From: Rheinheimera sp. 4Y26 | GTDB taxonomy: Bacteria; Pseudomonadota; Gammaproteobacteria; Enterobacterales; Alteromonadaceae | Direction: 5' to 3' | Length of the DNA stretch: 64,000 bases | Assembly: GCF_025245835.1 (NCBI RefSeq) | Contig: NZ_JAOBWS010000005.1 | Location: 62,001 to 126,000, forward strand | In this document: positions 1-64,000 of the stretch, one piece after another | Layout: every line of letters begins with the position of its first letter | How positions within the stretch are numbered: position 1 is the first letter of the stretch | Program-made: the position numbers and the translations under genes | The notes under the pieces: model-generated | Databases searched by the model: none | What the model saw: only the letters and a program-made list of their open reading frames with translations | What the model was told of the DNA's origin: nothing

Positions 1-9
1 GAAGCCTGA

Positions 10-990
<981 letters not shown>

Positions 991-1004
991 GCTGTTTTGC
1001 TGAT

Positions 1005-1035
1005 AAAAAAAGACCGCCGCAGCGGTCTTTTTTTT
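1005..1035. terminator. Bidirectional terminator between cysB and metE
   Basis: A perfect 7-bp stem (1011-1017 with 1022-1028) has a CGCA loop and is flanked by an A-run on the left and a T-run on the right. It therefore reads as a Rho-independent terminator on both strands, serving cysB from the left and metE from the right. Confidence 0.9.
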
Positions 1036-1118
1036 GCGTATAAATAGAAGGGGCAACAGCCCGGACCTCTGCGAAGCAACAGGCTGCTGCAGTAACAGCC
1101 TGTGCCGGCAACAGACGC

Positions 1119-3389
1119 TTAAGCCAGTTCCTGCCTTAATTCACGGCAAGCCTGCACCATTTGGGCAAGAGCCGCTTCGGCTTCCTGCCAGCTGCGTGTT
1201 TTCAGGCCACAATCCGGATTCACCCACAACTGTTGTAGTGGCAGTTTGCCGGCCGCTTTATTAATCAACTGTTTGATCCAATCAAGCTGCGGCACATTGG
1301 GCGAGTGAATGTCATAAACACCGGGGCCTATCTGGTTTGGATAGGCAAAATCTTCAAAGGCCCCCAGCAGCTCCATGTTCGAACGTGAAGTTTCAATGGT
1401 GATCACATCAGCATCCATAGCGGCAATAGCGGCAATAATGTCGTTAAACTCGGAATAACACATATGGGTGTGAATTTGTGTACTGTGCTGCACTTTGCTG
1501 CTGCATCTTTTAAAGGCATCCACTGCCCAGTCAAGATACTGCTGCCACTGGCTTTGTTTTAACGGTAAACCTTCGCGAAAAGCCGGTTCGTCAATCTGAA
1601 TGATCTGAATACCGGCCTGCTCCAGCGCTTTTACTTCATCCGCCAGTGCCAGACTAAGCTGTAGTGCAATATCAGCGCGGCTAAGATCTTCCCTTGGGAA
1701 AGACCAGGCCAGCATAGTGACAGGACCGGTCAGCATGCCTTTGACCGGCTTTTGGGTCAGCGACTGGGCGTAGCTTGTCCAGCTCACTGTCATATCCGCG
1801 CTGCGGCTGATATCCCCGATAATAATGGGCGGTTTGACACAGCGGCTGCCGTAACTTTGTACCCAGCCAAACTGACTGAACACATAACCTTGCAGTTGTT
1901 CGCCAAAATACTCCACCATGTCGTTGCGCTCAGCTTCACCATGCACCAGTACATCCAGCCCTAATTGTTCCTGCAGTGTGATGGCTTTGGCAATTTGCTG
2001 CTCGATCTGCTGCTGATACTGCTGCTCACTGATGCGGCCTGCTTTAAGGTCGAGCCTTAACTTCCTGATGTCGCTGCTTTGCGGGAAAGAGCCAATAGTG
2101 GTGGTGGGCAACAGGGGGAGTTGCAGCTGTTGTTGCTGTAGCTTAATACGTTTGGCAAAAGGCAAAGTCCGGTCCGCTTTTTCGGCTTTGGCGCGCTCAC
2201 AGGCTTGTTGCACCGCTGAGTTATGCACCAAAGTCGAGTTTTTGCGATCTTTTAGCGGCAAGCAGTAGCTGGTAATGGCCTGGGTATCACCATTTTGCAG
2301 TGCTTGTTGTAATAACTTCAGCTCTTCACATTTTTGCCTGGCAAACGCGAACCAGCTTTTCACCTGCGGTTGCAGCTGTTGCTCCAGTGTTAAATCTACC
2401 GGGCAATGTAATAAAGAGCAGGAGGTGCCGAGCCAGAGTTTATCGCCTCTGCGATCAAACAAAGGTTTGAGCTGTTGATAGGCTTTGGTTAAATCGCCGC
2501 GCCAGATATTGCGGCCATTAATAATGCCGGCCGAAAGCACAAAGTGTGGTGGGATCAACAAATCAGCAGCTGCAAGGTCGCATGGCTCTGCGGATAAATC
2601 CAGATGAATACCATCCAGCGGTAAATCCACCAGCTGCGGTAAATAACCGGAAATATCGCCAAAATAGCTGGCAAGCAGTAGCTTGAGCTGGCCTTTTTGC
2701 AGGCTGCGGTAACTGGTCTGAATAGCCTTTTGCCAGGCTGGAGAAAGTTCCAGCGCCAGCACAGGTTCGTCGAGTTGCAACCACTGCACACCGGCGGCAT
2801 TGAGCGCATCCAGCAGCTGCTGATACCCATTTAATAAAGCCGGCAGCAGGCTGAGTTTATCAACTCCTTCAGCCACTTTGCCACAATGCAGGTAAGTAAC
2901 GGGGCCTGGCAGCACCAGTTTAAAATGAAGTCCCAGCGCTTTGGCTTCGTCAATCTGTTGGAACAAGCTCAGATCCGACAGTTGAAATTGCTGCTCTGCG
3001 TCAAATTCCGGCACCAGATAGTGATAATTGGTATTAAACCATTTGGTCATGTCGCTGGCAGCTGCCGCCGGGCCTGTAGGTGCGCGGCCGCGGCCAATGC
3101 GGAACTGACAGTCAAAATCTATCTTGCCATCGGCACTTTGATGCCGTTTTGGCACCACACCAAACAATAACGAGGTATTGAGGATATGATCGTAAAAAGC
3201 AAAGTCACCCACCGGCACTAAATCAATACCGGCTTGCTGTTGCAAGCGCCAATGTTCCGCTCTGAGTTTTTTGCCGGTTTGTTCAAGTTCTGACTGTGTG
3301 ATATCTCCTTGCCAATATTGTTCTAAAGCACGTTTTAACTGGCGTTTATTGCCAATCCGCGGAAAACCAAGGCTATGTGTTGTTGACAT
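1119..3389 (-). CDS. metE: MetE, cobalamin-independent methionine synthase
   Basis: 756 residues, close to the 753 of E. coli. It transfers the methyl group of 5-methyltetrahydropteroyl-polyglutamate to homocysteine in the cytoplasm, the last step of methionine synthesis. The zinc ligands are all present: H642 and C644 in the T-H-M-C-Y-S motif, E666 in I-E-T-S-R-S, and C727 in N-P-D-C-G. The ATG at 3389 follows a clear AGGAG ribosome site. It is divergent from metR, as in enterobacteria, with candidate MetJ and MetR sites in the shared 107-bp gap. That gap is too short for a cobalamin riboswitch, so methionine and homocysteine regulators probably control the gene. Confidence 0.97.
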   Translation of the reverse strand: MSTTHSLGFPRIGNKRQLKRALEQYWQGDITQSELEQTGKKLRAEHWRLQQQAGIDLVPVGDFAFYDHILNTSLLFGVVPKRHQSADGKIDFDCQFRIGRGRAPTGPAAAASDMTKWFNTNYHYLVPEFDAEQQFQLSDLSLFQQIDEAKALGLHFKLVLPGPVTYLHCGKVAEGVDKLSLLPALLNGYQQLLDALNAAGVQWLQLDEPVLALELSPAWQKAIQTSYRSLQKGQLKLLLASYFGDISGYLPQLVDLPLDGIHLDLSAEPCDLAAADLLIPPHFVLSAGIINGRNIWRGDLTKAYQQLKPLFDRRGDKLWLGTSCSLLHCPVDLTLEQQLQPQVKSWFAFARQKCEELKLLQQALQNGDTQAITSYCLPLKDRKNSTLVHNSAVQQACERAKAEKADRTLPFAKRIKLQQQQLQLPLLPTTTIGSFPQSSDIRKLRLDLKAGRISEQQYQQQIEQQIAKAITLQEQLGLDVLVHGEAERNDMVEYFGEQLQGYVFSQFGWVQSYGSRCVKPPIIIGDISRSADMTVSWTSYAQSLTQKPVKGMLTGPVTMLAWSFPREDLSRADIALQLSLALADEVKALEQAGIQIIQIDEPAFREGLPLKQSQWQQYLDWAVDAFKRCSSKVQHSTQIHTHMCYSEFNDIIAAIAAMDADVITIETSRSNMELLGAFEDFAYPNQIGPGVYDIHSPNVPQLDWIKQLINKAAGKLPLQQLWVNPDCGLKTRSWQEAEAALAQMVQACRELRQELA

Positions 3390-3404
3390 ATCTTCTCCTT
3401 ATTT

Positions 3405-3428
3405 GGACGTCTGGATGTTGATATGTCT
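3405..3428. promoter_or_regulatory. Candidate MetJ operator: three tandem met boxes
   Basis: Three consecutive 8-bp units lie just upstream of the metE ribosome site. Compared with the MetJ consensus AGACGTCT they match at 7/8 (3405-3412), 4/8 (3413-3420) and 6/8 (3421-3428). Tandem 8-bp boxes are how MetJ dimers bind in E. coli. Their position about 16 bases from the metE start fits repression of metE. metJ itself is not in the window. Confidence 0.6.
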
Positions 3429-3481
3429 ATTTTTGCCGGTTATGCTGTGGTGCCACAACTGAATAACGAGCCTCTGTTAAT

Positions 3482-3494
3482 TGAGAAAAATTCA
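3482..3494. promoter_or_regulatory. Candidate MetR binding site
   Basis: TGAGAAAAATTCA matches the MetR consensus TGAA-N5-TTCA at seven of eight defined positions. It lies two bases before the metR ATG and about 93 bp upstream of metE. That would suit activation of metE together with autorepression of metR. Confidence 0.5.
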
Positions 3495-3496
3495 TC

Positions 3497-4402
3497 ATGA
3501 TTGAGCTGAAACTACTGCGAACCCTCCAGGCATTACAACAAACCGGCTCCTTACAGGGCGCGGCCAGCCGGCTTTTTGTCACCCAATCTGCTTTGTCGCA
3601 TCAACTCAAAGATGCCGAGCAGATGATGGGAGCCAGTTTGTTTGTGCGTAAGTCGCAGCCGGTGCAATTTAGCGCTCAGGGCAAATTATTGCTGGAATTA
3701 GCCGCCACTGTATTGCCGCAACTTGACGTGGCCTGGCAGCAGCTGAAAAGCGGTCAGTTACCGGCACAACAACTGCGTTTAACAGTGGAGTGTCATGCCT
3801 GCGTGCATTGGCTATTGCCAGCGTTAAAAGCATTTCGCCAGCAGTGGCCGCAGGTTCAGCTCAGCCTTGAAACCGATATTCAGCACCATGCTATTGAAGC
3901 CATGCTCCGGGATGAACTGGATTTAGTGCTGACCACTGACAGACGGCTGGAGCAGCAGGTGAGTTATCAGCCGTTATTTGAACTGGAGCTGTTTGCCTTT
4001 ATGGCGCCTGAGCATTGTCTGGCGGCACGGCAGTTTGTGACTGCAGCTGATCTGGCCAAAGAAAAGTTGCTGGTTTACCCGATAGAACCTGAACGGCAGG
4101 ATTTATTCCGCCATTTTTTGCAAAAAACGCCTTTTAGCGGTGAACTCAGGCAAGTGGCGCAGGCCAGTCAGATGTTGCAATTGGTGGCCGCTGGTGAGGG
4201 GATTGCAGTGCTGCCAGGCTGGCTGGCCGAGCCTTTTGTCAGCCAGGGGCTGATTGTAGTGAAAAAGCTCGGTGCCCATGGTTTGAAACGCCAGATGTAT
4301 CTGGCAAGTCAACGTCATCAACACAGTTTGGCGCTCAAGGCTTTGTATCAGCAGCTGAGGCAGTATTCACCGGTCTCTGTGTCACAAACTCTGGCGGTGT
4401 AA
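3497..4402 (+). CDS. metR: MetR, LysR-type activator of methionine genes
   Basis: 301-residue LysR-family protein with an N-terminal helix-turn-helix (about residues 1-60) and a C-terminal effector-binding domain. Assignment as MetR rests on family resemblance and on the divergent arrangement with metE, which is the classical locus. MetR uses homocysteine as coactivator and turns on metE and other methionine genes. The ATG overlaps the edge of a TGAA-N5-TTCA-like site, consistent with autoregulation. It runs convergent to queC, with a hairpin in the gap. Confidence 0.88.
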   Translation: MIELKLLRTLQALQQTGSLQGAASRLFVTQSALSHQLKDAEQMMGASLFVRKSQPVQFSAQGKLLLELAATVLPQLDVAWQQLKSGQLPAQQLRLTVECHACVHWLLPALKAFRQQWPQVQLSLETDIQHHAIEAMLRDELDLVLTTDRRLEQQVSYQPLFELELFAFMAPEHCLAARQFVTAADLAKEKLLVYPIEPERQDLFRHFLQKTPFSGELRQVAQASQMLQLVAAGEGIAVLPGWLAEPFVSQGLIVVKKLGAHGLKRQMYLASQRHQHSLALKALYQQLRQYSPVSVSQTLAV

Positions 4403-4441
4403 TGGTGCAGCAGGGGGGCAAGACGTTATCAAGAGGGTATC

Positions 4442-4472
4442 AAGCGTCGGCCAATAGTTCTGGCAGACGCTT
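4442..4472. terminator. Hairpin between convergent metR and queC
   Basis: AAGCGTC (4442-4448) pairs with GACGCTT (4466-4472), and an inner GCCA/TGGC extends the stem past a single mismatch. There is no strong T-run, so this is a possible terminator or transcript end-stabiliser for either gene. Confidence 0.4.
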
Positions 4473-4490
4473 AGGGCAGCAAGTACGGTT

Positions 4491-5147
4491 TTATTCGTAG
4501 GGCAGCGGATCTGTCACCTGATTTAATGCAAAAGCCTCCAGCCGTTCCTGACAGGAGCCACATTTGCCACAGGCTTTTTCGCGGCCGTTATAACAGGTCC
4601 AGGTTTTGCTGTAATCAAGACCCATCTGAAGACCGTCTTTGAGGATTTCAATTTTGGTCTGATGCAGGTAAGGGCTGATAATATCCACCGGCTCATAGTT
4701 GGCGATTTGGCAAACATCATGCATTTTTTGCACAAATTCAGGCCGGCAGTCCGGATAAATAAAGTGATCACCCGAATGTGCGCCGTAATACACCGCCTGT
4801 GCATCCAGCGACACCGCATAACCCACCGCCAGACTTAATAAAATCATATTGCGGTTTGGCACCACCGTTGATTTCATATTATCGGCAGCATAATGGCCTT
4901 CCGGTACTTCAATATCGTCGGTCAGAGATGAGCCGCCAATCAGTTGGTTAATGGCCGAGATATCAACAATTTTGTGATGAATGCCCAGCTCCTGACAGAC
5001 GTTTTGTGCGCAAATCAGCTCTTTGACATGGCGCTGACCATAGTTAAAAGACAAGGCATACACTTGATGGCCGGCACGAATGGCATTGTGCAGCACGGTA
5101 AATGAATCCATGCCACCGGAATAAATCACAACAACTTTTTGCGGCAT
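4491..5147 (-). CDS. queC: QueC, 7-cyano-7-deazaguanine synthase
   Basis: 218 residues from the ATG at 5147, chosen because GGGAG lies 8 bases upstream and because the family begins just before the S-G-G-M-D-S ATP-pyrophosphatase loop. A longer frame to 5210 lacks support. QueC converts 7-carboxy-7-deazaguanine to preQ0 using ATP and ammonia in queuosine synthesis. The C-terminal zinc-binding cysteines are visible in the C-G-K-C-G-S-C segment, with a further Cys upstream. It is divergent from queE, the preceding pathway step, sharing an 86-bp promoter region. Confidence 0.95.
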
Positions 5148-5168
5148 TCTTGCAGCTCCCGTTATAAT
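5139..5168 (+). promoter_or_regulatory. Candidate sigma-70 promoter for queE
   Basis: TTGCGG (5139-5144) is followed by an 18-bp spacer and a consensus TATAAT (5163-5168). It points toward queE and overlaps the start codon and ribosome site of queC on the opposite strand, so expression of the two genes may interfere. Confidence 0.5.
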
Positions 5169-5233
5169 GGTCAGCAATTTGGGGCGCGCATTGTACTGCA
5201 TAATCGCCAAGGGCTAAAGGAAATCAACTCAGC

Positions 5234-5899
5234 GTGTATAAAGTTAACGAAATTTTTGAAACTATTCAGGGTGAAGGCAATTACACCGGCACACCATCCA
5301 TTTTTCTGCGCTTGCAGGGTTGTCCTGTCGGTTGCTCCTGGTGTGATACCAAACATACCTGGGACATTCATCCTGATTTGTTAATACAGCTGGGCGAGAC
5401 CACACAAAAAAAAGCCGATTCTGATCATTGGGCAAATACCGACGCCAAGGGCATTGTTGAGCTGTTTCGTGAGCGCGGTTACCGTGCGCGCCATGTGGTA
5501 ATTACAGGCGGCGAGCCCTGTATGTATGACTTAAACCCGCTTTGCGAACTGTTGCATCAGCAAGGTTTCAGCACTCAGATTGAAACTTCCGGTACTTTTG
5601 AAATTCTGGCACCCGACAGCACCTGGGTGACTGTGTCACCCAAGGTGAATATGAAAGGGGGTTATCCGGTGTTAACCAGCTGCCTGGAGCGTGCCAACGA
5701 AATTAAACATCCTGTGGCGATGGAAAAACATGTCGAAGAGCTTAAAGAGCTGCTGCAGAACATCAACACCTCAGGCAAATATATTTATCTGCAGCCAATC
5801 AGCCAAAAAGCCAAAGCTACCAAACTCGCCATTGAAGCCTGTATGGCGAATAACTGGCGGTTAAGCGTGCAGGTGCATAAATACCTGGGTATTAACTAA
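5234..5899 (+). CDS. queE: QueE, 7-carboxy-7-deazaguanine synthase
   Basis: 221-residue radical-SAM enzyme that rearranges 6-carboxy-tetrahydropterin into 7-carboxy-7-deazaguanine for queuosine synthesis. The cluster motif is C-P-V-G-C-S-W-C, the CX3CX2C spacing of many proteobacterial QueE proteins. The E-T-I-Q-G-E-G segment near the N-terminus is diagnostic. The start is a GTG at 5234. The stop codon overlaps the stop of the convergent Lon-N-domain gene, so no terminator fits between them. Confidence 0.95.
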   Translation: MYKVNEIFETIQGEGNYTGTPSIFLRLQGCPVGCSWCDTKHTWDIHPDLLIQLGETTQKKADSDHWANTDAKGIVELFRERGYRARHVVITGGEPCMYDLNPLCELLHQQGFSTQIETSGTFEILAPDSTWVTVSPKVNMKGGYPVLTSCLERANEIKHPVAMEKHVEELKELLQNINTSGKYIYLQPISQKAKATKLAIEACMANNWRLSVQVHKYLGIN

Positions 5900-6507
5900 G
5901 CACCTTTATTGTTTGCTGTGTAATCCTCAGCACAAGGTTCCAGCCATTGATGCAATGCCTCCAGTGTCGGGCTGGCATCCTCTGCAGCCATCAGCTGATA
6001 TTTCAGTGGTGGTTGCATATTTAAAATTTCCAGCCAGCGCTGCGCCAGCCAGTTGCTGCAATGCCAGGCAGGTTCCGGGTATAAAGCTGCAAGTTGTGGG
6101 TTTTGCCGGAATACCGTTTGAAGCTCCGCAGCAATCAGGCTGTCTCTGTGCTGAAATGGCAACTCAGGCCAGACTGGCAATGTGCTGACTTTAGCCACAT
6201 GCAGGCCATCCGGCTCCTGAAAACGCTGCTGGATCAACACGCGCTCTGTTCCAGTGATAGTGATCCCCAATAAACCATCTTCAAGCTGCTGAAAGTCGGT
6301 AACTTTCACTAAAGTTGCAACTTTAAAGATCCGATCCGGATGTTGCTGCGCCACATAAGGGTTTAGCAAAGCGCTGGCGAAGGGCCTGATGCCGGCACAA
6401 GCTTCTTTGACCAACCGGATATATCTGGCTTCAAATACCCGAAGTTGCATTTGCCCTTGCGGCAACACCACCTGACTTAATGGAAACAAGGCTATCTCAG
6501 ACCACAT
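5896..6507 (-). CDS. LON peptidase N-terminal (substrate-binding) domain protein
   Basis: About 203 residues from the ATG at 6507; a GTG start at 6531 is also possible, and neither has a strong ribosome site. The protein begins with an L-F-P-L-x-x-V-V-L-P-x-G segment and F-E-x-R-Y, hallmarks of the Lon N-terminal domain. No AAA+ or protease part follows, so it is a stand-alone substrate-binding-domain protein of the YcaD/cereblon-like group, role unknown. It sits alone, convergent with queE. Confidence 0.85.
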   Translation of the reverse strand: MWSEIALFPLSQVVLPQGQMQLRVFEARYIRLVKEACAGIRPFASALLNPYVAQQHPDRIFKVATLVKVTDFQQLEDGLLGITITGTERVLIQQRFQEPDGLHVAKVSTLPVWPELPFQHRDSLIAAELQTVFRQNPQLAALYPEPAWHCSNWLAQRWLEILNMQPPLKYQLMAAEDASPTLEALHQWLEPCAEDYTANNKGA

Positions 6508-6685
6508 TTTCAGACCACGTTGATTGTTCACGTTTTGATTGCTGTAACAGATTACGTGGCACCTTGCATTTCGGATTGAAAACTACTGTCACTGAAGGTG
6601 ATTTTTGCTATGGTTAACCACAGGTTTGGCCTTTACAACAGCTGCCAGTGCTGGCTCCGTTGTGATGGTCTGTAGTCAGAGGTAT

Positions 6686-7480
6686 ATGCAGTTGATAAAA
6701 GCAATAGGGGTAAAAACAGCGTTGCTGTATGGTGCTGCATTGGCGCTGAGTTCATTGGCGCTGAGCCCACTGGTGCAGGCCAATGAAATTAAAGCCGTGG
6801 TGAGCGACACCAATCCTGTGCCCTATGCCATGTTTTCACAGGATGGCAAACTCAGTGGCGGTATCAGCAAACAACTGATTGATGAAGTTGGCAAAATCAC
6901 CGCTCTGCCTGTGCTCTATCTGCCGTTAACCCGCGCCAGAGTAGAGCAGTGGATTGCATCAGGGAAGGCCGACCTTGGCTGTTTTATCAGCCCGGACTGG
7001 GTCAGCAAACCCGAAGATCTGCAGTGGGTTGGGCCTTTGTTTTATTCGGCGCAATATATAGTGCGGCGCAGCGACAGCAAACCCAACCGGCAACTCAGCG
7101 ACTTATTTCACAAAAGAGTGGGTACCATCCGCGGTTTTGTCTATCCCGAGCTGGAACAGGCTTTTGCCGAAGAATTATTGGTGCGGGATGACGCCCATTC
7201 ACTGGAAAGTAATTTAACCCGCCTGGCGCAGGGGCGGCTGGATGCAGTGATGACAGTGGATTTATCTTATGGTTATGTGATGGCGCGCCAGCAGTTTGGT
7301 GTGAGCTTAACCTACGATCCACTCTGGACCAAAGCTCCGGCTTTATATTGTGCGCTCAGTCCTAAATCCAGCCATTTGACGGCTATCAAACAAGCTTTTG
7401 AAAAGCTGCAACAGCAGCAGTTTATTGAAACTATTATGCGGCCCTACTTGCCTGCCGGCACATCGCCAAACGCATCATAA
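6686..7480 (+). CDS. Orphan periplasmic solute-binding protein (SBP_bac_3 type)
   Basis: 264 residues from the ATG at 6686, chosen because AGAGG lies at the right spacing and the protein then starts with a typical signal peptide ending near Val-Gln-Ala-Asn. The body matches the amino-acid-binding SBP_bac_3 fold: an N-terminal lobe with Y-A-M-F and G-G-I-S-K-Q-L, then a G-K-A-D-L-G-C turn. No permease or ATPase gene is nearby. Such solitary binding proteins are common in Alteromonadales and may act as sensors or scavengers. Ligand unknown. The upstream in-frame extension is not supported. Confidence 0.75.
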   Translation: MQLIKAIGVKTALLYGAALALSSLALSPLVQANEIKAVVSDTNPVPYAMFSQDGKLSGGISKQLIDEVGKITALPVLYLPLTRARVEQWIASGKADLGCFISPDWVSKPEDLQWVGPLFYSAQYIVRRSDSKPNRQLSDLFHKRVGTIRGFVYPELEQAFAEELLVRDDAHSLESNLTRLAQGRLDAVMTVDLSYGYVMARQQFGVSLTYDPLWTKAPALYCALSPKSSHLTAIKQAFEKLQQQQFIETIMRPYLPAGTSPNAS

Positions 7481-7649
7481 AACCAGCACAAGATTGATGT
7501 CAGAACAAAACGGCTTTATCAGCAATATAAAGTCGCTTAATAAAAAAGCTGTCCTACCTTGTTTTAAGCAGACTGTCAGACTGACATTTTACTGCATGCA
7601 ACTGCACACAATCCCCATATGCCCGGCGGCAAGATGCAGACTGGGCTGA

Positions 7650-8078
7650 TTATTGCCGTACCGGATCATCTTTCAGTTTCGGGATCTTTAACCCCAGTTC
7701 CTGACCACGATACTTAGCGTAATAGGTACAACCGGCAAACATCAGGCAGGCCGCCGCAAGCTCAGCAAGCGCCAGATAAAAAGTAGTGCCGCTGCTGATC
7801 CACAGGTGGGTCAGGCTGTGCACAAAATAAATCATCACAATAAAATTGGCCCAGGCAAAGGTGTAAGCCTTACCGCGTAAAATTCCCATCATGGGCAGCC
7901 ATAATGGCCCCCATAACAGAGCTAACAATACTCTGCTACTGCCAAGTTCTGGCGGATCCAGCCATAACACCCAGGCGGGTATCAACAAAAATAACGCTAA
8001 AAAACCAGCTTGCCCTAACCGCAGATAACGGCGGGTGCGGGCGGCAAGCGGGATATGGGACGAAATCAACCAGGTCAT
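7650..8078 (-). CDS. DUF2069 inner-membrane protein
   Basis: 142 residues with about four hydrophobic segments (near 20-40, 47-65, 72-92 and 100-120), fitting the DUF2069 family of small membrane proteins. The function is unknown. Its ATG overlaps the wrbA stop (ATGA), so the two are translationally coupled. It is the last gene of the minus-strand run bepA-arsC-wrbA-DUF2069. Confidence 0.8.
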   Translation of the reverse strand: MTWLISSHIPLAARTRRYLRLGQAGFLALFLLIPAWVLWLDPPELGSSRVLLALLWGPLWLPMMGILRGKAYTFAWANFIVMIYFVHSLTHLWISSGTTFYLALAELAAACLMFAGCTYYAKYRGQELGLKIPKLKDDPVRQ

Positions 8079-8668
8079 TGTAATTTTCCGGCAACTAAAG
8101 CTAAACGTTTACCAAACTGAACAGCCAGTTGCTGTTCATGGGCTGTCAGGGCAGAGCTGTGTTCAGGGCCTGTAACATGGCTTGGGCCGTAGGGCGTACC
8201 GCCACTTTGGGTCTGATGCAACGCTGGTTGATCATAAGGCGTGCCGAGCAGCACCATGCCATGGTGTAACAGCGGCAGCATCATACCCAGTAAGGTGGCC
8301 TCATTGCCACCATGCATTGACGAAGAAGAGGTAAAAACGCCGGCAGCTTTGTCGATCAGCGTACCTTTTAACCAACAAGCGCTGGTGCTGTCCCAGAATG
8401 CTTTCATTTCGGCGCTCATCAGGCCAAACCGTACCGGGCTACCGACGGCCAGCGCATCCGCCTGTACCAGCTCTTCATTGCTGACCACCGGATGGCGGCT
8501 TAACTGAGGCGCAGGAGCAGCACCTTCCATTGCTGTGAAATGCAGCGCCGGTACTGTGCGCAGTAAGGCAGTGGCGCCTGCAGCTTCTACACCTATGGCA
8601 ATTTTTTCAGCCAAAGCCGCCACAGAGCCGTGGCGGGAGTGATACAACACTAAAACAGTCACCGGCAT
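8075..8668 (-). CDS. wrbA: WrbA-family NAD(P)H:quinone oxidoreductase
   Basis: 197-residue flavodoxin-fold protein, the usual WrbA length. The FMN phosphate loop S-R-H-G-S-V lies at the N-terminus, with G-S-P-V-R-F-G and the S-S-S-M-H-G-G-N-E loop further on, all typical of WrbA. WrbA reduces quinones by two electrons, avoiding semiquinones. It starts at the last base of the arsC stop (TAATG) and overlaps the DUF2069 gene by 4 bp, so it is firmly inside an operon. Confidence 0.9.
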   Translation of the reverse strand: MPVTVLVLYHSRHGSVAALAEKIAIGVEAAGATALLRTVPALHFTAMEGAAPAPQLSRHPVVSNEELVQADALAVGSPVRFGLMSAEMKAFWDSTSACWLKGTLIDKAAGVFTSSSSMHGGNEATLLGMMLPLLHHGMVLLGTPYDQPALHQTQSGGTPYGPSHVTGPEHSSALTAHEQQLAVQFGKRLALVAGKLQ

Positions 8669-9012
8669 TAAAACAGTTCCAGTAAACGGCTGGCCGGGCG
8701 GGCAATCACTGCTTTGTTGCCATGTACCACCACTGGGCGTTCAATCAGTTTTGGCTGGCTTAGCATCGCCTGAATAATGATATCGTCCGACAAATTTTCA
8801 TTATCCAGCCCCATGCTTTTGTATTCGTCTTCTTTATTTCTGAGCAGTTCACGTGGTGACAATTGCAGCTGCTGCAACAAAGTGCGCAGTGCGGTTTCGT
8901 CCAGCGGTTCGTTCAGGTAATTCACCACCACAAAGGGGCGGCCCAGCTGTTCCAGCAGTGACAAGACTTCGCGGCTTTTGGAGCAACGGTTGTTGTGATA
9001 AATGGTCAGCAT
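8668..9012 (-). CDS. arsC: ArsC/YfgD-family thioredoxin-fold protein (arsenate-reductase-like)
   Basis: 114 residues from the ATG at 9012, which has a GAGGA ribosome site 7 bases upstream; a TTG two codons earlier is less likely. The N-R-C-S-K-S-R active site with a single Cys near residue 10, and the I-E-R-P-V-V motif, are those of glutaredoxin-dependent arsenate reductases (YfgD group). As in E. coli it follows bepA. Without an arsenite exporter nearby, a role in arsenate resistance is uncertain; thiol chemistry is safe to infer. Confidence 0.88.
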   Translation of the reverse strand: MLTIYHNNRCSKSREVLSLLEQLGRPFVVVNYLNEPLDETALRTLLQQLQLSPRELLRNKEDEYKSMGLDNENLSDDIIIQAMLSQPKLIERPVVVHGNKAVIARPASRLLELF

Positions 9013-9033
9013 GGGCAAGTCCTCAGCTTAGTT

Positions 9034-10488
9034 TTAGTTTAATTTTTTCAATCGGCTAAATTCAGTGTGCAGCGCTTTTTTCTTGGCTTCAAGCCGGCGG
9101 TTTTCCAGTTGATCTTCCATTCCAAGCTCGTTGAGCGCCATATTAATATCGTCAATCGCTTTTTGATAATTGGCCATCTGGTAATACAGATCCGCACGGG
9201 CTTCATAATAACGCGCCATATCGCCCAAACCTTTGTAAGCCTGGGTCAGCATTTCATAGGCCAGAAAATTATCGTTTTTGTAATACAACAGGTTTTTCAG
9301 CAAGTGCAGCGCCAGCCGGTGGGAGTTGCCCTGCATCGCCGCGTTGGCGTAATTAAGGGTGATCACCTGATTATTGGGTCTGAGCAGGTATTGTTGCTCC
9401 AGCATTTCCAGCGCCTGTTTTACCCTGTTGGTGCTCAGATACACATCTGTCATGGCGTCTAAATAAAACAGGTTTTTGTCATCGCTGGCCCTGAGTTTGC
9501 TCAGCAACTGTTCGGCCCCCTGATAATCTTTACTGTCAAATAAAGCCAGTGCCAACCCATACTGATTGGCTTTGGTATTACCGCCAGGCTGTGCCAGTTT
9601 TTTCTGAAAATGGGCTATAGCAGCGGCGTTATCCAGTTGATATCTGGCCCAAATCCTTGCTTTGATATGGGCAAAGTCGGCGCTGTCCGGCACAAATTTT
9701 TGTTCAAACTGCTGCGCTCTGACTCTGGAATCGCTGATCCTTGCTCTGGACAACGGGTGGGTGTACAAAAACGCCAGCTGAGAGTTGGCAAATCGGGTTT
9801 TTTCACTGAGTTTATTAAAAAACTCCGGCATGGCATAAGGGTCATAACCTGCACTTGCCAAAAGCTGAATACCAATACGGTCGGCTTCCTGTTCATTACT
9901 GCGGGTAAAGTTAATGGCAGATTGTTGTGCCACCCCCTGTGACGCCATTAAACCCGCCATACCGGCCTCCGGATTGACCGCCGCCAGTAAAATAGAACCC
10001 AGTATTGATGCCATGGTCAGCGGTGCCGACTGTGAGCGGGCTTCAACAGAACGTGCAATATGACGTTGTGTCACGTGCACAATTTCATGCGACATCACGG
10101 AAGCAAATTCACTTTCGGTTTCGGCCACAGCCAGAGTACCGGTATTGGCCGCTATATGACCACCTAAAGTAGCAAAGGCGTTAATGTCCGGGTCATTGAC
10201 CCAATAAAAATGGAATGGAAAACGAACACCTTCAGCTTTGGCAATCAGGCTCTGGCCAAGGTTGTTCAGGTATTCATCCAATAAAGGGTCGTTGACTATC
10301 GGCAATCTGGCGCGGGTCTGGCGCATCATCACATCGCCGATTTGTTTTTCTTTTTCCGGTGTTAAAGTTGAAAATGCGTTGCTGCCAAGATCAGGCAATT
10401 GAGTGTTATTGGCCAGGGCCGGAAAAGTTAACAGGGCTGTCAGGCTCAGAGCCTTCAGCCAACGGCAGTTTACACACATAAACTTCAT
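9034..10488 (-). CDS. bepA: BepA, periplasmic chaperone/metalloprotease for outer-membrane assembly
   Basis: 484 residues: signal peptide (1-26), M48 peptidase domain with H134-E-I-V-H138 and the third zinc ligand E201 in N-E-Q-E-A-D, then C-terminal TPR repeats (about 300-470). BepA degrades stalled LptD and BamA-bound substrates and helps LptD mature, acting at the BAM complex. Length matches E. coli BepA (487). It leads an operon with arsC 21 bp downstream, as in E. coli. Confidence 0.95.
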   Translation of the reverse strand: MKFMCVNCRWLKALSLTALLTFPALANNTQLPDLGSNAFSTLTPEKEKQIGDVMMRQTRARLPIVNDPLLDEYLNNLGQSLIAKAEGVRFPFHFYWVNDPDINAFATLGGHIAANTGTLAVAETESEFASVMSHEIVHVTQRHIARSVEARSQSAPLTMASILGSILLAAVNPEAGMAGLMASQGVAQQSAINFTRSNEQEADRIGIQLLASAGYDPYAMPEFFNKLSEKTRFANSQLAFLYTHPLSRARISDSRVRAQQFEQKFVPDSADFAHIKARIWARYQLDNAAAIAHFQKKLAQPGGNTKANQYGLALALFDSKDYQGAEQLLSKLRASDDKNLFYLDAMTDVYLSTNRVKQALEMLEQQYLLRPNNQVITLNYANAAMQGNSHRLALHLLKNLLYYKNDNFLAYEMLTQAYKGLGDMARYYEARADLYYQMANYQKAIDDINMALNELGMEDQLENRRLEAKKKALHTEFSRLKKLN

Positions 10489-10856
10489 TAATTCTCTGCT
10501 CTGATCGTACGGCTTTTTTCAGCCATTTTTACTGCATCTGTATCCGGTGCTGCTATCTGTTGTTGCGGCAAAAACCGGATGGATACGCCATTTACCTTGC
10601 ACCTTTGCTGCTGTGGTTGCCACTTGACGGCAAAGGCAGCCCGCAACTGAAAGTTTCCCTGTCAGGCTTGGACAGGCCATGGCAGGGTAAATGTTGCCTT
10701 GGATCTGACCTGAATATCAAGCACAACCTTGTGATAGCCAGTTAACTGCTGCAAGTTACGGCAGCAGATTTATGGTGCAAGGTGTTTTCTTTGGCAGAGC
10801 TATGGTTGCGAAGTTCCATCTGAGAAGCAGAAGTCGGGAAAAAACAGTTTGATGGC
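10489..10856. other. Gene-free stretch between bepA and the binding-protein gene
   Basis: 368 bases. It should hold the bepA promoter on the minus strand and the 3' end of nothing on the plus strand. A CTGCTGC/GCAGCAG inverted repeat (10747-10768) is present without a T-run. A 61-codon TTG-initiated frame crosses it but has no ribosome site or recognisable product. Confidence 0.5.
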
Positions 10857-11675
10857 TCAGGGGTGATTCAGACCGTACTTCACCCAGAGTGTGTCGAGCA
10901 GGCCTTGTCTGGCCTGTAATTGCAGTTCTGCCTCAAGCTGTTTTGCTATGGCAAAATTAGGCGACAATCTGGAAAACGCCAGGTAACCGTCAATATTCTG
11001 TTGCTGAAAATATGGTTGACGCTTCAGATCGGACACTTGTAAGCCTGCATCCTGAAAGGAGCCCAAGGCGGTTTTTTCCACGGTAATGGCATAATCCACC
11101 CGGCCCATTGCCACCATGTCCAAAGCCACACTTTCAGAGGGAACTTTCACCCTGGTAAAAATCTGGCTGTTATCAAAATCAGGGAAATACACAGCGTCAC
11201 GCATCACGGCTACAGTCCGGCCTTTTAACTCAGCAAGTTGCGTCAGCTTAAATGGCGCTTGTGGGCGACTGTAAAACACAAAAGCCGAATGGAACTGCAT
11301 CATAGGCGGAGATAAAAAATATAAAAACTTTTGCCGCTCCTGGTTATTGATTAAACCTGCCACTAAATCCAATTCCCCCTGTGCTGCCATTTTCAGGCAG
11401 CGCGGGAAAGGACAAGGCACCACTTCAAGCCGGTACCCCAGTGCGGCTACCACCGGCGTTAAAATATCCAGCGATAACCCTGCAGGCTTTTTCACATCTT
11501 CTGTGTGGTAATAAGGCGGTGAGTGGTACATACCAAGTTTGAGTACCCGCTGTTTCCGGGGTTGAGCGGGCGTGCTGCTGTTATCTGCCGCATAAGCAGG
11601 CGGCAGCAAGCAACAGAAGGTACTGAGCAACAACAAAAAAGAGGCTAACAACAATAAACTTTGTCTGAACTGCAT
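10857..11675 (-). CDS. Orphan periplasmic solute-binding protein (SBP_bac_3 type)
   Basis: 272 residues with a long hydrophobic signal peptide (1-29, cleavage after Ala-Tyr-Ala). The S-P-P-Y-Y and G-L-S-L-D-I-L motifs and the G-E-L-D-L-V-A-G-L turn are typical of amino-acid-binding SBP_bac_3 proteins. GGAG lies 8 bases before the ATG. A close Cys pair (P-C-P-F-P-R-C) could form a periplasmic disulfide. No ABC permease or ATPase gene adjoins it. It resembles in kind, not sequence, the other orphan binding protein at 6.7 kb. Ligand unknown. Confidence 0.75.
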   Translation of the reverse strand: MQFRQSLLLLASFLLLLSTFCCLLPPAYAADNSSTPAQPRKQRVLKLGMYHSPPYYHTEDVKKPAGLSLDILTPVVAALGYRLEVVPCPFPRCLKMAAQGELDLVAGLINNQERQKFLYFLSPPMMQFHSAFVFYSRPQAPFKLTQLAELKGRTVAVMRDAVYFPDFDNSQIFTRVKVPSESVALDMVAMGRVDYAITVEKTALGSFQDAGLQVSDLKRQPYFQQQNIDGYLAFSRLSPNFAIAKQLEAELQLQARQGLLDTLWVKYGLNHP

Positions 11676-11817
11676 TACAAAGCTCCGGCCGGAAGATGCC
11701 TTGGCTGCTGTTTATTCAGAGTCTGACTCAGCTGACTTAAAAAGCCAGCAGGCCATCACAACAGCAGCGCGCAGCATCACAACATCGCCCTAGTATAACG
11801 GGTACAGCTAATCTAAC

Positions 11818-13902
11818 CTAGTCTGTCAGCAGTTGTACACGAAAACCGAGCTGAAATTGCCTTGGGGTACCGGGTTCAAAACTGCGGCCATTGGCCTGAT
11901 TCACCACCACAGCGCCGGCATAATCCTGGTTGGTCAGGTTATCGATGGCCAGCCACCAGCTCCAGTTGCTTTGCCGCCAGTTGGTTTGCCAGCTGCTTTT
12001 GAGATCCAAAAGGGTGGTGCTGTCGGCCGCCATACTATTGTTATCATCAATCCAGAGTTTGCCACGGTAACTGAGTTGACTACTGAGCTGCCAGAAGGCG
12101 CTGGCAAAAGGGGCATAACTCAGACCAAGCTGATGTTGCACTCTGGCAACACCAGGCAGATTGTTACCTGCATTGCTGTCGGCTTTAAAACTGGCATCCA
12201 GTAAAGTGCTGCTCCATTGCAGTTCAAGCTTGTCACTAAAACGATGTAACAGCCAGACTTCAGCGCCTGTTCTTTGCATTTTGGCGGCATTACGATAACT
12301 GGTGCGCCCGCCCAGCGATTGCGCCACAACCAACTCGTCACGGCTTTGAATATAAAACCAGTCCAGTGATGCCTGGGTGTGTGGTTGCAGCCATTTCAGC
12401 CCCAAATCCAGCTGGCGGTTACGCGCCGGTTTTAACGCCAGATTTAAACCACTGCCATTGGGCTGATAGGCCATTTCGGTCAGGGTTGGTGTTTCAAAAC
12501 CACGGCCGCTACTGACGTAAAAATGCAGCTGCTCAGTCAATGGATAAGAAGCGCCAAGCGCAAAAGCTGCCAGTTGTTCGCTGCTTTGGCCGCCATCATC
12601 CGGGTTGCCTGGCCGGATAAAATAATCGTCCACCTTAAACTTGATGCGGCTGAGTCTGGAACCCAGATGCAGTGCCCATAACAAGTCGGTCTGGTATTCA
12701 CTTTGCCAGGCGATTTCGCTGTTTTGCACTTTACCGCTTTCGTCGCGGCGCAAGTCACCGGCAATGCCACGCAGATTGACATAACCCTGACGCTTGTCGG
12801 TATTTTCTTCCAGCTGGACCACAAACTGATGTTGCCAGTTGTTCCATTGCAGCAGCTGTTGGGCTTTGAGACCGCGATAGTGCCGGGTAAGCGCCACCAC
12901 ACCACCTGCCGCTGTCGGGCCATCCCCGCTAAAGGAAAGAAACTGGGTGATATCGCGCTCGCCTTGCCAGGCCGATAACTGCCAATTGTGATCATCAGGC
13001 GTTAACGTCATGCTGAGCTGGCGCTGTGCACTGCTTTTACGACTGTTAAACAAGGTGGCTACGGCTGCAGTCTGATTGGGATCCCGCTCAAACTCAGTTT
13101 TGGTCAGACCCAGTGGATCTTCCAGCAGCGGATCGTCGCTCCAGTCGTAACGCCAGTGCAGCACTATGTTGTCAAACTGGTAATTGCTGCGAAGAGCGGC
13201 CTGACGTTTTTCGGCGCTATTGTGCGCACGGTAACCGTCGTGATCCAGGGTTTTCAGATAAAGTTCGGTCTGACCGTCGCCGGCCTGCAGGCTGTGCTGG
13301 CGGTAATCACTGCTTTGCTGTGTCTGTAATGAAGCCCCCTCTATTGCGGCTTTGCTTTGCAGTGTTAACACCCCACCGGCGGCATTGCCATACAGCGCGG
13401 CAAAAGGGCCACGCAGCACTTCAACAGCGCTCAGTTGTTCAAATGGAATGCTGGAGGGTTGGCTTTGGCCATCGCTGGTTGACCAGGGAATGCCGTCAAA
13501 CAACACTTCAATGCCGCGCACACCAAAGCTGCTGCGACTGCCAAACCCCCGCAGACTAATGCGGCTGTCCTGCGCAAAATTGGCGCGCTGATCGGCCTGC
13601 AGCCCCGGCATTTGTTTCAGTAAAGCCGCAATATCCAGTGCCGGGCTGGCGTCAAACTCAAGCCGGCTCACCGCAGCGACCGAACTTAACCAGGGTTTGG
13701 CCTGCTGCTGCACACTGACCACCAGCCGCTCCAGTTGCTCTTCCTCACTTGTTGTTGCAGTTTTGGCAGGCGCTTGCTGCTGGGCATGAAGCGTAAAACT
13801 GCAGCTTAGCGCGAGCAGAGGCAACAACGGCAACAAAATAGGGCAGCGCTTTGTGCGCGGGAACAGCGCCCTGGATAATGGGGTTTGGCGGGCAAGGTAC
13901 AT
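11818..13902 (-). CDS. pqqU: TonB-dependent receptor of the PqqU/YncD type (likely PQQ importer)
   Basis: 694 residues from the ATG at 13902, which has GAGGA nine bases upstream; the longer TTG-start frame is less likely. Signal peptide, plug domain (about 45-165, with R-I-S-L-R-G-F-G-S-R-S and E-V-L-R-G-P-F) and 22-strand barrel ending in a terminal aromatic-type strand. Many segments recalled from E. coli YncD/PqqU recur in order: T-R-H-Y-R-G-L, L-R-R-D-E, G-R-G-F-E-T-P-T, S-L-G-G-R-T-S-Y, V-V-N-Q-A-N-G-R-S-F-E-P. PqqU takes up pyrroloquinoline quinone. The neighbouring gene encodes a PQQ-dependent sugar dehydrogenase, supporting the call. Confidence 0.78.
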   Translation of the reverse strand: MYLARQTPLSRALFPRTKRCPILLPLLPLLALSCSFTLHAQQQAPAKTATTSEEEQLERLVVSVQQQAKPWLSSVAAVSRLEFDASPALDIAALLKQMPGLQADQRANFAQDSRISLRGFGSRSSFGVRGIEVLFDGIPWSTSDGQSQPSSIPFEQLSAVEVLRGPFAALYGNAAGGVLTLQSKAAIEGASLQTQQSSDYRQHSLQAGDGQTELYLKTLDHDGYRAHNSAEKRQAALRSNYQFDNIVLHWRYDWSDDPLLEDPLGLTKTEFERDPNQTAAVATLFNSRKSSAQRQLSMTLTPDDHNWQLSAWQGERDITQFLSFSGDGPTAAGGVVALTRHYRGLKAQQLLQWNNWQHQFVVQLEENTDKRQGYVNLRGIAGDLRRDESGKVQNSEIAWQSEYQTDLLWALHLGSRLSRIKFKVDDYFIRPGNPDDGGQSSEQLAAFALGASYPLTEQLHFYVSSGRGFETPTLTEMAYQPNGSGLNLALKPARNRQLDLGLKWLQPHTQASLDWFYIQSRDELVVAQSLGGRTSYRNAAKMQRTGAEVWLLHRFSDKLELQWSSTLLDASFKADSNAGNNLPGVARVQHQLGLSYAPFASAFWQLSSQLSYRGKLWIDDNNSMAADSTTLLDLKSSWQTNWRQSNWSWWLAIDNLTNQDYAGAVVVNQANGRSFEPGTPRQFQLGFRVQLLTD

Positions 13903-14013
13903 CAGATCCGTCCTCAATCAGGTTTTTAGGGTGTTGCAGCTGGAAGTTGGGTGCTGTCTGTTATTTTGGCGCTCTTTGCCGGCAAGGTGTTCACTCCACA
14001 ACGGCTGCATAAT

Positions 14014-14041
14014 AAAAAGCCGGTGCAGACACCGGCTTTTT
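14014..14041. terminator. Strong bidirectional terminator between the PQQ dehydrogenase and pqqU genes
   Basis: A perfect 12-bp stem (14014-14025 with 14030-14041), including A/T tracts, closes a 4-base CAGA loop. It ends the minus-strand dehydrogenase transcript, so the receptor gene downstream must use its own promoter. Confidence 0.92.
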
Positions 14042-14056
14042 AAAAGCCCCGCTTTA

Positions 14057-15169
14057 TTATGGTTGCGGTGTCAGCCGTAAAATGGCACCGTTATCTTCAT
14101 CCGTTAATAAATACACACTGCCATCAGGCGCCACTTCCACATCCCGTACTCTGCTGCCAATGCGGATACGCTCTTCGTGCACCACTTTGTCGTCTTTGAT
14201 TTCAAGCCGTACCAGCTGACCAAATTTTAGTGAGCCCACCAGCAGGTTTTGCTGCCACTTGCTAAACAGAGGTTTGTGGTAAAAGGTCATGCCGCTTGGT
14301 GCAATGGAAGGCACCCAATAATGCAGCGGTTGCTCCAGCCCATCGGCTTTGGTTTTACCAATGACACCACCGCCATATTCTTCACCGTAAGTAATGAGCG
14401 GCCAGCCATAATTTTTAGCAGCCTGGGTGATATTTATTTCATCGCCGCCTTGTGGGCCATGTTCGTGGGTCCAGAGCCGGCCCTCTGTATCTAAAGTTGC
14501 GCCCTGAATATTACGGTGGCCGTTGGACCAAACTTCAGTTTTGGCGTTTTTATCCGCCAAAAACGGATTGCCAGGCGCTGCACTGCCATCCTGCATCACC
14601 CGCACCACTTTACCGATATGAGTGGACAGTGGCTGCACGTCTTCACGGCGACTGCCTCTGTCACCTAAAGTGATAAAAAGTGCACCACTGGCGTCTTGAA
14701 CTAACCGGCCGCCAAAGTGGTATTTGCTGTTAAATTTCGGCTGCTGGCTAAACAATACTTTGCTGTCAGTCAGGCTGTTGCCCACCAGTTTGGCGCTCAG
14801 CACTGCAGTGCTGTTGGTGTCATCTTTGCCAGGTTCGGAAAAACTTAAATACAGTGTCTGGTTGCTGGCAAAATCTTTATCCAGCATCACGTCCAGCAAA
14901 CCACCCTGGCCACCGACTGCCAGCGCCGGTAAACCTGTCACAGGCTCACCTAATTTGCCATTTGTGACGATACGCAGTTTGCCATCACGCTCAGTGACTA
15001 AGATGCGGCCATCGGGTAAAAACGCTATGCCCCAGGGGTGAGATAAACCTTCAGCCACAGTTTCAATTTTCAGATTGTGCTGCTCTGTTGGCAAAAATGA
15101 CGGCTCAGCGCTCACCGCTGTAGTTGTGGTTAACAGCAAAGCCAGAGGTAAAGTTTGTCTGATTTTCAT
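14057..15169 (-). CDS. PQQ-dependent aldose sugar dehydrogenase (YliI/Asd family)
   Basis: 370 residues with a signal peptide (1-21, Val-Ser-Ala). It forms a six-bladed propeller of the soluble glucose dehydrogenase family: S-H-P-W-G-I-A-F-L-P-D-G-R-I-L-V-T-E-R at the first blade, G-D-R-G-S-R-R and H-E-H-G-P-Q-G-G-D-E-I-N in the core. These enzymes oxidise aldoses in the periplasm using PQQ. No pqq biosynthesis gene is in the window, so PQQ may come from outside through the adjacent receptor. Its ribosome site overlaps the end of the upstream GST gene, 3 bp away. Confidence 0.92.
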   Translation of the reverse strand: MKIRQTLPLALLLTTTTAVSAEPSFLPTEQHNLKIETVAEGLSHPWGIAFLPDGRILVTERDGKLRIVTNGKLGEPVTGLPALAVGGQGGLLDVMLDKDFASNQTLYLSFSEPGKDDTNSTAVLSAKLVGNSLTDSKVLFSQQPKFNSKYHFGGRLVQDASGALFITLGDRGSRREDVQPLSTHIGKVVRVMQDGSAAPGNPFLADKNAKTEVWSNGHRNIQGATLDTEGRLWTHEHGPQGGDEINITQAAKNYGWPLITYGEEYGGGVIGKTKADGLEQPLHYWVPSIAPSGMTFYHKPLFSKWQQNLLVGSLKFGQLVRLEIKDDKVVHEERIRIGSRVRDVEVAPDGSVYLLTDEDNGAILRLTPQP

Positions 15170-15172
15170 TGG

Positions 15173-15790
15173 TTATTCTCCATGCCTTAACAGGCCTTCT
15201 TCCTGCAATGCGTGACGCACCGCAGGGCGTTTGGCAATCCGCTCCAGATAAGCCTGAAGTTGGGGGTAAGGGGTTAAATCAAATTTCACCAGCCGTGCCC
15301 AGAGTGCCACGTTAAACAAATAGGCATCGGCCAGGGTAAATTGTTCACCGGTCAGAAACTGTGGGTTCACCAGCGTCTGCTCGAGCTGACCAAAACGCAG
15401 TTGCAGTTTTTGCACTGCCGATTGTTTGGTGGGCTCGGCTGCTGTTGGGTCGAATAAAGGTGAAAAGTTTTTATGCAGTTCAGTGGCAATAAAGTTCAGC
15501 ATACTTTGTTGTTTATAACGGGCAAAACTACCATTGGCCGGCGCCAGATTGCTGGCAGGAGATTGATCGGCAATGTATTGCAAAATAGCCGGACATTCAG
15601 TCAGCACTTCGCCATTTTTTAACTGCAGCGCCGGCACATAACCCAGCGGGTTGATATCGGTAAAACTGCTGCCATCGGGCAATAGTTTGGTTTTTAAATC
15701 CACTTTAACGGGGGTGAATTTTAAACCTGCTTCAAACAAACAAATATGGGCGGCCAGTGAGCTGGCCCCCGGGGCATAATACAATTTCAT
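15173..15790 (-). CDS. gstA: Glutathione S-transferase (GstA-like, beta class)
   Basis: 205 residues, the usual length. An N-terminal thioredoxin-fold domain (1-80) begins M-K-L-Y-Y-A-P-G-A-S-S-L and contains N-P-L-G-Y-V-P-A-L and the glutathione-binding E-C-P-A-I pattern; an all-helical C-terminal domain has F-T-L-A-D-A-Y. Bacterial beta-class GSTs normally carry a Cys near residue 10; here A-P-G-A-S has none, so Ser10/Ser11 may serve instead. It is the first gene of a two-gene transcript with the PQQ dehydrogenase, 3 bp apart. AGGAG precedes the ATG. Confidence 0.88.
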   Translation of the reverse strand: MKLYYAPGASSLAAHICLFEAGLKFTPVKVDLKTKLLPDGSSFTDINPLGYVPALQLKNGEVLTECPAILQYIADQSPASNLAPANGSFARYKQQSMLNFIATELHKNFSPLFDPTAAEPTKQSAVQKLQLRFGQLEQTLVNPQFLTGEQFTLADAYLFNVALWARLVKFDLTPYPQLQAYLERIAKRPAVRHALQEEGLLRHGE

Positions 15791-15829
15791 CGGATAGAGC
15801 TCCTGACAGTTCGGCGGGTATACACCGGA

Positions 15830-16297
15830 TTATGGCAGAGACTTTAGCACCACTTCATGATGATTGCTGGTTTTAAAGTCCTGATAAACCTGCACAATAA
15901 CGCCATCTTGCCCAATGAGAAAACTGGTGCGATGAATACCATCGTACACTTTGCCCATAAACTTTTTTTCGCCCCATACACCAAAAGCTGCGGCAGTCTG
16001 ATGTTCAGGATCGGACAGCAGGGTGAAATTCAGTGCATCACGCTCTGTAAATTTGGCCAGACTTTTTACCGCATCTGTACTGATGCCAACAATCTGCACC
16101 CCTTTGGCGGCGAAGTCTGCCTGATGGTCGCGCAGGTTGCAGGCCTGCACAGTGCAGCCTGGTGTCATGGCTTTAGGATAAAAATAAACCAGCACTGCGC
16201 CGGATTTTAATAGGTCAGACAGCACCACAGTGTTGCCATTCTGGTCCAGCAGTGAAAATTCAGGGGCCTTCTGGCCGGCAGTCAGCATATTCATCAT
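15830..16297 (-). CDS. bcp: Bcp, thioredoxin-dependent peroxiredoxin
   Basis: 155 residues, the family norm. The A-M-T-P-G-C-T-V-Q-A-C motif holds the peroxidatic Cys and, five residues on, the resolving Cys of the atypical two-Cys Bcp group. It reduces hydrogen and organic peroxides with thioredoxin. The family usually has F-Y-P-K-D or Y-P-R-D; here it reads Y-P-K-A. Start at 16297 or the adjacent ATG at 16294, the latter better spaced from AAGGA. It follows gcvR as in E. coli but is separated by a terminator-like hairpin. Confidence 0.93.
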   Translation of the reverse strand: MMNMLTAGQKAPEFSLLDQNGNTVVLSDLLKSGAVLVYFYPKAMTPGCTVQACNLRDHQADFAAKGVQIVGISTDAVKSLAKFTERDALNFTLLSDPEHQTAAAFGVWGEKKFMGKVYDGIHRTSFLIGQDGVIVQVYQDFKTSNHHEVVLKSLP

Positions 16298-16340
16298 GAT
16301 TCCTTTTTATAAAAAACGTTTTCATAAAACCGGTTTATAA

Positions 16341-16376
16341 AAAAACCGGCGCAAAACAGAGTTGTGGCCGGTTTTT
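16341..16376. terminator. Hairpin terminator between gcvR and bcp
   Basis: AAAAACCGGC (16341-16350) pairs perfectly with GCCGGTTTTT (16367-16376) across a 16-base loop that can form a further CAA/TTG pairing. The A/T arms allow termination on either strand; it lies just downstream of gcvR on the minus strand. Confidence 0.75.
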
Positions 16377-16454
16377 GCTGGATTGAACCTGAGTATGGGT
16401 TCACCAGAGCTTACCGCTGCTGCATAACAGCACGCAGGCATCGCTTGGGAAAGC

Positions 16455-16976
16455 TTAACTCTGCAATTCAAAACTACCTGTTAACGACATTTGCGCAAGC
16501 TTGTCCAGCACCAGACTGCGTACTGTCGCCGCATCAATAGAACCCGGCAGCTGCACTGTCATCTGGGTATGGGTGTGCGGTACACCGTCCAGCTGATGGG
16601 TTTCCGAGCGTAAAGCACCAATATAAATCTGATGGTCAGCCAATAAACTGGAAATCGCGCCCAGCGTGCCCACCTTATCGGGCCCTGTGTAAGAAAGCAG
16701 ATAAGGCGCCGATAGCGGGGGCGGCTTGTGAGCAGATGTACGTTTGGTCATGGTGAGCAGATCAAGTTCAACACCGGAACTTGGCAGCAGATATTCGATT
16801 TTGCTGATGGCAGCCGCGTCGCCGGACAGCAACATAATAAAAGTAAATTCATTGCCAAAAATCGCCATTCTGCTGTCGACGATATTACAGTTGCAGTCAC
16901 TGACCAGCCGGGACAGTTGACTGACGATACCGGTACGGTCGGCGCCTATTGCAGTCACCACCAGTTGTTGAGCCAT
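16455..16976 (-). CDS. gcvR: GcvR, ACT-domain regulator of the glycine cleavage system
   Basis: 173 residues from the ATG at 16976. An open frame extends 80 codons further but would run into dapA and carries no family sequence. Two ACT domains are visible (about 3-80 and 90-170; A-I-G-A-D-R-T-G-I-V and Y-T-G-P-D-K-V-G-T-L). In E. coli, GcvR binds GcvA to repress gcvTHP when glycine is low. Divergent from dapA with bcp behind it, exactly the E. coli order. Confidence 0.88.
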   Translation of the reverse strand: MAQQLVVTAIGADRTGIVSQLSRLVSDCNCNIVDSRMAIFGNEFTFIMLLSGDAAAISKIEYLLPSSGVELDLLTMTKRTSAHKPPPLSAPYLLSYTGPDKVGTLGAISSLLADHQIYIGALRSETHQLDGVPHTHTQMTVQLPGSIDAATVRSLVLDKLAQMSLTGSFELQS

Positions 16977-17117
16977 CTTTACAAGCGACCTTGAACAGAA
17001 AAGGGGCGCCGAGTTTAGCACAGTTCGCCGAAAATTCATCAGCATAGTCAGCTGTTGCTTGTGTTTGTATGACGGCGTCATTACCATAGGCAGCCTGAAA
17101 ATTACGGAGCAGTAGCC

Positions 17118-17999
17118 ATGTTCAGAGGAAGTTACGTCGCCCTTATTACCCCGATGACAGAAACAGGTGAGGTGGATTACGCCAGCCTGCACACTCTGGT
17201 GGATTACCAGTTGCAAAACGGCACTGATGGTCTGGTCATTATGGGCACAACTGGCGAAGCAGCCACTATTCCTTTTAGCGAGCAGCTGGCCGTATTACAG
17301 GCCGTGATTGAACAGGTAGCCGGCCGTTGTCAGATTCTGGCGGGCAATGGCTCAAATTCAACAGCCGAAGCTATTGCCAAAACCGTGGCATTAAATGCTT
17401 ATGCCATCGACGGTTTTTTGACCGTCACGCCTTATTACAACAAACCAACGCAAAAAGGCATGCTGGCACATTTTCAGGCCGTAGCTGCCGCCACCGACAA
17501 ACCAGTGCTGCTTTACAATGTGCCGGGGCGCACCGGCGTTGACTTGCAAGCCGCTACAGTGGCTGAACTGAGTCAGGTGAAAAATATTGTCGGTATTAAA
17601 GAAGCGACTGGTTCGATGCTGCGGCTGGCAGAACTTAAAGCCAGCTGCAGTGCCGACTTTGATTTACTCAGTGGTGATGACGCCAGCGCCAAAGAATTTA
17701 TTCTGCAGGGCGGCCATGGTGTGATTTCGGTCACCACCAATGTGGCGCCAGCAGGCATGACAGCAATGATAGCGGCGGCCCGTCAGGGTAATCGTCAGCA
17801 AGCGTCTGACATTGATGACTGCCTGCAAGCGCTGCATCGTGATTTATTTATTGAAAGTAACCCTATTCCAACTAAGTGGGCGCTCAAACGTATGGGGCTG
17901 ATAGCCTCTGATTTTGCCCGTTTGCCGTTAACCCGGCTGGAACCAATTCATCAGGCTGTAATCGAACAAGCGCTACAACAAGCCAAAATTAATCTTTAG
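17118..17999 (+). CDS. dapA: DapA, 4-hydroxy-tetrahydrodipicolinate synthase
   Basis: 293 residues. Condenses pyruvate with aspartate semialdehyde, the first committed step to lysine and meso-diaminopimelate. The Schiff-base lysine is K161 in V-G-I-K-E-A-T-G, the catalytic Tyr is Y133, and T44-T45 lie in M-G-T-T-G-E. GGAG precedes the ATG. bamC starts 10 bp downstream, so they form one transcript, as in E. coli. Confidence 0.97.
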   Translation: MFRGSYVALITPMTETGEVDYASLHTLVDYQLQNGTDGLVIMGTTGEAATIPFSEQLAVLQAVIEQVAGRCQILAGNGSNSTAEAIAKTVALNAYAIDGFLTVTPYYNKPTQKGMLAHFQAVAAATDKPVLLYNVPGRTGVDLQAATVAELSQVKNIVGIKEATGSMLRLAELKASCSADFDLLSGDDASAKEFILQGGHGVISVTTNVAPAGMTAMIAAARQGNRQQASDIDDCLQALHRDLFIESNPIPTKWALKRMGLIASDFARLPLTRLEPIHQAVIEQALQQAKINL

Positions 18000-18009
18000 G
18001 AGTTTTTAG

Positions 18010-19071
18010 GTGCAATATTGGATCCCCGGCACTGTATTTGCCACCCTGCTGTTATCTGGCTGTTCGTTATGGACCGCACCCGAAACCACCAAGGCGCAAG
18101 CTGCGCCTACCGTTAAAGAACTGGCTGTTCCTGCCGGTTTAAAAGCGCCAAGAACACCGGCACAATATGATATTCCTGCCAGAGTGGCCGGTGGAGCCCG
18201 CGGCGAAGCCGTTGAGCTGCGCGCGCCTATGCAGGTGCTGGCGGTGGCTACCAACGCCCGGGTCGAAGAAGACGATAAAGAAGTGCGGGTGTTTTTTGAA
18301 CGCACCGAATTTACCGGCGATCTGTTGCTGTTTTTAACCAGCAATATCACCGACTTTTTCACCGAACAGCAGATTGAACTGACAAAAACTTCAGACAACA
18401 GCTGGCAATCAGGCTGGGTGAGTGAATATGAGGAAACCGGCTGGTGGTGGTGGAAAGGGCAGAGTCTGACCCAACAAAGCCGTTTTAAAGTTGATTTTGA
18501 GCCGCGTCCCCATGGCCGTACCGTAGGGGTGAAGGTCCAGCTGACCGAGCATAAATATGCCGATTCTGCGGAAAGGATTACTCCTATAGCCCAGCGCCGT
18601 GAAGAAGTGCATTTTTTAAACCGCTTGATTGATAAAGTGGCCACTGTGGAGCTGGCGCGTATTCAGGAAGCCAAATCCAGACAGCCTGATGTGTTATTAA
18701 CCCGTGCGACCAACGACAAAAACGAGGCTGTATTGTTAACCAGTCAACCTTTAGAAGTGGCATGGGCGCAGCTGGAATTATTGTTTGAACACTTATCTTT
18801 GGAAGTGACAGACTTAAACCGCACCGACTATGTGTATTACGTGACCTTCACTAAACCGGAAGCCGGCTTCTGGAGTGCGCTTTGGGGGGAAGAAGAGTTG
18901 CCGGTATTGCCTATCGCTGAAGGTGAATATCAGCTGGCGCTGAGTAAAACCGACAAAGGCACTGCGATTAAGTGGCGTGACAAAGAAGGCAATGCATTAG
19001 ACCAGGCCACTATAGATGCGATTTACGAAGTGGTTGTTGCTGCTATCCGTAAGTCAAAAGTTGAGCTTTAA
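18010..19071 (+). CDS. bamC: BamC, lipoprotein of the outer-membrane assembly complex
   Basis: 353 residues from a GTG start with AGGAG seven bases upstream. A lipobox (L-L-S-G-C, Cys near 18) gives a mature lipoprotein. The family has an unstructured N-terminal stretch that binds BamD, followed by two helix-grip domains, matching the layout here. It belongs to the BAM complex with BamA, B, D and E. dapA lies 10 bp upstream, and a hairpin follows about 70 bp downstream. Confidence 0.92.
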   Translation: MQYWIPGTVFATLLLSGCSLWTAPETTKAQAAPTVKELAVPAGLKAPRTPAQYDIPARVAGGARGEAVELRAPMQVLAVATNARVEEDDKEVRVFFERTEFTGDLLLFLTSNITDFFTEQQIELTKTSDNSWQSGWVSEYEETGWWWWKGQSLTQQSRFKVDFEPRPHGRTVGVKVQLTEHKYADSAERITPIAQRREEVHFLNRLIDKVATVELARIQEAKSRQPDVLLTRATNDKNEAVLLTSQPLEVAWAQLELLFEHLSLEVTDLNRTDYVYYVTFTKPEAGFWSALWGEEELPVLPIAEGEYQLALSKTDKGTAIKWRDKEGNALDQATIDAIYEVVVAAIRKSKVEL

Positions 19072-19140
19072 TACCCGGCTCAGATAAAACCGGCACTTTG
19101 GCCTGATACCGTATGGCATTGGGTTAGAGCACGGCAGTAC

Positions 19141-19162
19141 AAAGCCACCTGATGGTGGCTTT
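19141..19162 (+). terminator. Terminator after bamC
   Basis: A 9-bp stem AAAGCCACC/GGTGGCTTT with a TGAT loop is followed by a T-rich stretch, ending the dapA-bamC transcript. The remaining 190 bases to the marC-like gene are AT-rich and probably contain its promoter. Confidence 0.8.
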
Positions 19163-19351
19163 GTTATTTTGACAACCAGGATAAAAATCCTTGGCCATTC
19201 AGTAGGCCAAAGTCACTGATTAATAGTAGCAAGATGTTGAAATAAAACATTATTTTGTGATGATTGATTGCAGCTTTCAGGTTGTTGTTATTACACTAAC
19301 CTCAGGTGAAATTATCAGCCTCTACAAAAGGCGGACAGCAAGGAAAACGCA

Positions 19352-19987
19352 GTGTTAGAAATCCAGGATTATCTGAAAATTTTTATCGGTATTCTCGCTA
19401 TTCTGAACCCTTTGGGGGCGCTGCCGATGTATTTGTCACTGACGCAGCACCACAGCGAAACGGATAAAAAATATGTGGCCTTGACGGCAGCCAAAGGCGC
19501 CACTGTTATTTTGCTGGTGACGTTATTTTTTGGCGAAATGATCCTGAGTTTTTTTGGTATTTCGGTGAATTCATTCCGGGTGGGTGGTGGCATTCTGATT
19601 TTATTAATGGCCATTTCGATGTTACACGCCCAGACCAGTGGCGCTAAAAATACCGAAGCGGAAAGGTTAGAAGCCACCAAACGTGAGTCTATTGCCATAG
19701 TGCCACTGGCAATGCCGATGCTGGCAGGTCCTGGCGCCATTAGTTCTATTATTTTATACGGCAACAGAGCTGAAGGCTGGCAACATTATCTGATTGTTTC
19801 GGCAGAAATTATTGTTGTTGGCATAATTCTGGCCATTCTGATGCGGTTATCAGGTAAAATAGCCGGCAAACTTGGCCAAACCGGGATGAATATTATTACC
19901 CGGGTGATGGGCCTGATCCTGGCCGCCATTTCTATCGAATTTATTAGTCTCGGCCTTAAGGGCTTGTTCCCTGTGCTGGCCCGATGA
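19352..19987 (+). CDS. MarC/YchE-family inner-membrane protein
   Basis: 211 residues with six predicted membrane segments and the family signature I-L-N-P-L-G-A-L-P near residue 20 and M-P-M-L-A-G-P-G-A-I-S near 120. The function of MarC proteins is unresolved; the early link to multiple antibiotic resistance was not upheld. The start is a GTG preceded by AGGAAAA. The next gene begins 10 bp downstream, so they are probably cotranscribed. Confidence 0.88.
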   Translation: MLEIQDYLKIFIGILAILNPLGALPMYLSLTQHHSETDKKYVALTAAKGATVILLVTLFFGEMILSFFGISVNSFRVGGGILILLMAISMLHAQTSGAKNTEAERLEATKRESIAIVPLAMPMLAGPGAISSIILYGNRAEGWQHYLIVSAEIIVVGIILAILMRLSGKIAGKLGQTGMNIITRVMGLILAAISIEFISLGLKGLFPVLAR

Positions 19988-19997
19988 GGACATAACC

Positions 19998-21263
19998 ATG
20001 CGCTTTTTGCCTGCAGTTGTTTTGACTTTTATGATGTTGTTTCGCGGCGCGCCTCTGGCTGCAGCTGAATTAACGGATTTATATCAGGCCGAAGTGGACG
20101 CAAATCAAAGCCAGCAAGCCTGGCAGCAGGCGGCTTTTGCTGCAGTGCTACTGAAGCTGACCGGTAACGACGCTATTATGGCCAATGCTCAGGTACAGGC
20201 TGAGTTGAAACAGGCCGGCAACTATATCAAGCAGTATCAGATGGTGCAGCGTGAGGGCCGTCATCTGTTTGTGGTGAGTCTGGATCAGCAAAAAATCACC
20301 AGTTTATTGGCACAGCAACAAGTGCCAGTTTGGGGCAGTCGCCGTCCGGATGTGTTGTTATGGCTGAGCGAAAAAACGCTGTCAGAGCCTAAGTTTGTGC
20401 TGGAGCATCAACATCCGCTGCGTACAGCCCTGGCCGAGCAGGAGAAAAAGTACGGTTTAAGTTTTATTTATCCTTTTTATGATGTGGACGATTTGGCGCT
20501 GGTGAATGAAAGCAGCGTCTGGGCCGGTGACTGGACGTCACTTGGCAGTGCCTCGTTAAGATACAATGCCGAGCGTGTGCAAAACCTGCTGATTGAACAA
20601 TTACAGGATGCCTCAGGCCAGTTGCAATACCGGCTGACCCGCCAGCAACAACAAAATGGCGAGATGGTGTTGCAGGAGTTTACTGCCGCTACCATGCCTG
20701 AACTGATGGCGCAATTTGCTAAAACCCTGGCGGGGGAGTTGTCGGCACAATATGCCATTAATTTACATCAGACCAGCAGCGCAGGCGGCGAAGCCGGACT
20801 GCAACTGACCATTTCCGGCGTGCAAAGCCTGACCGATCTGGTGCAGCTGCAGAAGATTTTTAGCTCTATGCTCACAGTACGCCAGCATCAGCTGGTGAGT
20901 TTTAGCCAGCAACAAGCGGTAATTGCGCTGCAACTGACTGCCACTGTGGATGATTTTTACCGGGCGCTGGCACTGGAAAAACAATTGCAGCCAGAACAGC
21001 CAGCAGATTTAAGTGCAACAAGCACAGCGCCTGCAGCGACGGATATTGCAGCGACAACGCCATCTGTTGCAGAGGTTACAGCGACAGAATCATCAGACAA
21101 CGCAGACTCCGCCATCAGCGCTGCTGAGCTTGCGATGGAGCAAGCGCTGCAACAGGATGGTGCTGCCGCAGAGTTGCCAACAGATACAACCCTGGCGCTG
21201 CAAAATAACAGCGGCACTACATTGGCGCCCAAAAGCAGCCATTACCGTTATATCAAACCCTGA
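19998..21263 (+). CDS. DUF2066 secreted protein, upstream of hda
   Basis: 421 residues with a signal peptide (1-23, Ala-Ala-Ala). The body matches DUF2066, a gammaproteobacterial family of unknown function. The last 110 residues are low in complexity, rich in Ala, Thr and Ser (T-A-T-E-S-S type), probably a disordered periplasmic tail. Its stop overlaps the hda start (TGATG), so the two are translationally coupled. Pairing with hda is a recurring arrangement that has no accepted explanation. Confidence 0.8.
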   Translation: MRFLPAVVLTFMMLFRGAPLAAAELTDLYQAEVDANQSQQAWQQAAFAAVLLKLTGNDAIMANAQVQAELKQAGNYIKQYQMVQREGRHLFVVSLDQQKITSLLAQQQVPVWGSRRPDVLLWLSEKTLSEPKFVLEHQHPLRTALAEQEKKYGLSFIYPFYDVDDLALVNESSVWAGDWTSLGSASLRYNAERVQNLLIEQLQDASGQLQYRLTRQQQQNGEMVLQEFTAATMPELMAQFAKTLAGELSAQYAINLHQTSSAGGEAGLQLTISGVQSLTDLVQLQKIFSSMLTVRQHQLVSFSQQQAVIALQLTATVDDFYRALALEKQLQPEQPADLSATSTAPAATDIAATTPSVAEVTATESSDNADSAISAAELAMEQALQQDGAAAELPTDTTLALQNNSGTTLAPKSSHYRYIKP

Positions 21264-21970
21264 TGCAGCCAACTCAATTTACCCTGGCGGTCACGCTGCC
21301 GGACGATGAAACATTGCAGAGTTTTTATGGTGCTGACAGCAGTCCGGCGGTGCAGTTTATTCGCCAGTATCTGAAGCCTCAGTCAGCAGCTTTGCCAGTG
21401 TATTTGTTCGGGGCCAGCGGCAGTGGTAAATCACATTTGTTATATGCAGCTTGCGTGCAGGCGCAGGAATTAGGCCTGACCAGTCAGCTGTTAGTACTGG
21501 ATGATTTTCGCCAGTACAGCCCGCGTCTGTTTGATGGTTTAGAACAGCTGGATTTAGTCTGTCTTGATAATATTCAGGCCATTGCCGGGGACAGTCACTG
21601 GCAGGTTGCCTTGTTTGATTTATATAACCGTATGGTGGAGCAAGGCAAAAAACTGATTATTGTGGCCGATGAAGCGCCGACACAATTGGGCATCAGCTTG
21701 CCGGATCTGGTGTCGCGGCTGCAAGCCTGTACCAGTTTTCAGCTTAGGTTATTAAGCGACGACGATAAACAAAAGTTACTGCAACAAAAAGCCCGGCTGC
21801 GCGGCATAGAATTGCCGGATGAAGTGGCGCGTTATTTGTTTAACCGCCAGCAACGTGATTTACGTGCTTTGGTGGATATCCTCGATAAACTCGACAAAGC
21901 CTCGATGGTGCATCAGCGCAAACTGACCATTCCTTTTGTTAAAGATGTGCTGGCGGAATCGTCAGATTAA
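21263..21970 (+). CDS. hda: Hda, regulator of DnaA inactivation
   Basis: 235 residues, homologous to the AAA+ part of DnaA. Walker A is G-A-S-G-S-G-K-S (50-57), Walker B near L-V-C-L-D-N-I. The N-terminal Q-F-T-L-A-V segment matches the position of the beta-clamp-binding motif. With DNA-loaded clamp it stimulates ATP hydrolysis by DnaA to stop re-initiation. The DnaA domain IV DNA-binding part is absent, as expected. Translationally coupled to the DUF2066 gene. Confidence 0.93.
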   Translation: MQPTQFTLAVTLPDDETLQSFYGADSSPAVQFIRQYLKPQSAALPVYLFGASGSGKSHLLYAACVQAQELGLTSQLLVLDDFRQYSPRLFDGLEQLDLVCLDNIQAIAGDSHWQVALFDLYNRMVEQGKKLIIVADEAPTQLGISLPDLVSRLQACTSFQLRLLSDDDKQKLLQQKARLRGIELPDEVARYLFNRQQRDLRALVDILDKLDKASMVHQRKLTIPFVKDVLAESSD

Positions 21971-22138
21971 TTTATTGTTGTCCTGCTGAGTCTGCACCTT
22001 GTCATCAACTTTGCCGGGCATTTTTTGTAGCCACCTGGCAAAAGCACGCCAAAGCTTCTGAAAAAGTCATTTCCCAAGAAAAAACCTCAGCAGAAACAGC
22101 CATTCTGCGCACTTTCTGGTGTATTATTGCCGGTTTAA

Positions 22139-23155
<1,017 letters not shown>

Positions 23156-23170
23156 GCGGGGAGTTTATTG

Positions 23171-25558
23171 ATGAAATTCAGCGAATCCTGGTTACGTGAG
23201 TGGGTAAACCCACAATTATCCACATTGGAACTGTCTGAACAAATTTCGATGGCCGGTCTGGAAGTGGACGGCATCGACGCCATTGCTGGTGAGTTCAGCG
23301 GTGTGGTGGTGGGCCATGTGGTGGAATGTGGCCGCCATCCGGAAGCCGACAAATTACAAGTGACCAAAATAGACATTGGCACTGGCGAGTTACTGGACAT
23401 CGTTTGTGGTGCTGCCAACTGCCGTCAGGGTTTAAAAGTGGCCGTTGCTACTGTTGGCGCTGTACTGCCGGGCGATTTTAAAATTAAAGCGGCCAAACTG
23501 CGCGGTCAGCCGTCCAATGGCATGCTCTGTTCTTTATCTGAGCTGGGTATGGCCGAAAGTTCTGATGGCATTATTGAATTGCCACAAGATGCACCACTCG
23601 GCGTCAATATCCGTGACTATTTAAAACTCGATGACAACGCCATTGAAGTGGATTTAACGCCAAACCGGGCTGACTGTTTAGGTTTAATGGGTCTGGCGCG
23701 TGAAGTAGGGGTGTTAAATCAACTGGACGTAAAAGTGCCGGTAATAAACCCTGTTGCCGCCACTATCAATGACAAACTGACGATTGAATTAGCAGCACCA
23801 AAAGCCTGTCCGCGTTATTTGGGTCGGGTCATTAAAAACATTAACCCGGCAGCCAGCACGCCGCTGTGGATGGTGGAAAAACTGCGTCGTAGTGGTATCC
23901 GCTCTATTGATCCTGTGGTTGATGTCACCAACTTTGTACTGCTCGAACTGGGTCATCCGATGCACGCCTTTGATTTAAGCAAAATTGAAGGTGGCATTGT
24001 GGTACGTCTGGCGAAACCTGAAGAAAAGCTGGTGCTGTTGGACGAAAGCGAAGTCACGCTGACGCCAGGCGCTTTAGTAATAGCCGACGAGAAAAAAGCA
24101 CTGGCCATGGCCGGTATTTTTGGCGGCCTGCACAGTGGTGTGACCAATGCCAGCACCGATATTTTCCTGGAAAGTGCGTTTTTCTCTCCGGTGGAAATGG
24201 CGGGTAAAGCGCGTCAATACGGTTTACACACCGACGCCTCTCATCGCTACGAGCGTGGTGTTGACCCAGAGCTGCAACACAAAGCGATGGAGCGGGCAAC
24301 CCAGTTACTGCTGGAGATTGTGGGGGGGGAAGCCGGCCCTGTGGTGGAAGCTAAGTCGGATGAACATTTACCAAAACCTGCCCATATCAGCCTGAGCCGG
24401 CAAAAGCTGGACCGTATTCTGGGTATTTCAATTGCCACTGAAACAGTGACAGAAATATTCCAGCGCCTGGGTTTTGCCGTGACTGCGGATAACAACAGCT
24501 GGCAGGTCACAGTGCCAACTTATCGTTTTGATATTCGTATTGGCGAAGATCTGATTGAAGAAGTGGCGCGGGTTTATGGTTACAACAACATCCCGAACGT
24601 GGCGCCCCAAGCCAGCTTAAAAATGCGCGACCATAAAGAAGCCGACATTTCAGTGCATAGCTTAAAAGATGTGCTGGTGGTGCGCGGTTATCAGGAAGCC
24701 ATTACTTACAGTTTTGTTGACCCTAAAGTGCAACAGGCGTTATTCCCGGGTGTGGAAGCTTTAGTGCTGCCAAATCCAATTTCTGCCGATATGTCGGCGA
24801 TGCGGTTAAATTTGTGGCCAGGCCTGTTACAGGCGGTGCAATACAATCAAAACCGTCAGCAAAACCGTATCCGTTTGTTCGAATTTGGTCTGAAGTTTGT
24901 ACCTGATGCTGAAGCAGAAGGTGGCGTACGTCAGGTGCCGGTAATTGGTGGTGTGATTGTGGGTAGTTTTGGCAATGAACACTGGAGCATTGCCGAGCGT
25001 GCCGTTGATTTTTACGACATCAAAGGTGACGTTGAATCCTTAATTGCGATGACCTCAGCGAGCAGCGAATTCAACTTTGAAAAGGGCGAGCACAGTGCCT
25101 TACATCCGGGTCAGACTGCAGCTATCAGCCGCAATGGCCGTCAGGTGGGTCTGGTGGGTGCATTACACCCGGAAGCAGAGCGCAAACTCGGCATCAAAGG
25201 CAAAGCTTTCCTGTTTGAACTCGAACTTGAAGCTTTTGGCCCGAAACACATTGTTTTAGCTCAGGAAGTGTCAAAATATCCGGCAAACCGCCGCGATTTG
25301 GCAATAGTTGTAAAATCTGATGTGCGTTTTTCAGATATCCTTGCTACTATTAGAAAAGTTGGCGGAAATCAACTAGTTGACCTAAAGTTGTTTGATGTGT
25401 ACACAGGGCAGGGCGTTGCTGAGGGCATGAAGTCTCTGGCAATTGCGCTGACGATGCAGGACAAGGCGCGGACGCTGGAAGATAAAGACATCCAACAGGT
25501 AGTTTCTTCAGTGGTGCAAGCGCTTGGTGATGAGTTCAACGCAACGTTGAGGGATTGA
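23171..25558 (+). CDS. pheT: PheT, phenylalanyl-tRNA synthetase beta subunit
   Basis: 795 residues, equal to E. coli. Start set at the ATG 23171 after GGGGAG; the TTG just before is not needed. Contains the tRNA-binding domain (about 39-150), B3/B4 editing domain, B5 and the C-terminal ferredoxin-like anticodon-binding domain (about 700-795). Partner of PheS. ihfA starts 2 bases after its stop. Confidence 0.97.
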
Positions 25559-25560
25559 GA

Positions 25561-25857
25561 ATGGCGCTTACCAAAGCCGATTTAGCAGAACGTTTATTTA
25601 CCAAATTTGGCATCAGCAAACGCGACGCCAAAATGATAGTCGAAGCTTTTTTTGAAGAGATCCGAGTGGCTTTGGAAGCGGGCGACCAGGTGAAGCTGTC
25701 GGGCTTTGGTAATTTTGACCTGCGGGTTAAAAATCAGCGCCCGGGCCGTAACCCGAAAACCGGTGAAGATATTCCAATTTCCGCCCGTTGTGTGGTGACA
25801 TTCCGCCCAGGCCAGAAACTCAAAAGCCGGGTTGAAGTAGGCACCGCCAAAAAATAA
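25561..25857 (+). CDS. ihfA: IHF alpha subunit
   Basis: 98 residues from the ATG at 25561, two bases after pheT; the TTG frame start at 25555 overlaps pheT and is unlikely. The DNA-intercalating arm G-R-N-P-K-T-G is intact, and the start M-A-L-T-K-A-D matches the family. IHF bends DNA as a heterodimer with IHF beta. pheS-pheT-ihfA is the E. coli order. Confidence 0.97.
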
Positions 25858-25942
25858 ATTTCAGCCGATGCGCTGCAGCAGCTTGTTGCAGTGCTCTGCT
25901 GGCGCTGATGCCAATAGCCATGTCAGGCTGATTGCGTAAAGC

Positions 25943-25978
25943 AAAAAGGAGCAAACCTCAGGGAATGCTCCTTTTTTA
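25943..25978 (+). terminator. Terminator after ihfA
   Basis: An 11-bp stem AAAAAGGAGCA/TGCTCCTTTTT (25943-25953 with 25966-25976) with a 12-base loop is followed by T residues, ending the pheST-ihfA transcript. The other bases between ihfA and the next gene carry the promoter described at 26158. Confidence 0.88.
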
Positions 25979-26157
25979 TTGGCTTATCGATTGACTTCCA
26001 CAGCAGCTTATCTGCGAAAGCCAGACTCAGGCACGTTAACTTTGGTTTTACCCTGAGTTTTATTCAGACGTTTTATCTCAGTCTCAATGCAGCCAGATTC
26101 AGCATGTTTTTCTGCAATTCTCAGCTTCAGTATTTTTCAATAAATTTAATCAATCAT

Positions 26158-26187
26158 TGATCCAAATTGCTGGTTAGACTGTAAAGC
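26158..26187 (+). promoter_or_regulatory. Candidate ECF sigma (RpoE/ChrR singlet-oxygen type) promoter
   Basis: TGATCC (26158-26163), then exactly 18 bases, then TAAAGC (26182-26187), some 33 bases before the first gene of the photolyase operon. Rhodobacter sphaeroides sigma-E (ECF11 group) promoters have a TGATCC -35 and a TAA-beginning -10 with this spacing, from general knowledge. No good sigma-70 pair is apparent nearby. The sigma factor and ChrR genes are not in the window. Confidence 0.5.
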
Positions 26188-26219
26188 ATTGTATCCGCGA
26201 CAGTAATTAAAGAATCATT

Positions 26220-27161
26220 ATGACTATTCAGATTGGCATCAGCGCCTGTGTACTGGGTGAAAAAGTGCGTTATGACGGCGGTCATAAAAATTCGCCATTT
26301 TGCTCCGATGTACTGGCCAACTTCGTATCTTATGTACCGGTATGTCCTGAGCTGGCGATAGGTCTTGGCTCACCAAGGCCAGCCATCCGCCTGATGCAAA
26401 AAGCGGATGGTGAAGTCCGCCTGGTGAACAATAAAGACAGCAGCATTGATTTTACTGAAAAAATGCACGCCTTCAGCGACGCTAAACTACCGTCTTTGCA
26501 GCAGCTGTCTGGTTATATTGTCTGTGCTAAGTCCCCCAGCTGTGGTATGGAGAGGGTGCGGTTGGTGAATGAAAAAGGTGAGTTACAGGGCAAAATTGCC
26601 ACCGGATTATTTACCCGTCGTTTGATGCAGGCTTACCCCTGGTTGCCGGTGGAAGAAGATGGCAGGTTGCTGGACGTTGAGCTTAGAGAAAACTTTATCA
26701 CCCGGGTTTATGCCATTCATGCCTGGCAACAGCAGATGCAGGATGGTTTTAGCATTGGTAAGCTGGTGAGTTTTCACAGCCAGTTTAAATTTTTGATCAT
26801 GGCCCATCACCCGGGGGCTTACCGTGAGCTGGGCCGGTTGGTGGCCAATGCCAAACTATTCAGCCCGGATGAGCTGGCAAATCGTTATTTACTGGATTTT
26901 AGCCGGGCGCTGAAACAACAGGCTACGCGCAAACAACAAGCCAATGTACTAATGCACCTGCAGGGCTTTTTCAAACAGATGCTGTCAGCCGATGCCAAAC
27001 AGGAATTGTTGCAGCTTATTCACCAGTACCGGCTGGGGCATGCACCTTTGCTGGCGCCACTGACTTTATTAAAACACCATCTGCGTCAGCATCCGCAGCC
27101 TTATCTGGCCGCGCAAAGATACCTGCAGCCGTTCCCGGCTGAGCTGGGTTTAAGAGCGTAA
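26220..27161 (+). CDS. DUF523-DUF1722 protein (TudS-like desulfidase domain plus YbgA domain)
   Basis: 313 residues in two domains. The N-terminal DUF523 part (1-150) has the three cysteines that hold a [4Fe-4S] cluster in TudS 2-thiouracil desulfidase: C10 in S-A-C-V-L-G, C42 in V-C-P-E, C108 in S-P-S-C-G. The C-terminal part (about 190-310) is DUF1722, the E. coli YbgA domain, which also sits directly before phr. A desulfidase role on thiolated pyrimidines is inference. It leads a six-gene operon and ends 4 bp before phrB. Confidence 0.82.
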   Translation: MTIQIGISACVLGEKVRYDGGHKNSPFCSDVLANFVSYVPVCPELAIGLGSPRPAIRLMQKADGEVRLVNNKDSSIDFTEKMHAFSDAKLPSLQQLSGYIVCAKSPSCGMERVRLVNEKGELQGKIATGLFTRRLMQAYPWLPVEEDGRLLDVELRENFITRVYAIHAWQQQMQDGFSIGKLVSFHSQFKFLIMAHHPGAYRELGRLVANAKLFSPDELANRYLLDFSRALKQQATRKQQANVLMHLQGFFKQMLSADAKQELLQLIHQYRLGHAPLLAPLTLLKHHLRQHPQPYLAAQRYLQPFPAELGLRA

Positions 27162-27165
27162 CGTT

Positions 27166-28596
27166 ATGTCTGGCTTTTCAATTTTATGGTTACGTAACGA
27201 TTTACGTTGTTATGACAACGCCGCGCTGCACAGTGCTGTTGAGCTGGGACTACCGGTGCTTGCCGTTTTTATTGCCACGCCAAAAAGCTGGCAGCAACAT
27301 CAGATGGCGCCGATCAAGCAGGATCTGATCCGACGCCGGGTAGAGGCGATGCAACAAGAGCTTGCCGCCTGTGGAGTGACTTTATGGGCGATTGAAGGCT
27401 CAGATTATCAGCACTGTGCCGGGCAGCTGGCCACTCTTGCCCGGCTTGGTGCTGTGGCTTTGTTTGCGCAAGCAGAATATGAACTGCGTGAACAGCAAAG
27501 AGATGCAGCTGTCAGTTCCAAACTGGCACAAATGGGGATCCCTTGTCATTTTGTTGATAGCCAGTGTTGTTTTGCGCCAGGCACAGTGCTGAGTAAAACT
27601 GCTGAAGTTTATAAAGTATTTACGCCTTTTAAGAAAACCTGGCTGCAAAAACTGCAGGCTGCGCCCGTGGTCTGTTTACCAAAACCCAAACACCTTGCCG
27701 CGCTGGCGCTGACTTTACCTTCCCCCCTTGCGCCTATGCTGCCTGGTGATAACAGCTCTGCTGCTTATCCGGTGCAGGAGCGGCAGGTGCTCGACATGCT
27801 CCGCAGTTTTTGTACTGAGCGGGTACAGGATTACCAGAAGCTTCGCGACTTTCCGGCTAAACCAGGCACTTCGGGTTTATCGCCTTATCTTGCTATTGGT
27901 GTGCTGTCGCCACGCCAGGCGGTCGCCAGATTGTTGCTGGAGCAAGGCGACAGCTGTTATCAGGAGGGCTCAGGTGCGGCTGTGTGGCTCAGTGAGTTGA
28001 TTTGGCGCGAGTTTTATAAACATATTCTGGTCGCTTATCCAAAATTGATTAAACACCAGCCATTTCAGCAAGATACCGCAGCTATTGTTTGGGGCAACAA
28101 TAAAAAATGGTTTCAGGCCTGGTGTGAGGGCCGCACTGGTTACCCTATTGTCGATGCGGCCATGCGCCAGTTGAATCAAACCGGCTGGATGCATAACAGG
28201 CTCAGGATGATAGTGGCCAGTTTTCTGGTAAAAGATTTACAAATCGACTGGCGCTGGGGCGAAGCTTATTTTATGTCCAGGCTGATTGATGGTGATTTTG
28301 CCGCTAATAATGGCGGCTGGCAGTGGGCCGCTTCCACCGGCACCGATGCTGCGCCTTATTTCCGTATTTTTAATCCGGTGACTCAAAGCGAAAAGTTTGA
28401 TCCTAATGGCGATTTTATCCGTTGTTTTGTCCCTGAGCTGGCAAAGTGCAACAACAAAGAGGTGCACTGGCCTCATCCGTTGCCGAAGTCGGTCAATTAC
28501 GTGAAACCTCTGGTGGACCATGCCAAAGCCAGGCTCAGAACCCTTGAGATCTTTAATGCGGTGAAAAAACCGGCAGGAGTGCTAAGCAGTGATTGA
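27166..28596 (+). CDS. phrB: Deoxyribodipyrimidine photolyase, class I CPD type
   Basis: 476 residues, typical length. N-terminal alpha/beta antenna domain (1-135, starting I-L-W-L-R-N-D-L-R) and C-terminal FAD domain with the signature N-N-G-G-W-Q-W-A-A-S-T-G-T-D-A-A-P-Y-F near 395. Repairs cyclobutane pyrimidine dimers with blue light. It overlaps the next gene by 8 bp, which starts at a GTG within its last codons, so it is co-transcribed with the lipid genes downstream. Confidence 0.95.
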   Translation: MSGFSILWLRNDLRCYDNAALHSAVELGLPVLAVFIATPKSWQQHQMAPIKQDLIRRRVEAMQQELAACGVTLWAIEGSDYQHCAGQLATLARLGAVALFAQAEYELREQQRDAAVSSKLAQMGIPCHFVDSQCCFAPGTVLSKTAEVYKVFTPFKKTWLQKLQAAPVVCLPKPKHLAALALTLPSPLAPMLPGDNSSAAYPVQERQVLDMLRSFCTERVQDYQKLRDFPAKPGTSGLSPYLAIGVLSPRQAVARLLLEQGDSCYQEGSGAAVWLSELIWREFYKHILVAYPKLIKHQPFQQDTAAIVWGNNKKWFQAWCEGRTGYPIVDAAMRQLNQTGWMHNRLRMIVASFLVKDLQIDWRWGEAYFMSRLIDGDFAANNGGWQWAASTGTDAAPYFRIFNPVTQSEKFDPNGDFIRCFVPELAKCNNKEVHWPHPLPKSVNYVKPLVDHAKARLRTLEIFNAVKKPAGVLSSD

Positions 28597-29059
28597 TTTT
28601 GCCGAACATAACGCACAAAGCACGCAAACTTCGTTGCGTTTGCAGCAATTTGTCGATTTTTATAATGCGTTATCAGCCAATAATCTGAACCATTTAAGCC
28701 ATTTGTATCATCAGGATGTAGTTTTTGTTGATCCTGTGCATCAGATTAAAGGGCTGCAGGGGCTGCGGAATTATTTTGAGCATGCTTATGAAAGGCTCAA
28801 CAGCTGTCATTTTACGCCTGTGCAGCAAGCAGGCACGGTTGAGCATGGTTTTATCAGCTGGCGTATGAGTTTAAGTCATCCGGCTATCAATAAAGGCGAG
28901 CTGTTTGAAGTAGAAGGTTGCTCTCAGCTGCGCTGGCATCAGGATGGTCGCATTATTTACCATCGTGATTATTACGATTTAACCGACATGGTGTACCGGC
29001 ATATTCCGCTGCTTGGCTGGCTGACAGCGAAAGTGAAACAAAAAATGGCGCAAGACTAA
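28589..29059 (+). CDS. SnoaL-like (NTF2-fold) protein of the photolyase-Cfa operon
   Basis: 156 residues from a GTG start overlapping phrB. The layout of a small cone-shaped NTF2 fold is seen: N-terminal helix F-V-D-F-Y-N-A-L, then L-Y-H-Q-D-V-V-F-V-D-P-V-H, typical of SnoaL-like proteins, and a C-terminal D-Y-Y-D-L-T-D-M segment. In many proteobacteria such a gene stands between phr and COG2907/DUF1365/cfa genes. Its biochemical role is unknown; a polyketide-cyclase-like or ligand-binding role is only a family guess. Confidence 0.75.
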   Translation: MIDFAEHNAQSTQTSLRLQQFVDFYNALSANNLNHLSHLYHQDVVFVDPVHQIKGLQGLRNYFEHAYERLNSCHFTPVQQAGTVEHGFISWRMSLSHPAINKGELFEVEGCSQLRWHQDGRIIYHRDYYDLTDMVYRHIPLLGWLTAKVKQKMAQD

Positions 29060-29070
29060 GGAACGAATTG

Positions 29071-30324
29071 ATGCAAATTGCAGTAATAGGCGGCGGTATC
29101 GCCGGCATGATGAGTTGGTATTTATTAAAACCTGAGCATCAGGTGACCTTGTTTGAAGCCAATGATTACCTGGGCGGTCACACTGCCACTGTGGATGTGT
29201 GTGTTGGCGGAAGAGATTACGCGATAGACACTGGTTTTATCGTATTTAATAACTGGACTTACCCGCTATTTAACCGTTTCCTGGCAGCGCTGAAAGTACC
29301 GTTTCAGCCAACAGAAATGAGCTTTTCAGTAAAAAAACCAGCAGCAAATCTGGAATACAACGGCAATACCTTCTGGAGTTTATTTGCGCAAAAACGCAAT
29401 CTGCTGCGCCCGTCGTTCTGGCGGATGCTCAGACATATTGTGCGTTTTAATAACACCTCCAAGCAGCTGCTGGCGGAAGATAGTCCGGATCTCGATTTAA
29501 AAATGGATGACTTTTTGCACAAATATGGTTTTGGTAAAGAGCTGAGGGATCATTATCTGTTACCGATGGGCGCAGCCATCTGGTCTTCAGGTCTGACCGA
29601 AATGCCGGAGTTTCCGCTCAGGTTTTTCCTGCAGTTCTTTAAAAACCATGGGCTACTGAATATCACAGACAGGCCACAGTGGGCGGTCATTAAAGGTGGT
29701 TCGCGCCGTTATGTCCAGGCCATGTTGCAGCAGCAAGGCTCGGACGGCATCAGGTTAAATAGCCCGGTGCGTGAAGTTCGTCGTTTTGAAGACAAAGTGG
29801 CTATTACGCTGGCAACGGGTGAAACCGAATATTTTGATCAGGTGATTTTTGCCTGTCACAGTGACCAGGCGTTAAAGCTGCTGGCAGATGCCAGCCTGGC
29901 TGAGCAGCAGGTACTGGGTGGCATTGCTTATCAGGACAATACTGTAGTGCTGCATACCGACAGCAGTATTTTGCCAAAACGCCGTGCCGCCTGGGCGTCT
30001 TGGAATTATCTGCTGGATGACAGTTCAAAGCAAAAAGCGACACTCAGCTACAATATGAATATATTGCAAGGCATTGAAAGTGAACATACTTTTGTTGTTT
30101 CACTGAATGCAGGCGATAAAATCGACGCAAAAAAAATACTGAGAACTTTCAGTTACGCCCATCCGGTGTATAACCATTTTACGATGCTGTCGCAGCAGCG
30201 CCGCCATGAAATCAATGGCCAGAACCGCAGTTATTTTTGTGGTGCTTATTGGTATAACGGTTTTCATGAAGATGGTGTGCGAAGTGCTGTCGATGTCGCT
30301 GCGATGCTCGGAGTGAAATTCTGA
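29071..30324 (+). CDS. FAD-dependent oxidoreductase (COG2907, flavin amine-oxidase-like)
   Basis: 417 residues from the ATG at 29071 (the TTG one codon earlier is not needed), with AAGGA upstream. The dinucleotide-binding loop I-G-G-G-I-A-G opens the protein and E-A-N-D-Y-L-G-G-H follows, as in amine-oxidase/desaturase-like flavoproteins. Its stop overlaps the DUF1365 ATG (TGATG). Homologues next to Cfa-type methyltransferases belong to fatty-acid modification sets, so it probably oxidises or desaturates an acyl chain; this is inference from context. Confidence 0.82.
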   Translation: MQIAVIGGGIAGMMSWYLLKPEHQVTLFEANDYLGGHTATVDVCVGGRDYAIDTGFIVFNNWTYPLFNRFLAALKVPFQPTEMSFSVKKPAANLEYNGNTFWSLFAQKRNLLRPSFWRMLRHIVRFNNTSKQLLAEDSPDLDLKMDDFLHKYGFGKELRDHYLLPMGAAIWSSGLTEMPEFPLRFFLQFFKNHGLLNITDRPQWAVIKGGSRRYVQAMLQQQGSDGIRLNSPVREVRRFEDKVAITLATGETEYFDQVIFACHSDQALKLLADASLAEQQVLGGIAYQDNTVVLHTDSSILPKRRAAWASWNYLLDDSSKQKATLSYNMNILQGIESEHTFVVSLNAGDKIDAKKILRTFSYAHPVYNHFTMLSQQRRHEINGQNRSYFCGAYWYNGFHEDGVRSAVDVAAMLGVKF

Positions 30325-31073
30325 TGCAGTCAGGGCACGCCTGGTATCAGGGCCGGGTTGGACATCAGCGTTATATGCCAAAATCACATGGTTTTGGCTA
30401 TAACGTCAGCTATTTATGGCTTGATTTACAACAACTTGGCACATTGGCGGAGTTTGGGCGCTATTTAGGGCTGGAAAAGTTTGCGGCCTGGAGTTTCAGG
30501 CGCAGTGATTACCTGAAAGGTGCTGAGGATTTGGCGCAGGCGGTGAAGGACAAGGTGAAAGTGCTGGGCGGCGATAAAGAAGTGCAGCAGGTATTTTTGT
30601 TAAGTCCGCTGGCGAACTTTGGTGTTTTTTTTAGTCCTTTGACTTTGTATTACTGCTATGCTGATTCTAAGCCATTGTATTTACTTGCAGAAGTAAGTAA
30701 TACCCCCTGGAACGAACGGCATTATTACCTGATCCCGTTAAATGATTCAGGTGATACCGAGTTTTGTCATGATAAAAACTTTCATGTGTCGCCCTTTAAT
30801 CCGCTCGATATGCAGTACCAGTGGAAAATTGCCGCGCCTGATGTGGCCTGTCAGCTCGGTATCAGTAACTGGCGCCGCGGCGAGCGGGTGTTCAGTGCCT
30901 GGCTGGATTTGACCCGGCATGAGCTTAACCGCCGCAGTCTGCAACAGCAGCTGATCCGCACGCCATGGCAGAACGTACAAGTAGTGTTTCGAATATATTG
31001 GCATGCACTGAAGCTACTCGCAAAACGACTACCAGTGTATGACCACCCGCAGCCTAAGGAACCTTTGTTATGA
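30324..31073 (+). CDS. DUF1365 protein of the photolyase-Cfa operon
   Basis: 249 residues matching DUF1365 (COG3496): the start Y-Q-G-R-V-G-H-Q-R-Y-M-P-K-S-H-G-F-G-Y and the K-N-F-H-V-S-P-F-N segment are the conserved features. No membrane segment is evident. Function unknown, but the gene almost always lies beside the COG2907 oxidoreductase and a Cfa-family methyltransferase. It overlaps its neighbours on both sides (TGATG and ATGA), pointing to stoichiometric production with them. Confidence 0.85.
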   Translation: MQSGHAWYQGRVGHQRYMPKSHGFGYNVSYLWLDLQQLGTLAEFGRYLGLEKFAAWSFRRSDYLKGAEDLAQAVKDKVKVLGGDKEVQQVFLLSPLANFGVFFSPLTLYYCYADSKPLYLLAEVSNTPWNERHYYLIPLNDSGDTEFCHDKNFHVSPFNPLDMQYQWKIAAPDVACQLGISNWRRGERVFSAWLDLTRHELNRRSLQQQLIRTPWQNVQVVFRIYWHALKLLAKRLPVYDHPQPKEPLL

Positions 31074-32314
31074 CATTATCAATTGCCGGATCCTCGGTAC
31101 TGGCCAATCTGGGTATGCTGGATAAAATCTGCCGTAATCTGATGCTGAGTTATCTGGCCAGTCTGCAGCAGGGTTGTATTGAACTGGTTGAAGGCCACGA
31201 CAAACAATTGCTGGGTGACCCTCATGCTGATTTACGCGTCACGCTCACTGTGGTTGATCCTGCTTTTTATCAAAAGCTGGTGCTGGGCGGCTCAGTAGGC
31301 GCAGGGGAATCTTATATTGAAGGGCACTGGCGCACCGATAATCTGACGGCGCTGGTGCAGATTTTTGCCCGCAATATGGCGTTGCTGGATAAGCTGGAGT
31401 CGGGCTGGGCCCGGCTCAGCAAACCGGCGCTGAAGTTATTAAACTGGCGTAACCGCAACTCAGTTGCGCAGTCAAAAAAGAATATTTCTGCCCATTATGA
31501 TTTGGGTAACAGCATGTATCAGCTGTTTCTCGATAACAGCATGATGTATTCAAGCGCTGTGTACCCATCCCCTGAAGCCAGTCTGGCTGAAGCGCAGCAA
31601 CACAAACTGAAGCTGATTTGCGACAAGTTACAGCTCAAAGCCTCGGATCATCTGATAGAAATTGGCACCGGCTGGGGCAGTCTGGCTATTTTTGCTGCCC
31701 GCAATTATGGCTGTAGGGTCACCACCACCACTATTTCACGTGAGCAGTTTGACTACGCCAAAAAACAAATTGAAGCGGCCGGTCTGTCTGAACAAATCAC
31801 CTTGTTGTTTCAGGATTACCGTGAACTGAGTGGTCAGTACGACAAGCTGGTGTCGGTAGAAATGATTGAAGCCGTGGGCCACGAATACCTGGACGGTTAT
31901 TTTGCCAAGTGTTCGTCTTTACTCAAACCAGAAGGTCTGATGGTACTGCAGGCCATTACCATTGCCGATCAGCGGTATGAGTTTTATCGTCGTGAAGTCG
32001 ACTTTATTAAAAAGTTTGTGTTCCCGGGCGGATGTTTACCTTCGATGCTGCGGATGACTCAGGCCGCAGCTCAACATACCGATCTGGTGATCCGCCATGT
32101 GCAGGATATTGGTCTGGACTACGCCCGCACTTTAGCCGACTGGTGTAATAACTTTATGGCAGCCCGGGATGCAGTGCATCAGCTGGGCTATGACGACCGT
32201 TTTGTCAGGCTCTGGCACTTTTACCTGTGTTATTGTGAAGGTGGCTTTTTAGAGCGCGCCACCAGTGCAGTGCATCTGGTGTTGACCAAGCCGGGGCATC
32301 GTCAGCCGGTTTAA
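31070..32314 (+). CDS. Cfa-family SAM-dependent fatty-acid methyltransferase (probably not a canonical cyclopropane synthase)
   Basis: 414 residues; overlaps DUF1365 by ATGA. SAM-binding loop E-I-G-T-G-W-G (197-203) and the C-terminal F-P-G-G-C-L-P-S segment mark the Cfa family, which methylates double bonds of membrane phospholipid acyl chains. Compared with E. coli Cfa, bicarbonate ligands E239 and Y317 are kept (E267, Y351), but C139 becomes S162 and H266 becomes Q294 (L-Q-A-I-T-I instead of L-L-H-T-I-G). These changes, and the flavoprotein partner, suggest a methyl-branched, methylene or furan fatty acid rather than a cyclopropane product. Name cfa is used loosely for such proteins. Confidence 0.85.
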   Translation: MTLSIAGSSVLANLGMLDKICRNLMLSYLASLQQGCIELVEGHDKQLLGDPHADLRVTLTVVDPAFYQKLVLGGSVGAGESYIEGHWRTDNLTALVQIFARNMALLDKLESGWARLSKPALKLLNWRNRNSVAQSKKNISAHYDLGNSMYQLFLDNSMMYSSAVYPSPEASLAEAQQHKLKLICDKLQLKASDHLIEIGTGWGSLAIFAARNYGCRVTTTTISREQFDYAKKQIEAAGLSEQITLLFQDYRELSGQYDKLVSVEMIEAVGHEYLDGYFAKCSSLLKPEGLMVLQAITIADQRYEFYRREVDFIKKFVFPGGCLPSMLRMTQAAAQHTDLVIRHVQDIGLDYARTLADWCNNFMAARDAVHQLGYDDRFVRLWHFYLCYCEGGFLERATSAVHLVLTKPGHRQPV

Positions 32315-32425
32315 AACAGCTGATTTACCACTGGCGCTGAACTATGTTATAACTTTCTCAAGCTAAACAATTAGTTCGGTCCGGTGGGACCGTTACAGGT
32401 GGTTCTGTATTATGGATCCTGTACT

Positions 32426-34876
32426 ATGACCCGCGCTATGGATGAGTGGTCTGCAGCCCAGCCTGCCGATGTAGCAGAGCTACAACAACAAAACAAAACC
32501 TTGTTGGCTCAACGCCATGAATTGTTGCAGCAAAACCTGCAGCTGCAACGTGAAACCTCTATTCTGCACCTGATCAACAAACTGGCGTTACAGCTCAATG
32601 AGTTGATGACTCCCGCCGATATTTATCCTTTTGTCGCGCAGCAAGTCGCCGCAGCCCTTGGTTTTGAAGATTGTGCTATTTTTGTCGCCGACGCCAAAAG
32701 CCGTACTCTGACCCGGGTGGCCGCTGTTGGGTCCAGAGACTTGCCGCATCATCAGGGCTTAGGCGTATTGTCTTATGGCCAGGGCATAGTCGGGCAGTGC
32801 GCGGTGCAGCAACAAAGTATTCTGGTGGCCGACACCAGACAGTGCCAGCATTATCTGAAGGATGTTTCAGAGCGGTTATCTGAGCTCGCCGTACCCGTAC
32901 TGGAGCAAGGCGAATTATTGGCCGTGATTGACTGTGAGCAGTGGGACGCGCATTTTTTTAATGATCAGCATCAGCAGATCCTGGAGCATGTTGCCTCTAT
33001 TCTCAGCAGCAGATTACGTAAATTGCAGGATTTGGCGGCCCTTGAGCTGTCCATTAAAAAGCTGGAATATGCTGAGCTGGTACAAAAGGCATTATTTAAT
33101 ATTGCCTCACTGAGTTACGACGCCGACGACTTTAATGCTTTTTACCAGCATATCCACCAGAACGTCAGTTCGTTAATTTACGCGCCAAATTTTTATATTG
33201 CTTTGTATGATGACAAAGACGAAGTGCTGCATTTTCCCTATTTTGTTGATACTACTGAACATATCAGCCCAACTACCATTTACCCCAAGGAAATTCTGGC
33301 CAATAGCCTGACCGGCTATGTGTTTCGCACCGATGAGCCGCTGTTGGCCGACAGGGCACTGCTGGAAGAGTTTGACCGCACTAAGGTGGTGACCGCCTAT
33401 GGCTCAGCGCCCGAAAGTTGGCTGGGGGTGCCATTTCGCTCCGGCGACGCTGTGCGTGGTGTGGTGGTGGTACAAAGTTATGATCCCGGCATCAGTTATG
33501 ATCAAAAAGATTTAGAGCTGCTGACCTTTGTGTCCCAGCATATTTCCAGTGCGCTGGAGCGGGCTTTTGTGCAGCAAAGACTGCGGCATCAGGCGCTGCA
33601 TGACGCGCTGACTAATCTGCCAAACCGGCTGTTATTTATCGACAGAGTTAATCACGCTTTTAAACGGCGGTTTCGCTATCCGGATAAACTGGTGGCAGTG
33701 CTCTATCTGGATTTAGACAGATTTAAAATGGTCAACGACACTCTGGGTCATCAGGTTGGGGACGAGTTTTTAATCGCAGTGAGCGGAGCACTGAAAAGCT
33801 GTCTGCGGCAAAATGACACCCTGGCGCGCCTTGGCGGTGATGAGTTTGCCATTTTGCTGGAAGACGCCAAAACAGTGCCTGATGTGATTGAAGTGGCAGA
33901 GCGAATCGCAGCAAAATTGCAACAGCCCTTTGTGCTGAAGCAGCATCAGTTGCAAACCTCCACCAGCATTGGTATTGCGCTGGCGGATGTCACTACTGAG
34001 CAGATGGACACGGACGAGCTTATTCGCCGTGCGGACATTGCCATGTATCAGGCGAAACAGGATGGCCGGGGTATTTGGCGGCAATTTTGCAGTGAAATGG
34101 ACTTTGCCACCACCGCCCACTATCAGCTGGAAACTGAACTCAAAGCTGCGCTGCAACAAAGCCAGTTTGTACTTTATTATCAGCCTATTATCGATTTATC
34201 CAGCGAAGAAACCTTAGGTTTTGAGGCGTTGATCCGCTGGCAACACCCGGAGCGGGGTCTGTTGTCGCCTGCCGACTTTGTGCCGCTGGCGGAAGAGCTT
34301 GGACTGTTAACCCAGATTGATTTATATGTTGTGCAGGCTGCGGTGAAACAGTTAAACGCATGGCGGCTTGATTTTGCCAACCCTTTTTATGTCAGTGTTA
34401 ATGTGTCGGGTCGCAGTTTTTCCGATGCTGATTTTTCGCATAAGGTGCTGGATTTACTGGCGCAGGCAGGGGTGCAGCCGCATTATCTGGCGATTGAAAT
34501 TACTGAAAGTGCGCTGATAGATAAAATGGCGCAGGCAAAAATCAGCATTGATTGTTTAAGAGAGGCCGGCGTGAAAGTGTTGCTGGATGACTTTGGCACC
34601 GGTTATTCCAGCTTAAGTTATCTGCACGAATTTCAGCTGGATGTGCTGAAAATTGACCGCAGTTTTATTGCCGGCATCCGCCCGAGAATTCAGGAAAATC
34701 CGGTCGTAAATACCATTATTACCCTGGCAAAAACCCTGTCACTGACCGTCATTGCCGAGGGCATTGAAACCAGCTTACAACGTAAATTGTTATCAGAACT
34801 TGGTTGTGACGCTGGTCAGGGTTATTGGTTTGCCAAAGCGCTGACGGCCAAAGAAGCCAGCAGCTGGCTGCGCTAA
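32426..34876 (+). CDS. GAF-GAF-GGDEF-EAL protein, cyclic-di-GMP turnover
   Basis: 816 residues from the ATG at 32426; starts at a GTG 32384 or ATG 32438 are possible, none with a good ribosome site. A short coiled coil (about 10-45) precedes two GAF sensor domains (about 50-195 and 210-385). The cyclase domain has an intact R-L-G-G-D-E-F motif with an R-Q-N-D inhibitory I-site five residues upstream. The phosphodiesterase domain has E-A-L-I-R-W and D-D-F-G-T-G. Both activities could therefore work, with balance set by the GAF ligand. No membrane segment, so cytoplasmic. Target process unknown. Confidence 0.9.
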   Translation: MTRAMDEWSAAQPADVAELQQQNKTLLAQRHELLQQNLQLQRETSILHLINKLALQLNELMTPADIYPFVAQQVAAALGFEDCAIFVADAKSRTLTRVAAVGSRDLPHHQGLGVLSYGQGIVGQCAVQQQSILVADTRQCQHYLKDVSERLSELAVPVLEQGELLAVIDCEQWDAHFFNDQHQQILEHVASILSSRLRKLQDLAALELSIKKLEYAELVQKALFNIASLSYDADDFNAFYQHIHQNVSSLIYAPNFYIALYDDKDEVLHFPYFVDTTEHISPTTIYPKEILANSLTGYVFRTDEPLLADRALLEEFDRTKVVTAYGSAPESWLGVPFRSGDAVRGVVVVQSYDPGISYDQKDLELLTFVSQHISSALERAFVQQRLRHQALHDALTNLPNRLLFIDRVNHAFKRRFRYPDKLVAVLYLDLDRFKMVNDTLGHQVGDEFLIAVSGALKSCLRQNDTLARLGGDEFAILLEDAKTVPDVIEVAERIAAKLQQPFVLKQHQLQTSTSIGIALADVTTEQMDTDELIRRADIAMYQAKQDGRGIWRQFCSEMDFATTAHYQLETELKAALQQSQFVLYYQPIIDLSSEETLGFEALIRWQHPERGLLSPADFVPLAEELGLLTQIDLYVVQAAVKQLNAWRLDFANPFYVSVNVSGRSFSDADFSHKVLDLLAQAGVQPHYLAIEITESALIDKMAQAKISIDCLREAGVKVLLDDFGTGYSSLSYLHEFQLDVLKIDRSFIAGIRPRIQENPVVNTIITLAKTLSLTVIAEGIETSLQRKLLSELGCDAGQGYWFAKALTAKEASSWLR

Positions 34877-34908
34877 TCAGTGGTTTCTGTTAAACATTTT
34901 TATCAATA

Positions 34909-34938
34909 AAAAAGGGCTGGGTTTTACCCGGCCCTTTT
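34909..34938. terminator. Bidirectional terminator between the GGDEF-EAL gene and cvfB
   Basis: AAAGGGC (34911-34917) pairs with GCCCTTT (34931-34937), with an inner GGG/CCC pair and flanking A and T tracts. It serves the two convergent genes. Confidence 0.85.
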
Positions 34939-34962
34939 ATGTAGATATTGCGCAAAACAGCC

Positions 34963-35799
34963 TTAAAAGCTTATTTTTTTCAATAGGATGCGGGTTGGCT
35001 CAATATCAATTTTGCCTTCTTTCATCAGGCCACCAATGGCTTGTTTAAACACTTTTTTACTAACGCCAAAAGCTGCATAAATGGCTTCAGGTTCACTTTT
35101 ATCCGACAGGGGCAGTTCACCACCGGCGCTGCTCAGTTTTTCGATGATTTGCTCCGCAAAACTACTGGTTTTGGCATAACCGGGTTTGTCGAGCAACAAA
35201 TCAATTTTGCCATCGTCCCGCACCTTGCCAATATAAGCTTTGCAGCGATAACCGCGGCGCAGTGGCTTAAACACCTGATCTTTATACAACACACCCCAAT
35301 GAGCGTTATCCACCACGGCTTTGTAACCCAGATCTGTAGGTTCAGTGACGACAATCTCAACTTCATCACCACGCTGATAAGACGGCTGGGTTTTACCGAT
35401 AAATTTATCCAGTTTGCTGGAGGCCACAATCCTGTTGCTGCGGTCGACATAACAGTACACCAGGTAGCTGTAATCCTGCTGCATCGGCACTGCCTGCTCG
35501 GAAAAAGGCACCAGTAAGTCTTTTTTCAGGCCCCAGTTTAAAAAGGCGCCCACTTTGGTGGTGGCCACGACTTTGAGCTGCGCCACCTGGCCCACCATCA
35601 CCAGCGGTTTTTCAGTGGTGGCAATCAATTGATCTTCAGAGTCGAGGTATAAAAACACTTCCACTGAACTGCCTAAATCCAGATCTTTGGGCACATAACG
35701 GCGCGGCAGTAATATGTCGCCCCAGCTTTTGCCGTCCAGATACACGCCAAAATCAACCTGTTTTTTCATCACTAAGGTGTTGAGTTTGCCTAAAAACAT
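34963..35799 (-). CDS. CvfB-family S1-domain RNA-binding protein
   Basis: 278 residues. Two to three S1-like beta-barrel domains run from the N-terminus (G-V-Y-L-D-G near 20 and G-A-F-L-N-W-G-L-K-K-D-L-L-V-P near 85), followed by a winged-helix end (about 220-278, A-F-G-V-S-K-K-V-F-K-Q-A-I-G). This is the CvfB/YitL layout; in Staphylococcus CvfB affects virulence factor expression and binds RNA. Start ATG has GGAG six bases upstream. It follows yaeQ by 2 bp. Confidence 0.85.
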   Translation of the reverse strand: MFLGKLNTLVMKKQVDFGVYLDGKSWGDILLPRRYVPKDLDLGSSVEVFLYLDSEDQLIATTEKPLVMVGQVAQLKVVATTKVGAFLNWGLKKDLLVPFSEQAVPMQQDYSYLVYCYVDRSNRIVASSKLDKFIGKTQPSYQRGDEVEIVVTEPTDLGYKAVVDNAHWGVLYKDQVFKPLRRGYRCKAYIGKVRDDGKIDLLLDKPGYAKTSSFAEQIIEKLSSAGGELPLSDKSEPEAIYAAFGVSKKVFKQAIGGLMKEGKIDIEPTRILLKKISF

Positions 35800-35801
35800 A
35801 A

Positions 35802-36368
35802 TTACTCCAGGGTAAAAAGAGGCGATGCTGCGGTTTTCAGCACGACGGGGTTGATCACCACAGATTGTTGATTGTCAGCAAACCACAGCTGACCTTCCTG
35901 AATGGTACATTGCAGCTGCATACTGCGCTGACAAAGTGTAGCAAGTGCGGCAGATTCATCCGCTTTGATGGCGACCACCGTCAGGTTACTGAGCTCCTGC
36001 GCACTTTTTTGTGCGTCTTTCCACCATTTATCCACCACAGTACCGCCATAAGCCAGCACCAAACCTTGTTTGGCTCTGTGGCTGGCGCGGCGCAGCAGTT
36101 TTTCATCCGGTAACCCGAGTTCAACCCAAAGCTCAATTTCGCCACTTAAGTTGTGCTGCCACAGATCCGGCTCGCTGTCCTCGGAAATGCCTTTGCCAAA
36201 GATCAGACGTTCATCAGCACAGAGGGTAAAAGCGACCAGCCGTAACATCATGCGCTCAATGGTTTCAGACGGATGTTGTGCCAGAGTCAGGCTGTGGGTT
36301 TGATAATAATGCCGTGTCATATCGGCAATCGCGAGTTCAGCTTTATAAATGGTTGCTTTGAGGGCCAT
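35802..36368 (-). CDS. yaeQ: YaeQ family protein
   Basis: 188 residues, near the family norm (about 181). Begins M-A-L-K-A-T-I-Y-K-A-E-L and contains F-G-K-G-I-S and E-L-W-V-E-L-G-L-P-D, all typical of YaeQ, whose fold resembles a PD-(D/E)xK nuclease; the acidic and Lys residues expected there are present. Activity is unproven, with an old link to anti-termination in RfaH mutants. Cotranscribed with cvfB, 2 bp away. Confidence 0.88.
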   Translation of the reverse strand: MALKATIYKAELAIADMTRHYYQTHSLTLAQHPSETIERMMLRLVAFTLCADERLIFGKGISEDSEPDLWQHNLSGEIELWVELGLPDEKLLRRASHRAKQGLVLAYGGTVVDKWWKDAQKSAQELSNLTVVAIKADESAALATLCQRSMQLQCTIQEGQLWFADNQQSVVINPVVLKTAASPLFTLE

Positions 36369-36467
36369 GCGCCAGAAATCCTGCTTCCCGTGGCATCACG
36401 GGCTGGGTGTCGGAAAAAGGCGCTAGTGTAAACCTTTTTCAGCGCTGAAGGTATGGTATGTTGTAAA

Positions 36468-36665
36468 TCAGAGCTGCGCGGCTGGCGTAAGTTTCTGTTG
36501 TTGCAGCCGCTGCCAGATTTTTTCGTGAAAAACATAACCTATGGTATTCACGGCAGGTTCCACCAACGCAATTAAACCGCCGATCAGCATGTCGCCGCTT
36601 AATAAATAAGCCACAGTGAAAGCAATGCTAAAGTGCATCAGGGCAAAAGTCAGGGTTTTTAGCAT
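36468..36665 (-). CDS. DUF2061 small membrane protein
   Basis: 65 residues from the ATG at 36665, chosen for GGAG eight bases upstream; the longer frame to 36713 lacks one. Two hydrophobic stretches (about 3-22 and 25-42), separated by G-D-M-L-I-G-G, then E-P-A-V-N-T-I-G-Y and a basic tail: the DUF2061 pattern. Function unknown; stands alone. Confidence 0.72.
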   Translation of the reverse strand: MLKTLTFALMHFSIAFTVAYLLSGDMLIGGLIALVEPAVNTIGYVFHEKIWQRLQQQKLTPAAQL

Positions 36666-36764
36666 GGCAACAGCTCCGCTCAAAGTTGATAGGTAAATGC
36701 TAGTTATTCGCAATTAAAACCGCCAATGTGATTAATAACTTGTTGTTATCGGAAAAATTCATCA

Positions 36765-36926
36765 ATGCCATTGGCGCGAGCGCTGTTAGTTATTAGTGCA
36801 GCTGCTTTGTTCTGTGCTGGCGTTCTAAGCGCAGGCTCGTGGCAAATAAAGCAGACAAAATCCGGGGCTTTGCCGAACGCCTGGGCATGGGCAGCAGCCT
36901 TTGCCGCAGGTAAACTAACGCAATAA
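36765..36926 (+). CDS. Possible small membrane/secreted protein gene coupled to the next gene
   Basis: A 53-codon frame begins at ATG 36765 with GGAAAA eight bases upstream. The product starts M-P-L-A-R-A followed by a hydrophobic run L-L-V-I-S-A-A-A-L-F-C-A-G-V, which reads as a signal anchor or signal peptide, and ends with a short basic tail. Its TAA stop overlaps an ATG of the following gene's frame (TAATG). I do not recognise it. A chance frame remains possible, as it is short and no homologue is known to me. Confidence 0.4.
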   Translation: MPLARALLVISAAALFCAGVLSAGSWQIKQTKSGALPNAWAWAAAFAAGKLTQ

Positions 36927-36946
36927 TGTGCAAGCAGGTGATAAAT

Positions 36947-37246
36947 ATGAGTATGGATTGCCGTGATTTTCTGGACGTAAAGCAGTATGAGTTTTTACTG
37001 AATTATTTTATGCGCCGGCAAAAAGAGCTGGGTCTGGCCGCTTTGGCGGAGCCTTTGTCGTATGATGGGGACAGTCAGTATGACCGGCTGGCGGCGCAGT
37101 TGATGGCTGAAGCAGCGCTGGCGTATAAAGAGCGTTTTGCCGAGGCTGCGCCGGCAATTGTATTTACCAATTTATTTCATCTGGCTGAGCTTGAATTAAG
37201 CGGCAAAAGGGTAGTCAGGCCCAAAGTCAGTAAAAACATGCAATAA
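36947..37246 (+). CDS. Unknown small protein
   Basis: 99 residues from the ATG at 36947, which has AGG eight bases upstream; an in-frame ATG at 36926 overlaps the stop of the small frame before it. Predicted mostly helical and soluble, acidic, with a basic C-terminus (R-V-V-R-P-K-V-S-K). A D-F-L-D-V-K-Q-Y-E-F-L-L segment opens it. No family recognised. Possibly coupled to the 53-codon frame upstream; runs into the convergent yejM gene. Confidence 0.6.
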   Translation: MSMDCRDFLDVKQYEFLLNYFMRRQKELGLAALAEPLSYDGDSQYDRLAAQLMAEAALAYKERFAEAAPAIVFTNLFHLAELELSGKRVVRPKVSKNMQ

Positions 37247-37284
37247 AAAGCTGCAACTGCGGGCTGAGCCAACCTTTATTGCTG

Positions 37285-38802
37285 TTATTGTGAGGGCAAA
37301 CGTTTCAGCGCATCAGTCAGCATCGGCACGTCGAGCCGCTGCTCCAGCCGCACAGCGGTACCGGCCGACCAGACGCTAAAACTGCCGTCTTCTTCTACCA
37401 GCAACATCTTGTCTTTACGGAAGCTATATAACTGATTATTGACAATATTCAGCTTGGTTTGGCTTTGTGGCTGCAACAAATTGTCGCCAGTCCAGTTTTG
37501 CTGGTTAAAACAGCCGAGTTCAGCCAGCAGGGTGGGTAAAATATCCAGATGCTGTGTCACGTCGCTGATGCGTTGATGCTGTAACTGTGGCCAGCGATAC
37601 CAGAAAGCTGCTGCGCCCAACGCAAACTTGTCGCTGTGACCCGACAGCTCCAGCACCAACACTGTGCCTTCTGCTGCTTGCTGCACTCTGGTCGTCAGAT
37701 CCGTGTCCTTATCCAGAAAATGCCAGTGTAACAGCGCCTTATTGTCTGAATAAGTGCTCAACCAGGGCAGCTGTTGTTGCCAGCTGGCCGTGGCTTCAAA
37801 GGCCACATAAGCCTCTGGTAACTGACTTAACCAGGTTGGTTGTTCTGCCGGTTTATTCGGAGCCATGTCGGCATATAACAAATTATTCAGTGCCTGGTCT
37901 GCGGCGACCGGAGCAAAATGAGTTTCCATCCTGCGCAGACCAAGCTGTTTCAGCTGCTGTTGTTGGACGCTGGTTAATGCGGGCAGCACCAACACATGCA
38001 ACGGCGCTGTATTAGCCACTGCGGCGCAGCTTAATTGCACCGGCTTTTGACGCAGCGCGTCGGGTGCCAGCCAGTTTTGTTGTAACCCGCTGGCGGTAAT
38101 TGCTGTGGCAGAATTATCCAGCAGATTATAACGCGCCAGCATAGTACGGGCTGTTGCCGGATAACTCAGCGGCAGAATATTGTCTTGCCGGGTAATGGTA
38201 TCGTTCTGACTGGCATCTCCCCAGATATGCAACAGGTGGCTGAGCACAAAACAGCCAAGGAGGATCACCAGCGCCGGTTTGCCGCTACCCGAGTGGCTTA
38301 AGCGGGCGATTTTTTTCCAGCAAAAGTTACTGAGCACCAGTTGCACCGACAACAACAGCGTGCCCACTGCGGCTGTGATCAGCACAAAGTTGCGTAAATT
38401 AGTCACCACCTGCTGGCGTAATAAATCTAAGGTTTGTTCATAAGAGGCACTGCCTGCGTGATAACCCAGACTATGGTAGACGTAAGCATCAAAAATCAGA
38501 GCAACAAAACCACAGGTCGCCAGCACTGCGGCCAGGCCGCGGACATGGCGCTGATAAGGGAAAATCAGACTGACCGGAAAGATGGTGATAATAAAAAATA
38601 AAAAACATAAAAAGGCGGTATGACCCAGCCAGGTGACCAGCAGATAAGCCCAGCCTAACACCGACTGTGGCAGTGGATCGGCGAGGAAATAACTGCCGGT
38701 TACAACCAGCGCCAGCAATATATTAAAAAAGGTAAACCAGTGCCCCCAGCGTAACAAGCGGTCAATTTTATTGACGAGTGACAGGTTTTGCTCGAGCACC
38801 AT
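37285..38802 (-). CDS. yejM: YejM/PbgA-like membrane protein with a reduced periplasmic domain
   Basis: 505 residues against 586 in E. coli. The DUF3413 membrane part is well kept: W-G-H-W-F-T-F-F-N-I-L-L, five membrane segments within about 1-190, then W-G-D-A and L-P-L-S-Y-P-A-T-A-R. YejM senses LPS through LapB and controls FtsH degradation of LpxC. The periplasmic sulfatase-like half is much altered: the I-T-V-D-G-L-N start and the S-G-N-T-T-D-N nucleophile region of E. coli are not found, though the D-V-T-Q-H-L-D-I-L-P-T-L-L stretch remains. Orthology is backed by yejL (6 bp upstream) and yejK. Confidence 0.8.
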   Translation of the reverse strand: MVLEQNLSLVNKIDRLLRWGHWFTFFNILLALVVTGSYFLADPLPQSVLGWAYLLVTWLGHTAFLCFLFFIITIFPVSLIFPYQRHVRGLAAVLATCGFVALIFDAYVYHSLGYHAGSASYEQTLDLLRQQVVTNLRNFVLITAAVGTLLLSVQLVLSNFCWKKIARLSHSGSGKPALVILLGCFVLSHLLHIWGDASQNDTITRQDNILPLSYPATARTMLARYNLLDNSATAITASGLQQNWLAPDALRQKPVQLSCAAVANTAPLHVLVLPALTSVQQQQLKQLGLRRMETHFAPVAADQALNNLLYADMAPNKPAEQPTWLSQLPEAYVAFEATASWQQQLPWLSTYSDNKALLHWHFLDKDTDLTTRVQQAAEGTVLVLELSGHSDKFALGAAAFWYRWPQLQHQRISDVTQHLDILPTLLAELGCFNQQNWTGDNLLQPQSQTKLNIVNNQLYSFRKDKMLLVEEDGSFSVWSAGTAVRLEQRLDVPMLTDALKRLPSQ

Positions 38803-38808
38803 AACGGC

Positions 38809-39033
38809 TTAGTGCGCCTTGCTGCTAACGGCGTCCTGTAACGCCTGGCTGAAGTGTCTGGCCACTTCACCCTGCTGCGCGGCAGGAACATTGGTTTTGA
38901 TAATGTGGCTGATGGTATTGCCAAGGCACATCAGGCTTAATTCGGTGGTGGCGTTTTGTTGCCGCAAGGTTTCCAACAGAATGTTGACGAGGGTTTCGAT
39001 TTGCTGGTTGGAATACTTGGATTGGATCGGCAT
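38809..39033 (-). CDS. yejL: YejL family protein (DUF1414)
   Basis: 74 residues, the same size as E. coli YejL (75). Starts M-P-I-Q-S-K-Y-S-N, a family hallmark, and is predicted helical. Function unknown. Lies 6 bp ahead of yejM and divergent from yejK, exactly the E. coli arrangement. Confidence 0.9.
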   Translation of the reverse strand: MPIQSKYSNQQIETLVNILLETLRQQNATTELSLMCLGNTISHIIKTNVPAAQQGEVARHFSQALQDAVSSKAH

Positions 39034-39103
39034 GAATTACTCTGAAATTAACTGAATGAAACAGGTAGAATATTAACAGAAATCCATTTAAACAGGAAAA
39101 CTT

Positions 39104-40150
39104 ATGTCTGTCGATGTGCACTTGCTGGCCATTAATTATATCGAAGCCAATGAATCTGCTCAGTTAACCGCACATTTCCGTCAGGAACTGGTACCGGTCA
39201 GTCAGCATGTAGCTTTGTTAATTGAACAACTGCATTTGGCCTACAACGGCAAACCGGCCAAAGGTTATGCCGCCTTTAGCAGTGACAAAAATCCGGAGTT
39301 TTGTGAAGCCATTCATCAGTGGCAACAACAGGAACGAAATTTTGTCAGTCTGGCTGAACTGGCCACTGGTCAGCTGGTGGTTGAACTGACCAAACATCAA
39401 ATTCCGGAAACCGGTTATTTTATGTTGTGCCATTACCGTTATCTGGCTAATGAGTATCTGTTTATTGCCCTGTTGGGTAGCAAAGAACATTTTTCGGTGT
39501 CGGCCGATTTACAACTGTCCAGTGCCAAACATCTGGATATTGCCCGCATGCAGCTGGCGGCACGGCTTGATTTAACGGAGTATCAACTGGCGCCTGAGCA
39601 GGGCAAATACATCAGTTTTATCCGCGGCAGAGCAGGACGCAAAGTTGCAGATTTTTTCCTCGACTTTTTAGGTTGTGAAGAAGGGGTGGACCCCAAACAA
39701 AGCAGCAAAATGGTGCTGGCGTCGGTGGAAGAGTATCTGGCCGAAGGCGACTATGACAGTGCGGAAAAACACGATGTACGCAAACAGGTGTACCAGTATT
39801 GTGAAGAACGCGCCAAACAAGGTCAGGATGTGACTTTGCAGGAGCTTTCTGCCACAGTTGACAGTTCAGACGACAACGCTTTTGCCCGTTATTGTGCTGA
39901 ACGTGAACTGCCGGTGGCTGAGCAGTTCCCGGTGGATGTGAAAGAGTTAAAAACTCTGGTGAAATTCTCCGGTGCCGGTGCTGGTTTAAGTTTGAGTTTT
40001 GAGCAAAAACTGCTTGGCGACAGAGTGCAATATGACGCCGAACGTGATGTGCTGGTGATCAAAGGCACACCACCCAACCTGCGCGACCAGCTGCAGAAGT
40101 TTATCCGTGGTTATTCCAGTTTTGACCGCAATCAAAACCCATCTGAATAA
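39104..40150 (+). CDS. yejK: Nucleoid-associated protein YejK/NdpA
   Basis: 348 residues (E. coli 335). Homologous across the length: A-Y-N-G-K-P-A-K-G-Y-A-A-F near 46 and G-R-A-G-R-K-V-A-D-F-F-L-D-F-L-G near 170 are characteristic. YejK is a nucleoid-associated protein reported to interact with topoisomerase IV subunits. AGGAAAA precedes the ATG. Divergent from yejL-yejM with a 70-bp gap. Confidence 0.92.
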   Translation: MSVDVHLLAINYIEANESAQLTAHFRQELVPVSQHVALLIEQLHLAYNGKPAKGYAAFSSDKNPEFCEAIHQWQQQERNFVSLAELATGQLVVELTKHQIPETGYFMLCHYRYLANEYLFIALLGSKEHFSVSADLQLSSAKHLDIARMQLAARLDLTEYQLAPEQGKYISFIRGRAGRKVADFFLDFLGCEEGVDPKQSSKMVLASVEEYLAEGDYDSAEKHDVRKQVYQYCEERAKQGQDVTLQELSATVDSSDDNAFARYCAERELPVAEQFPVDVKELKTLVKFSGAGAGLSLSFEQKLLGDRVQYDAERDVLVIKGTPPNLRDQLQKFIRGYSSFDRNQNPSE

Positions 40151-40169
40151 CAGAGGGGTTGAGCCTTGT

Positions 40170-40199
40170 AGCTGCTGTGGCTTTTTATCGCAGCAGCTT
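40170..40199. terminator. Hairpin between yejK and the DUF2897 gene
   Basis: GCTGCTG (40171-40177) pairs with CAGCAGC (40191-40197) with a 13-base loop, followed by TTT. It sits between convergent genes and may terminate yejK transcription. Confidence 0.5.
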
Positions 40200-40207
40200 T
40201 ACAACCT

Positions 40208-40480
40208 TTAGCTGTCGCCGCCGTCCGATCCGTCTGAGCTGTTCGCAGTGCTCTGCACGTCCTTGGATTTGGCCTCGTGATTTGTTTTGTCATTGTCATG
40301 GGTCACAGCAGGTGCCGTGCTGGCACTCGCCTGCACTTTTTGTTGCTGAGCCATGTTTTGCGCTTGTTTGGCGCGGGCTAACGGCCGTTGATTTTTTTTG
40401 CTGCCGTGTTTAAGTACAGCCAGATTGGCGGCGATTAATCCCACCACCAGCAATAACATGCCGATAAAAGTCCAGCTCAC
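40208..40480 (-). CDS. DUF2897-like single-span membrane protein
   Basis: 90 residues: one membrane helix (about 3-22, L-L-L-V-V-G-L-I-A-A-N), then a basic segment and a polar tail rich in Ser, Asp and Gln. Length and layout suggest the DUF2897 group. Its ATG overlaps the stop of the M15 peptidase gene (ATGA). It occupies the place held by the unrelated small membrane protein YpfN after dapE in E. coli. Confidence 0.6.
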   Translation of the reverse strand: MSWTFIGMLLLVVGLIAANLAVLKHGSKKNQRPLARAKQAQNMAQQQKVQASASTAPAVTHDNDKTNHEAKSKDVQSTANSSDGSDGGDS

Positions 40481-41154
40481 AGAGCCTCCTTATTGATGTT
40501 CAATACATAACGCTGAAAAATTTCCGGCAGATATTGCAGGACCAGCGCTTTTTCACAGAGTGAGCTGCCGGCAATAGCCTGCTGCAACATCTGTAGTTCA
40601 AATTGTTGCAGATACGCCTCTGCCAAAGGGCGGTAACTTAAATGCCAGGGTTCTGCGGCTACGCCACCCTGATAACTCCGGTAAGGCCGAAAAAAGCCAA
40701 AATCACCGGCATAACGGCTTAACCAGTGGCTCAGATGGGCAAAAGGGCCGCTGCTTTGATACTCAGTTTCCAACAGTTGCAGCTGATAATCAGCAGGCAC
40801 AGCGGCGGCGTCAAACACATCCAGATCTGTACCCCAGTGATGCCGGCTGGCGCCTGGTAAAGCTGAATATAAAAGCACAGCTTCCAGTTTGGCAAAACCG
40901 CTGAGTTGTTTTATGTCGATCTGTTGTTGTGCCTGGTTATAAACGGCTCTTAAACCCTGCATTTTGCCATTCCAGATAACCGCCTGGCGGTCAAAATTGC
41001 GATAGGCCGAAACCGGCCTCAGTTCAATGCCATCCAGCCGTGCCGCCCGCTGCATCCTGATAAAAGCTGTGGCACTTTGCCGCTCGAGCTGCAGGCTATC
41101 AACAGCAACCAGATTTGGCTCAACGCGACCTGTCAGCAGCAGCGAGAGGTCCAT
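40477..41154 (-). CDS. M15-family D-Ala-D-Ala carboxypeptidase (VanY/LdcB-like)
   Basis: 225 residues from the ATG at 41154, which overlaps the dapE stop (TGATG). Zinc-site motifs of M15B peptidases are present: S-R-H-H-W-G-T-D-L-D (SxHxxGxAxD form with Thr for Ala) and E-P-W-H-L. These enzymes trim peptidoglycan stem peptides. No signal peptide is evident, so a cytoplasmic (murein-recycling) place is possible. Coupling to dapE, which makes the diaminopimelate precursor, is a sensible pairing. Confidence 0.85.
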   Translation of the reverse strand: MDLSLLLTGRVEPNLVAVDSLQLERQSATAFIRMQRAARLDGIELRPVSAYRNFDRQAVIWNGKMQGLRAVYNQAQQQIDIKQLSGFAKLEAVLLYSALPGASRHHWGTDLDVFDAAAVPADYQLQLLETEYQSSGPFAHLSHWLSRYAGDFGFFRPYRSYQGGVAAEPWHLSYRPLAEAYLQQFELQMLQQAIAGSSLCEKALVLQYLPEIFQRYVLNINKEAL

Positions 41155-42311
41155 CAGCACAACATCTCGTTGAGAATGGCTTCATACATATCCGTCAGAA
41201 GTTCCAGATCAGCCACGCTTACACATTCATTAATTTTATGAATGGTGCCGTTACAAGGGCCAAGTTCCAGCACCTGAGCACCTGTTGGCGCAATAAAACG
41301 CCCATCCGAAGTGCCGCCTGAAGTTTCCAGCGATGGGGTAAAACCCTGAATTTTCTCCACTGCATTGACGGTTGCAGCCACCAAAGCCCCGCTGTCGGTT
41401 AAAAACGGCAGGCCGTTCAGTACCCAGTCCAGTTGATAGCTCAGCTGGTGTTTATCCAGAATGGTCAACACTTGTTGTTGCAGCTGCTCCGCCGTCACTT
41501 CTGTGCTGTAGCGGAAGTTAAAAGTGAGGGTCATCTCACCAGGCACCACGTTTGTTGCCCCTGTACCGGCGTGAATATTCGAAATCTGAAAACTGGTAGC
41601 CGGGAAAAACGCATTACCATGATCCCAAACCTGCTGACTGAGTTCAGCCAGTGCCGGGGCGGCCAGATGAATAGGGTTTTTCACCAGATGCGGATAAGCC
41701 ACATGGCCTTGCACACCTTTGATCGTCAGATAACCTGTTAATGAACCACGGCGACCGTTTTTAATCACATCACCCACAGCTTTGGTACTGGAAGGTTCAC
41801 CGACCAGACACCAGCGGATTTTTTCCTGACGTGCTTCCAGCACTTCAATGACCCTTTTGGTGCCGTTGATAAAAGGACCTTCTTCATCACTGGTAATTAA
41901 AAAGGCGATATCGCCGCTAAGCTCTGGTTTTTTCGCCAGAAAGCGCTCAGTGGCCACTATCATGGCGGCCAGGCTGCCTTTCATATCAGCAGTGCCACGG
42001 CCATACATCATGCCGTCAATAATGGTGGGTTCAAATGGTGGGGTATGCCACTGCTCCAGCGGTCCTGTTGGCACTACATCAGTGTGGCCGGCAAAACAAA
42101 ACAGCGGTTTGCCCTGGCCACGGCGTGCCCATAAATTTAAAGTGTCCTCAAAAAACATCGATTCAATCTGAAAACCGAGTTTGCTTAACCGCTGTGCCAT
42201 CAGTTGCTGGCAGCCTTCGTCGGCGGGTGTGACTGAGGCACGGCGAATCAAATCGGCCGTCAGCGCCACGACCGGGCTCATTGTTGTTTCTGCTGTGCTC
42301 AAAGACGTCAT
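41154..42311 (-). CDS. dapE: DapE, succinyl-diaminopimelate desuccinylase
   Basis: 385 residues (E. coli 375). Metal ligands and catalytic residues are visible: H76 and D78 in A-G-H-T-D-V-V-P, D109 in G-T-A-D-M-K-G, E143-E144 in S-D-E-E-G-P, and a C-terminal G-T-I-H-K-I-N-E His. It releases LL-diaminopimelate in the lysine/peptidoglycan pathway whose first enzyme is encoded by dapA at 17 kb. Overlaps yffB by 4 bp; an internal ATG 10 codons in gives the shorter usual N-terminus. Confidence 0.96.
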
Positions 42312-42661
42312 TTTAAACCTGCCACAAGTTGCTGATATTGTTCGGCTTTAAAACCAAGATAAAAACGGCCATTGATATCCAGCAGCGGCCTTTTTATCAG
42401 TGCAGGCTGCGCCAGCATCAGCGCCATGGCTTTTTCAGCGGTCATATCGGCTTTTTGTTCATCCGGCAAAGCACGGTAGGTGGTGCCTTTGGTATTTAAT
42501 AAAGCCTGCCAGCCAAGGTCAGCCACAAAATGTGCGAGTAGTTCCTGACTCAGACCATCGGCCCGGTAATCAATAAACTGATGCTCAACACCGGCCTGAG
42601 CTAAAAAAACGCGGGCTTTTTTCATGGTGTCGCAGTTTTTAATTCCATAAATTTTTATCAT
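42308..42661 (-). CDS. yffB: YffB, ArsC/Spx-like thioredoxin-fold protein
   Basis: 117 residues. [14 protein letters not shown] is the single-Cys ArsC/Spx-like site near residue 10; I-K-R-P-L-L marks the cis-proline region. E. coli YffB binds glutathione and reduces no known arsenate; function open. It heads the dapE operon, as in E. coli, and overlaps dapE by 4 bp. It is distinct from the other ArsC-like protein at 8.7-9.0 kb. Confidence 0.88.
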
Positions 42662-42742
42662 CGGTAGTCAGTATTCCGGGTTATACATCAACAAAAGCAG
42701 CTGCAGTAGCTTGCCCGCAGCGGGACGGTATGCAGCACAAGG

Positions 42743-43276
42743 TCAGGCGTTTTGGCCCTGACCTTGTACTGCCAGTTCAATAAAAAATAACGGGTCTTGC
42801 CCGGCCTGATGGTAACAACTGCGATACCAGATGGTGCCGAATCTGGCATGCTGTTTTAAGGTGATCAGGCAATACAAAGGTTGCACCCACTGACTAAGTA
42901 GCGCTGAGTCCACACAAAGCACGGGTTGTCCGGCTGCTACTTTGGCTATTTCATCAACAAGCCAATCAAATCCTTTGCCGTGCTGGTGGTAGCATTGTGG
43001 CGGAAAATGTATGTCCAGTTGCAGGCCATTGGCATGATGAAATCTCAGTTGTTGTCCGGCCTGATCCTGACGGCTACAAAGTCCGGCAAAGGGGGCAACC
43101 AGCTGATTTCCTTGCAAGTGCAGCAATACACCTTCACCAAGGTAACCGGCAGCAGCTGCAGGCTCCGGTGATTCGGACAATGGCAACACCAGACCGCTGG
43201 CCGGGCATTGGATCACAAGCCCTTTGCTGACAGGCAACACTGTGGTTTGTTGCATTCGGGAAAACGCCACCGGCAT
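42743..43276 (-). CDS. Orphan EIIA-Glc-like protein with Gln at the His75 position
   Basis: 177 residues from the ATG at 43276 (GGAG upstream); the frame extends to 43450 without support. The sequence P-A-S-G-L-V-L-P-L, L-G-E-G-V-L-L, V-A-P-F-A-G-L and L-Q-L-D-I-H-F, then G-K-G-F, follows the PTS EIIA-Glc (Crr) barrel in order. By this alignment the phosphorylated H90 is kept at H90, but H75 is Gln. No other PTS gene is near. In E. coli, an H75Q change permits phosphorylation by HPr but blocks transfer onward, so this may be a signalling relative. About 30 extra C-terminal residues follow the domain. Confidence 0.6.
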   Translation of the reverse strand: MPVAFSRMQQTTVLPVSKGLVIQCPASGLVLPLSESPEPAAAAGYLGEGVLLHLQGNQLVAPFAGLCSRQDQAGQQLRFHHANGLQLDIHFPPQCYHQHGKGFDWLVDEIAKVAAGQPVLCVDSALLSQWVQPLYCLITLKQHARFGTIWYRSCYHQAGQDPLFFIELAVQGQGQNA

Positions 43277-43887
43277 GTTGTTGTTTCTCCAACACAATAA
43301 TGAAGCTGATAGTACCCAAACTCCGGGTGTAAAGGCTAGCGAACAATGGTGGTTTTTCGAAAGAAACAGCCACATAAAACAGCGCTGTAACTCAGACAAG
43401 CTGAGCATTGGCATTATTTTGCAGTTCTGAAAAAATGTAATTATGAGCATTTAGTGTGATTAATTCATGGTAGTCGGCATTTTTACCAGTCAACTTTCAG
43501 TGCCCTCCACTGTGGTGCCGGTTTTAATCAGAAAAAGTTGTCCACAGATTCTGTGGGTAACTTTGTGCATTTCTCTGTTTATGTTGTGTAAGTAATTGAA
43601 ATTAAGGTATTAATGTGGATGGCATATTTTTTGTTATTTCGGCTCAGATGTAAAAGTGTGTGAAGAGGTTAAAAAATAACAATTTAGTCAGGTGTACAAA
43701 GGCAGCTGTGTATTTGTCCAGCTCTTTTCCGGCATGTAACCGCTGTTATTGTCGGGAAAACTTACATATCGTTGCAGTGCAGACTGTTTCCTTACAGCTT
43801 TTTTAGCCCTGAATGCACTGACAAACTGGCCGCAATCCCGGCAATTATGCTAAGGTAAAAGTCAGTACATCAGGTCGTGGGGTTCAG
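43277..43887. other. 611-bp gene-free, AT-rich region with an inverted repeat
   Basis: This is the longest non-coding stretch. It should hold the divergent promoters of the EIIA-like gene and yfbV. The centre has a 12-bp imperfect palindrome (43536-43562). A 42-codon frame from 43467 has no ribosome site. I found no hairpin terminator, tRNA or riboswitch in it. Confidence 0.55.
43536..43562. promoter_or_regulatory. Inverted pair of DnaA-box-like 9-mers
   Basis: TTGTCCACA (43538-43546) and TGTGGGTAA (43552-43560) each differ from the DnaA box TTATCCACA by one base and face each other across 5 bases. Flanks extend the symmetry to 10 of 12 positions. This may be an operator of an unidentified dimeric regulator or a DnaA-responsive promoter element. 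Confidence 0.35.
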
Positions 43888-44334
43888 ATGCAGCGCAGTT
43901 TAATTGCCACCCTGCAGCAGGGGGTTGTTTATAGTCAGACCTGGCCTTTGGTGAACGAGCTCAACAGTGTCTTTCCGGAAAATCAAATTATTCGTCTGAC
44001 CAAAAGGGCGCAGCAGTTGTTGCCGGCCTTTAGTGTGATTTCGCTACTGGTACAGTTGCAATGGATGGGGCAAAGTTATCTGGCACCAGCCCTTGCCAGC
44101 ACCTTATTTATGTTGTCATTACCGTTGCAAGGCTGGTACTGGCTGGGTAAAAGAGCCGATTCAGTGTTGCCGCCTGCCATGCTGCAATGGTATCTGGATA
44201 TTGCCGATAAAATGCAGCAAAGCGGTGTTGCAGTGCCAAGACCTGCGGCCAAACCCTGTTATGCCGATCTGGCCACTTTGTTAAGCCTGGCTGTCAGGCA
44301 ACTGGATAAAACTTTTATCCGTCAGTGTTTATAG
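43888..44334 (+). CDS. yfbV: YfbV family (UPF0208) membrane protein
   Basis: 148 residues, like E. coli YfbV (151). Family sequence is clear: G-x-x-Y-S-Q-T-W-P-L near 15, L-S-L-P-L-Q-G-W-Y-W-L-G-K-R near 80, and the ending V-R-Q-L-D-K-T-F. Two membrane helices (about 46-62 and 65-85). YfbV has been linked to Ter macrodomain isolation in E. coli. GGGG precedes the ATG. Confidence 0.9.
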   Translation: MQRSLIATLQQGVVYSQTWPLVNELNSVFPENQIIRLTKRAQQLLPAFSVISLLVQLQWMGQSYLAPALASTLFMLSLPLQGWYWLGKRADSVLPPAMLQWYLDIADKMQQSGVAVPRPAAKPCYADLATLLSLAVRQLDKTFIRQCL

Positions 44335-44370
44335 TTACTTTAATCAGCAACTTGGTTTGTATAAAGAACC

Positions 44371-44397
44371 AGAGCGGTTTGCAGAACTGTCCGCTCT
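44371..44397. terminator. Hairpin between yfbV and the CbiM-like gene
   Basis: AGAGCGG (44371-44377) pairs with CCGCTCT (44391-44397) around a 13-base loop. No long T-run follows, so it is a weak candidate terminator for these convergent genes. Confidence 0.45.
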
Positions 44398-44407
44398 GTC
44401 AGCTGTG

Positions 44408-45043
44408 TTATTGTTCAGCATTCTGGCGATAAGTGGCTACCCATTCAGGGCGATATACCAGCAGCAGCGTGATGGCCATGCCATTTAAAATGGCTTCGGG
44501 CAGCGCCAATAAAGGCGATAACGCCAGATATTCACCAAGATCCAGTACAACATCTGGTTGCAATAGCCACAAAGCGCTGCTTTGCAGCAGCACAAAGCTG
44601 ACTGTGCATAAAGCTGAGCCGATAAAAGCCGCGAGAAAAATATACACAAACAGGTGCTGACCAAATTGTCTGTGTACCAGATACAACTGCAGATAACTTT
44701 GTAAAGCAAGCACCGTCAGTACAGCCCAATCGGCCAGCCATAAAGTAGCTGAGCCCAGTTTAGCAGGGGCCACCAACCAGCTGGCGGCAACAGTGGTGAG
44801 TAATATTGCCGGGATCAGGCACAAACTAAGCCGAAGCCCAAGCAATAAGGTTACTGCTGTGATACCAAGAAAATGTAATGCCGGGCCTTGTGGCAGCTGA
44901 GCTTTCACCTGCCACAGTACCAGTAAACACAGGCCGCTCCCGGCAAACAGCTGACGCAAAAGCGGCTGTTGCCAGAGCTTCAGCAGCTTTTTATCCAGCG
45001 TTAAATAATAAAGCGGCAAAAGCCAGCACAACAGCCAAAGCAT
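44408..45043 (-). CDS. CbiM-like membrane protein (COG3235, ECF-transporter permease type)
   Basis: 211 residues with six hydrophobic segments and the signature A-L-P-E-A-I-L-N-G-M-A-I-T-L-L near the end, which is typical of COG3235 proteins related to CbiM. CbiM takes part in cobalt/nickel uptake, but no ATPase or other ECF component is nearby, so any transport role is unproven. Located upstream of, and not overlapping, xthA, both on the minus strand. Confidence 0.72.
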   Translation of the reverse strand: MLWLLCWLLPLYYLTLDKKLLKLWQQPLLRQLFAGSGLCLLVLWQVKAQLPQGPALHFLGITAVTLLLGLRLSLCLIPAILLTTVAASWLVAPAKLGSATLWLADWAVLTVLALQSYLQLYLVHRQFGQHLFVYIFLAAFIGSALCTVSFVLLQSSALWLLQPDVVLDLGEYLALSPLLALPEAILNGMAITLLLVYRPEWVATYRQNAEQ

Positions 45044-45146
45044 CCATCAGCTCCTGTAGTTATTTGCTGTGAAGCTGTGATCAGAATTCCGGCTGACGAC
45101 ACTGCGGTTGCAGTCACACTGGTGCACGTTGCTTGTCAGCGTTGCT

Positions 45147-45956
45147 TCAGAGGCTAAAGCTAGACCAAACCGGCGCATGATCCGAAGGTCTTTCCATGGC
45201 GCGCAGCTCATAATCAACATCCGACTCAACACATAAGGCGGCCAGCGGCGCTGTTGCCATCACCACGTCTATGCGCAGACCTCTGTTATCGTCAAAACCT
45301 TTGGAGCGGTAATCAAACCAGCTGTACCTTTCTGTACGCTCCGGGTGCAAAGCGCGGAAAGTATCCACCAGCCCCCAGTCTTTTAAACGTTGCAGCATGT
45401 CGCGCTCTTCTGGCAGGAATGAACATTTGCCTTCTTTTAACCAGCGTTTGCGGTTAGGTTCACCAATGCCGATATCCAGATCCAGCGGCGAAATGTTTAT
45501 GTCACCTATCACTGCCAGTAGTTCGTCTGGTTTGTGGTTCTGTTCAAGATATTGCATTAAATCGGCATAAAACTTTTGCTTAGCCGGGAACTTGGTTGGG
45601 TGGTCGCGGTTTTCGCCCTGTGGGAAATAACCGTTTAATAACGTAAAGCTGCGGCCATCAGCCAGCGTCCAGCGACCAATCAGCATACGGCGCTGTGCGT
45701 CCGCTTCGTCGGTGGGAAAACCATACAACATAGTGTCGGCCGGAGATTTGCTCAGAATGGCCACGCCATAATGACCTTTCTGGCCAAAGTGATACACCGA
45801 ATAACCCAGCGCTTTGACTTCATCCATTGGAAATTCATCGTCATGCACTTTAATTTCCTGCAGGCCAATAAAATCCGGCTGATGCGTTTGCACCAGAGCC
45901 GCCAATTGATGAGGGCGTGCACGTAGTCCGTTAATATTAAAAGAAATAATTTTCAT
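45147..45956 (-). CDS. xthA: XthA, exodeoxyribonuclease III
   Basis: 269 residues (E. coli 268). The catalytic E34 (L-Q-E-I-K-V), D-I-N of G-D-I-N-I-S-P, and the C-terminal S-D-H-A-P are all in place. It acts as AP endonuclease and 3'-phosphatase in base-excision repair. Begins [14 protein letters not shown]. Appears to be a single gene. Confidence 0.96.
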
Positions 45957-46100
45957 AATGCCTGAGCCTGTCTGAAGTCAAAAATGCAATTGGCGCTCAT
46001 CATAACATCAAGATTGCATGGCTGCTAAGGGGCAGTCTTGCCCGGATGAGGCTGCATCCGTTATGCTGCCGGGCCAAAAACAAGCCAGAGAATCCCATCC

Positions 46101-46808
46101 TTGTCTGAGATTTGCCAGTTTACCGCCATACCTTATCAGCTGAAGCCATCAGGGCGGCGGCGCAGTGTGGCACTTCAGATCCGCGATGGAAAACTGACAG
46201 TGCTGGCACCCACAGGTGTTGCCAAACAGCAGATCGATGGTTTTATATTACAAAAACAGCAATGGGTAGAGCGGCATTTACAGGTGCAGTTGCAGGCTGC
46301 TTTGCCGCCGGATTATTTATTGGCGGCTTTGTTACCGCTGCTTGATGAAAAACTGCAGTTAAAGGTGGTGAACGACAGCAGCAGTGCTGTGAGTCGTGAT
46401 GGCCAGACCTTGTGGCTGCAATTATCTAACCGTGTGAGTACGGCAAGACGCCGGCAAAAACAGCTGGAGCTGCTAAGCGCCTGGTATCAGCAGCAGGCAG
46501 AGCTCTGGTTTGCAGCCAGAGTGACGTATTGGCAACAGCAAATGCAGGTTCAGGCCAGCGCAGTGCAAATCAAAAACTGGCAAAGTAAGTGGGGGAGTTG
46601 CACCAGCAAGGGGCAACTCAGTTTTAACTGGCGGCTGATGCTGGCACCTGGCTGGGTGGCCGATTATGTCGTGGTGCATGAACTGGCGCATTTAAGTCAT
46701 ATGGATCATTCCAGCGCCTTCTGGCAAAGGGTGGAGCGGTTTTACCCTGAGTTTAAACAGGCAAAACAATGGTTTAAACAGCATCAGCATTTGCTGCAGC
46801 TGGTGTAG
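46101..46808 (+). CDS. YgjP/DUF45 metallopeptidase-like protein
   Basis: 235 residues. The zinc motif H-E-L-A-H-L with a following H-x6-F-W forms the YgjP (M48-like, DUF45) signature; W-G-S-C-T-S-K-G-Q-L and R-R-R-S-V-A-L-Q are further family marks. Such proteins are often annotated as SprT-like; substrate unknown. The start is a TTG at 46101, since no in-frame ATG or GTG lies near the family N-terminus. Divergent from xthA. Confidence 0.82.
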   Translation: MSEICQFTAIPYQLKPSGRRRSVALQIRDGKLTVLAPTGVAKQQIDGFILQKQQWVERHLQVQLQAALPPDYLLAALLPLLDEKLQLKVVNDSSSAVSRDGQTLWLQLSNRVSTARRRQKQLELLSAWYQQQAELWFAARVTYWQQQMQVQASAVQIKNWQSKWGSCTSKGQLSFNWRLMLAPGWVADYVVVHELAHLSHMDHSSAFWQRVERFYPEFKQAKQWFKQHQHLLQLV

Positions 46809-47098
46809 CAACAAAAAAAGAGCTACAAAGGTTCATCCGTTTTATCTGCTGAAGTTTACTGCCTCCTTGGTGCCATCATGCAGTTGTCTGGGCTGTGGCG
46901 CAAATCTGGCGTGACGCCATCGCGCCATCCCTCCATCACGTCACCAAGCCGCCAGCAGGGTTATTTGTTGGTATTTCTGCGCTGCAGGGCTTTATTTGTG
47001 CCAACTATTTCTGCTTTAATCGCACACCCGACAAAGCGACTTAACAAGCCGGCACTCTTATAACAGCCAAAAGCCGGCCCGGATCCAGGACCTCTGCG
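46809..47098. other. 290-bp region before deoC
   Basis: A GTGACG/CGTCAC repeat pair at 46911-46944 is visible, of unknown meaning. A 61-codon frame here has neither a ribosome site nor family features. The deoC promoter should lie at its right end. Confidence 0.4.
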
Positions 47099-47839
47099 AT
47101 GACAAATCAACTCAAACTGCAGCAATTATTAAAGCTGCTCGATTTAACCCGTTTAACCGACAACGACAACAGCACTGAAATGGCCGCATGGTTGGCAGAG
47201 CACATGCTGAGCGCAAAATTGCCTGCTGCTTTTTGTGTGTATCCGGCGTTTTTAGGCCAGTGCCGTGCGCGGCTTGCGGAGCTTGGTGTACAAAGCACCC
47301 TGGCTACAGTGGTGAACTTTCCAACCGGCAATGCTGCGGCCGATATGGTGGTACAGGAAATTCAGCAGGCATTGGCACTTGGCGCCGATGAAATCGACTG
47401 CGTGCTGCCTTATCAGGCGTTGTTAGCCGGCGACACGGGCCGGGTAAAAAGCTTTTTGTATGATGTGCGTGAAGCCTGTGGTAAAGCTTGCCTGAAAATT
47501 ATTATTGAATCTGGCGAGTTGGTCACTCCGCAACAAATTATTAAAGCCACTGAACTTGCTATTGAATGTGGGGCTGATTTTGTCAAATCGTCCACCGGCA
47601 AAGTACCGGTTGGTATTACCATGGAAGCGGCCCGTATTATGCTGACGGTGATAGCTGCGGCAAAACGTCCTGTTGGCTTTAAAGCCTCAGGTGGGGTTCG
47701 CACAGTGGCGCAGGCACTGGAGCTGATGGCGATGTATGAAGATATTACCGGTCGTCTGGCGCAGCCAGAGCTGATGCGTATTGGCGCCAGTGTGCTTTTT
47801 ACTGAGTTATCTGCATTGTTGGCAGAGCCGCAAGCCTGA
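47099..47839 (+). CDS. deoC: DeoC, deoxyribose-phosphate aldolase
   Basis: 246 residues (E. coli 259). The Schiff-base lysine is K163 in F-V-K-S-S-T-G, with K195 in G-F-K-A-S-G-G and D100 in E-I-D-C. It splits 2-deoxyribose-5-phosphate into acetaldehyde and glyceraldehyde-3-phosphate in nucleoside breakdown. In E. coli it leads deoCABD; here no deoA, B or D follows, since the next gene is on the opposite strand. AGGA precedes the ATG. Confidence 0.95.
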   Translation: MTNQLKLQQLLKLLDLTRLTDNDNSTEMAAWLAEHMLSAKLPAAFCVYPAFLGQCRARLAELGVQSTLATVVNFPTGNAAADMVVQEIQQALALGADEIDCVLPYQALLAGDTGRVKSFLYDVREACGKACLKIIIESGELVTPQQIIKATELAIECGADFVKSSTGKVPVGITMEAARIMLTVIAAAKRPVGFKASGGVRTVAQALELMAMYEDITGRLAQPELMRIGASVLFTELSALLAEPQA

Positions 47840-47869
47840 TCTGCTTCGTTTAACATCAGCAATGGCGTT

Positions 47870-49507
47870 TTAGCTGCTTTGTTTTAATTCCTGACGGTAA
47901 CCCTGATATTGCTGCTGTAACTCATTGTAACGCTGCTGGTGGTGTTCCATCAGTAGCGCCTGTTCGATGGTTCTAAACACCTGGCGGCAGCGTTGGTAAA
48001 GTGCCAGCGACTTATGTTTTTGCTGTGACTCCAGCACCTGTAGCATCGCCTGAATTAAGTTCAGTGCGGCGACCGTATTGGCGGGAGCCACCTGAAGTGC
48101 CTGCTCAAATAACTGCATCGCTTCCTGATATTTACCATCCTGATATCTATCCATTCCGGCTTTATTCAGCGTGCTCAGCTGCTGGCGTTTATCTTCAGAT
48201 TGTTGCTGATGTTGCGCCAGCATATCGGCCAGCACCGGATCCGGCGTGGTGTGACTGCTGTATCTGGCAAAAAAATGGTCGGCGCCTTCAAATTCACCGA
48301 TGTCCATTAGCAGCATCACCAGATCCGGCGTTTCGGCTTCAGTGCCTGTCATGGTGTCACACACCTTGTCGGCAGTTTTTTTCGCCTGATGAAAACGACC
48401 TTCAATGGCGTCCAGCCGCGCCATACAAAGTTGTTCAAAACGTTCAAAATCAACGTCTTTTAGTGCCAGTTCGTCTTTTTGACTGCGGTGCAATAACAGC
48501 AGGGTTTCCTGTTGTAATTTATTGCGTTTGGCTGGCTCATCCAGGCTACCGATGGCGTCGAGCATGGTTCTGATGTAATTGAGCAAATGCATCACATCTT
48601 GTTTGGCGGTGCGCCGGGTTAACTCGTAAATTTGTTTGCTGGCCTGTACCATATCCAGTGGGCTGGTGGCCTGACGGGCAACGCGCAGCAACAAATATTG
48701 GCGGCCAAGTTGAAAAGGTGCGATATCAATGGCCTGATTGATACTTTGCATGGCTCCGGCAGTATCGCCCTGTGCCAACTGACAATGGCATTTAATATCC
48801 AGCGCCTGGGCACAAAGCCGGTTGACCTCAATAATCTCATCACATAACTGAGTGCAGCTTTGATAATCCTGTTGTTGTAATCTGGCACGGGCGGAAAGTA
48901 GCAAGGCCCAGGTGGGGCGTCTTTGTTGCATGCTGTCGCCGAGCAGCTGCTCAAGTGCCGGGAAGTTTTGCTGATTTAATAAAGTTTCTGCCAGTACCCG
49001 CCGGCAATATTGTTCATAACGGCCATTGGCAGCAATTTCCTTCTCACATTCGGCAATCACATCCTCGCTTTGACGCTGATATAAAGCTTCATATAAAGCG
49101 GCTAAGTGCTGTTTTTTTTGTTGTAGTTTGAGCAGGCGGGTCTTGAGCAGGCTCTGTGAAAAAGGTTTGATTAAATAGTCGTCTGGTTCGGTTTCAACTG
49201 CACTCATCACCATGCTGACGGTGTTTTCACCTGTAACAATAATAAAAATGGCGCTGGGTTTGAGTAGTTGTTTTTCTCTTAAGTCTTCCAGTAACTGACG
49301 GCCGTTTTTACCGGCGCCAAGGTTATAGTCGACAAACAACAAATCAAATTCGGTTTGGCTGCATCTGTTTAGTGCCTGCTCGCCACTGTTGGCAAACTGG
49401 ATGTTGGCCATGCCTAAACTTTTCAGAATACCTTTGAGCATCACCTGAAAAGGGCGCTGATCATCAACCACCAGTATATGAAGTCCAGACAGAGCTAATT
49501 TGTGCAT
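47870..49507 (-). CDS. Response regulator with TPR repeats (no DNA-binding domain)
   Basis: 545 residues. Receiver domain (8-130) with D15-D16, phosphoacceptor D60 and a Lys in L-I-K-P-F. The rest is helical TPR-type repeats, ending with a region rich in Gln (T-L-N-K-A-G-M-D-R-Y-Q-D-G-K-Y-Q-E-A near 450). No output DNA-binding or GGDEF domain. Layout is like VieB of Vibrio cholerae, so it probably acts by protein-protein contacts. No histidine kinase is adjacent. Located downstream of tRNA-Tyr. Confidence 0.85.
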   Translation of the reverse strand: MHKLALSGLHILVVDDQRPFQVMLKGILKSLGMANIQFANSGEQALNRCSQTEFDLLFVDYNLGAGKNGRQLLEDLREKQLLKPSAIFIIVTGENTVSMVMSAVETEPDDYLIKPFSQSLLKTRLLKLQQKKQHLAALYEALYQRQSEDVIAECEKEIAANGRYEQYCRRVLAETLLNQQNFPALEQLLGDSMQQRRPTWALLLSARARLQQQDYQSCTQLCDEIIEVNRLCAQALDIKCHCQLAQGDTAGAMQSINQAIDIAPFQLGRQYLLLRVARQATSPLDMVQASKQIYELTRRTAKQDVMHLLNYIRTMLDAIGSLDEPAKRNKLQQETLLLLHRSQKDELALKDVDFERFEQLCMARLDAIEGRFHQAKKTADKVCDTMTGTEAETPDLVMLLMDIGEFEGADHFFARYSSHTTPDPVLADMLAQHQQQSEDKRQQLSTLNKAGMDRYQDGKYQEAMQLFEQALQVAPANTVAALNLIQAMLQVLESQQKHKSLALYQRCRQVFRTIEQALLMEHHQQRYNELQQQYQGYRQELKQSS

Positions 49508-49644
49508 GCGGCAAGCCGGCCAACTAAACCTGGTAAGATTGTGAGAAACAAAAGGTGAATTCGCAAGTTTGTAAACAGCTGAAATGTGTTGGTTTTATTT
49601 GTTTTGAACAGATGTAACTCAGAAGTGCTGAAGCAGCAGGAAGA

Positions 49645-49729
<85 letters not shown>

Positions 49730-49740
49730 ACGTGGCCGGC

Positions 49741-49768
49741 ATCTTATCAAATCAAACGTCGATGTAAA
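49741..49768 (-). promoter_or_regulatory. Promoter of tRNA-Tyr
   Basis: Read on the minus strand, TTTACA (49763-49768) then 16 bases then TAAGAT (49741-49746), followed by a GC-rich discriminator (GCCGGCC). GC-rich discriminators are typical of stringently controlled stable-RNA promoters. Confidence 0.7.
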
Positions 49769-49835
49769 GAAATAAACTCAAGAAAGCTGTTTAACTGCCG
49801 ATAAAGTCAGCAGTTTTCATTAAAAATGCGTTTTT

Positions 49836-50300
49836 ATGCTGCAGCTCGTCAACGAATGGCAATTACAGGGACAACTGAATCAGGCGCTATTACAGCATCA
49901 GCGCGCTGATTTTGCCTTGTGGCTGGCGATGTTATCGCCTGCTGTTGATGAAATGGCGGCTTTTTGTTTACCAACAGGTGAACCAGAGCCTGGCAAACAA
50001 AGTTTGTATCATCAGCTTGGCGTGCAACAACAGCGTGATTTTGCCATGCAGCAGCAAGATATCGGCTGTTTGACGGCACAGCATCAGGCGTTGATTCAGA
50101 GCGGTTTGGTCCAGTGCCGCTTGCAGCAACTACTGACTCCACCTCCTGCGGTAGTGCGTCACGACGCGAAAAAACTATCGGCCGAAGTGCTGGATAGTCT
50201 GGATTTTCATACCAGACGCCATCTGGCAAAACAAAAAGCCGATTTGATCACACCGGATCCGACGGCTTTATACGATATTTTGCAGGAAATGCACGCCTGA
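49836..50300 (+). CDS. Unknown protein, possibly VC2046/SO_2500-type
   Basis: 154 residues, Gln- and Leu-rich, apparently helical and soluble. The ending D-F-H-T-R-R-H-L-A-K-Q-K-A-D-L and the W-L-A-M-L-S-P-A-V-D-E segment resemble a small Vibrio/Shewanella family of unknown function; that match is from memory and tentative. ATG at 49836 without a strong ribosome site. Convergent with ychJ, 18 bp apart. Confidence 0.6.
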   Translation: MLQLVNEWQLQGQLNQALLQHQRADFALWLAMLSPAVDEMAAFCLPTGEPEPGKQSLYHQLGVQQQRDFAMQQQDIGCLTAQHQALIQSGLVQCRLQQLLTPPPAVVRHDAKKLSAEVLDSLDFHTRRHLAKQKADLITPDPTALYDILQEMHA

Positions 50301-50318
50301 GTGAGTCAAGGTCGCTGA

Positions 50319-50912
50319 TTAACTTTGTTGTGCGGACATCAGGTGCGGACGGCAAACTTTATATTTTTTGCCGCTGCCACAGGGGCAGGCATCATTTCGG
50401 TTAATTTTCTGACTGGCATGGGAAAATAAACAACCATCCAGATACCACCATTGCTGCTGCTCAAAGATAAATCTGGACTGTTCTTCCAGCTGTTGCAGTT
50501 TATCCTGCATGATAAAACGGGCGATAAAGTGCACATAATCGATACAGCCTTCAGCCGCAGCTGTTGTTGCTGTTTTGACGGTGTCGGGCGCGGCAAGGCT
50601 CAGTGTACCGGTGTAAGACTCCAGATAAGGGTTATCCGGCATCCGTTGTTGCAGCAGACTTTTATCGCTGATTGGCAAGACCGATAAACCCACAAAATGG
50701 GCCGAATCAGCAAAAGCGGCAATGTCTGTTTCAGCCTGATCAGATTGCTGGCTTGGATGATAGGTGTTTTTAATGTACTGAATATGGCCGGTGCAATAAG
50801 CGCTATATCTGGAACGCATCAGCTCTGGCGCAGTTTGTGGCAGTGCTGTGCCAATTAAAAAAGGCTGGCAGCAGCTGGCAAAAACCTGATCTGAGCCACA
50901 ATAACACCCCAT
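50319..50912 (-). CDS. ychJ: YchJ-family SEC-C motif protein (UPF0225)
   Basis: 197 residues from the ATG at 50912, which has AGGAG 7 bases upstream; a GTG start at 50957 is less likely. Two zinc motifs of SEC-C type flank an NTF2-like core: M-G-C-Y-C-G-S-D at the N-terminus with a C-C pair eight residues on, and C-P-C-G-S-G-K-K-Y-K-V-C near the end. The last motif has R-P-H in place of the common C or H immediately after Cys. Function unknown. Confidence 0.85.
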   Translation of the reverse strand: MGCYCGSDQVFASCCQPFLIGTALPQTAPELMRSRYSAYCTGHIQYIKNTYHPSQQSDQAETDIAAFADSAHFVGLSVLPISDKSLLQQRMPDNPYLESYTGTLSLAAPDTVKTATTAAAEGCIDYVHFIARFIMQDKLQQLEEQSRFIFEQQQWWYLDGCLFSHASQKINRNDACPCGSGKKYKVCRPHLMSAQQS

Positions 50913-51019
50913 ATTTTGCTCCTGTAGTTGCTGCAATTGCCGCTGTGTCAACAGCACGGGTCAGAGGCGGATAACAGGGGGCAGAGTGTAATGGGTTTTT
51001 CCAGGCGCCGGTAGTTGGT

Positions 51020-51280
51020 TTAGCTATCATCTTGCATAAAGACCGGGCTATGGAATAAAGCACAGCCTGCTTGCAGATTGCGATGAATGTTGAGCTCCAG
51101 GACGGCTCCTGGACGACTATCCAACAACCGCCAGCTAAAAGGTGACTTATTAATCGCTCGCTTATAAAACATCAGTGGTGTGGTTTGGGTCTCTTGCTGC
51201 CTTGCTCTTGCGGAAATCTGCGCAGCGGCTTTCAAATCAGTGCTATCTGGCGCAGGGCATATCCAGCTATTGGTGAACCA
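51020..51280 (-). other. In-frame extension beyond the sulA stop
   Basis: Directly after the sulA TAA the same frame stays open for 86 codons to a stop at 51020-51022. The would-be product has segments such as K-S-P-F-S-W-R-L-L-D-S-R-P-G-A-V-L-E-L. There is no ATG with a ribosome site near its start (a TTG at 51235). It may be a chance open frame, or the remnant of a longer protein. Nothing else is visible between ychJ and sulA. Confidence 0.3.
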
Positions 51281-51712
51281 TTAATGCGTCAGCTGCGGCA
51301 GTGCCATTGCATCTGTTGGCAGATTAACTAAGGGCGTGCCGTATTTAGCCGATAAATAACGATAATCTTCAAGTTCTTGCTGCTCGTCGGGTAAGAAGCT
51401 CACCACAGCACTGCAGGTAGAGCAGGTGAGCGCATCACGCATCAGGTTATCAAAACGGCCAATTTGTTTTTGTGGGATCAACAAAATGCGCTGGCTTTGA
51501 ATACCGGCTTGTTCCAGCATTTGTTTGGTCAGCTGCCATGGTGGTGCAATCAATAATAACCAGCCATGTTGCAACCCTTGTTGTTGGGTAAGCGCAGCAA
51601 GAGTTGTTAATACAGCTTGTACATTCAGCTTTGTGGCTGTTTTTGCAGGCAAAGTAAAAGTCTTGCCAAAATGTACGCCGGATAAAGGTAACTGATAGCT
51701 GTGCTGGATCAT
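51281..51712 (-). CDS. sulA: SulA-like SOS cell-division inhibitor
   Basis: 143 residues. Segments L-L-L-I-A-P-P-W-Q-L-T-K-Q-M-L-E-Q-A-G-I and N-L-M-R-D-A-L-T-C-S-T-C-S-A-V-V match the order of the SulA core (RecA-like fold) of E. coli. SulA blocks FtsZ polymerisation during DNA damage. Two perfect LexA boxes lie upstream, which strongly supports the call. The E. coli lon-recognised C-terminus cannot be checked by eye. lexA is not adjacent. Confidence 0.78.
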   Translation of the reverse strand: MIQHSYQLPLSGVHFGKTFTLPAKTATKLNVQAVLTTLAALTQQQGLQHGWLLLIAPPWQLTKQMLEQAGIQSQRILLIPQKQIGRFDNLMRDALTCSTCSAVVSFLPDEQQELEDYRYLSAKYGTPLVNLPTDAMALPQLTH

Positions 51713-51739
51713 AATAAAGCCCCTGACTGAACCAAATAA

Positions 51740-51755
51740 CTGTGTCTATATACAG
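51740..51755. promoter_or_regulatory. LexA box 1 upstream of sulA
   Basis: CTGTGTCTATATACAG fits CTGT-N8-ACAG with an AT-rich core, 27 bases before the sulA ATG. A related half-site ending TATATACAG (51762-51770) follows immediately, which could support cooperative binding. Confidence 0.85.
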
Positions 51756-51802
51756 TGGATGTATATACAGTAATCAGGCTTCGTTTAAAAAGCAAGCGAA
51801 AA

Positions 51803-51818
51803 CTGTGAAAATATACAG
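51803..51818. promoter_or_regulatory. LexA box 2 upstream of sulA
   Basis: CTGTGAAAATATACAG fits CTGT-N8-ACAG exactly, 63 bp centre-to-centre from box 1. It lies between sulA and the divergent DUF3581 gene and could also touch the latter's promoter. Confidence 0.8.
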
Positions 51819-51954
51819 TGCTTTTGTGATTCCGGGCATTTTTGTGAAGATAAACAACAGCTAAGCCTTGTTATTGCTGTGCATACTGGTAAAACCATTG
51901 TATTGATACTGTTTTGTTACACTCCGCCTCTTGCGAACAGGATGAGAATTTTTG

Positions 51955-52671
51955 ATGTTGTTACAGCCCTATGTAAATGTGCAGGGTGAAGAATTTAGTT
52001 TCAGCCGGGCACAGGCCAGCCAATTTGCCAAGCAAATTGCTTCAGACTTTAATCCGATCCACGATGAAGACAGCAAAAGATTTTGTGTGCCTGGCGATTT
52101 GTTGTTTGCTTTTTTGCTGCACAAATACGGTTTGTCTGAGCGTTTAAGCTGTACTTTTAATGGTATGGTTGGCTCTGATGTGTTGCTGCATTGCAGCGAA
52201 GAAGGCAACAGCGTTGAAGTGCTTGATCAGAACGATAAATCTTATCTGATGCTGGAGCAAAGCGGCAGCAAACAGCAGAATTGTCAGTTTATTGAAGCGC
52301 TGGTGCGAGATTATGTGCGTTTTTCCGGTCAGAACTTCCCGCATATTCTGCAGCCGTTGATGGAGCAGCATCAGGTGATGATTCACCCGCAGCGCCCGCT
52401 GGTGATTTATCAGAGTATGGCTTTGCAGTTCTTCCGTTTTAGTGACAATTGCCCGCAGTTAAAATTATCCGATTCGAGTCTGGAAATAGACGGTAAAAGA
52501 GGCAATGTGTTGCTGAAATTTGAATTGCTGGATGGTTCTGAAGTGATTGGTGCCGGTGAAAAACGCATGATCCTGAGTAATCTGGTGCCTTATGATGCGG
52601 AACAAATGCAGGGGCTGGTCGATATTTATAATGAACGTAAATTACGCCTGGGTGGCGACGTCACTGTCTGA
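51955..52671 (+). CDS. DUF3581 family protein
   Basis: 238 residues from the ATG at 51955; the TTG one codon earlier is unneeded. Aligns in layout with DUF3581, known from Shewanella and Vibrio, with the H-D-E-D-S-K-R-F-C-V-P-G-D-L-L-F-A segment near 37. That stretch resembles the hotdog MaoC-like H-D-x-D motif region (N-P-I-H-D), so it may be a hotdog-fold hydratase relative, an inference only. Divergent from sulA; ends in a strong terminator. Confidence 0.8.
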   Translation: MLLQPYVNVQGEEFSFSRAQASQFAKQIASDFNPIHDEDSKRFCVPGDLLFAFLLHKYGLSERLSCTFNGMVGSDVLLHCSEEGNSVEVLDQNDKSYLMLEQSGSKQQNCQFIEALVRDYVRFSGQNFPHILQPLMEQHQVMIHPQRPLVIYQSMALQFFRFSDNCPQLKLSDSSLEIDGKRGNVLLKFELLDGSEVIGAGEKRMILSNLVPYDAEQMQGLVDIYNERKLRLGGDVTV

Positions 52672-52698
52672 TCCCCTTTAATGATGCAAAGATAAGCA

Positions 52699-52728
52699 AA
52701 GCCAGCTCACCATGCTGGCTTTTTTTTA
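52699..52728 (+). terminator. Terminator after the DUF3581 gene
   Basis: AAGCCAGC (52699-52706) pairs with GCTGGCTT (52714-52721), then seven further T residues: a classical Rho-independent terminator. Confidence 0.9.
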
Positions 52729-52927
52729 CCCCGCAATGCCGCCTTGTCCTAAAGTCACAGCATTAAACTGTGGTATTGCACCAGGGCTCTGATGTCACCG
52801 GAGCTTTTATAAAAGCGGTTTGCCAGCCACAGAGCTGACACAGTGTGATGTGCAGAGTCAGGCGCAGTGCACAATGGAAAACAGGGCGGCTATCTGGTAT
52901 CTTCGGCCAATAACTGAAGGGAAGTGC

Positions 52928-53230
52928 ATGATGTATTACATGATTTATTCTGAAGACGTCGCTGATAGTCTGGCGCAGCGTAAAATCACCCGTCCGGCGC
53001 ATTTAGCGCGTTTGGAGCAACTGGCCGCTGAAAACCGCTTGTTAGTGGCCGGCCCGTTACCTGCAGTGGATGCGGAAGATCCGGGCGAAGCCGGTTTTAC
53101 CGGTTCATTGGTGGTGGCTGAATTTGCGTCACTTGAGGAGGCTCAGCAGTGGGCAGCGGCTGATCCTTATCTGGCTGCCGGTGTGTATAAACAAAGCACC
53201 GTCAAACCATTTCGCAAAGTATTGCCGTAA
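52928..53230 (+). CDS. yciI: YciI family protein
   Basis: 100 residues from the ATG at 52928, with AAGG upstream; 52931 is equally possible, and an open frame further left is unsupported. The sequence tracks E. coli YciI closely: [32 protein letters not shown] and V-K-P-F-R-K-V. It has a ferredoxin-like fold with the conserved His and Asp, and an unclear enzymatic role. galE starts 10 bp later, so they probably share a transcript. Confidence 0.92.
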
Positions 53231-53240
53231 GGACACTCAG

Positions 53241-54257
53241 ATGCCCGTTATTTTACTCACCGGCGGCGCCGGTTACATTGCCACTCATACAGCTATCTGC
53301 CTGCTTGAGGCTGGTTTTGAGGTGCTGGCACTGGATAATTTCAGCAATTCACAGCCGCAGGCGCTGGAGCGGGTGGCGCAAATTTGTGGTCGGCCAGTAC
53401 CGCTGGTCAAAGCCGATATTCGTGATGAAGCAGCGCTGGAACAGGTGTTTTCTGAGCACAACATCAGTGCTGTAGTGCATTTTGCCGGTTTAAAGGCGGT
53501 GGGTGAATCAACAGAGCAGCCGCTGGCGTATTACGACAATAATGTGGCCGGTACTGTTACGTTGTGCCGGGTGATGGCGCGCCATGGTGTCAAACAGCTG
53601 GTGTTCAGCTCTTCGGCCACTGTGTATGGTGATGCACGGCAGATGCCGATCCGCGAGGATGCCCCACGCTCGGCCACCAATCCTTATGGTCAGAGCAAGC
53701 TGATGCTGGAATATATCCTTGCGGATCTGCAGGCCTCAGATCCTGCCTGGCGCATCGCGGTATTGCGTTATTTTAATCCGGTGGGAGCCCATCCCAGTGG
53801 CTTGATTGGGGAAAATCCCAATGGCGTGCCAAATAACTTAATGCCCTTTATCAGTCAGGTCGCTGTTGGCAAAAGAGCAAAGTTAGCGGTGTTTGGTGAT
53901 GACTATGCAACTGCAGACGGCACCGGCGTGCGTGATTATATTCATGTGATGGATTTGGCATCCGGCCATTTAAAAGCGCTGCAGTATTTGCAGCAGCAAC
54001 CAGGCTTAGTGGCGGTCAATCTTGGCACTGGCCGGGGTTACAGTGTGCTTGAAATGATCAAAGCTTTCAGTGACATTAATCAGGTGGCTGTGCCTTATCA
54101 GATAGTGGCAAGACGGCCAGGTGATATTGCAGAGTGTTATGCCGATCCGTCGCTGGCGCTTGAATTATTTGGCTGGAAAGCCGAGCGTGACCTGAAAGAC
54201 ATGGTGCGTGACGCCTGGCGCTGGCAACAACAAAACCCGGATGGTTACTGCAGTTAA
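53241..54257 (+). CDS. galE: GalE, UDP-glucose 4-epimerase
   Basis: 338 residues (E. coli 338) from the ATG at 53241 with AAGGA upstream; an extended frame overlapping yciI is not real. NAD-binding T-G-G-A-G-Y-I, catalytic F-S-S-S-A-T-V-Y-G and N-P-Y-G-Q-S-K are intact. Interconverts UDP-glucose and UDP-galactose for surface polysaccharide. The A-T-H-T after the glycine loop (usually G-S-H-T) is a mild variation. No gal operon nearby. Confidence 0.95.
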   Translation: MPVILLTGGAGYIATHTAICLLEAGFEVLALDNFSNSQPQALERVAQICGRPVPLVKADIRDEAALEQVFSEHNISAVVHFAGLKAVGESTEQPLAYYDNNVAGTVTLCRVMARHGVKQLVFSSSATVYGDARQMPIREDAPRSATNPYGQSKLMLEYILADLQASDPAWRIAVLRYFNPVGAHPSGLIGENPNGVPNNLMPFISQVAVGKRAKLAVFGDDYATADGTGVRDYIHVMDLASGHLKALQYLQQQPGLVAVNLGTGRGYSVLEMIKAFSDINQVAVPYQIVARRPGDIAECYADPSLALELFGWKAERDLKDMVRDAWRWQQQNPDGYCS

Positions 54258-54278
54258 CAATCCGTTTTGGAGGTTTAT

Positions 54279-56201
54279 TTGCGAAAACAACACCAAAGCG
54301 CCTGGTTATGGGCAAAGCACATCAAAAGCTGTTGGACTGGCATTGGTGTTTTGGTGTTGTGTACACAAAGTTTTCTGCTGCAGGCAGCAGATGCCCGGGC
54401 TTTTGATTCACTGATCCAGCGTCTGGATAACGGCGATCTGGTGTTTGCCGACCGCGCAGCCATTGACGATTATATGCAACAGCTCAAAGCGGCAGTACCG
54501 CCGGATGATGCCAAACGCCAGCGGCGGTTGCAGCGCGAGCAATGTTACGCCGACTTCTATGACAAGCCCGATCAGGGCATTGCTTACGCCAACCAGTTTT
54601 TACACCAGGTTGAAATGAATCAGGATCTGGTGAACCTGTCGCATTTTTATCTGTGCCGTGCTTATCACTATGGCAATAAAAACCAGCTGATAGAGCAGGA
54701 TGCTGATCTGCAGCAGGCCGTTGCTTTGGCTGGTCGCAGTGAAGATCCGCTGACCAAAGCCCAGGCTTTGTCTTCATATGCCGAACTGCTTTCCAGTCGT
54801 GGGGACAACGGTGAAGCTCTGGTGCAGCTGTTTGAAGCCAATCAGTTATACAAAAAACTCGGTAACCGTTTTGGCATTGGCGACACAGTGGAAAGTATTG
54901 CCACGTCGCTGCGCCGCATGGGCGAGTACGACAAAGCGCTGGAATATCTGGAACTGTCTGAAAAGGAATTTGCCGCACCTGGTGATAAATACCGGCTCGG
55001 GTTTTTATGGCAGCAAAAAGCCTTTATTTATGGTGAAACCGGTAAACCGGAAATGGCCAGGCAAATGCTGGAACGCACCAAACAGTTGTATCTGCAAATT
55101 GGCGAACCATTATATGCCGCAGCGGCCGACGTGGACTTAATGTGGGTTGCCAATCAGCAGGAGCGTTTTGGCGAAAGCCTGGAAATTGCCGCCAAAGTTG
55201 AACAACAACTGCATCGTTATCAGCAGCAGGGCGGTGGTGAAAAGGTGGTCAATGCTGAGCTTTTTGTGTTGTATCAGGCCGAAGCGCTGGCAGGCACGGG
55301 CCAGATTGCGCCTGCACTTGAAAAATTCATCGAAGCAGAAAAGCTGATCACCGCACTTGAAAACCCACGTTATTCTATGTGGTTACATCGTTCCTGGTCC
55401 AAAGCCCTGGCGCAGGCCGGTGATTACAGCCGCGCTTATCAGCAGCTGGTGCAAGCGAATCTGCTGGAACAACAACTGAATTCACTGAGTAAAAAGCAGC
55501 GTGAGTCTTTATTGCGGTATCAGTTTGATACCGAATTAAAAGATGAAAAAAACAGTCAGCTGCAGGCGCAGAATCAGCTCACGTCTCAACAATTACAAGT
55601 GCTGGAGTCGGCACAGCGCTGGCAGTATATTGCAATAGCACTTTTTATTATTCTGGCGCTGATCGCGCTGTTTTATGCCATTTCACAAATTCAGCGCAAC
55701 CGGCAGCTGCATCGTCTGGCCATGACAGACGAACTCACCAAAGTTGCCAACAGACGCAGTATTTTATGGTTTGCCGAAAATGTGCGTCAGCAGTCGCTGC
55801 AGCATCAGCAGCATTGGTGTTTGTTATTGATTGATATTGATTATTTTAAACAATGTAATGACAATTACGGCCACGATGCCGGCGACCAGGTGCTGGTGCA
55901 AACGGCGGCCATGTTAAAACAACAGCTCAGAGCGCAGGACAGGGTTGGCCGTACCGGTGGTGAAGAATTTCTGGTGGTGTTACCTCATACCGATTTGGCC
56001 GGCGCTACTGAAGTAGCCGAGCAGCTGCGTGTATCGGTACATGCGTTAAGTTTCAGCGGTTATCCTGGTATTCAAATCAGCATCAGTATTGGTGTAGCGC
56101 AGGCCGGAAGGCTGGAGGATGTGCGTGAAGTGATGAGCCGGGCTGACGCCGGGCTTTATCAGGCCAAGTCCAGCGGGCGGAACAGGGTGATTGTCAGTTA
56201 A
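54279..56201 (+). CDS. TPR-GGDEF membrane-anchored diguanylate cyclase
   Basis: 640 residues if translation starts at the TTG 54279, which sits 5 bases after an excellent GGAGG (54269-54273); there is no ATG near. A signal-like hydrophobic segment (15-40) leads a periplasmic TPR domain (about 80-400), then one membrane helix (about 450-470, I-A-L-F-I-I-L-A-L-I-A-L-F) and a GGDEF domain with R-T-G-G-E-E-F. Thus periplasmic sensing could control c-di-GMP synthesis. No I-site RxxD appears five residues upstream (A-Q-D-R-V-G instead). It follows galE by 21 bp. Confidence 0.88.
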   Translation: MRKQHQSAWLWAKHIKSCWTGIGVLVLCTQSFLLQAADARAFDSLIQRLDNGDLVFADRAAIDDYMQQLKAAVPPDDAKRQRRLQREQCYADFYDKPDQGIAYANQFLHQVEMNQDLVNLSHFYLCRAYHYGNKNQLIEQDADLQQAVALAGRSEDPLTKAQALSSYAELLSSRGDNGEALVQLFEANQLYKKLGNRFGIGDTVESIATSLRRMGEYDKALEYLELSEKEFAAPGDKYRLGFLWQQKAFIYGETGKPEMARQMLERTKQLYLQIGEPLYAAAADVDLMWVANQQERFGESLEIAAKVEQQLHRYQQQGGGEKVVNAELFVLYQAEALAGTGQIAPALEKFIEAEKLITALENPRYSMWLHRSWSKALAQAGDYSRAYQQLVQANLLEQQLNSLSKKQRESLLRYQFDTELKDEKNSQLQAQNQLTSQQLQVLESAQRWQYIAIALFIILALIALFYAISQIQRNRQLHRLAMTDELTKVANRRSILWFAENVRQQSLQHQQHWCLLLIDIDYFKQCNDNYGHDAGDQVLVQTAAMLKQQLRAQDRVGRTGGEEFLVVLPHTDLAGATEVAEQLRVSVHALSFSGYPGIQISISIGVAQAGRLEDVREVMSRADAGLYQAKSSGRNRVIVS

Positions 56202-56333
56202 TCATTGTGTTTGTTGTGACAGCGGCAGCCGCGCTGTGATAAGTCGTTCTTTGCCAGATGCAGCGCCCAAAATTCAGTAGCCCAAAAACAGCGCCAGAAA
56301 ATCAGCGTCAGCGCGCAAAAAAAGGACCTTCAG

Positions 56334-59300
56334 GTGAGCGCATTTTCCGACCAGCAAGCCCCGTTATTCACTGATGCCCCCCCACTGGAACCCGGATTTT
56401 TAGTGGTTCATGCCAATCAGCCGGAGCAACTGAGGGCTTTGGTGGTGCACTTTACCAAAGCTTATCCGCTTGGCGTGCTCGAAACTGAATTTGTGCTGGT
56501 GCAAAGTAACGGTATTGCGCAGTGGCTGAAACTGGCGCTTGCCGCCGACACTGACCCTGAGGATGGCAGTGAGGCGGGCCTTGGTATTGCCAGCTGCCTG
56601 AGTTTACAGATGCCCGGCCGTTTTATCTGGCAGCTGTATCGCAGTGTGCTGGGGGCTGAACATATTCCCGAACATTCAGTGTTTGATAAAGATGAGCTGT
56701 GCTGGCGGTTGTTTAAATTGCTGCCAGAACTTGCTGAGCAGGCCGAATTTCAAGCGCTGGCGGGTTATCTTGCCGATGATACTTTGCAGCGTAAACAACA
56801 TCAGCTGGCGCTCAGGCTTGCCGACTTATTTGACCAATATCAGGTGTATCGCGCCGACTGGCTGCAAGCCTGGAGTGAAGGCAAAGATATACTGATTGAC
56901 GCCAGAGGTGAGCAAAAAGCGCTGCCTGAGTCTGAACGCTGGCAAGCGGCGCTTTGGCGCGCTGTGCTTGCTGATGTGCCTGAAGCTGAAAAAACGTTAA
57001 GCCGCGCTTTATTGCATCACAAGTTTTTAGCTGCGGCCAAAAAGCTCAGTGCCCAAAGCAGACCCAAAGGCTTGCCGCGGCGGGTCATCGTCTTTGGTAT
57101 TTCCAGTCTGCCGCAACAAATGCTGGAAGCCCTTGCCGCCATAGCGCCTTATACTCAGGTGCTGCTGGCGGTGCATAACCCTTGTCAGCATTATTGGGCC
57201 GACATAGTGGCCGACAAAGATTTGCTGCGCCGTGGCATTGGCCGGCAGCAGCCTAAACAAATGGCTTCAAACAGCACGCTGGCTGCAGACAGCCAAACAG
57301 CGCTGACACAACAGCAGCACGGCCATCCGCTATTGGCAGCCTGGGGTAAACAGGGTCGCGATTATATTGCGCTGCTCGACCAGTTTGACCAGACTCAGGC
57401 ACATCGTCTGTTATTTGCCGGCCAAAGGGTGGATCTTTTTAGCAATGCGCCCGACAACACCCTGCTGGGTCAGCTGCAAAACGATATTCTGGAACTTCGG
57501 CCATTAGCCGAAACCAGGCAGCACTGGCCGGTATTAACCCTGCCACAGGCGCAAAGTATCTGTTTTGCCACAGCCCATAGTGCCATGCGTGAAATTGAAA
57601 TTTTGCATGATGATTTACTGGCACAATTTTCCACGGATCCAGGTTTAAAACCTGCCGATGTGATGGTGATGGTGCCGGATATTAACCAGTATGCGGCTGC
57701 TATTGCCGCCGTGTTTGGCCGTTTTAGCCGGGATGATGCCCGTTATATTCCCTTTACCGTGGCCGATCAGAGTGCGCTGGCCAAAGAGCCTTTGCTGCAG
57801 GCGCTGCAAACCTTATTAAATCTGCAGCAGCAGCGTTTTACCGTCAGCACCTTGCTGGACTTATTACAGCTGCCAGCGCTACAACAAAAATTTGGCCTGA
57901 CCGACGCCGATTTACCGCTGCTGCAACGCTGGATAGAAGCAGCTAATATCCGCTGGGGTTTGCATGAAAACCAGCGTGAAAGTCTGGGCTTACCGGGTGG
58001 GCTTTGGCAAAACAGCTGGCAATCCGGTGTACAGCGCATGTTATTAGGTTATGCGGTGGGCGACAGTGAAGCCTGGCTGCAGATAGCACCTTTACCTGAA
58101 GTGTCGGGGTTGTCGGCTGAACTTGCCGGTAAACTGGCCAGGCTGCTGGCGCTTTTGGAGCAATACTGGCAACAAAGTCAGTTGCAGCTTCCACCCAAAG
58201 ACTGGGTATTGTGGCTTAAGCAGCTACTGGACGATTTTTTTCTGCCGGTGGATGAACATCAAAGCGAACTGCTGCTGAAGTTACAGCAAGGCTTGCATGA
58301 CTGGCAGCAGCAGTGTCAGCGTAGTAGCCTGGATACCCCTTTGTGCCTGGCTGTGGTGGCAAAAAGCTGGCTGGACGGATTTGAGCGTCAGGGGCTGGCG
58401 CAGCGTTTTCTGGCTGGTGCCGTGAACTTTGCCACCTTAATGCCGATGCGCGCTATTCCATTTGCGCAAATTCATTTGCTTGGCATGAACGACGGTGATT
58501 TCCCGCGCAAAATGCTCCGGCAAGATTTTGATTTAATGGCCCATTCGTACCGTCCGGGCGATCGCTCGCGCCGGGACGATGACCGTTATTTGCTGCTTGA
58601 AGCGCTATTGTCAGCACGCAAGCGGCTTCGTATCAGTTGGGTGGGCCACAGTGTGCATGACAACAGCGAAAGGCCACCTTCGGTACTGATAGCGCAGCTT
58701 CGGGATCATCTGGCATCCGGCTGGCAGCTGCAGCTTGGGGACAACCCTGAGGACAGCATTGTCAGTGGTGATGCCTTGCTGGACGCTTTAACAGTACAGC
58801 ATCCACTACAGGCATTTAGCCGCCGTTATTTGGGCTCTGCAACTTTAACAAGTTTTCAGCATGAATGGCTGGCGCTGCATCAGCCCAAAACCAGCGACAC
58901 ATCAACGCCGTCCGGCCAGGCTTATGCTGCTCTGGCGTTACCGGATGAACTGCCGGTGTGGGACATCGGCCGTTTAACGGCCTGGTTAAAAGAACCGGTG
59001 AAGTTCTTTTTCCGGCAACGACTGAAAATTCAGCTGGAATACGACGACAGCAGACTCAGTGGCAGTGAAGATTTTAGTCTGGATGCCTTGCAGCGCTGGC
59101 AGCTGCAACAGCGGTTGCAACAGCAGCTGATGCAGGCCATTGATGAAGGCAAAGCCTGGCAGCAGATATTGTCTTTGCAGCTGACCAGACTTTCGCAGGA
59201 AGGGCTGTTGCCGCTGGCCGGCGCCGGCGACATGCTCTGCCAGCAACTGGAAGAATTACTGACACCGCAGGCTGAGGCTTATCAACAGCTGTTGTTGAGT

Positions 59301-59909
59301 CAGCCTACCGAACTGATTGCGCCTTTGTATCTGGAGTTTGGCGCTGGTGGCCAGCAATGTGGCGACTGGCTGCGTGGCCTGCGCCGTACGCCCGATGGCC
59401 GCCTGCTGCAATATCAGTGGCTGGTGGGGGCTTTGTATAAAAACAAACAATTAAGATACAGCCAGTTGTTATCGCCCTGGTTGCAGCAGTTATTGTGTGC
59501 CGCCAATGGTTACCCGCTTTCTATTCAGCTGTTGGCGGTGGATGGACAAATTTGTTTGCCGCCACTGGAAAAAACAGTGGCCATTGCTGAGCTGACGCAG
59601 TTATTTCAGTGGCTAAGCCAGGCTTTATGCCGGCCTTTGCCGGTGGAGTTCAACACTGCGCTGTTGTATTTGCAGGCTGAGCTTGCCGCTGACAGCAGCC
59701 CCGATGCCAAACTGCTCGACAAACTCACCAGGTTATATCAGGGCGATGGTTTTAACAGTGGCCGTGTTGAGCAAAACCGTTATTTACAACGGGCTTATCC
59801 GGACTTTGCTGCTTTATGGCAACAAGGAGAAATGGCGGTGGTTGCCAAAGGGTTATACCAGGGGCTGAGGCAATATCTGAAAGACAATGGCATTTTGGAG
59901 CGTGGCTGA
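56334..59909 (+). CDS. recC: RecC, exodeoxyribonuclease V gamma subunit
   Basis: 1191 residues (E. coli 1122) from a GTG start after AAAGGA. Contains the inactive helicase-like and nuclease-like parts that read Chi; V-H-A-N-Q-P-E-Q-L at the N-terminus, S-N-G-I-A-Q-W-L-K-L and F-C-Q-M-P-type segments match the family. Works with RecB and RecD in double-strand-break repair. Its stop overlaps the recB ATG. The E. coli ptrA gene between recC and recB is missing here. Confidence 0.93.
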   Translation: MSAFSDQQAPLFTDAPPLEPGFLVVHANQPEQLRALVVHFTKAYPLGVLETEFVLVQSNGIAQWLKLALAADTDPEDGSEAGLGIASCLSLQMPGRFIWQLYRSVLGAEHIPEHSVFDKDELCWRLFKLLPELAEQAEFQALAGYLADDTLQRKQHQLALRLADLFDQYQVYRADWLQAWSEGKDILIDARGEQKALPESERWQAALWRAVLADVPEAEKTLSRALLHHKFLAAAKKLSAQSRPKGLPRRVIVFGISSLPQQMLEALAAIAPYTQVLLAVHNPCQHYWADIVADKDLLRRGIGRQQPKQMASNSTLAADSQTALTQQQHGHPLLAAWGKQGRDYIALLDQFDQTQAHRLLFAGQRVDLFSNAPDNTLLGQLQNDILELRPLAETRQHWPVLTLPQAQSICFATAHSAMREIEILHDDLLAQFSTDPGLKPADVMVMVPDINQYAAAIAAVFGRFSRDDARYIPFTVADQSALAKEPLLQALQTLLNLQQQRFTVSTLLDLLQLPALQQKFGLTDADLPLLQRWIEAANIRWGLHENQRESLGLPGGLWQNSWQSGVQRMLLGYAVGDSEAWLQIAPLPEVSGLSAELAGKLARLLALLEQYWQQSQLQLPPKDWVLWLKQLLDDFFLPVDEHQSELLLKLQQGLHDWQQQCQRSSLDTPLCLAVVAKSWLDGFERQGLAQRFLAGAVNFATLMPMRAIPFAQIHLLGMNDGDFPRKMLRQDFDLMAHSYRPGDRSRRDDDRYLLLEALLSARKRLRISWVGHSVHDNSERPPSVLIAQLRDHLASGWQLQLGDNPEDSIVSGDALLDALTVQHPLQAFSRRYLGSATLTSFQHEWLALHQPKTSDTSTPSGQAYAALALPDELPVWDIGRLTAWLKEPVKFFFRQRLKIQLEYDDSRLSGSEDFSLDALQRWQLQQRLQQQLMQAIDEGKAWQQILSLQLTRLSQEGLLPLAGAGDMLCQQLEELLTPQAEAYQQLLLSQPTELIAPLYLEFGAGGQQCGDWLRGLRRTPDGRLLQYQWLVGALYKNKQLRYSQLLSPWLQQLLCAANGYPLSIQLLAVDGQICLPPLEKTVAIAELTQLFQWLSQALCRPLPVEFNTALLYLQAELAADSSPDAKLLDKLTRLYQGDGFNSGRVEQNRYLQRAYPDFAALWQQGEMAVVAKGLYQGLRQYLKDNGILERG

Positions 59910-62900
59910 TGACAGAGCTCAATAACAAGGCCGTGCCAATGACAGCTAATCAACAAATGACAGCTAGCCAGAAATTAAATTTATTCACTTTACCACTGCG
60001 TGGCAGTGCGCTGATTGAAGCCAGTGCCGGCACCGGCAAAACTTTTACCATCGCAGCTTTGTACTTGCGTGCTGTGCTTGGCCATAGCGGCGGTGAATAT
60101 AAAGGCGCTGTTCAGGCTTTAGCGGGCATGGATGGGCAAAATGCTGATAGTGCTGATAGTGCCGATACTGGCGCTTTGCCGCCGTTATTGCCAAATGACA
60201 TTCTGGTGGTGACTTTTACTGAAGCGGCCACGGCAGAGCTGACCGACCGCATCCGCGCCCGGCTGGCACATGCTGCCCGTTATTTTCGTGGTGAAGTCAC
60301 AGAGGCTGATGCCATATTAACGGCGCTTGCGCAAAGTTTTGCAGCAGAAGCCTGGCCACAATGTGCCATGCGTCTGGAGCTTGCTAGTCAGTCGATGGAC
60401 GAAGCTGCGGTGTCGACTATTCACAGCTGGTGTCAGCGTATGCTGGCAGAACATGCTTTTGATTCCGGTAGCAGTTTTGAGGAAAGTCTGAGCAGTGATC
60501 AGTCGGCGCTCTTGGCCGAAGTGGTGCAGGATTATTGGCGCAGTTTTGTTTATGCCTTAAATGAAAGCGAATTTTTCCGCTACCAGCAATGTTATGCCAC
60601 CCCTGAGCAGCTACAAAAAGCGCTGCAGCAGGTATGGCAGGATGCCGGGATGCTGAGCTCAGAGCCTGCGACTGCCCGGCAAAACCCGGCGCAGCTTATC
60701 AAAACTGAACAGAAAGAGCGTCATGAAACACTGACGCGCCTCAAAGCCCCCTGGCCGGCCTGGCTTTTGGAACTTAGGCTGTTATTTGCAAAAGCGCGGC
60801 AGGAGAAACGCATTAACGGCAGTCAGCTGCGTGAAGATTATCTGCAAAACTGGCTGGGCGCGCTGGAGCGCTGGGCGACAGAGCCGCAGCTCATTCAACC
60901 TGAGCTCAGCGACAGTGCCTGGCACAGATTAAGCCCGGACGGCATCGCCCAGGCCAGTAAAGGCGAGGCGTTACAACATCCGGCTTTTGACGCTATTGCC
61001 AAACTTCAGGTTGAACTTGCCCGGATTGCCGACTGTCAGGAAGGGCTGCGCCAGCACGCCCTGTGCTGGTGCCGGCAGCGTTTTGCCAAAGCCCAGCTAC
61101 AGCAGGGCGAATTTGGTTTTGACGATTTATTAAGCCGTTTTGCTGATGCACTTGAGGGCAGCAAGGGCGAACAATTGGCAGCGCGGGTGCGGGCGCAGTT
61201 TCCGCTGGCGCTGATTGATGAATTTCAGGACACAGATCCGGTGCAATACCGCATCTTCCGCCAGATTTATCAGCCGGAGCACAACCGGCAGGACAGTGCT
61301 TTGTTATTGATTGGCGACCCCAAGCAGGCCATTTACGCCTTTCGTGGTGCCGATATTTTTACCTATTTGCAGGCCAAACAAGCCACAGCGCCAAGGCATT
61401 ATTCGCTGGACACCAATTTTCGTTCCACCAGCGCCATGGTACAGGTGGTCAATCAGCTGTTTTTGCAGCCGGAGCAGCGTGAAACGGGCGATGGCGCCTT
61501 TTTATTCAGACCCAGACAAAATCTGGTGGCCTTTAGCCCGGTGCAGGCGGCAGGTCGCAAGGAAATTTTTTATTGTGCACAAAAGCAGATGCCGGCGCTG
61601 CAGGTCTGTTATCTGGACGAGAGCGACAAAGCGCTCAGTAAAAGCAGTTATTTGGCGCAAATGGCGCGCGCCTGTGCCAATCAGATTTGCCGGTTATTAA
61701 ATGCCGGGGCAACAGCGCAGGCCGGTTTTGTTATGCCCGGCAAGGATGAGCTAAAGCAGGAGCTCAGCCAGGAATTCAAACAAAAGCTCAGCCAAAACAT
61801 CAGGCCACTGCAACCCGCCGATATCGCAGTGCTGGTGAATAATCAGCAGGAAGCGGATGAAATCCGCGGCGCTTTATTAGAAAGTGGCATTCGCAGTGTG
61901 TATTTGTCGGACAAAGGTTCGGTGTTTCAAACGGCTATTGCGCATGATTTATTGTTGTGGCTGGAGGCCTGCAGCGATCCTGGCCATGAGCTGAAACTGC
62001 GCTCGGCGCTTGGTGCCCAGAGCCTTGGCTGGAATTACGCTGAACTTGCCAGATTGCAGCAGGATGAATGGTTTTTTGCGCTGTGGCAGGACAAATTTAT
62101 AGAGTTTTCAAAGTTGTGGCGCTCTCAGGGGGTATTACCTCTGGTGCGGCGTTTGCTGCAGGATTTTGATCTCGTCAGCCGTTTTGCAGGCAAAAAAGAT
62201 GGTGAGCGCCAGCTGACCGACTTATTACATCTGGCCGAGCTGCTGCAACAGGCCAGTCGTGGTCTGGAGGGTGAACTGGCGCTGCTGCGTTATTTTAAAG
62301 ATCATCTGGCCGGTGAGCTGGCGCTGGATGCCGATGCGCTGAAGCTGCGGCTGGAAAGTGACGAAGCGCTGGTGCGGGTCGTGACAATTCATAAGTCCAA
62401 AGGGCTGGAATACCCGCTGGTGTTTTTGCCTTTTATCGCAGCGGCTCGGCCGTTAGATCCGGCCAACTTGCCGTATCGCTACCACGACGATGCCGGCCAA
62501 TTACAGCTTTGTTATCAAAAAGATGACACCATTTTTGCCAAAGCCGAACGCGAACGGCTGGGGGAAGATTTACGCAAACTTTATGTTGCGCTGACCAGGG
62601 CGCAGCATTATTGCTGGCTGGCGCTGGCGCCACTCAAAGACAGCTCGGCTATTGCGTATTTACTCGATGACAGTGCACTGTTGCCGCCCGGCGAGCTCAC
62701 CAGGCTGCTCAGCCAATGGCAACATCCGGCCGTTGCACTGAGTGCCTTTGCCGATGAGCCTGCAGATTATTTTCAAGCAGCGGCAGAGCAGCCGGCGATA
62801 CCAGCCCAGCCTTATGCCACTGTCAGTAAACGCAATTATCTGCCCTGGTGGACCGCCAGTTATAGTGCGCTTGCAGCCGGTGCAGGTGCTGGCGCTGATG

Positions 62901-63958
62901 ATCACGAACATGCTCAGCCGGGCCCGAATGCAGTACAACAGAGCGCCAGCTTATTCCCCAGGTTTGATACCAGCGCCGATGGGCCTGAGCTTGCCAAAAA
63001 TTCCGAGTTATACCGCGAGTTAAGCAAAGAGCAAGCAGACGGGGCAGCAGAAGCCGGGATCTATGCTTACGAATCTTACGGGCAGGCGCAGCAGCCTTCA
63101 GCTGCAACAATGCCGCTTATCAGCCAGCAGTTTTTACGAGGCGCTGCAGCCGGTACTTTTTTACACGATATGCTGGAATGGGCCGCGCTTGAGGGGTTTG
63201 CCACTGTGGCAGCTGCTCCTGAGCTGTTGACGGCGCAGCTGATAGTACAAAGCCAGAAGCTGCATTGGCTATGGCAGGATAAGCAAAGTTTGCGCTGGCA
63301 GCGGCGTTTACTGGTGACAGATGCGTTGGAGCAGCCGGAATTTCAATCCGCTGAAGAAGCGGTGGCTGAAGTTGCAAACTGGTTAAGCGGACTCTTGACT
63401 GCCAACTGGCGCTGCGGCAATGCCTTGTTGTCCCTTGCCAGCCTGACGCAGTATCAAAGCGAGCTGGAATTCTGGCTCAGCGCCCGTTTGGTGCAAACCA
63501 AAAACATTGATGCGCTGCTGCAGCAATATCTGTGGCCGGCTTTGGCGCGCCCTGCGTTACAGCCACAGCAACTGAACGGCATGCTCAAAGGTTTTATCGA
63601 TTTAACTTTTAGTGCTGATGGCCGTTTTCATGTGGCTGATTATAAAAGTAATTATCTGCCGGATGGCCAGTATGACGAAAGCGCGTTGATCCACATCATG
63701 CTTGATCACAGGTACGACTTACAGGCCGCTCTGTATGGTCTGGCGCTGCACCGGCTGTTAGGCAGCCGTTTGCCCGGTTATCACATAGAGCAGCATCTGG
63801 GGCAGGCTTATTATTGGTTTGTGCGGGGTGGCGGCGATGGGCAGAGCGCCAATGCCGGCATGTTATGTTGTGAATTACCGCCTGCGCTGATCCTGGCGCT
63901 GGATAAGCTGTTTAGCGGTAACACCGCAGTGGAAGGAGCCGCACATGGAGTTTGTTAA
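59909..63958 (+). CDS. recB: RecB, exodeoxyribonuclease V beta subunit
   Basis: 1349 residues (E. coli 1180) from the ATG at 59909, which overlaps the recC stop; the frame continues upstream inside recC but is not used. UvrD-type helicase: Walker A A-S-A-G-T-G-K-T (38-45), then E-F-Q-D-T-D. The C-terminal nuclease has the catalytic set F-L-H-D, G-F-I-D-L and D-Y-K-S-N (D1244). The added length lies mainly in low-complexity segments, one near residue 80-95 (repeats of A-D-S) and one linking helicase to nuclease (about 1020-1090). recD overlaps its end by 14 bp. Confidence 0.95.
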   Translation: MTELNNKAVPMTANQQMTASQKLNLFTLPLRGSALIEASAGTGKTFTIAALYLRAVLGHSGGEYKGAVQALAGMDGQNADSADSADTGALPPLLPNDILVVTFTEAATAELTDRIRARLAHAARYFRGEVTEADAILTALAQSFAAEAWPQCAMRLELASQSMDEAAVSTIHSWCQRMLAEHAFDSGSSFEESLSSDQSALLAEVVQDYWRSFVYALNESEFFRYQQCYATPEQLQKALQQVWQDAGMLSSEPATARQNPAQLIKTEQKERHETLTRLKAPWPAWLLELRLLFAKARQEKRINGSQLREDYLQNWLGALERWATEPQLIQPELSDSAWHRLSPDGIAQASKGEALQHPAFDAIAKLQVELARIADCQEGLRQHALCWCRQRFAKAQLQQGEFGFDDLLSRFADALEGSKGEQLAARVRAQFPLALIDEFQDTDPVQYRIFRQIYQPEHNRQDSALLLIGDPKQAIYAFRGADIFTYLQAKQATAPRHYSLDTNFRSTSAMVQVVNQLFLQPEQRETGDGAFLFRPRQNLVAFSPVQAAGRKEIFYCAQKQMPALQVCYLDESDKALSKSSYLAQMARACANQICRLLNAGATAQAGFVMPGKDELKQELSQEFKQKLSQNIRPLQPADIAVLVNNQQEADEIRGALLESGIRSVYLSDKGSVFQTAIAHDLLLWLEACSDPGHELKLRSALGAQSLGWNYAELARLQQDEWFFALWQDKFIEFSKLWRSQGVLPLVRRLLQDFDLVSRFAGKKDGERQLTDLLHLAELLQQASRGLEGELALLRYFKDHLAGELALDADALKLRLESDEALVRVVTIHKSKGLEYPLVFLPFIAAARPLDPANLPYRYHDDAGQLQLCYQKDDTIFAKAERERLGEDLRKLYVALTRAQHYCWLALAPLKDSSAIAYLLDDSALLPPGELTRLLSQWQHPAVALSAFADEPADYFQAAAEQPAIPAQPYATVSKRNYLPWWTASYSALAAGAGAGADDHEHAQPGPNAVQQSASLFPRFDTSADGPELAKNSELYRELSKEQADGAAEAGIYAYESYGQAQQPSAATMPLISQQFLRGAAAGTFLHDMLEWAALEGFATVAAAPELLTAQLIVQSQKLHWLWQDKQSLRWQRRLLVTDALEQPEFQSAEEAVAEVANWLSGLLTANWRCGNALLSLASLTQYQSELEFWLSARLVQTKNIDALLQQYLWPALARPALQPQQLNGMLKGFIDLTFSADGRFHVADYKSNYLPDGQYDESALIHIMLDHRYDLQAALYGLALHRLLGSRLPGYHIEQHLGQAYYWFVRGGGDGQSANAGMLCCELPPALILALDKLFSGNTAVEGAAHGVC

Positions 63959-64000
63959 GCCGGATCACAAGGCGTCAGATGACAAGGCGCTGTGGACAGA
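63945..64000 (+). CDS. recD: RecD, start of exodeoxyribonuclease V alpha subunit (partial)
   Basis: Only the first 18 codons are in the window. ATG at 63945 has GGAAGGAG upstream and overlaps recB by 14 bp. The identity rests on position after recC-recB, as the visible residues (M-E-F-V-K-P-D) are not diagnostic. It would supply the second, 5'-3' helicase of the RecBCD complex. Confidence 0.7.
   Translation, partial: MEFVKPDHKASDDKALWT

Follow-up and report, generated by a model that had tools for sequence, protein, structure and literature searches.

Organization of the rudS–phrB locus

The window analyzed here is a 64 kb stretch of the Rheinheimera sp. 4Y26 genome. Six genes, all on the + strand as are the other features described below, occupy positions 26220–32314, and neighbors overlap or nearly touch according to the open reading frame list and the sequence. 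Their coordinates and Pfam domains bear out the gene order given in a preliminary description of this DNA. The first gene, rudS (26220–27161), encodes a TudS (DUF523) domain (PF04463, 2-thiour_desulf, 127 bits) together with DUF1722 (PF08349, 140 bits), the fusion by which the RudS family of tRNA 4-thiouridine desulfidases has been described (PMC11417400). The protein matches the TudS structure 6z92 in a search of solved structures (E = 2.8e-6), and cysteines 10, 42 and 108 are invariant in five aligned genus members. On its domain content the gene is of the RudS type, with a predicted role in tRNA s4U de-modification. That is a better name for the 'possible thio-base repair' proposed earlier.

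The second gene, phrB (27166–28596), begins after a 4 bp gap and encodes a class I CPD-type photolyase, with 591 bits against the deoxyribodipyrimidine photo-lyase equivalog NF007955 (cut-off 506) and E = 5.5e-136 against the solved photolyase 1dnp. It is overlapped by 8 bp by a GTG-started reading frame (28589–29059) for a small SnoaL-like protein (PF12680, SnoaL_2, 58.5 bits), to which we assign no role.

The last three genes encode (i) an FAD protein of the amine oxidase fold (29071–30324; PF01593, Amino_oxidase, 89 bits), for which we prefer the ATG start at 29071 to the TTG at 29068 in the program-made open reading frame list; (ii) a DUF1365 protein (30324–31073; PF07103, 230 bits), overlapping the flavoprotein gene by 1 bp and (iii) a Cfa-like SAM methyltransferase (31070–32314; PF02353, CMAS, 286 bits), overlapping the DUF1365 gene by 4 bp. 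The label 'COG2907' for the flavoprotein comes from the earlier reader. The Cfa-like protein falls below the NCBIfam cut-off for cyclopropane synthase (290 of 400 bits), and its gene is the only one in the genome to pass the CMAS cut-off, leaving no second, canonical Cfa gene. A SAM-dependent acyl methylase, a flavin oxidoreductase and a DUF1365 protein encoded together are the families of the UfaM–UfaD–UfaO furan-fatty-acid pathway (PMC7380195). In that description Rhodobacter RSP1091, annotated as 'amine oxidase, flavin-containing', is UfaD, and UfaO contains the DUF1365 domain. The three genes are therefore candidates for UfaD (acyl desaturase), UfaO (furan-forming oxygenase) and UfaM, with UfaD orthology suggested by family and synteny. 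The membrane lipid change proposed earlier can be narrowed to a candidate furan-fatty-acid pathway.

Upstream of the operon, a probable terminator of the preceding HU/IHF-type gene was recognized by eye at 25948–25977 (GGAGCA, a 12-base loop, TGCTCC and a T run). A terminator scanner with a loop limit of 8 reported none.

A conserved predicted promoter precedes rudS

A predicted ECF11/RpoE–ChrR promoter lies before rudS, with the −35 element TGATCC at 26158–26163 and, 16 bp further, the −10 element TGTAAA, a variant of CGTA, at 26180–26185. It is the site first reported as TGATCC-N18-TAAAG; the last base of TAAAG is 26186, and 33 bases separate it from the ATG at 26220. The pattern TGATCC-N16-TGTAA occurs once in the 64 kb and in none of 100 dinucleotide shuffles. 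The looser TGATCC-N16-[CT]GTA has two copies in the window against 0.24 expected from 100 mononucleotide shuffles, the second, at 30952, being within the DUF1365 coding sequence.

Conservation across the genus is stronger evidence than these shuffle counts. The promoter is found at −59 to −70 in 21/21 members with upstream sequence (in one further locus the contig ends at the gene), TGATCC and TGTAA being identical in all 21 while the spacer drifts. The likeness to Rhodobacter-type sigma-E sites noted in the preliminary description thus holds at nine of ten positions of TGATCC-N16-CGTA (T for C) and is itself conserved; at least nine matches are reached by 1.6% of 372 control windows. The −10 element is always TGTAA at rudS and CGTA at the other genus targets. 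We also note, against the ECF11 reading, that the published sites available to us have CGTA, whereas rudS has TGTA.

The same bases can be read as TTGATC-N17-TGTAAA, similar to a weak sigma-70 promoter, from which the housekeeping sigma would drive the operon, making the ECF resemblance incidental. Each of these hexamers matches sigma-70 at four of six positions. The T preceding TGATCC is not conserved, however, the 17 distinct genus sites having T, G or C there (sites picked by the pattern itself; the scoring of the 21 upstream regions did not require the T of TGTAA), and TGTAAA lacks both the A at position 2 and the T at position 6. The conserved parts are instead TGATCC and TGTAA. A scanner reported no sigma-70-like sites, TTGATC-N17-TGTAAA failing its rule, and the promoter score follows ChrR between genomes, as described below. 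We consider control by sigma-70 very improbable.

A second site, TGATCC-N16-CGTT at 28398 within phrB, raises the possibility of two transcription units, with the lipid genes under an ECF11 promoter of their own. TGATCC-N16-CGT is present at the same place in phrB of many relatives, but the 28398 site encodes the photolyase motif FDPxGxFIR, and a perfect consensus, TGATCC-N16-CGTAAA, occurs there in three Serratia genomes with no ChrR match. Because perfect copies exist in the absence of a ChrR match, coding constraint suffices to explain the site, and we rejected it as a coding mimic; two units seem slightly less probable still than sigma-70 control. The imitation of an ECF11 promoter by FDPxGxFIR is a practical trap for promoter searches.

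The sigma factor, ChrR and further putative targets

The preliminary description had called for a search for rpoE–chrR, and had named a genome lacking any ECF11-type sigma factor as refuting its idea; this genome does not lack one. An ECF sigma gene and chrR are adjacent and overlapping on contig C3, and the sigma gene is present in 22/22 genus genomes. Among solved structures, the sigma factor is closest to Rhodobacter RpoE (2q1z, E = 1.5e-41; the next ECF, SigW, 2e-14) and the anti-sigma factor to ChrR (2z2s). The latter scores 167.4 bits against TIGR02451 (cut-off 124.5), passes the Cupin_7 cut-off and falls just under that of zf-HC2 (21.8 of 22.2). The H-x-H-x3-E of its cupin and the HxxxCxxC of its N-terminal part line up with 2z2s and contain what we take to be the zinc-binding residues. 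By nearest solved structures and the ChrR profile, the pair belongs to the ECF11 type. A double-cupin protein on another contig was discarded as a candidate regulator, as it matches the ChrR family in the cupin part only (63.7 against 124.5).

A search for other promoter sites had also been proposed. In 21 of the 22 genus genomes the photolyase-related gene DPRP is preceded by TGATC[CTG]-N16-CGTA, as is folX in all seven that have a folX match; across target types, 0 to 1.6% of control windows have at least nine of ten matches. A weaker site, AGATCT-N16-CGTATAA (8/10 positions), precedes rpoE–chrR itself. At least eight positions match at 14/22 genus loci, a level also reached by 9% of control windows, and the remaining loci have a weaker −35 by eye; one of them was scored −1 through a mis-offset and reads TGAACC-N16-CGTATAA. 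The genome-wide list (two or fewer mismatches) was too loose to define a regulon: it had 1180 + 1117 places, and the reversed pattern gave 826 + 777. Among 30 loci examined from about 100 listed places, five sites were intergenic, as were three in 20 further stretches, one of these being identical to one of the earlier five. A separate reversed-pattern control does not allow a fair comparison, CTAG being rare.

The promoter follows ChrR between genomes

We compared rudS promoter scores with the presence of ChrR in 50 of 80 named loci, these 80 being the top-ranking ones among 568 relatives. Training of the matrix used 21 sites, of which 19 had been chosen as good matches and several came from the same genera, and SO_3386 was left out. 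Scores of at least 7.2 were found in 19 of the 32 genomes that have ChrR and in none of the 18 that lack it (Fisher p = 1.2e-5, ignoring kinship), and at a cut-off of 10.8 the counts are 14/32 and 0/18, with kinship likewise ignored. When restricted to genomes with all six genes, the difference is 15/22 against 0/4 (p = 0.02; 0.10 and 0.11 at stricter cut-offs). Thirteen of the 32 ChrR-positive genomes score below 7.2, two of them narrowly (7.1). Two Aeromonas genomes, outside the count of 19, have TGATCC-N17-CGTAT by eye. These results support an association of the rudS promoter with ChrR between genomes, across lineages that are not independent.

The ChrR-less genomes bear on a third possibility, that the operon is under a light repressor of the MerR/LitR type. 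This is the situation in Pseudomonas, where class II LitR has been connected with the induction of phrB and ufaM by light (PMC9758184). In relatives, rudS and phrB do have a MerR gene between them, together with TGTACA boxes. A MerR query matched 28 of the 80 named loci (again the best 80 of 568) at E = 1e-5, with no match weaker than 3e-24. The same query, which a diverged MerR gene elsewhere could escape, found 0/22 genus genomes at 1e-8, and no T[GA]TACA box lies within 25858–26219. The LitR arrangement, such a regulator with T(G/A)TACA-N12-TGTACA boxes, was not found by these searches. We regard such control in Rheinheimera as the least probable of the three alternatives.

Four ChrR-less genomes that carry all six genes were tested (two Oceanimonas, one Oceanisphaera and Photobacterium aquimaris), and in 4/4 the operon is accompanied by a MerR gene and by TGTACA boxes in pairs. 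In Rheinheimera and its relatives MerR and the paired boxes are absent, and a ChrR-controlled sigma promoter takes their place and also precedes folX, so that a direct light switch would have been exchanged for a damage-product switch, or the reverse. We tentatively suggest that control of the six-gene operon has passed from one regulator to another between lineages in this way, and that the TGTAA −10 sets a separate induction threshold, although the odds are somewhat against it.

A proposed mechanism

It is highly likely that the operon is a photo-oxidative-stress unit of the known RpoE–ChrR (ECF11) regulon, operating as follows. ChrR would keep the sigma factor inactive until singlet oxygen or organic peroxides free it. 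RNA polymerase with the freed sigma would then start at TGATCC-N16-TGTAAA and produce a rudS-phrB-snoaL-ufaD-ufaO-ufaM transcript. PhrB would carry out light-driven repair of pyrimidine dimers, RudS would strip sulfur from tRNA 4-thiouridine, the near-UV target, and UfaM, UfaD and UfaO would convert membrane cis-vaccenate to a furan fatty acid that is destroyed by singlet oxygen. The furan-pathway genes may also feed back on the switch, as full activation of the sigma factor requires them in Rhodobacter. What we observe are the genes, the sigma–ChrR pair and the promoter with its conservation; we infer where transcription begins, that it covers all six genes, their enzyme activities, this feedback and induction by light or singlet oxygen, the latter in preference to other oxidants. 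The genes very probably form a light-damage repair set for DNA, tRNA and membranes that is switched on by the singlet-oxygen sigma factor. The RudS family, photolyase and a candidate furan-lipid pathway would thereby be tied to one such switch in Rheinheimera. In the literature searched we found no study of ChrR in this genus; both words co-occur in a heavy-metal review.

Comparison with known systems

Rather than being a new system, the operon is an extension of one already known. We take SO_3386 (ybgA) of Shewanella oneidensis to be the DUF523–DUF1722 gene. By its published description, the RpoE2 operon SO_3386–SO_3374 is the counterpart of the Rheinheimera operon, with ybgA first, followed by phrB (SO_3384) and cfa (SO_3379), and plasmid-borne rpoE2 raised SO_3386 transcription in RT-PCR (PMC4336711). 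The Shewanella promoter is TGATCC-N16-CGTAAT, whereas the Rheinheimera −10 is TGTAAA; SO_3385 separates ybgA from phrB, whereas rudS and phrB are adjacent here; and the Shewanella operon runs on to SO_3374, whereas ours ends at the Cfa-like gene.

The Pseudomonas syringae locus PSPTO_1121–1114 likewise groups phrB and cfa with a flavin amine oxidase gene (PMC5507510). As described there, the site aGATCC-N16-CGTA precedes phrB, whose promoter proved inducible in assays with singlet oxygen and tBOOH, whereas the Rheinheimera promoter precedes rudS; the P. syringae locus includes a short-chain dehydrogenase and is not described with rudS as first gene. The Rhodobacter sphaeroides sigma-E/ChrR core regulon (RSP1087–1091 and RSP2143–2144) shares the homologous sigma/anti-sigma pair, photolyase and the UfaM, UfaD and UfaO families, but its genes are split over several loci and the regulon table consulted does not include rudS.

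The LitR regulon of Pseudomonas putida and P. mendocina has similar contents under different control (PMC9758184). There phrB and ufaM are strongly light-induced, and folE and folM, the partners of the pterin gene folX, are mildly so, with folX in the same region. LitR is described as a light-regulated repressor acting on TGTACA-N12-TGTACA, not a sigma factor, and was undetected in the 22 Rheinheimera genomes. The two systems allow control of one operon by a light receptor to be compared, in nature, with control by a damage sensor.

The operon and its promoter

All six genes and the promoter-like bases claimed in the preliminary description were found by gene list, sequence and domain search (rudS, phrB and genes for a SnoaL-like protein, a flavoprotein, a DUF1365 protein and a Cfa-like protein; 26220–32314, forward strand). 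The site upstream of rudS reads TGATCC-N16-TGTAAA (26158–26185), with the spacer counted by the convention of the gammaproteobacterial papers, and differs at one base from TGATCC-N16-CGTA, the promoter type of ECF11-type RpoE, whose anti-sigma is ChrR. The window holds a single TGATCC-N16-TGTAA, and 100 shuffles gave none. The upstream unit is set apart by a probable terminator, identified by eye, 3′ of an HU/IHF-type gene (25948–25977); downstream, the operon closes with the Cfa-like gene at 32314, and a gene for a GAF-GGDEF-EAL protein follows, starting at 32384 or 32429.

Another site, TGATCC-N16-CGT inside phrB (28398–28423), encodes the photolyase motif FDPxGxFIR. We reject it as an ECF11 promoter: it is a coding mimic, with perfect copies at three loci (L154, L161 and L168) from Serratia genomes without a ChrR match. 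Such FDPxGxFIR codons are a pitfall for promoter scans.

The rpoE-chrR pair, for which the preliminary description had proposed a genome search, is present on contig C3. A broad sigma-70/ECF model, which also captures non-ECF sigmas, gave 15 matches above cut-off in a profile search of the window's own genome, and ChrR lies directly after one of them (167.4 bits versus a family cut-off of 124.5). Among solved structures, the pair is closest to RpoE and ChrR from Rhodobacter (2q1z/2z2s), and its own promoter reads AGATCT-N16-CGTATAA (L003:331–360). A stand-alone double-cupin ChrR-like protein is also encoded on contig C31 (L001:1477–2172), its ChrR match being limited to the cupin part.

Conservation and other targets

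Among the matches listed, the closest named relatives of rudS are from Rheinheimera. Both rudS and the sigma factor are found in all 22 genomes of this genus examined, and TGATCC-N16-TGTAA lies 59 to 70 bases 5′ of the rudS start in all 21 with upstream sequence, the spacer being mostly variable across 17 distinct sites. The same promoter type precedes the gene for the photolyase-related protein DPRP in 21/22 genomes and the pterin gene folX in each of the seven with a folX match (TGATC[CTG]-N16-CGTA); at E 1e-25, folX was not matched in the remaining 15. A conserved promoter is common to rudS, DPRP and folX in this genus. Upstream of rpoE-chrR, matches of at least 9/10 occur at 6/22 loci and of at least 8/10 at 14/22, a level also reached by 9% of control windows; at least 9/10 is reached by 1.6% (rudS set), 0.0% (folX), 0.7% (DPRP) and 1.0% (rpoE) of control windows. 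The rpoE-chrR promoters of the genus (L003, L100–L121) keep CGTA with a mostly weak −35 element (AGATCT, CAATCT), and rudS promoters show the reverse pattern, keeping TGATCC but having TGTA.

On contig C3, folX (PF02152) and the DUF1731 epimerase-type gene that follows it (L257:943–2321) are preceded by a perfect TGATCC-N16-CGTATAA, 76 bp upstream of folX. A DUF3429 gene (contig C11, L251:423–902), examined in this genome only, has TAATCC-N16-CGTATACA 60 bp upstream and is a candidate regulon member.

Promoter, ChrR and MerR across genomes

For a wider comparison, 50 named genomes were drawn from 80 loci, the best 80 of 568 rudS relatives; ChrR exceeds its family cut-off in 32. The scoring matrix was trained on rpoE-chrR promoters, two published sites among them, with thresholds of 7.2 and 10.8 at the 95th and 99th percentiles of 1600 shuffles. 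With kinship ignored, rudS upstream regions score at least 7.2 in 19/32 genomes with ChrR versus 0/18 without, and reach 10.8 in 14/32 versus 0/18; within the six-gene operon subset the counts, again ignoring kinship, are 15/22 versus 0/4. Thirteen ChrR-positive genomes fall below 7.2.

Elsewhere, control by a MerR-type regulator is a possible alternative. In all four ChrR-less six-gene genomes tested (Photobacterium aquimaris, Oceanimonas smirnovii, O. baumannii and Oceanisphaera psychrotolerans), rudS is separated from phrB by a MerR gene, and paired TGTACA boxes are present upstream. From domain and context we infer that the Oceanimonas MerR is a relative of the light regulators LitR/CarH; Pfam gives its MerR part and no B12 domain. 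Among the best 80 of 568 relatives the MerR query matched 28 loci, including 8/8 from Aeromonas and 6/7 from Vibrio. Because ChrR is present in 4/5 tested Aeromonas and 5/5 tested Vibrio genomes, the two controls are able to coexist. Three Aeromonas loci (L150, L163 and L176) have TGATCC-N17-CGTAT upstream of rudS, a spacer longer by one base, as well as a MerR gene that separates rudS from phrB. By eye, TTGTACAAG lies in the spacer of the Shewanella RpoE2 promoter at SO_3386, as printed in PMC4336711. It is possibly a LitR-type box within an ECF11 promoter, in which case both controls would meet at one site. The MerR query matched none of the 22 genomes of this genus, and the 16 loci of the Rheinheimera–Alishewanella–Arsukibacterium part of the list (L122–L136 and L172) lack both a MerR match and paired boxes, with a single box in two. 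A possible regulator replacement between lineages deserves follow-up.

Gene functions and relation to known systems

Enzymes of the RudS type combine TudS and DUF1722 in one fused protein and remove the s4U modification of tRNA; their genes are described as frequently lying within light-responsive operons (PMC11417400). PhrB exceeds the NCBIfam photolyase cut-off. The flavoprotein, DUF1365 and Cfa-like genes are candidates for UfaD (RSP1091), UfaO (RSP1090, with DUF1365) and UfaM, which methylates cis-vaccenate; furan fatty acid synthesis requires all three (PMC7380195). The Cfa-like gene (C29:93466–94266) is the sole CMAS match above cut-off in the genome, so that a separate cyclopropane synthase seems to be absent. 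Furan-acid gene mutants are reported to be defective in raising sigma-E activity (PMC6852236), a finding that points to a possible feedback loop in the Rheinheimera operon too.

Among the papers listed from the non-subscription literature searched, none was a study of ChrR in Rheinheimera and none tied folX to a ChrR regulon; the one paper naming both folX and ChrR terms concerns, judged by its title, E. coli azoR. The Shewanella photolyase-related gene SO_4169, whose membership of the DPRP family we read from its name, is a published RpoE2 target (PMC4336711). A Vibrio sigma–ChrR response with TGATC-N18-CGTAT has also been published. Because work on Shewanella (PMC4336711) and Pseudomonas (PMC5507510) has already described this class of operon together with the sigma factor and promoter that go with it, the operon is very probably a further case, in Rheinheimera, of the published sigma–ChrR operon class.
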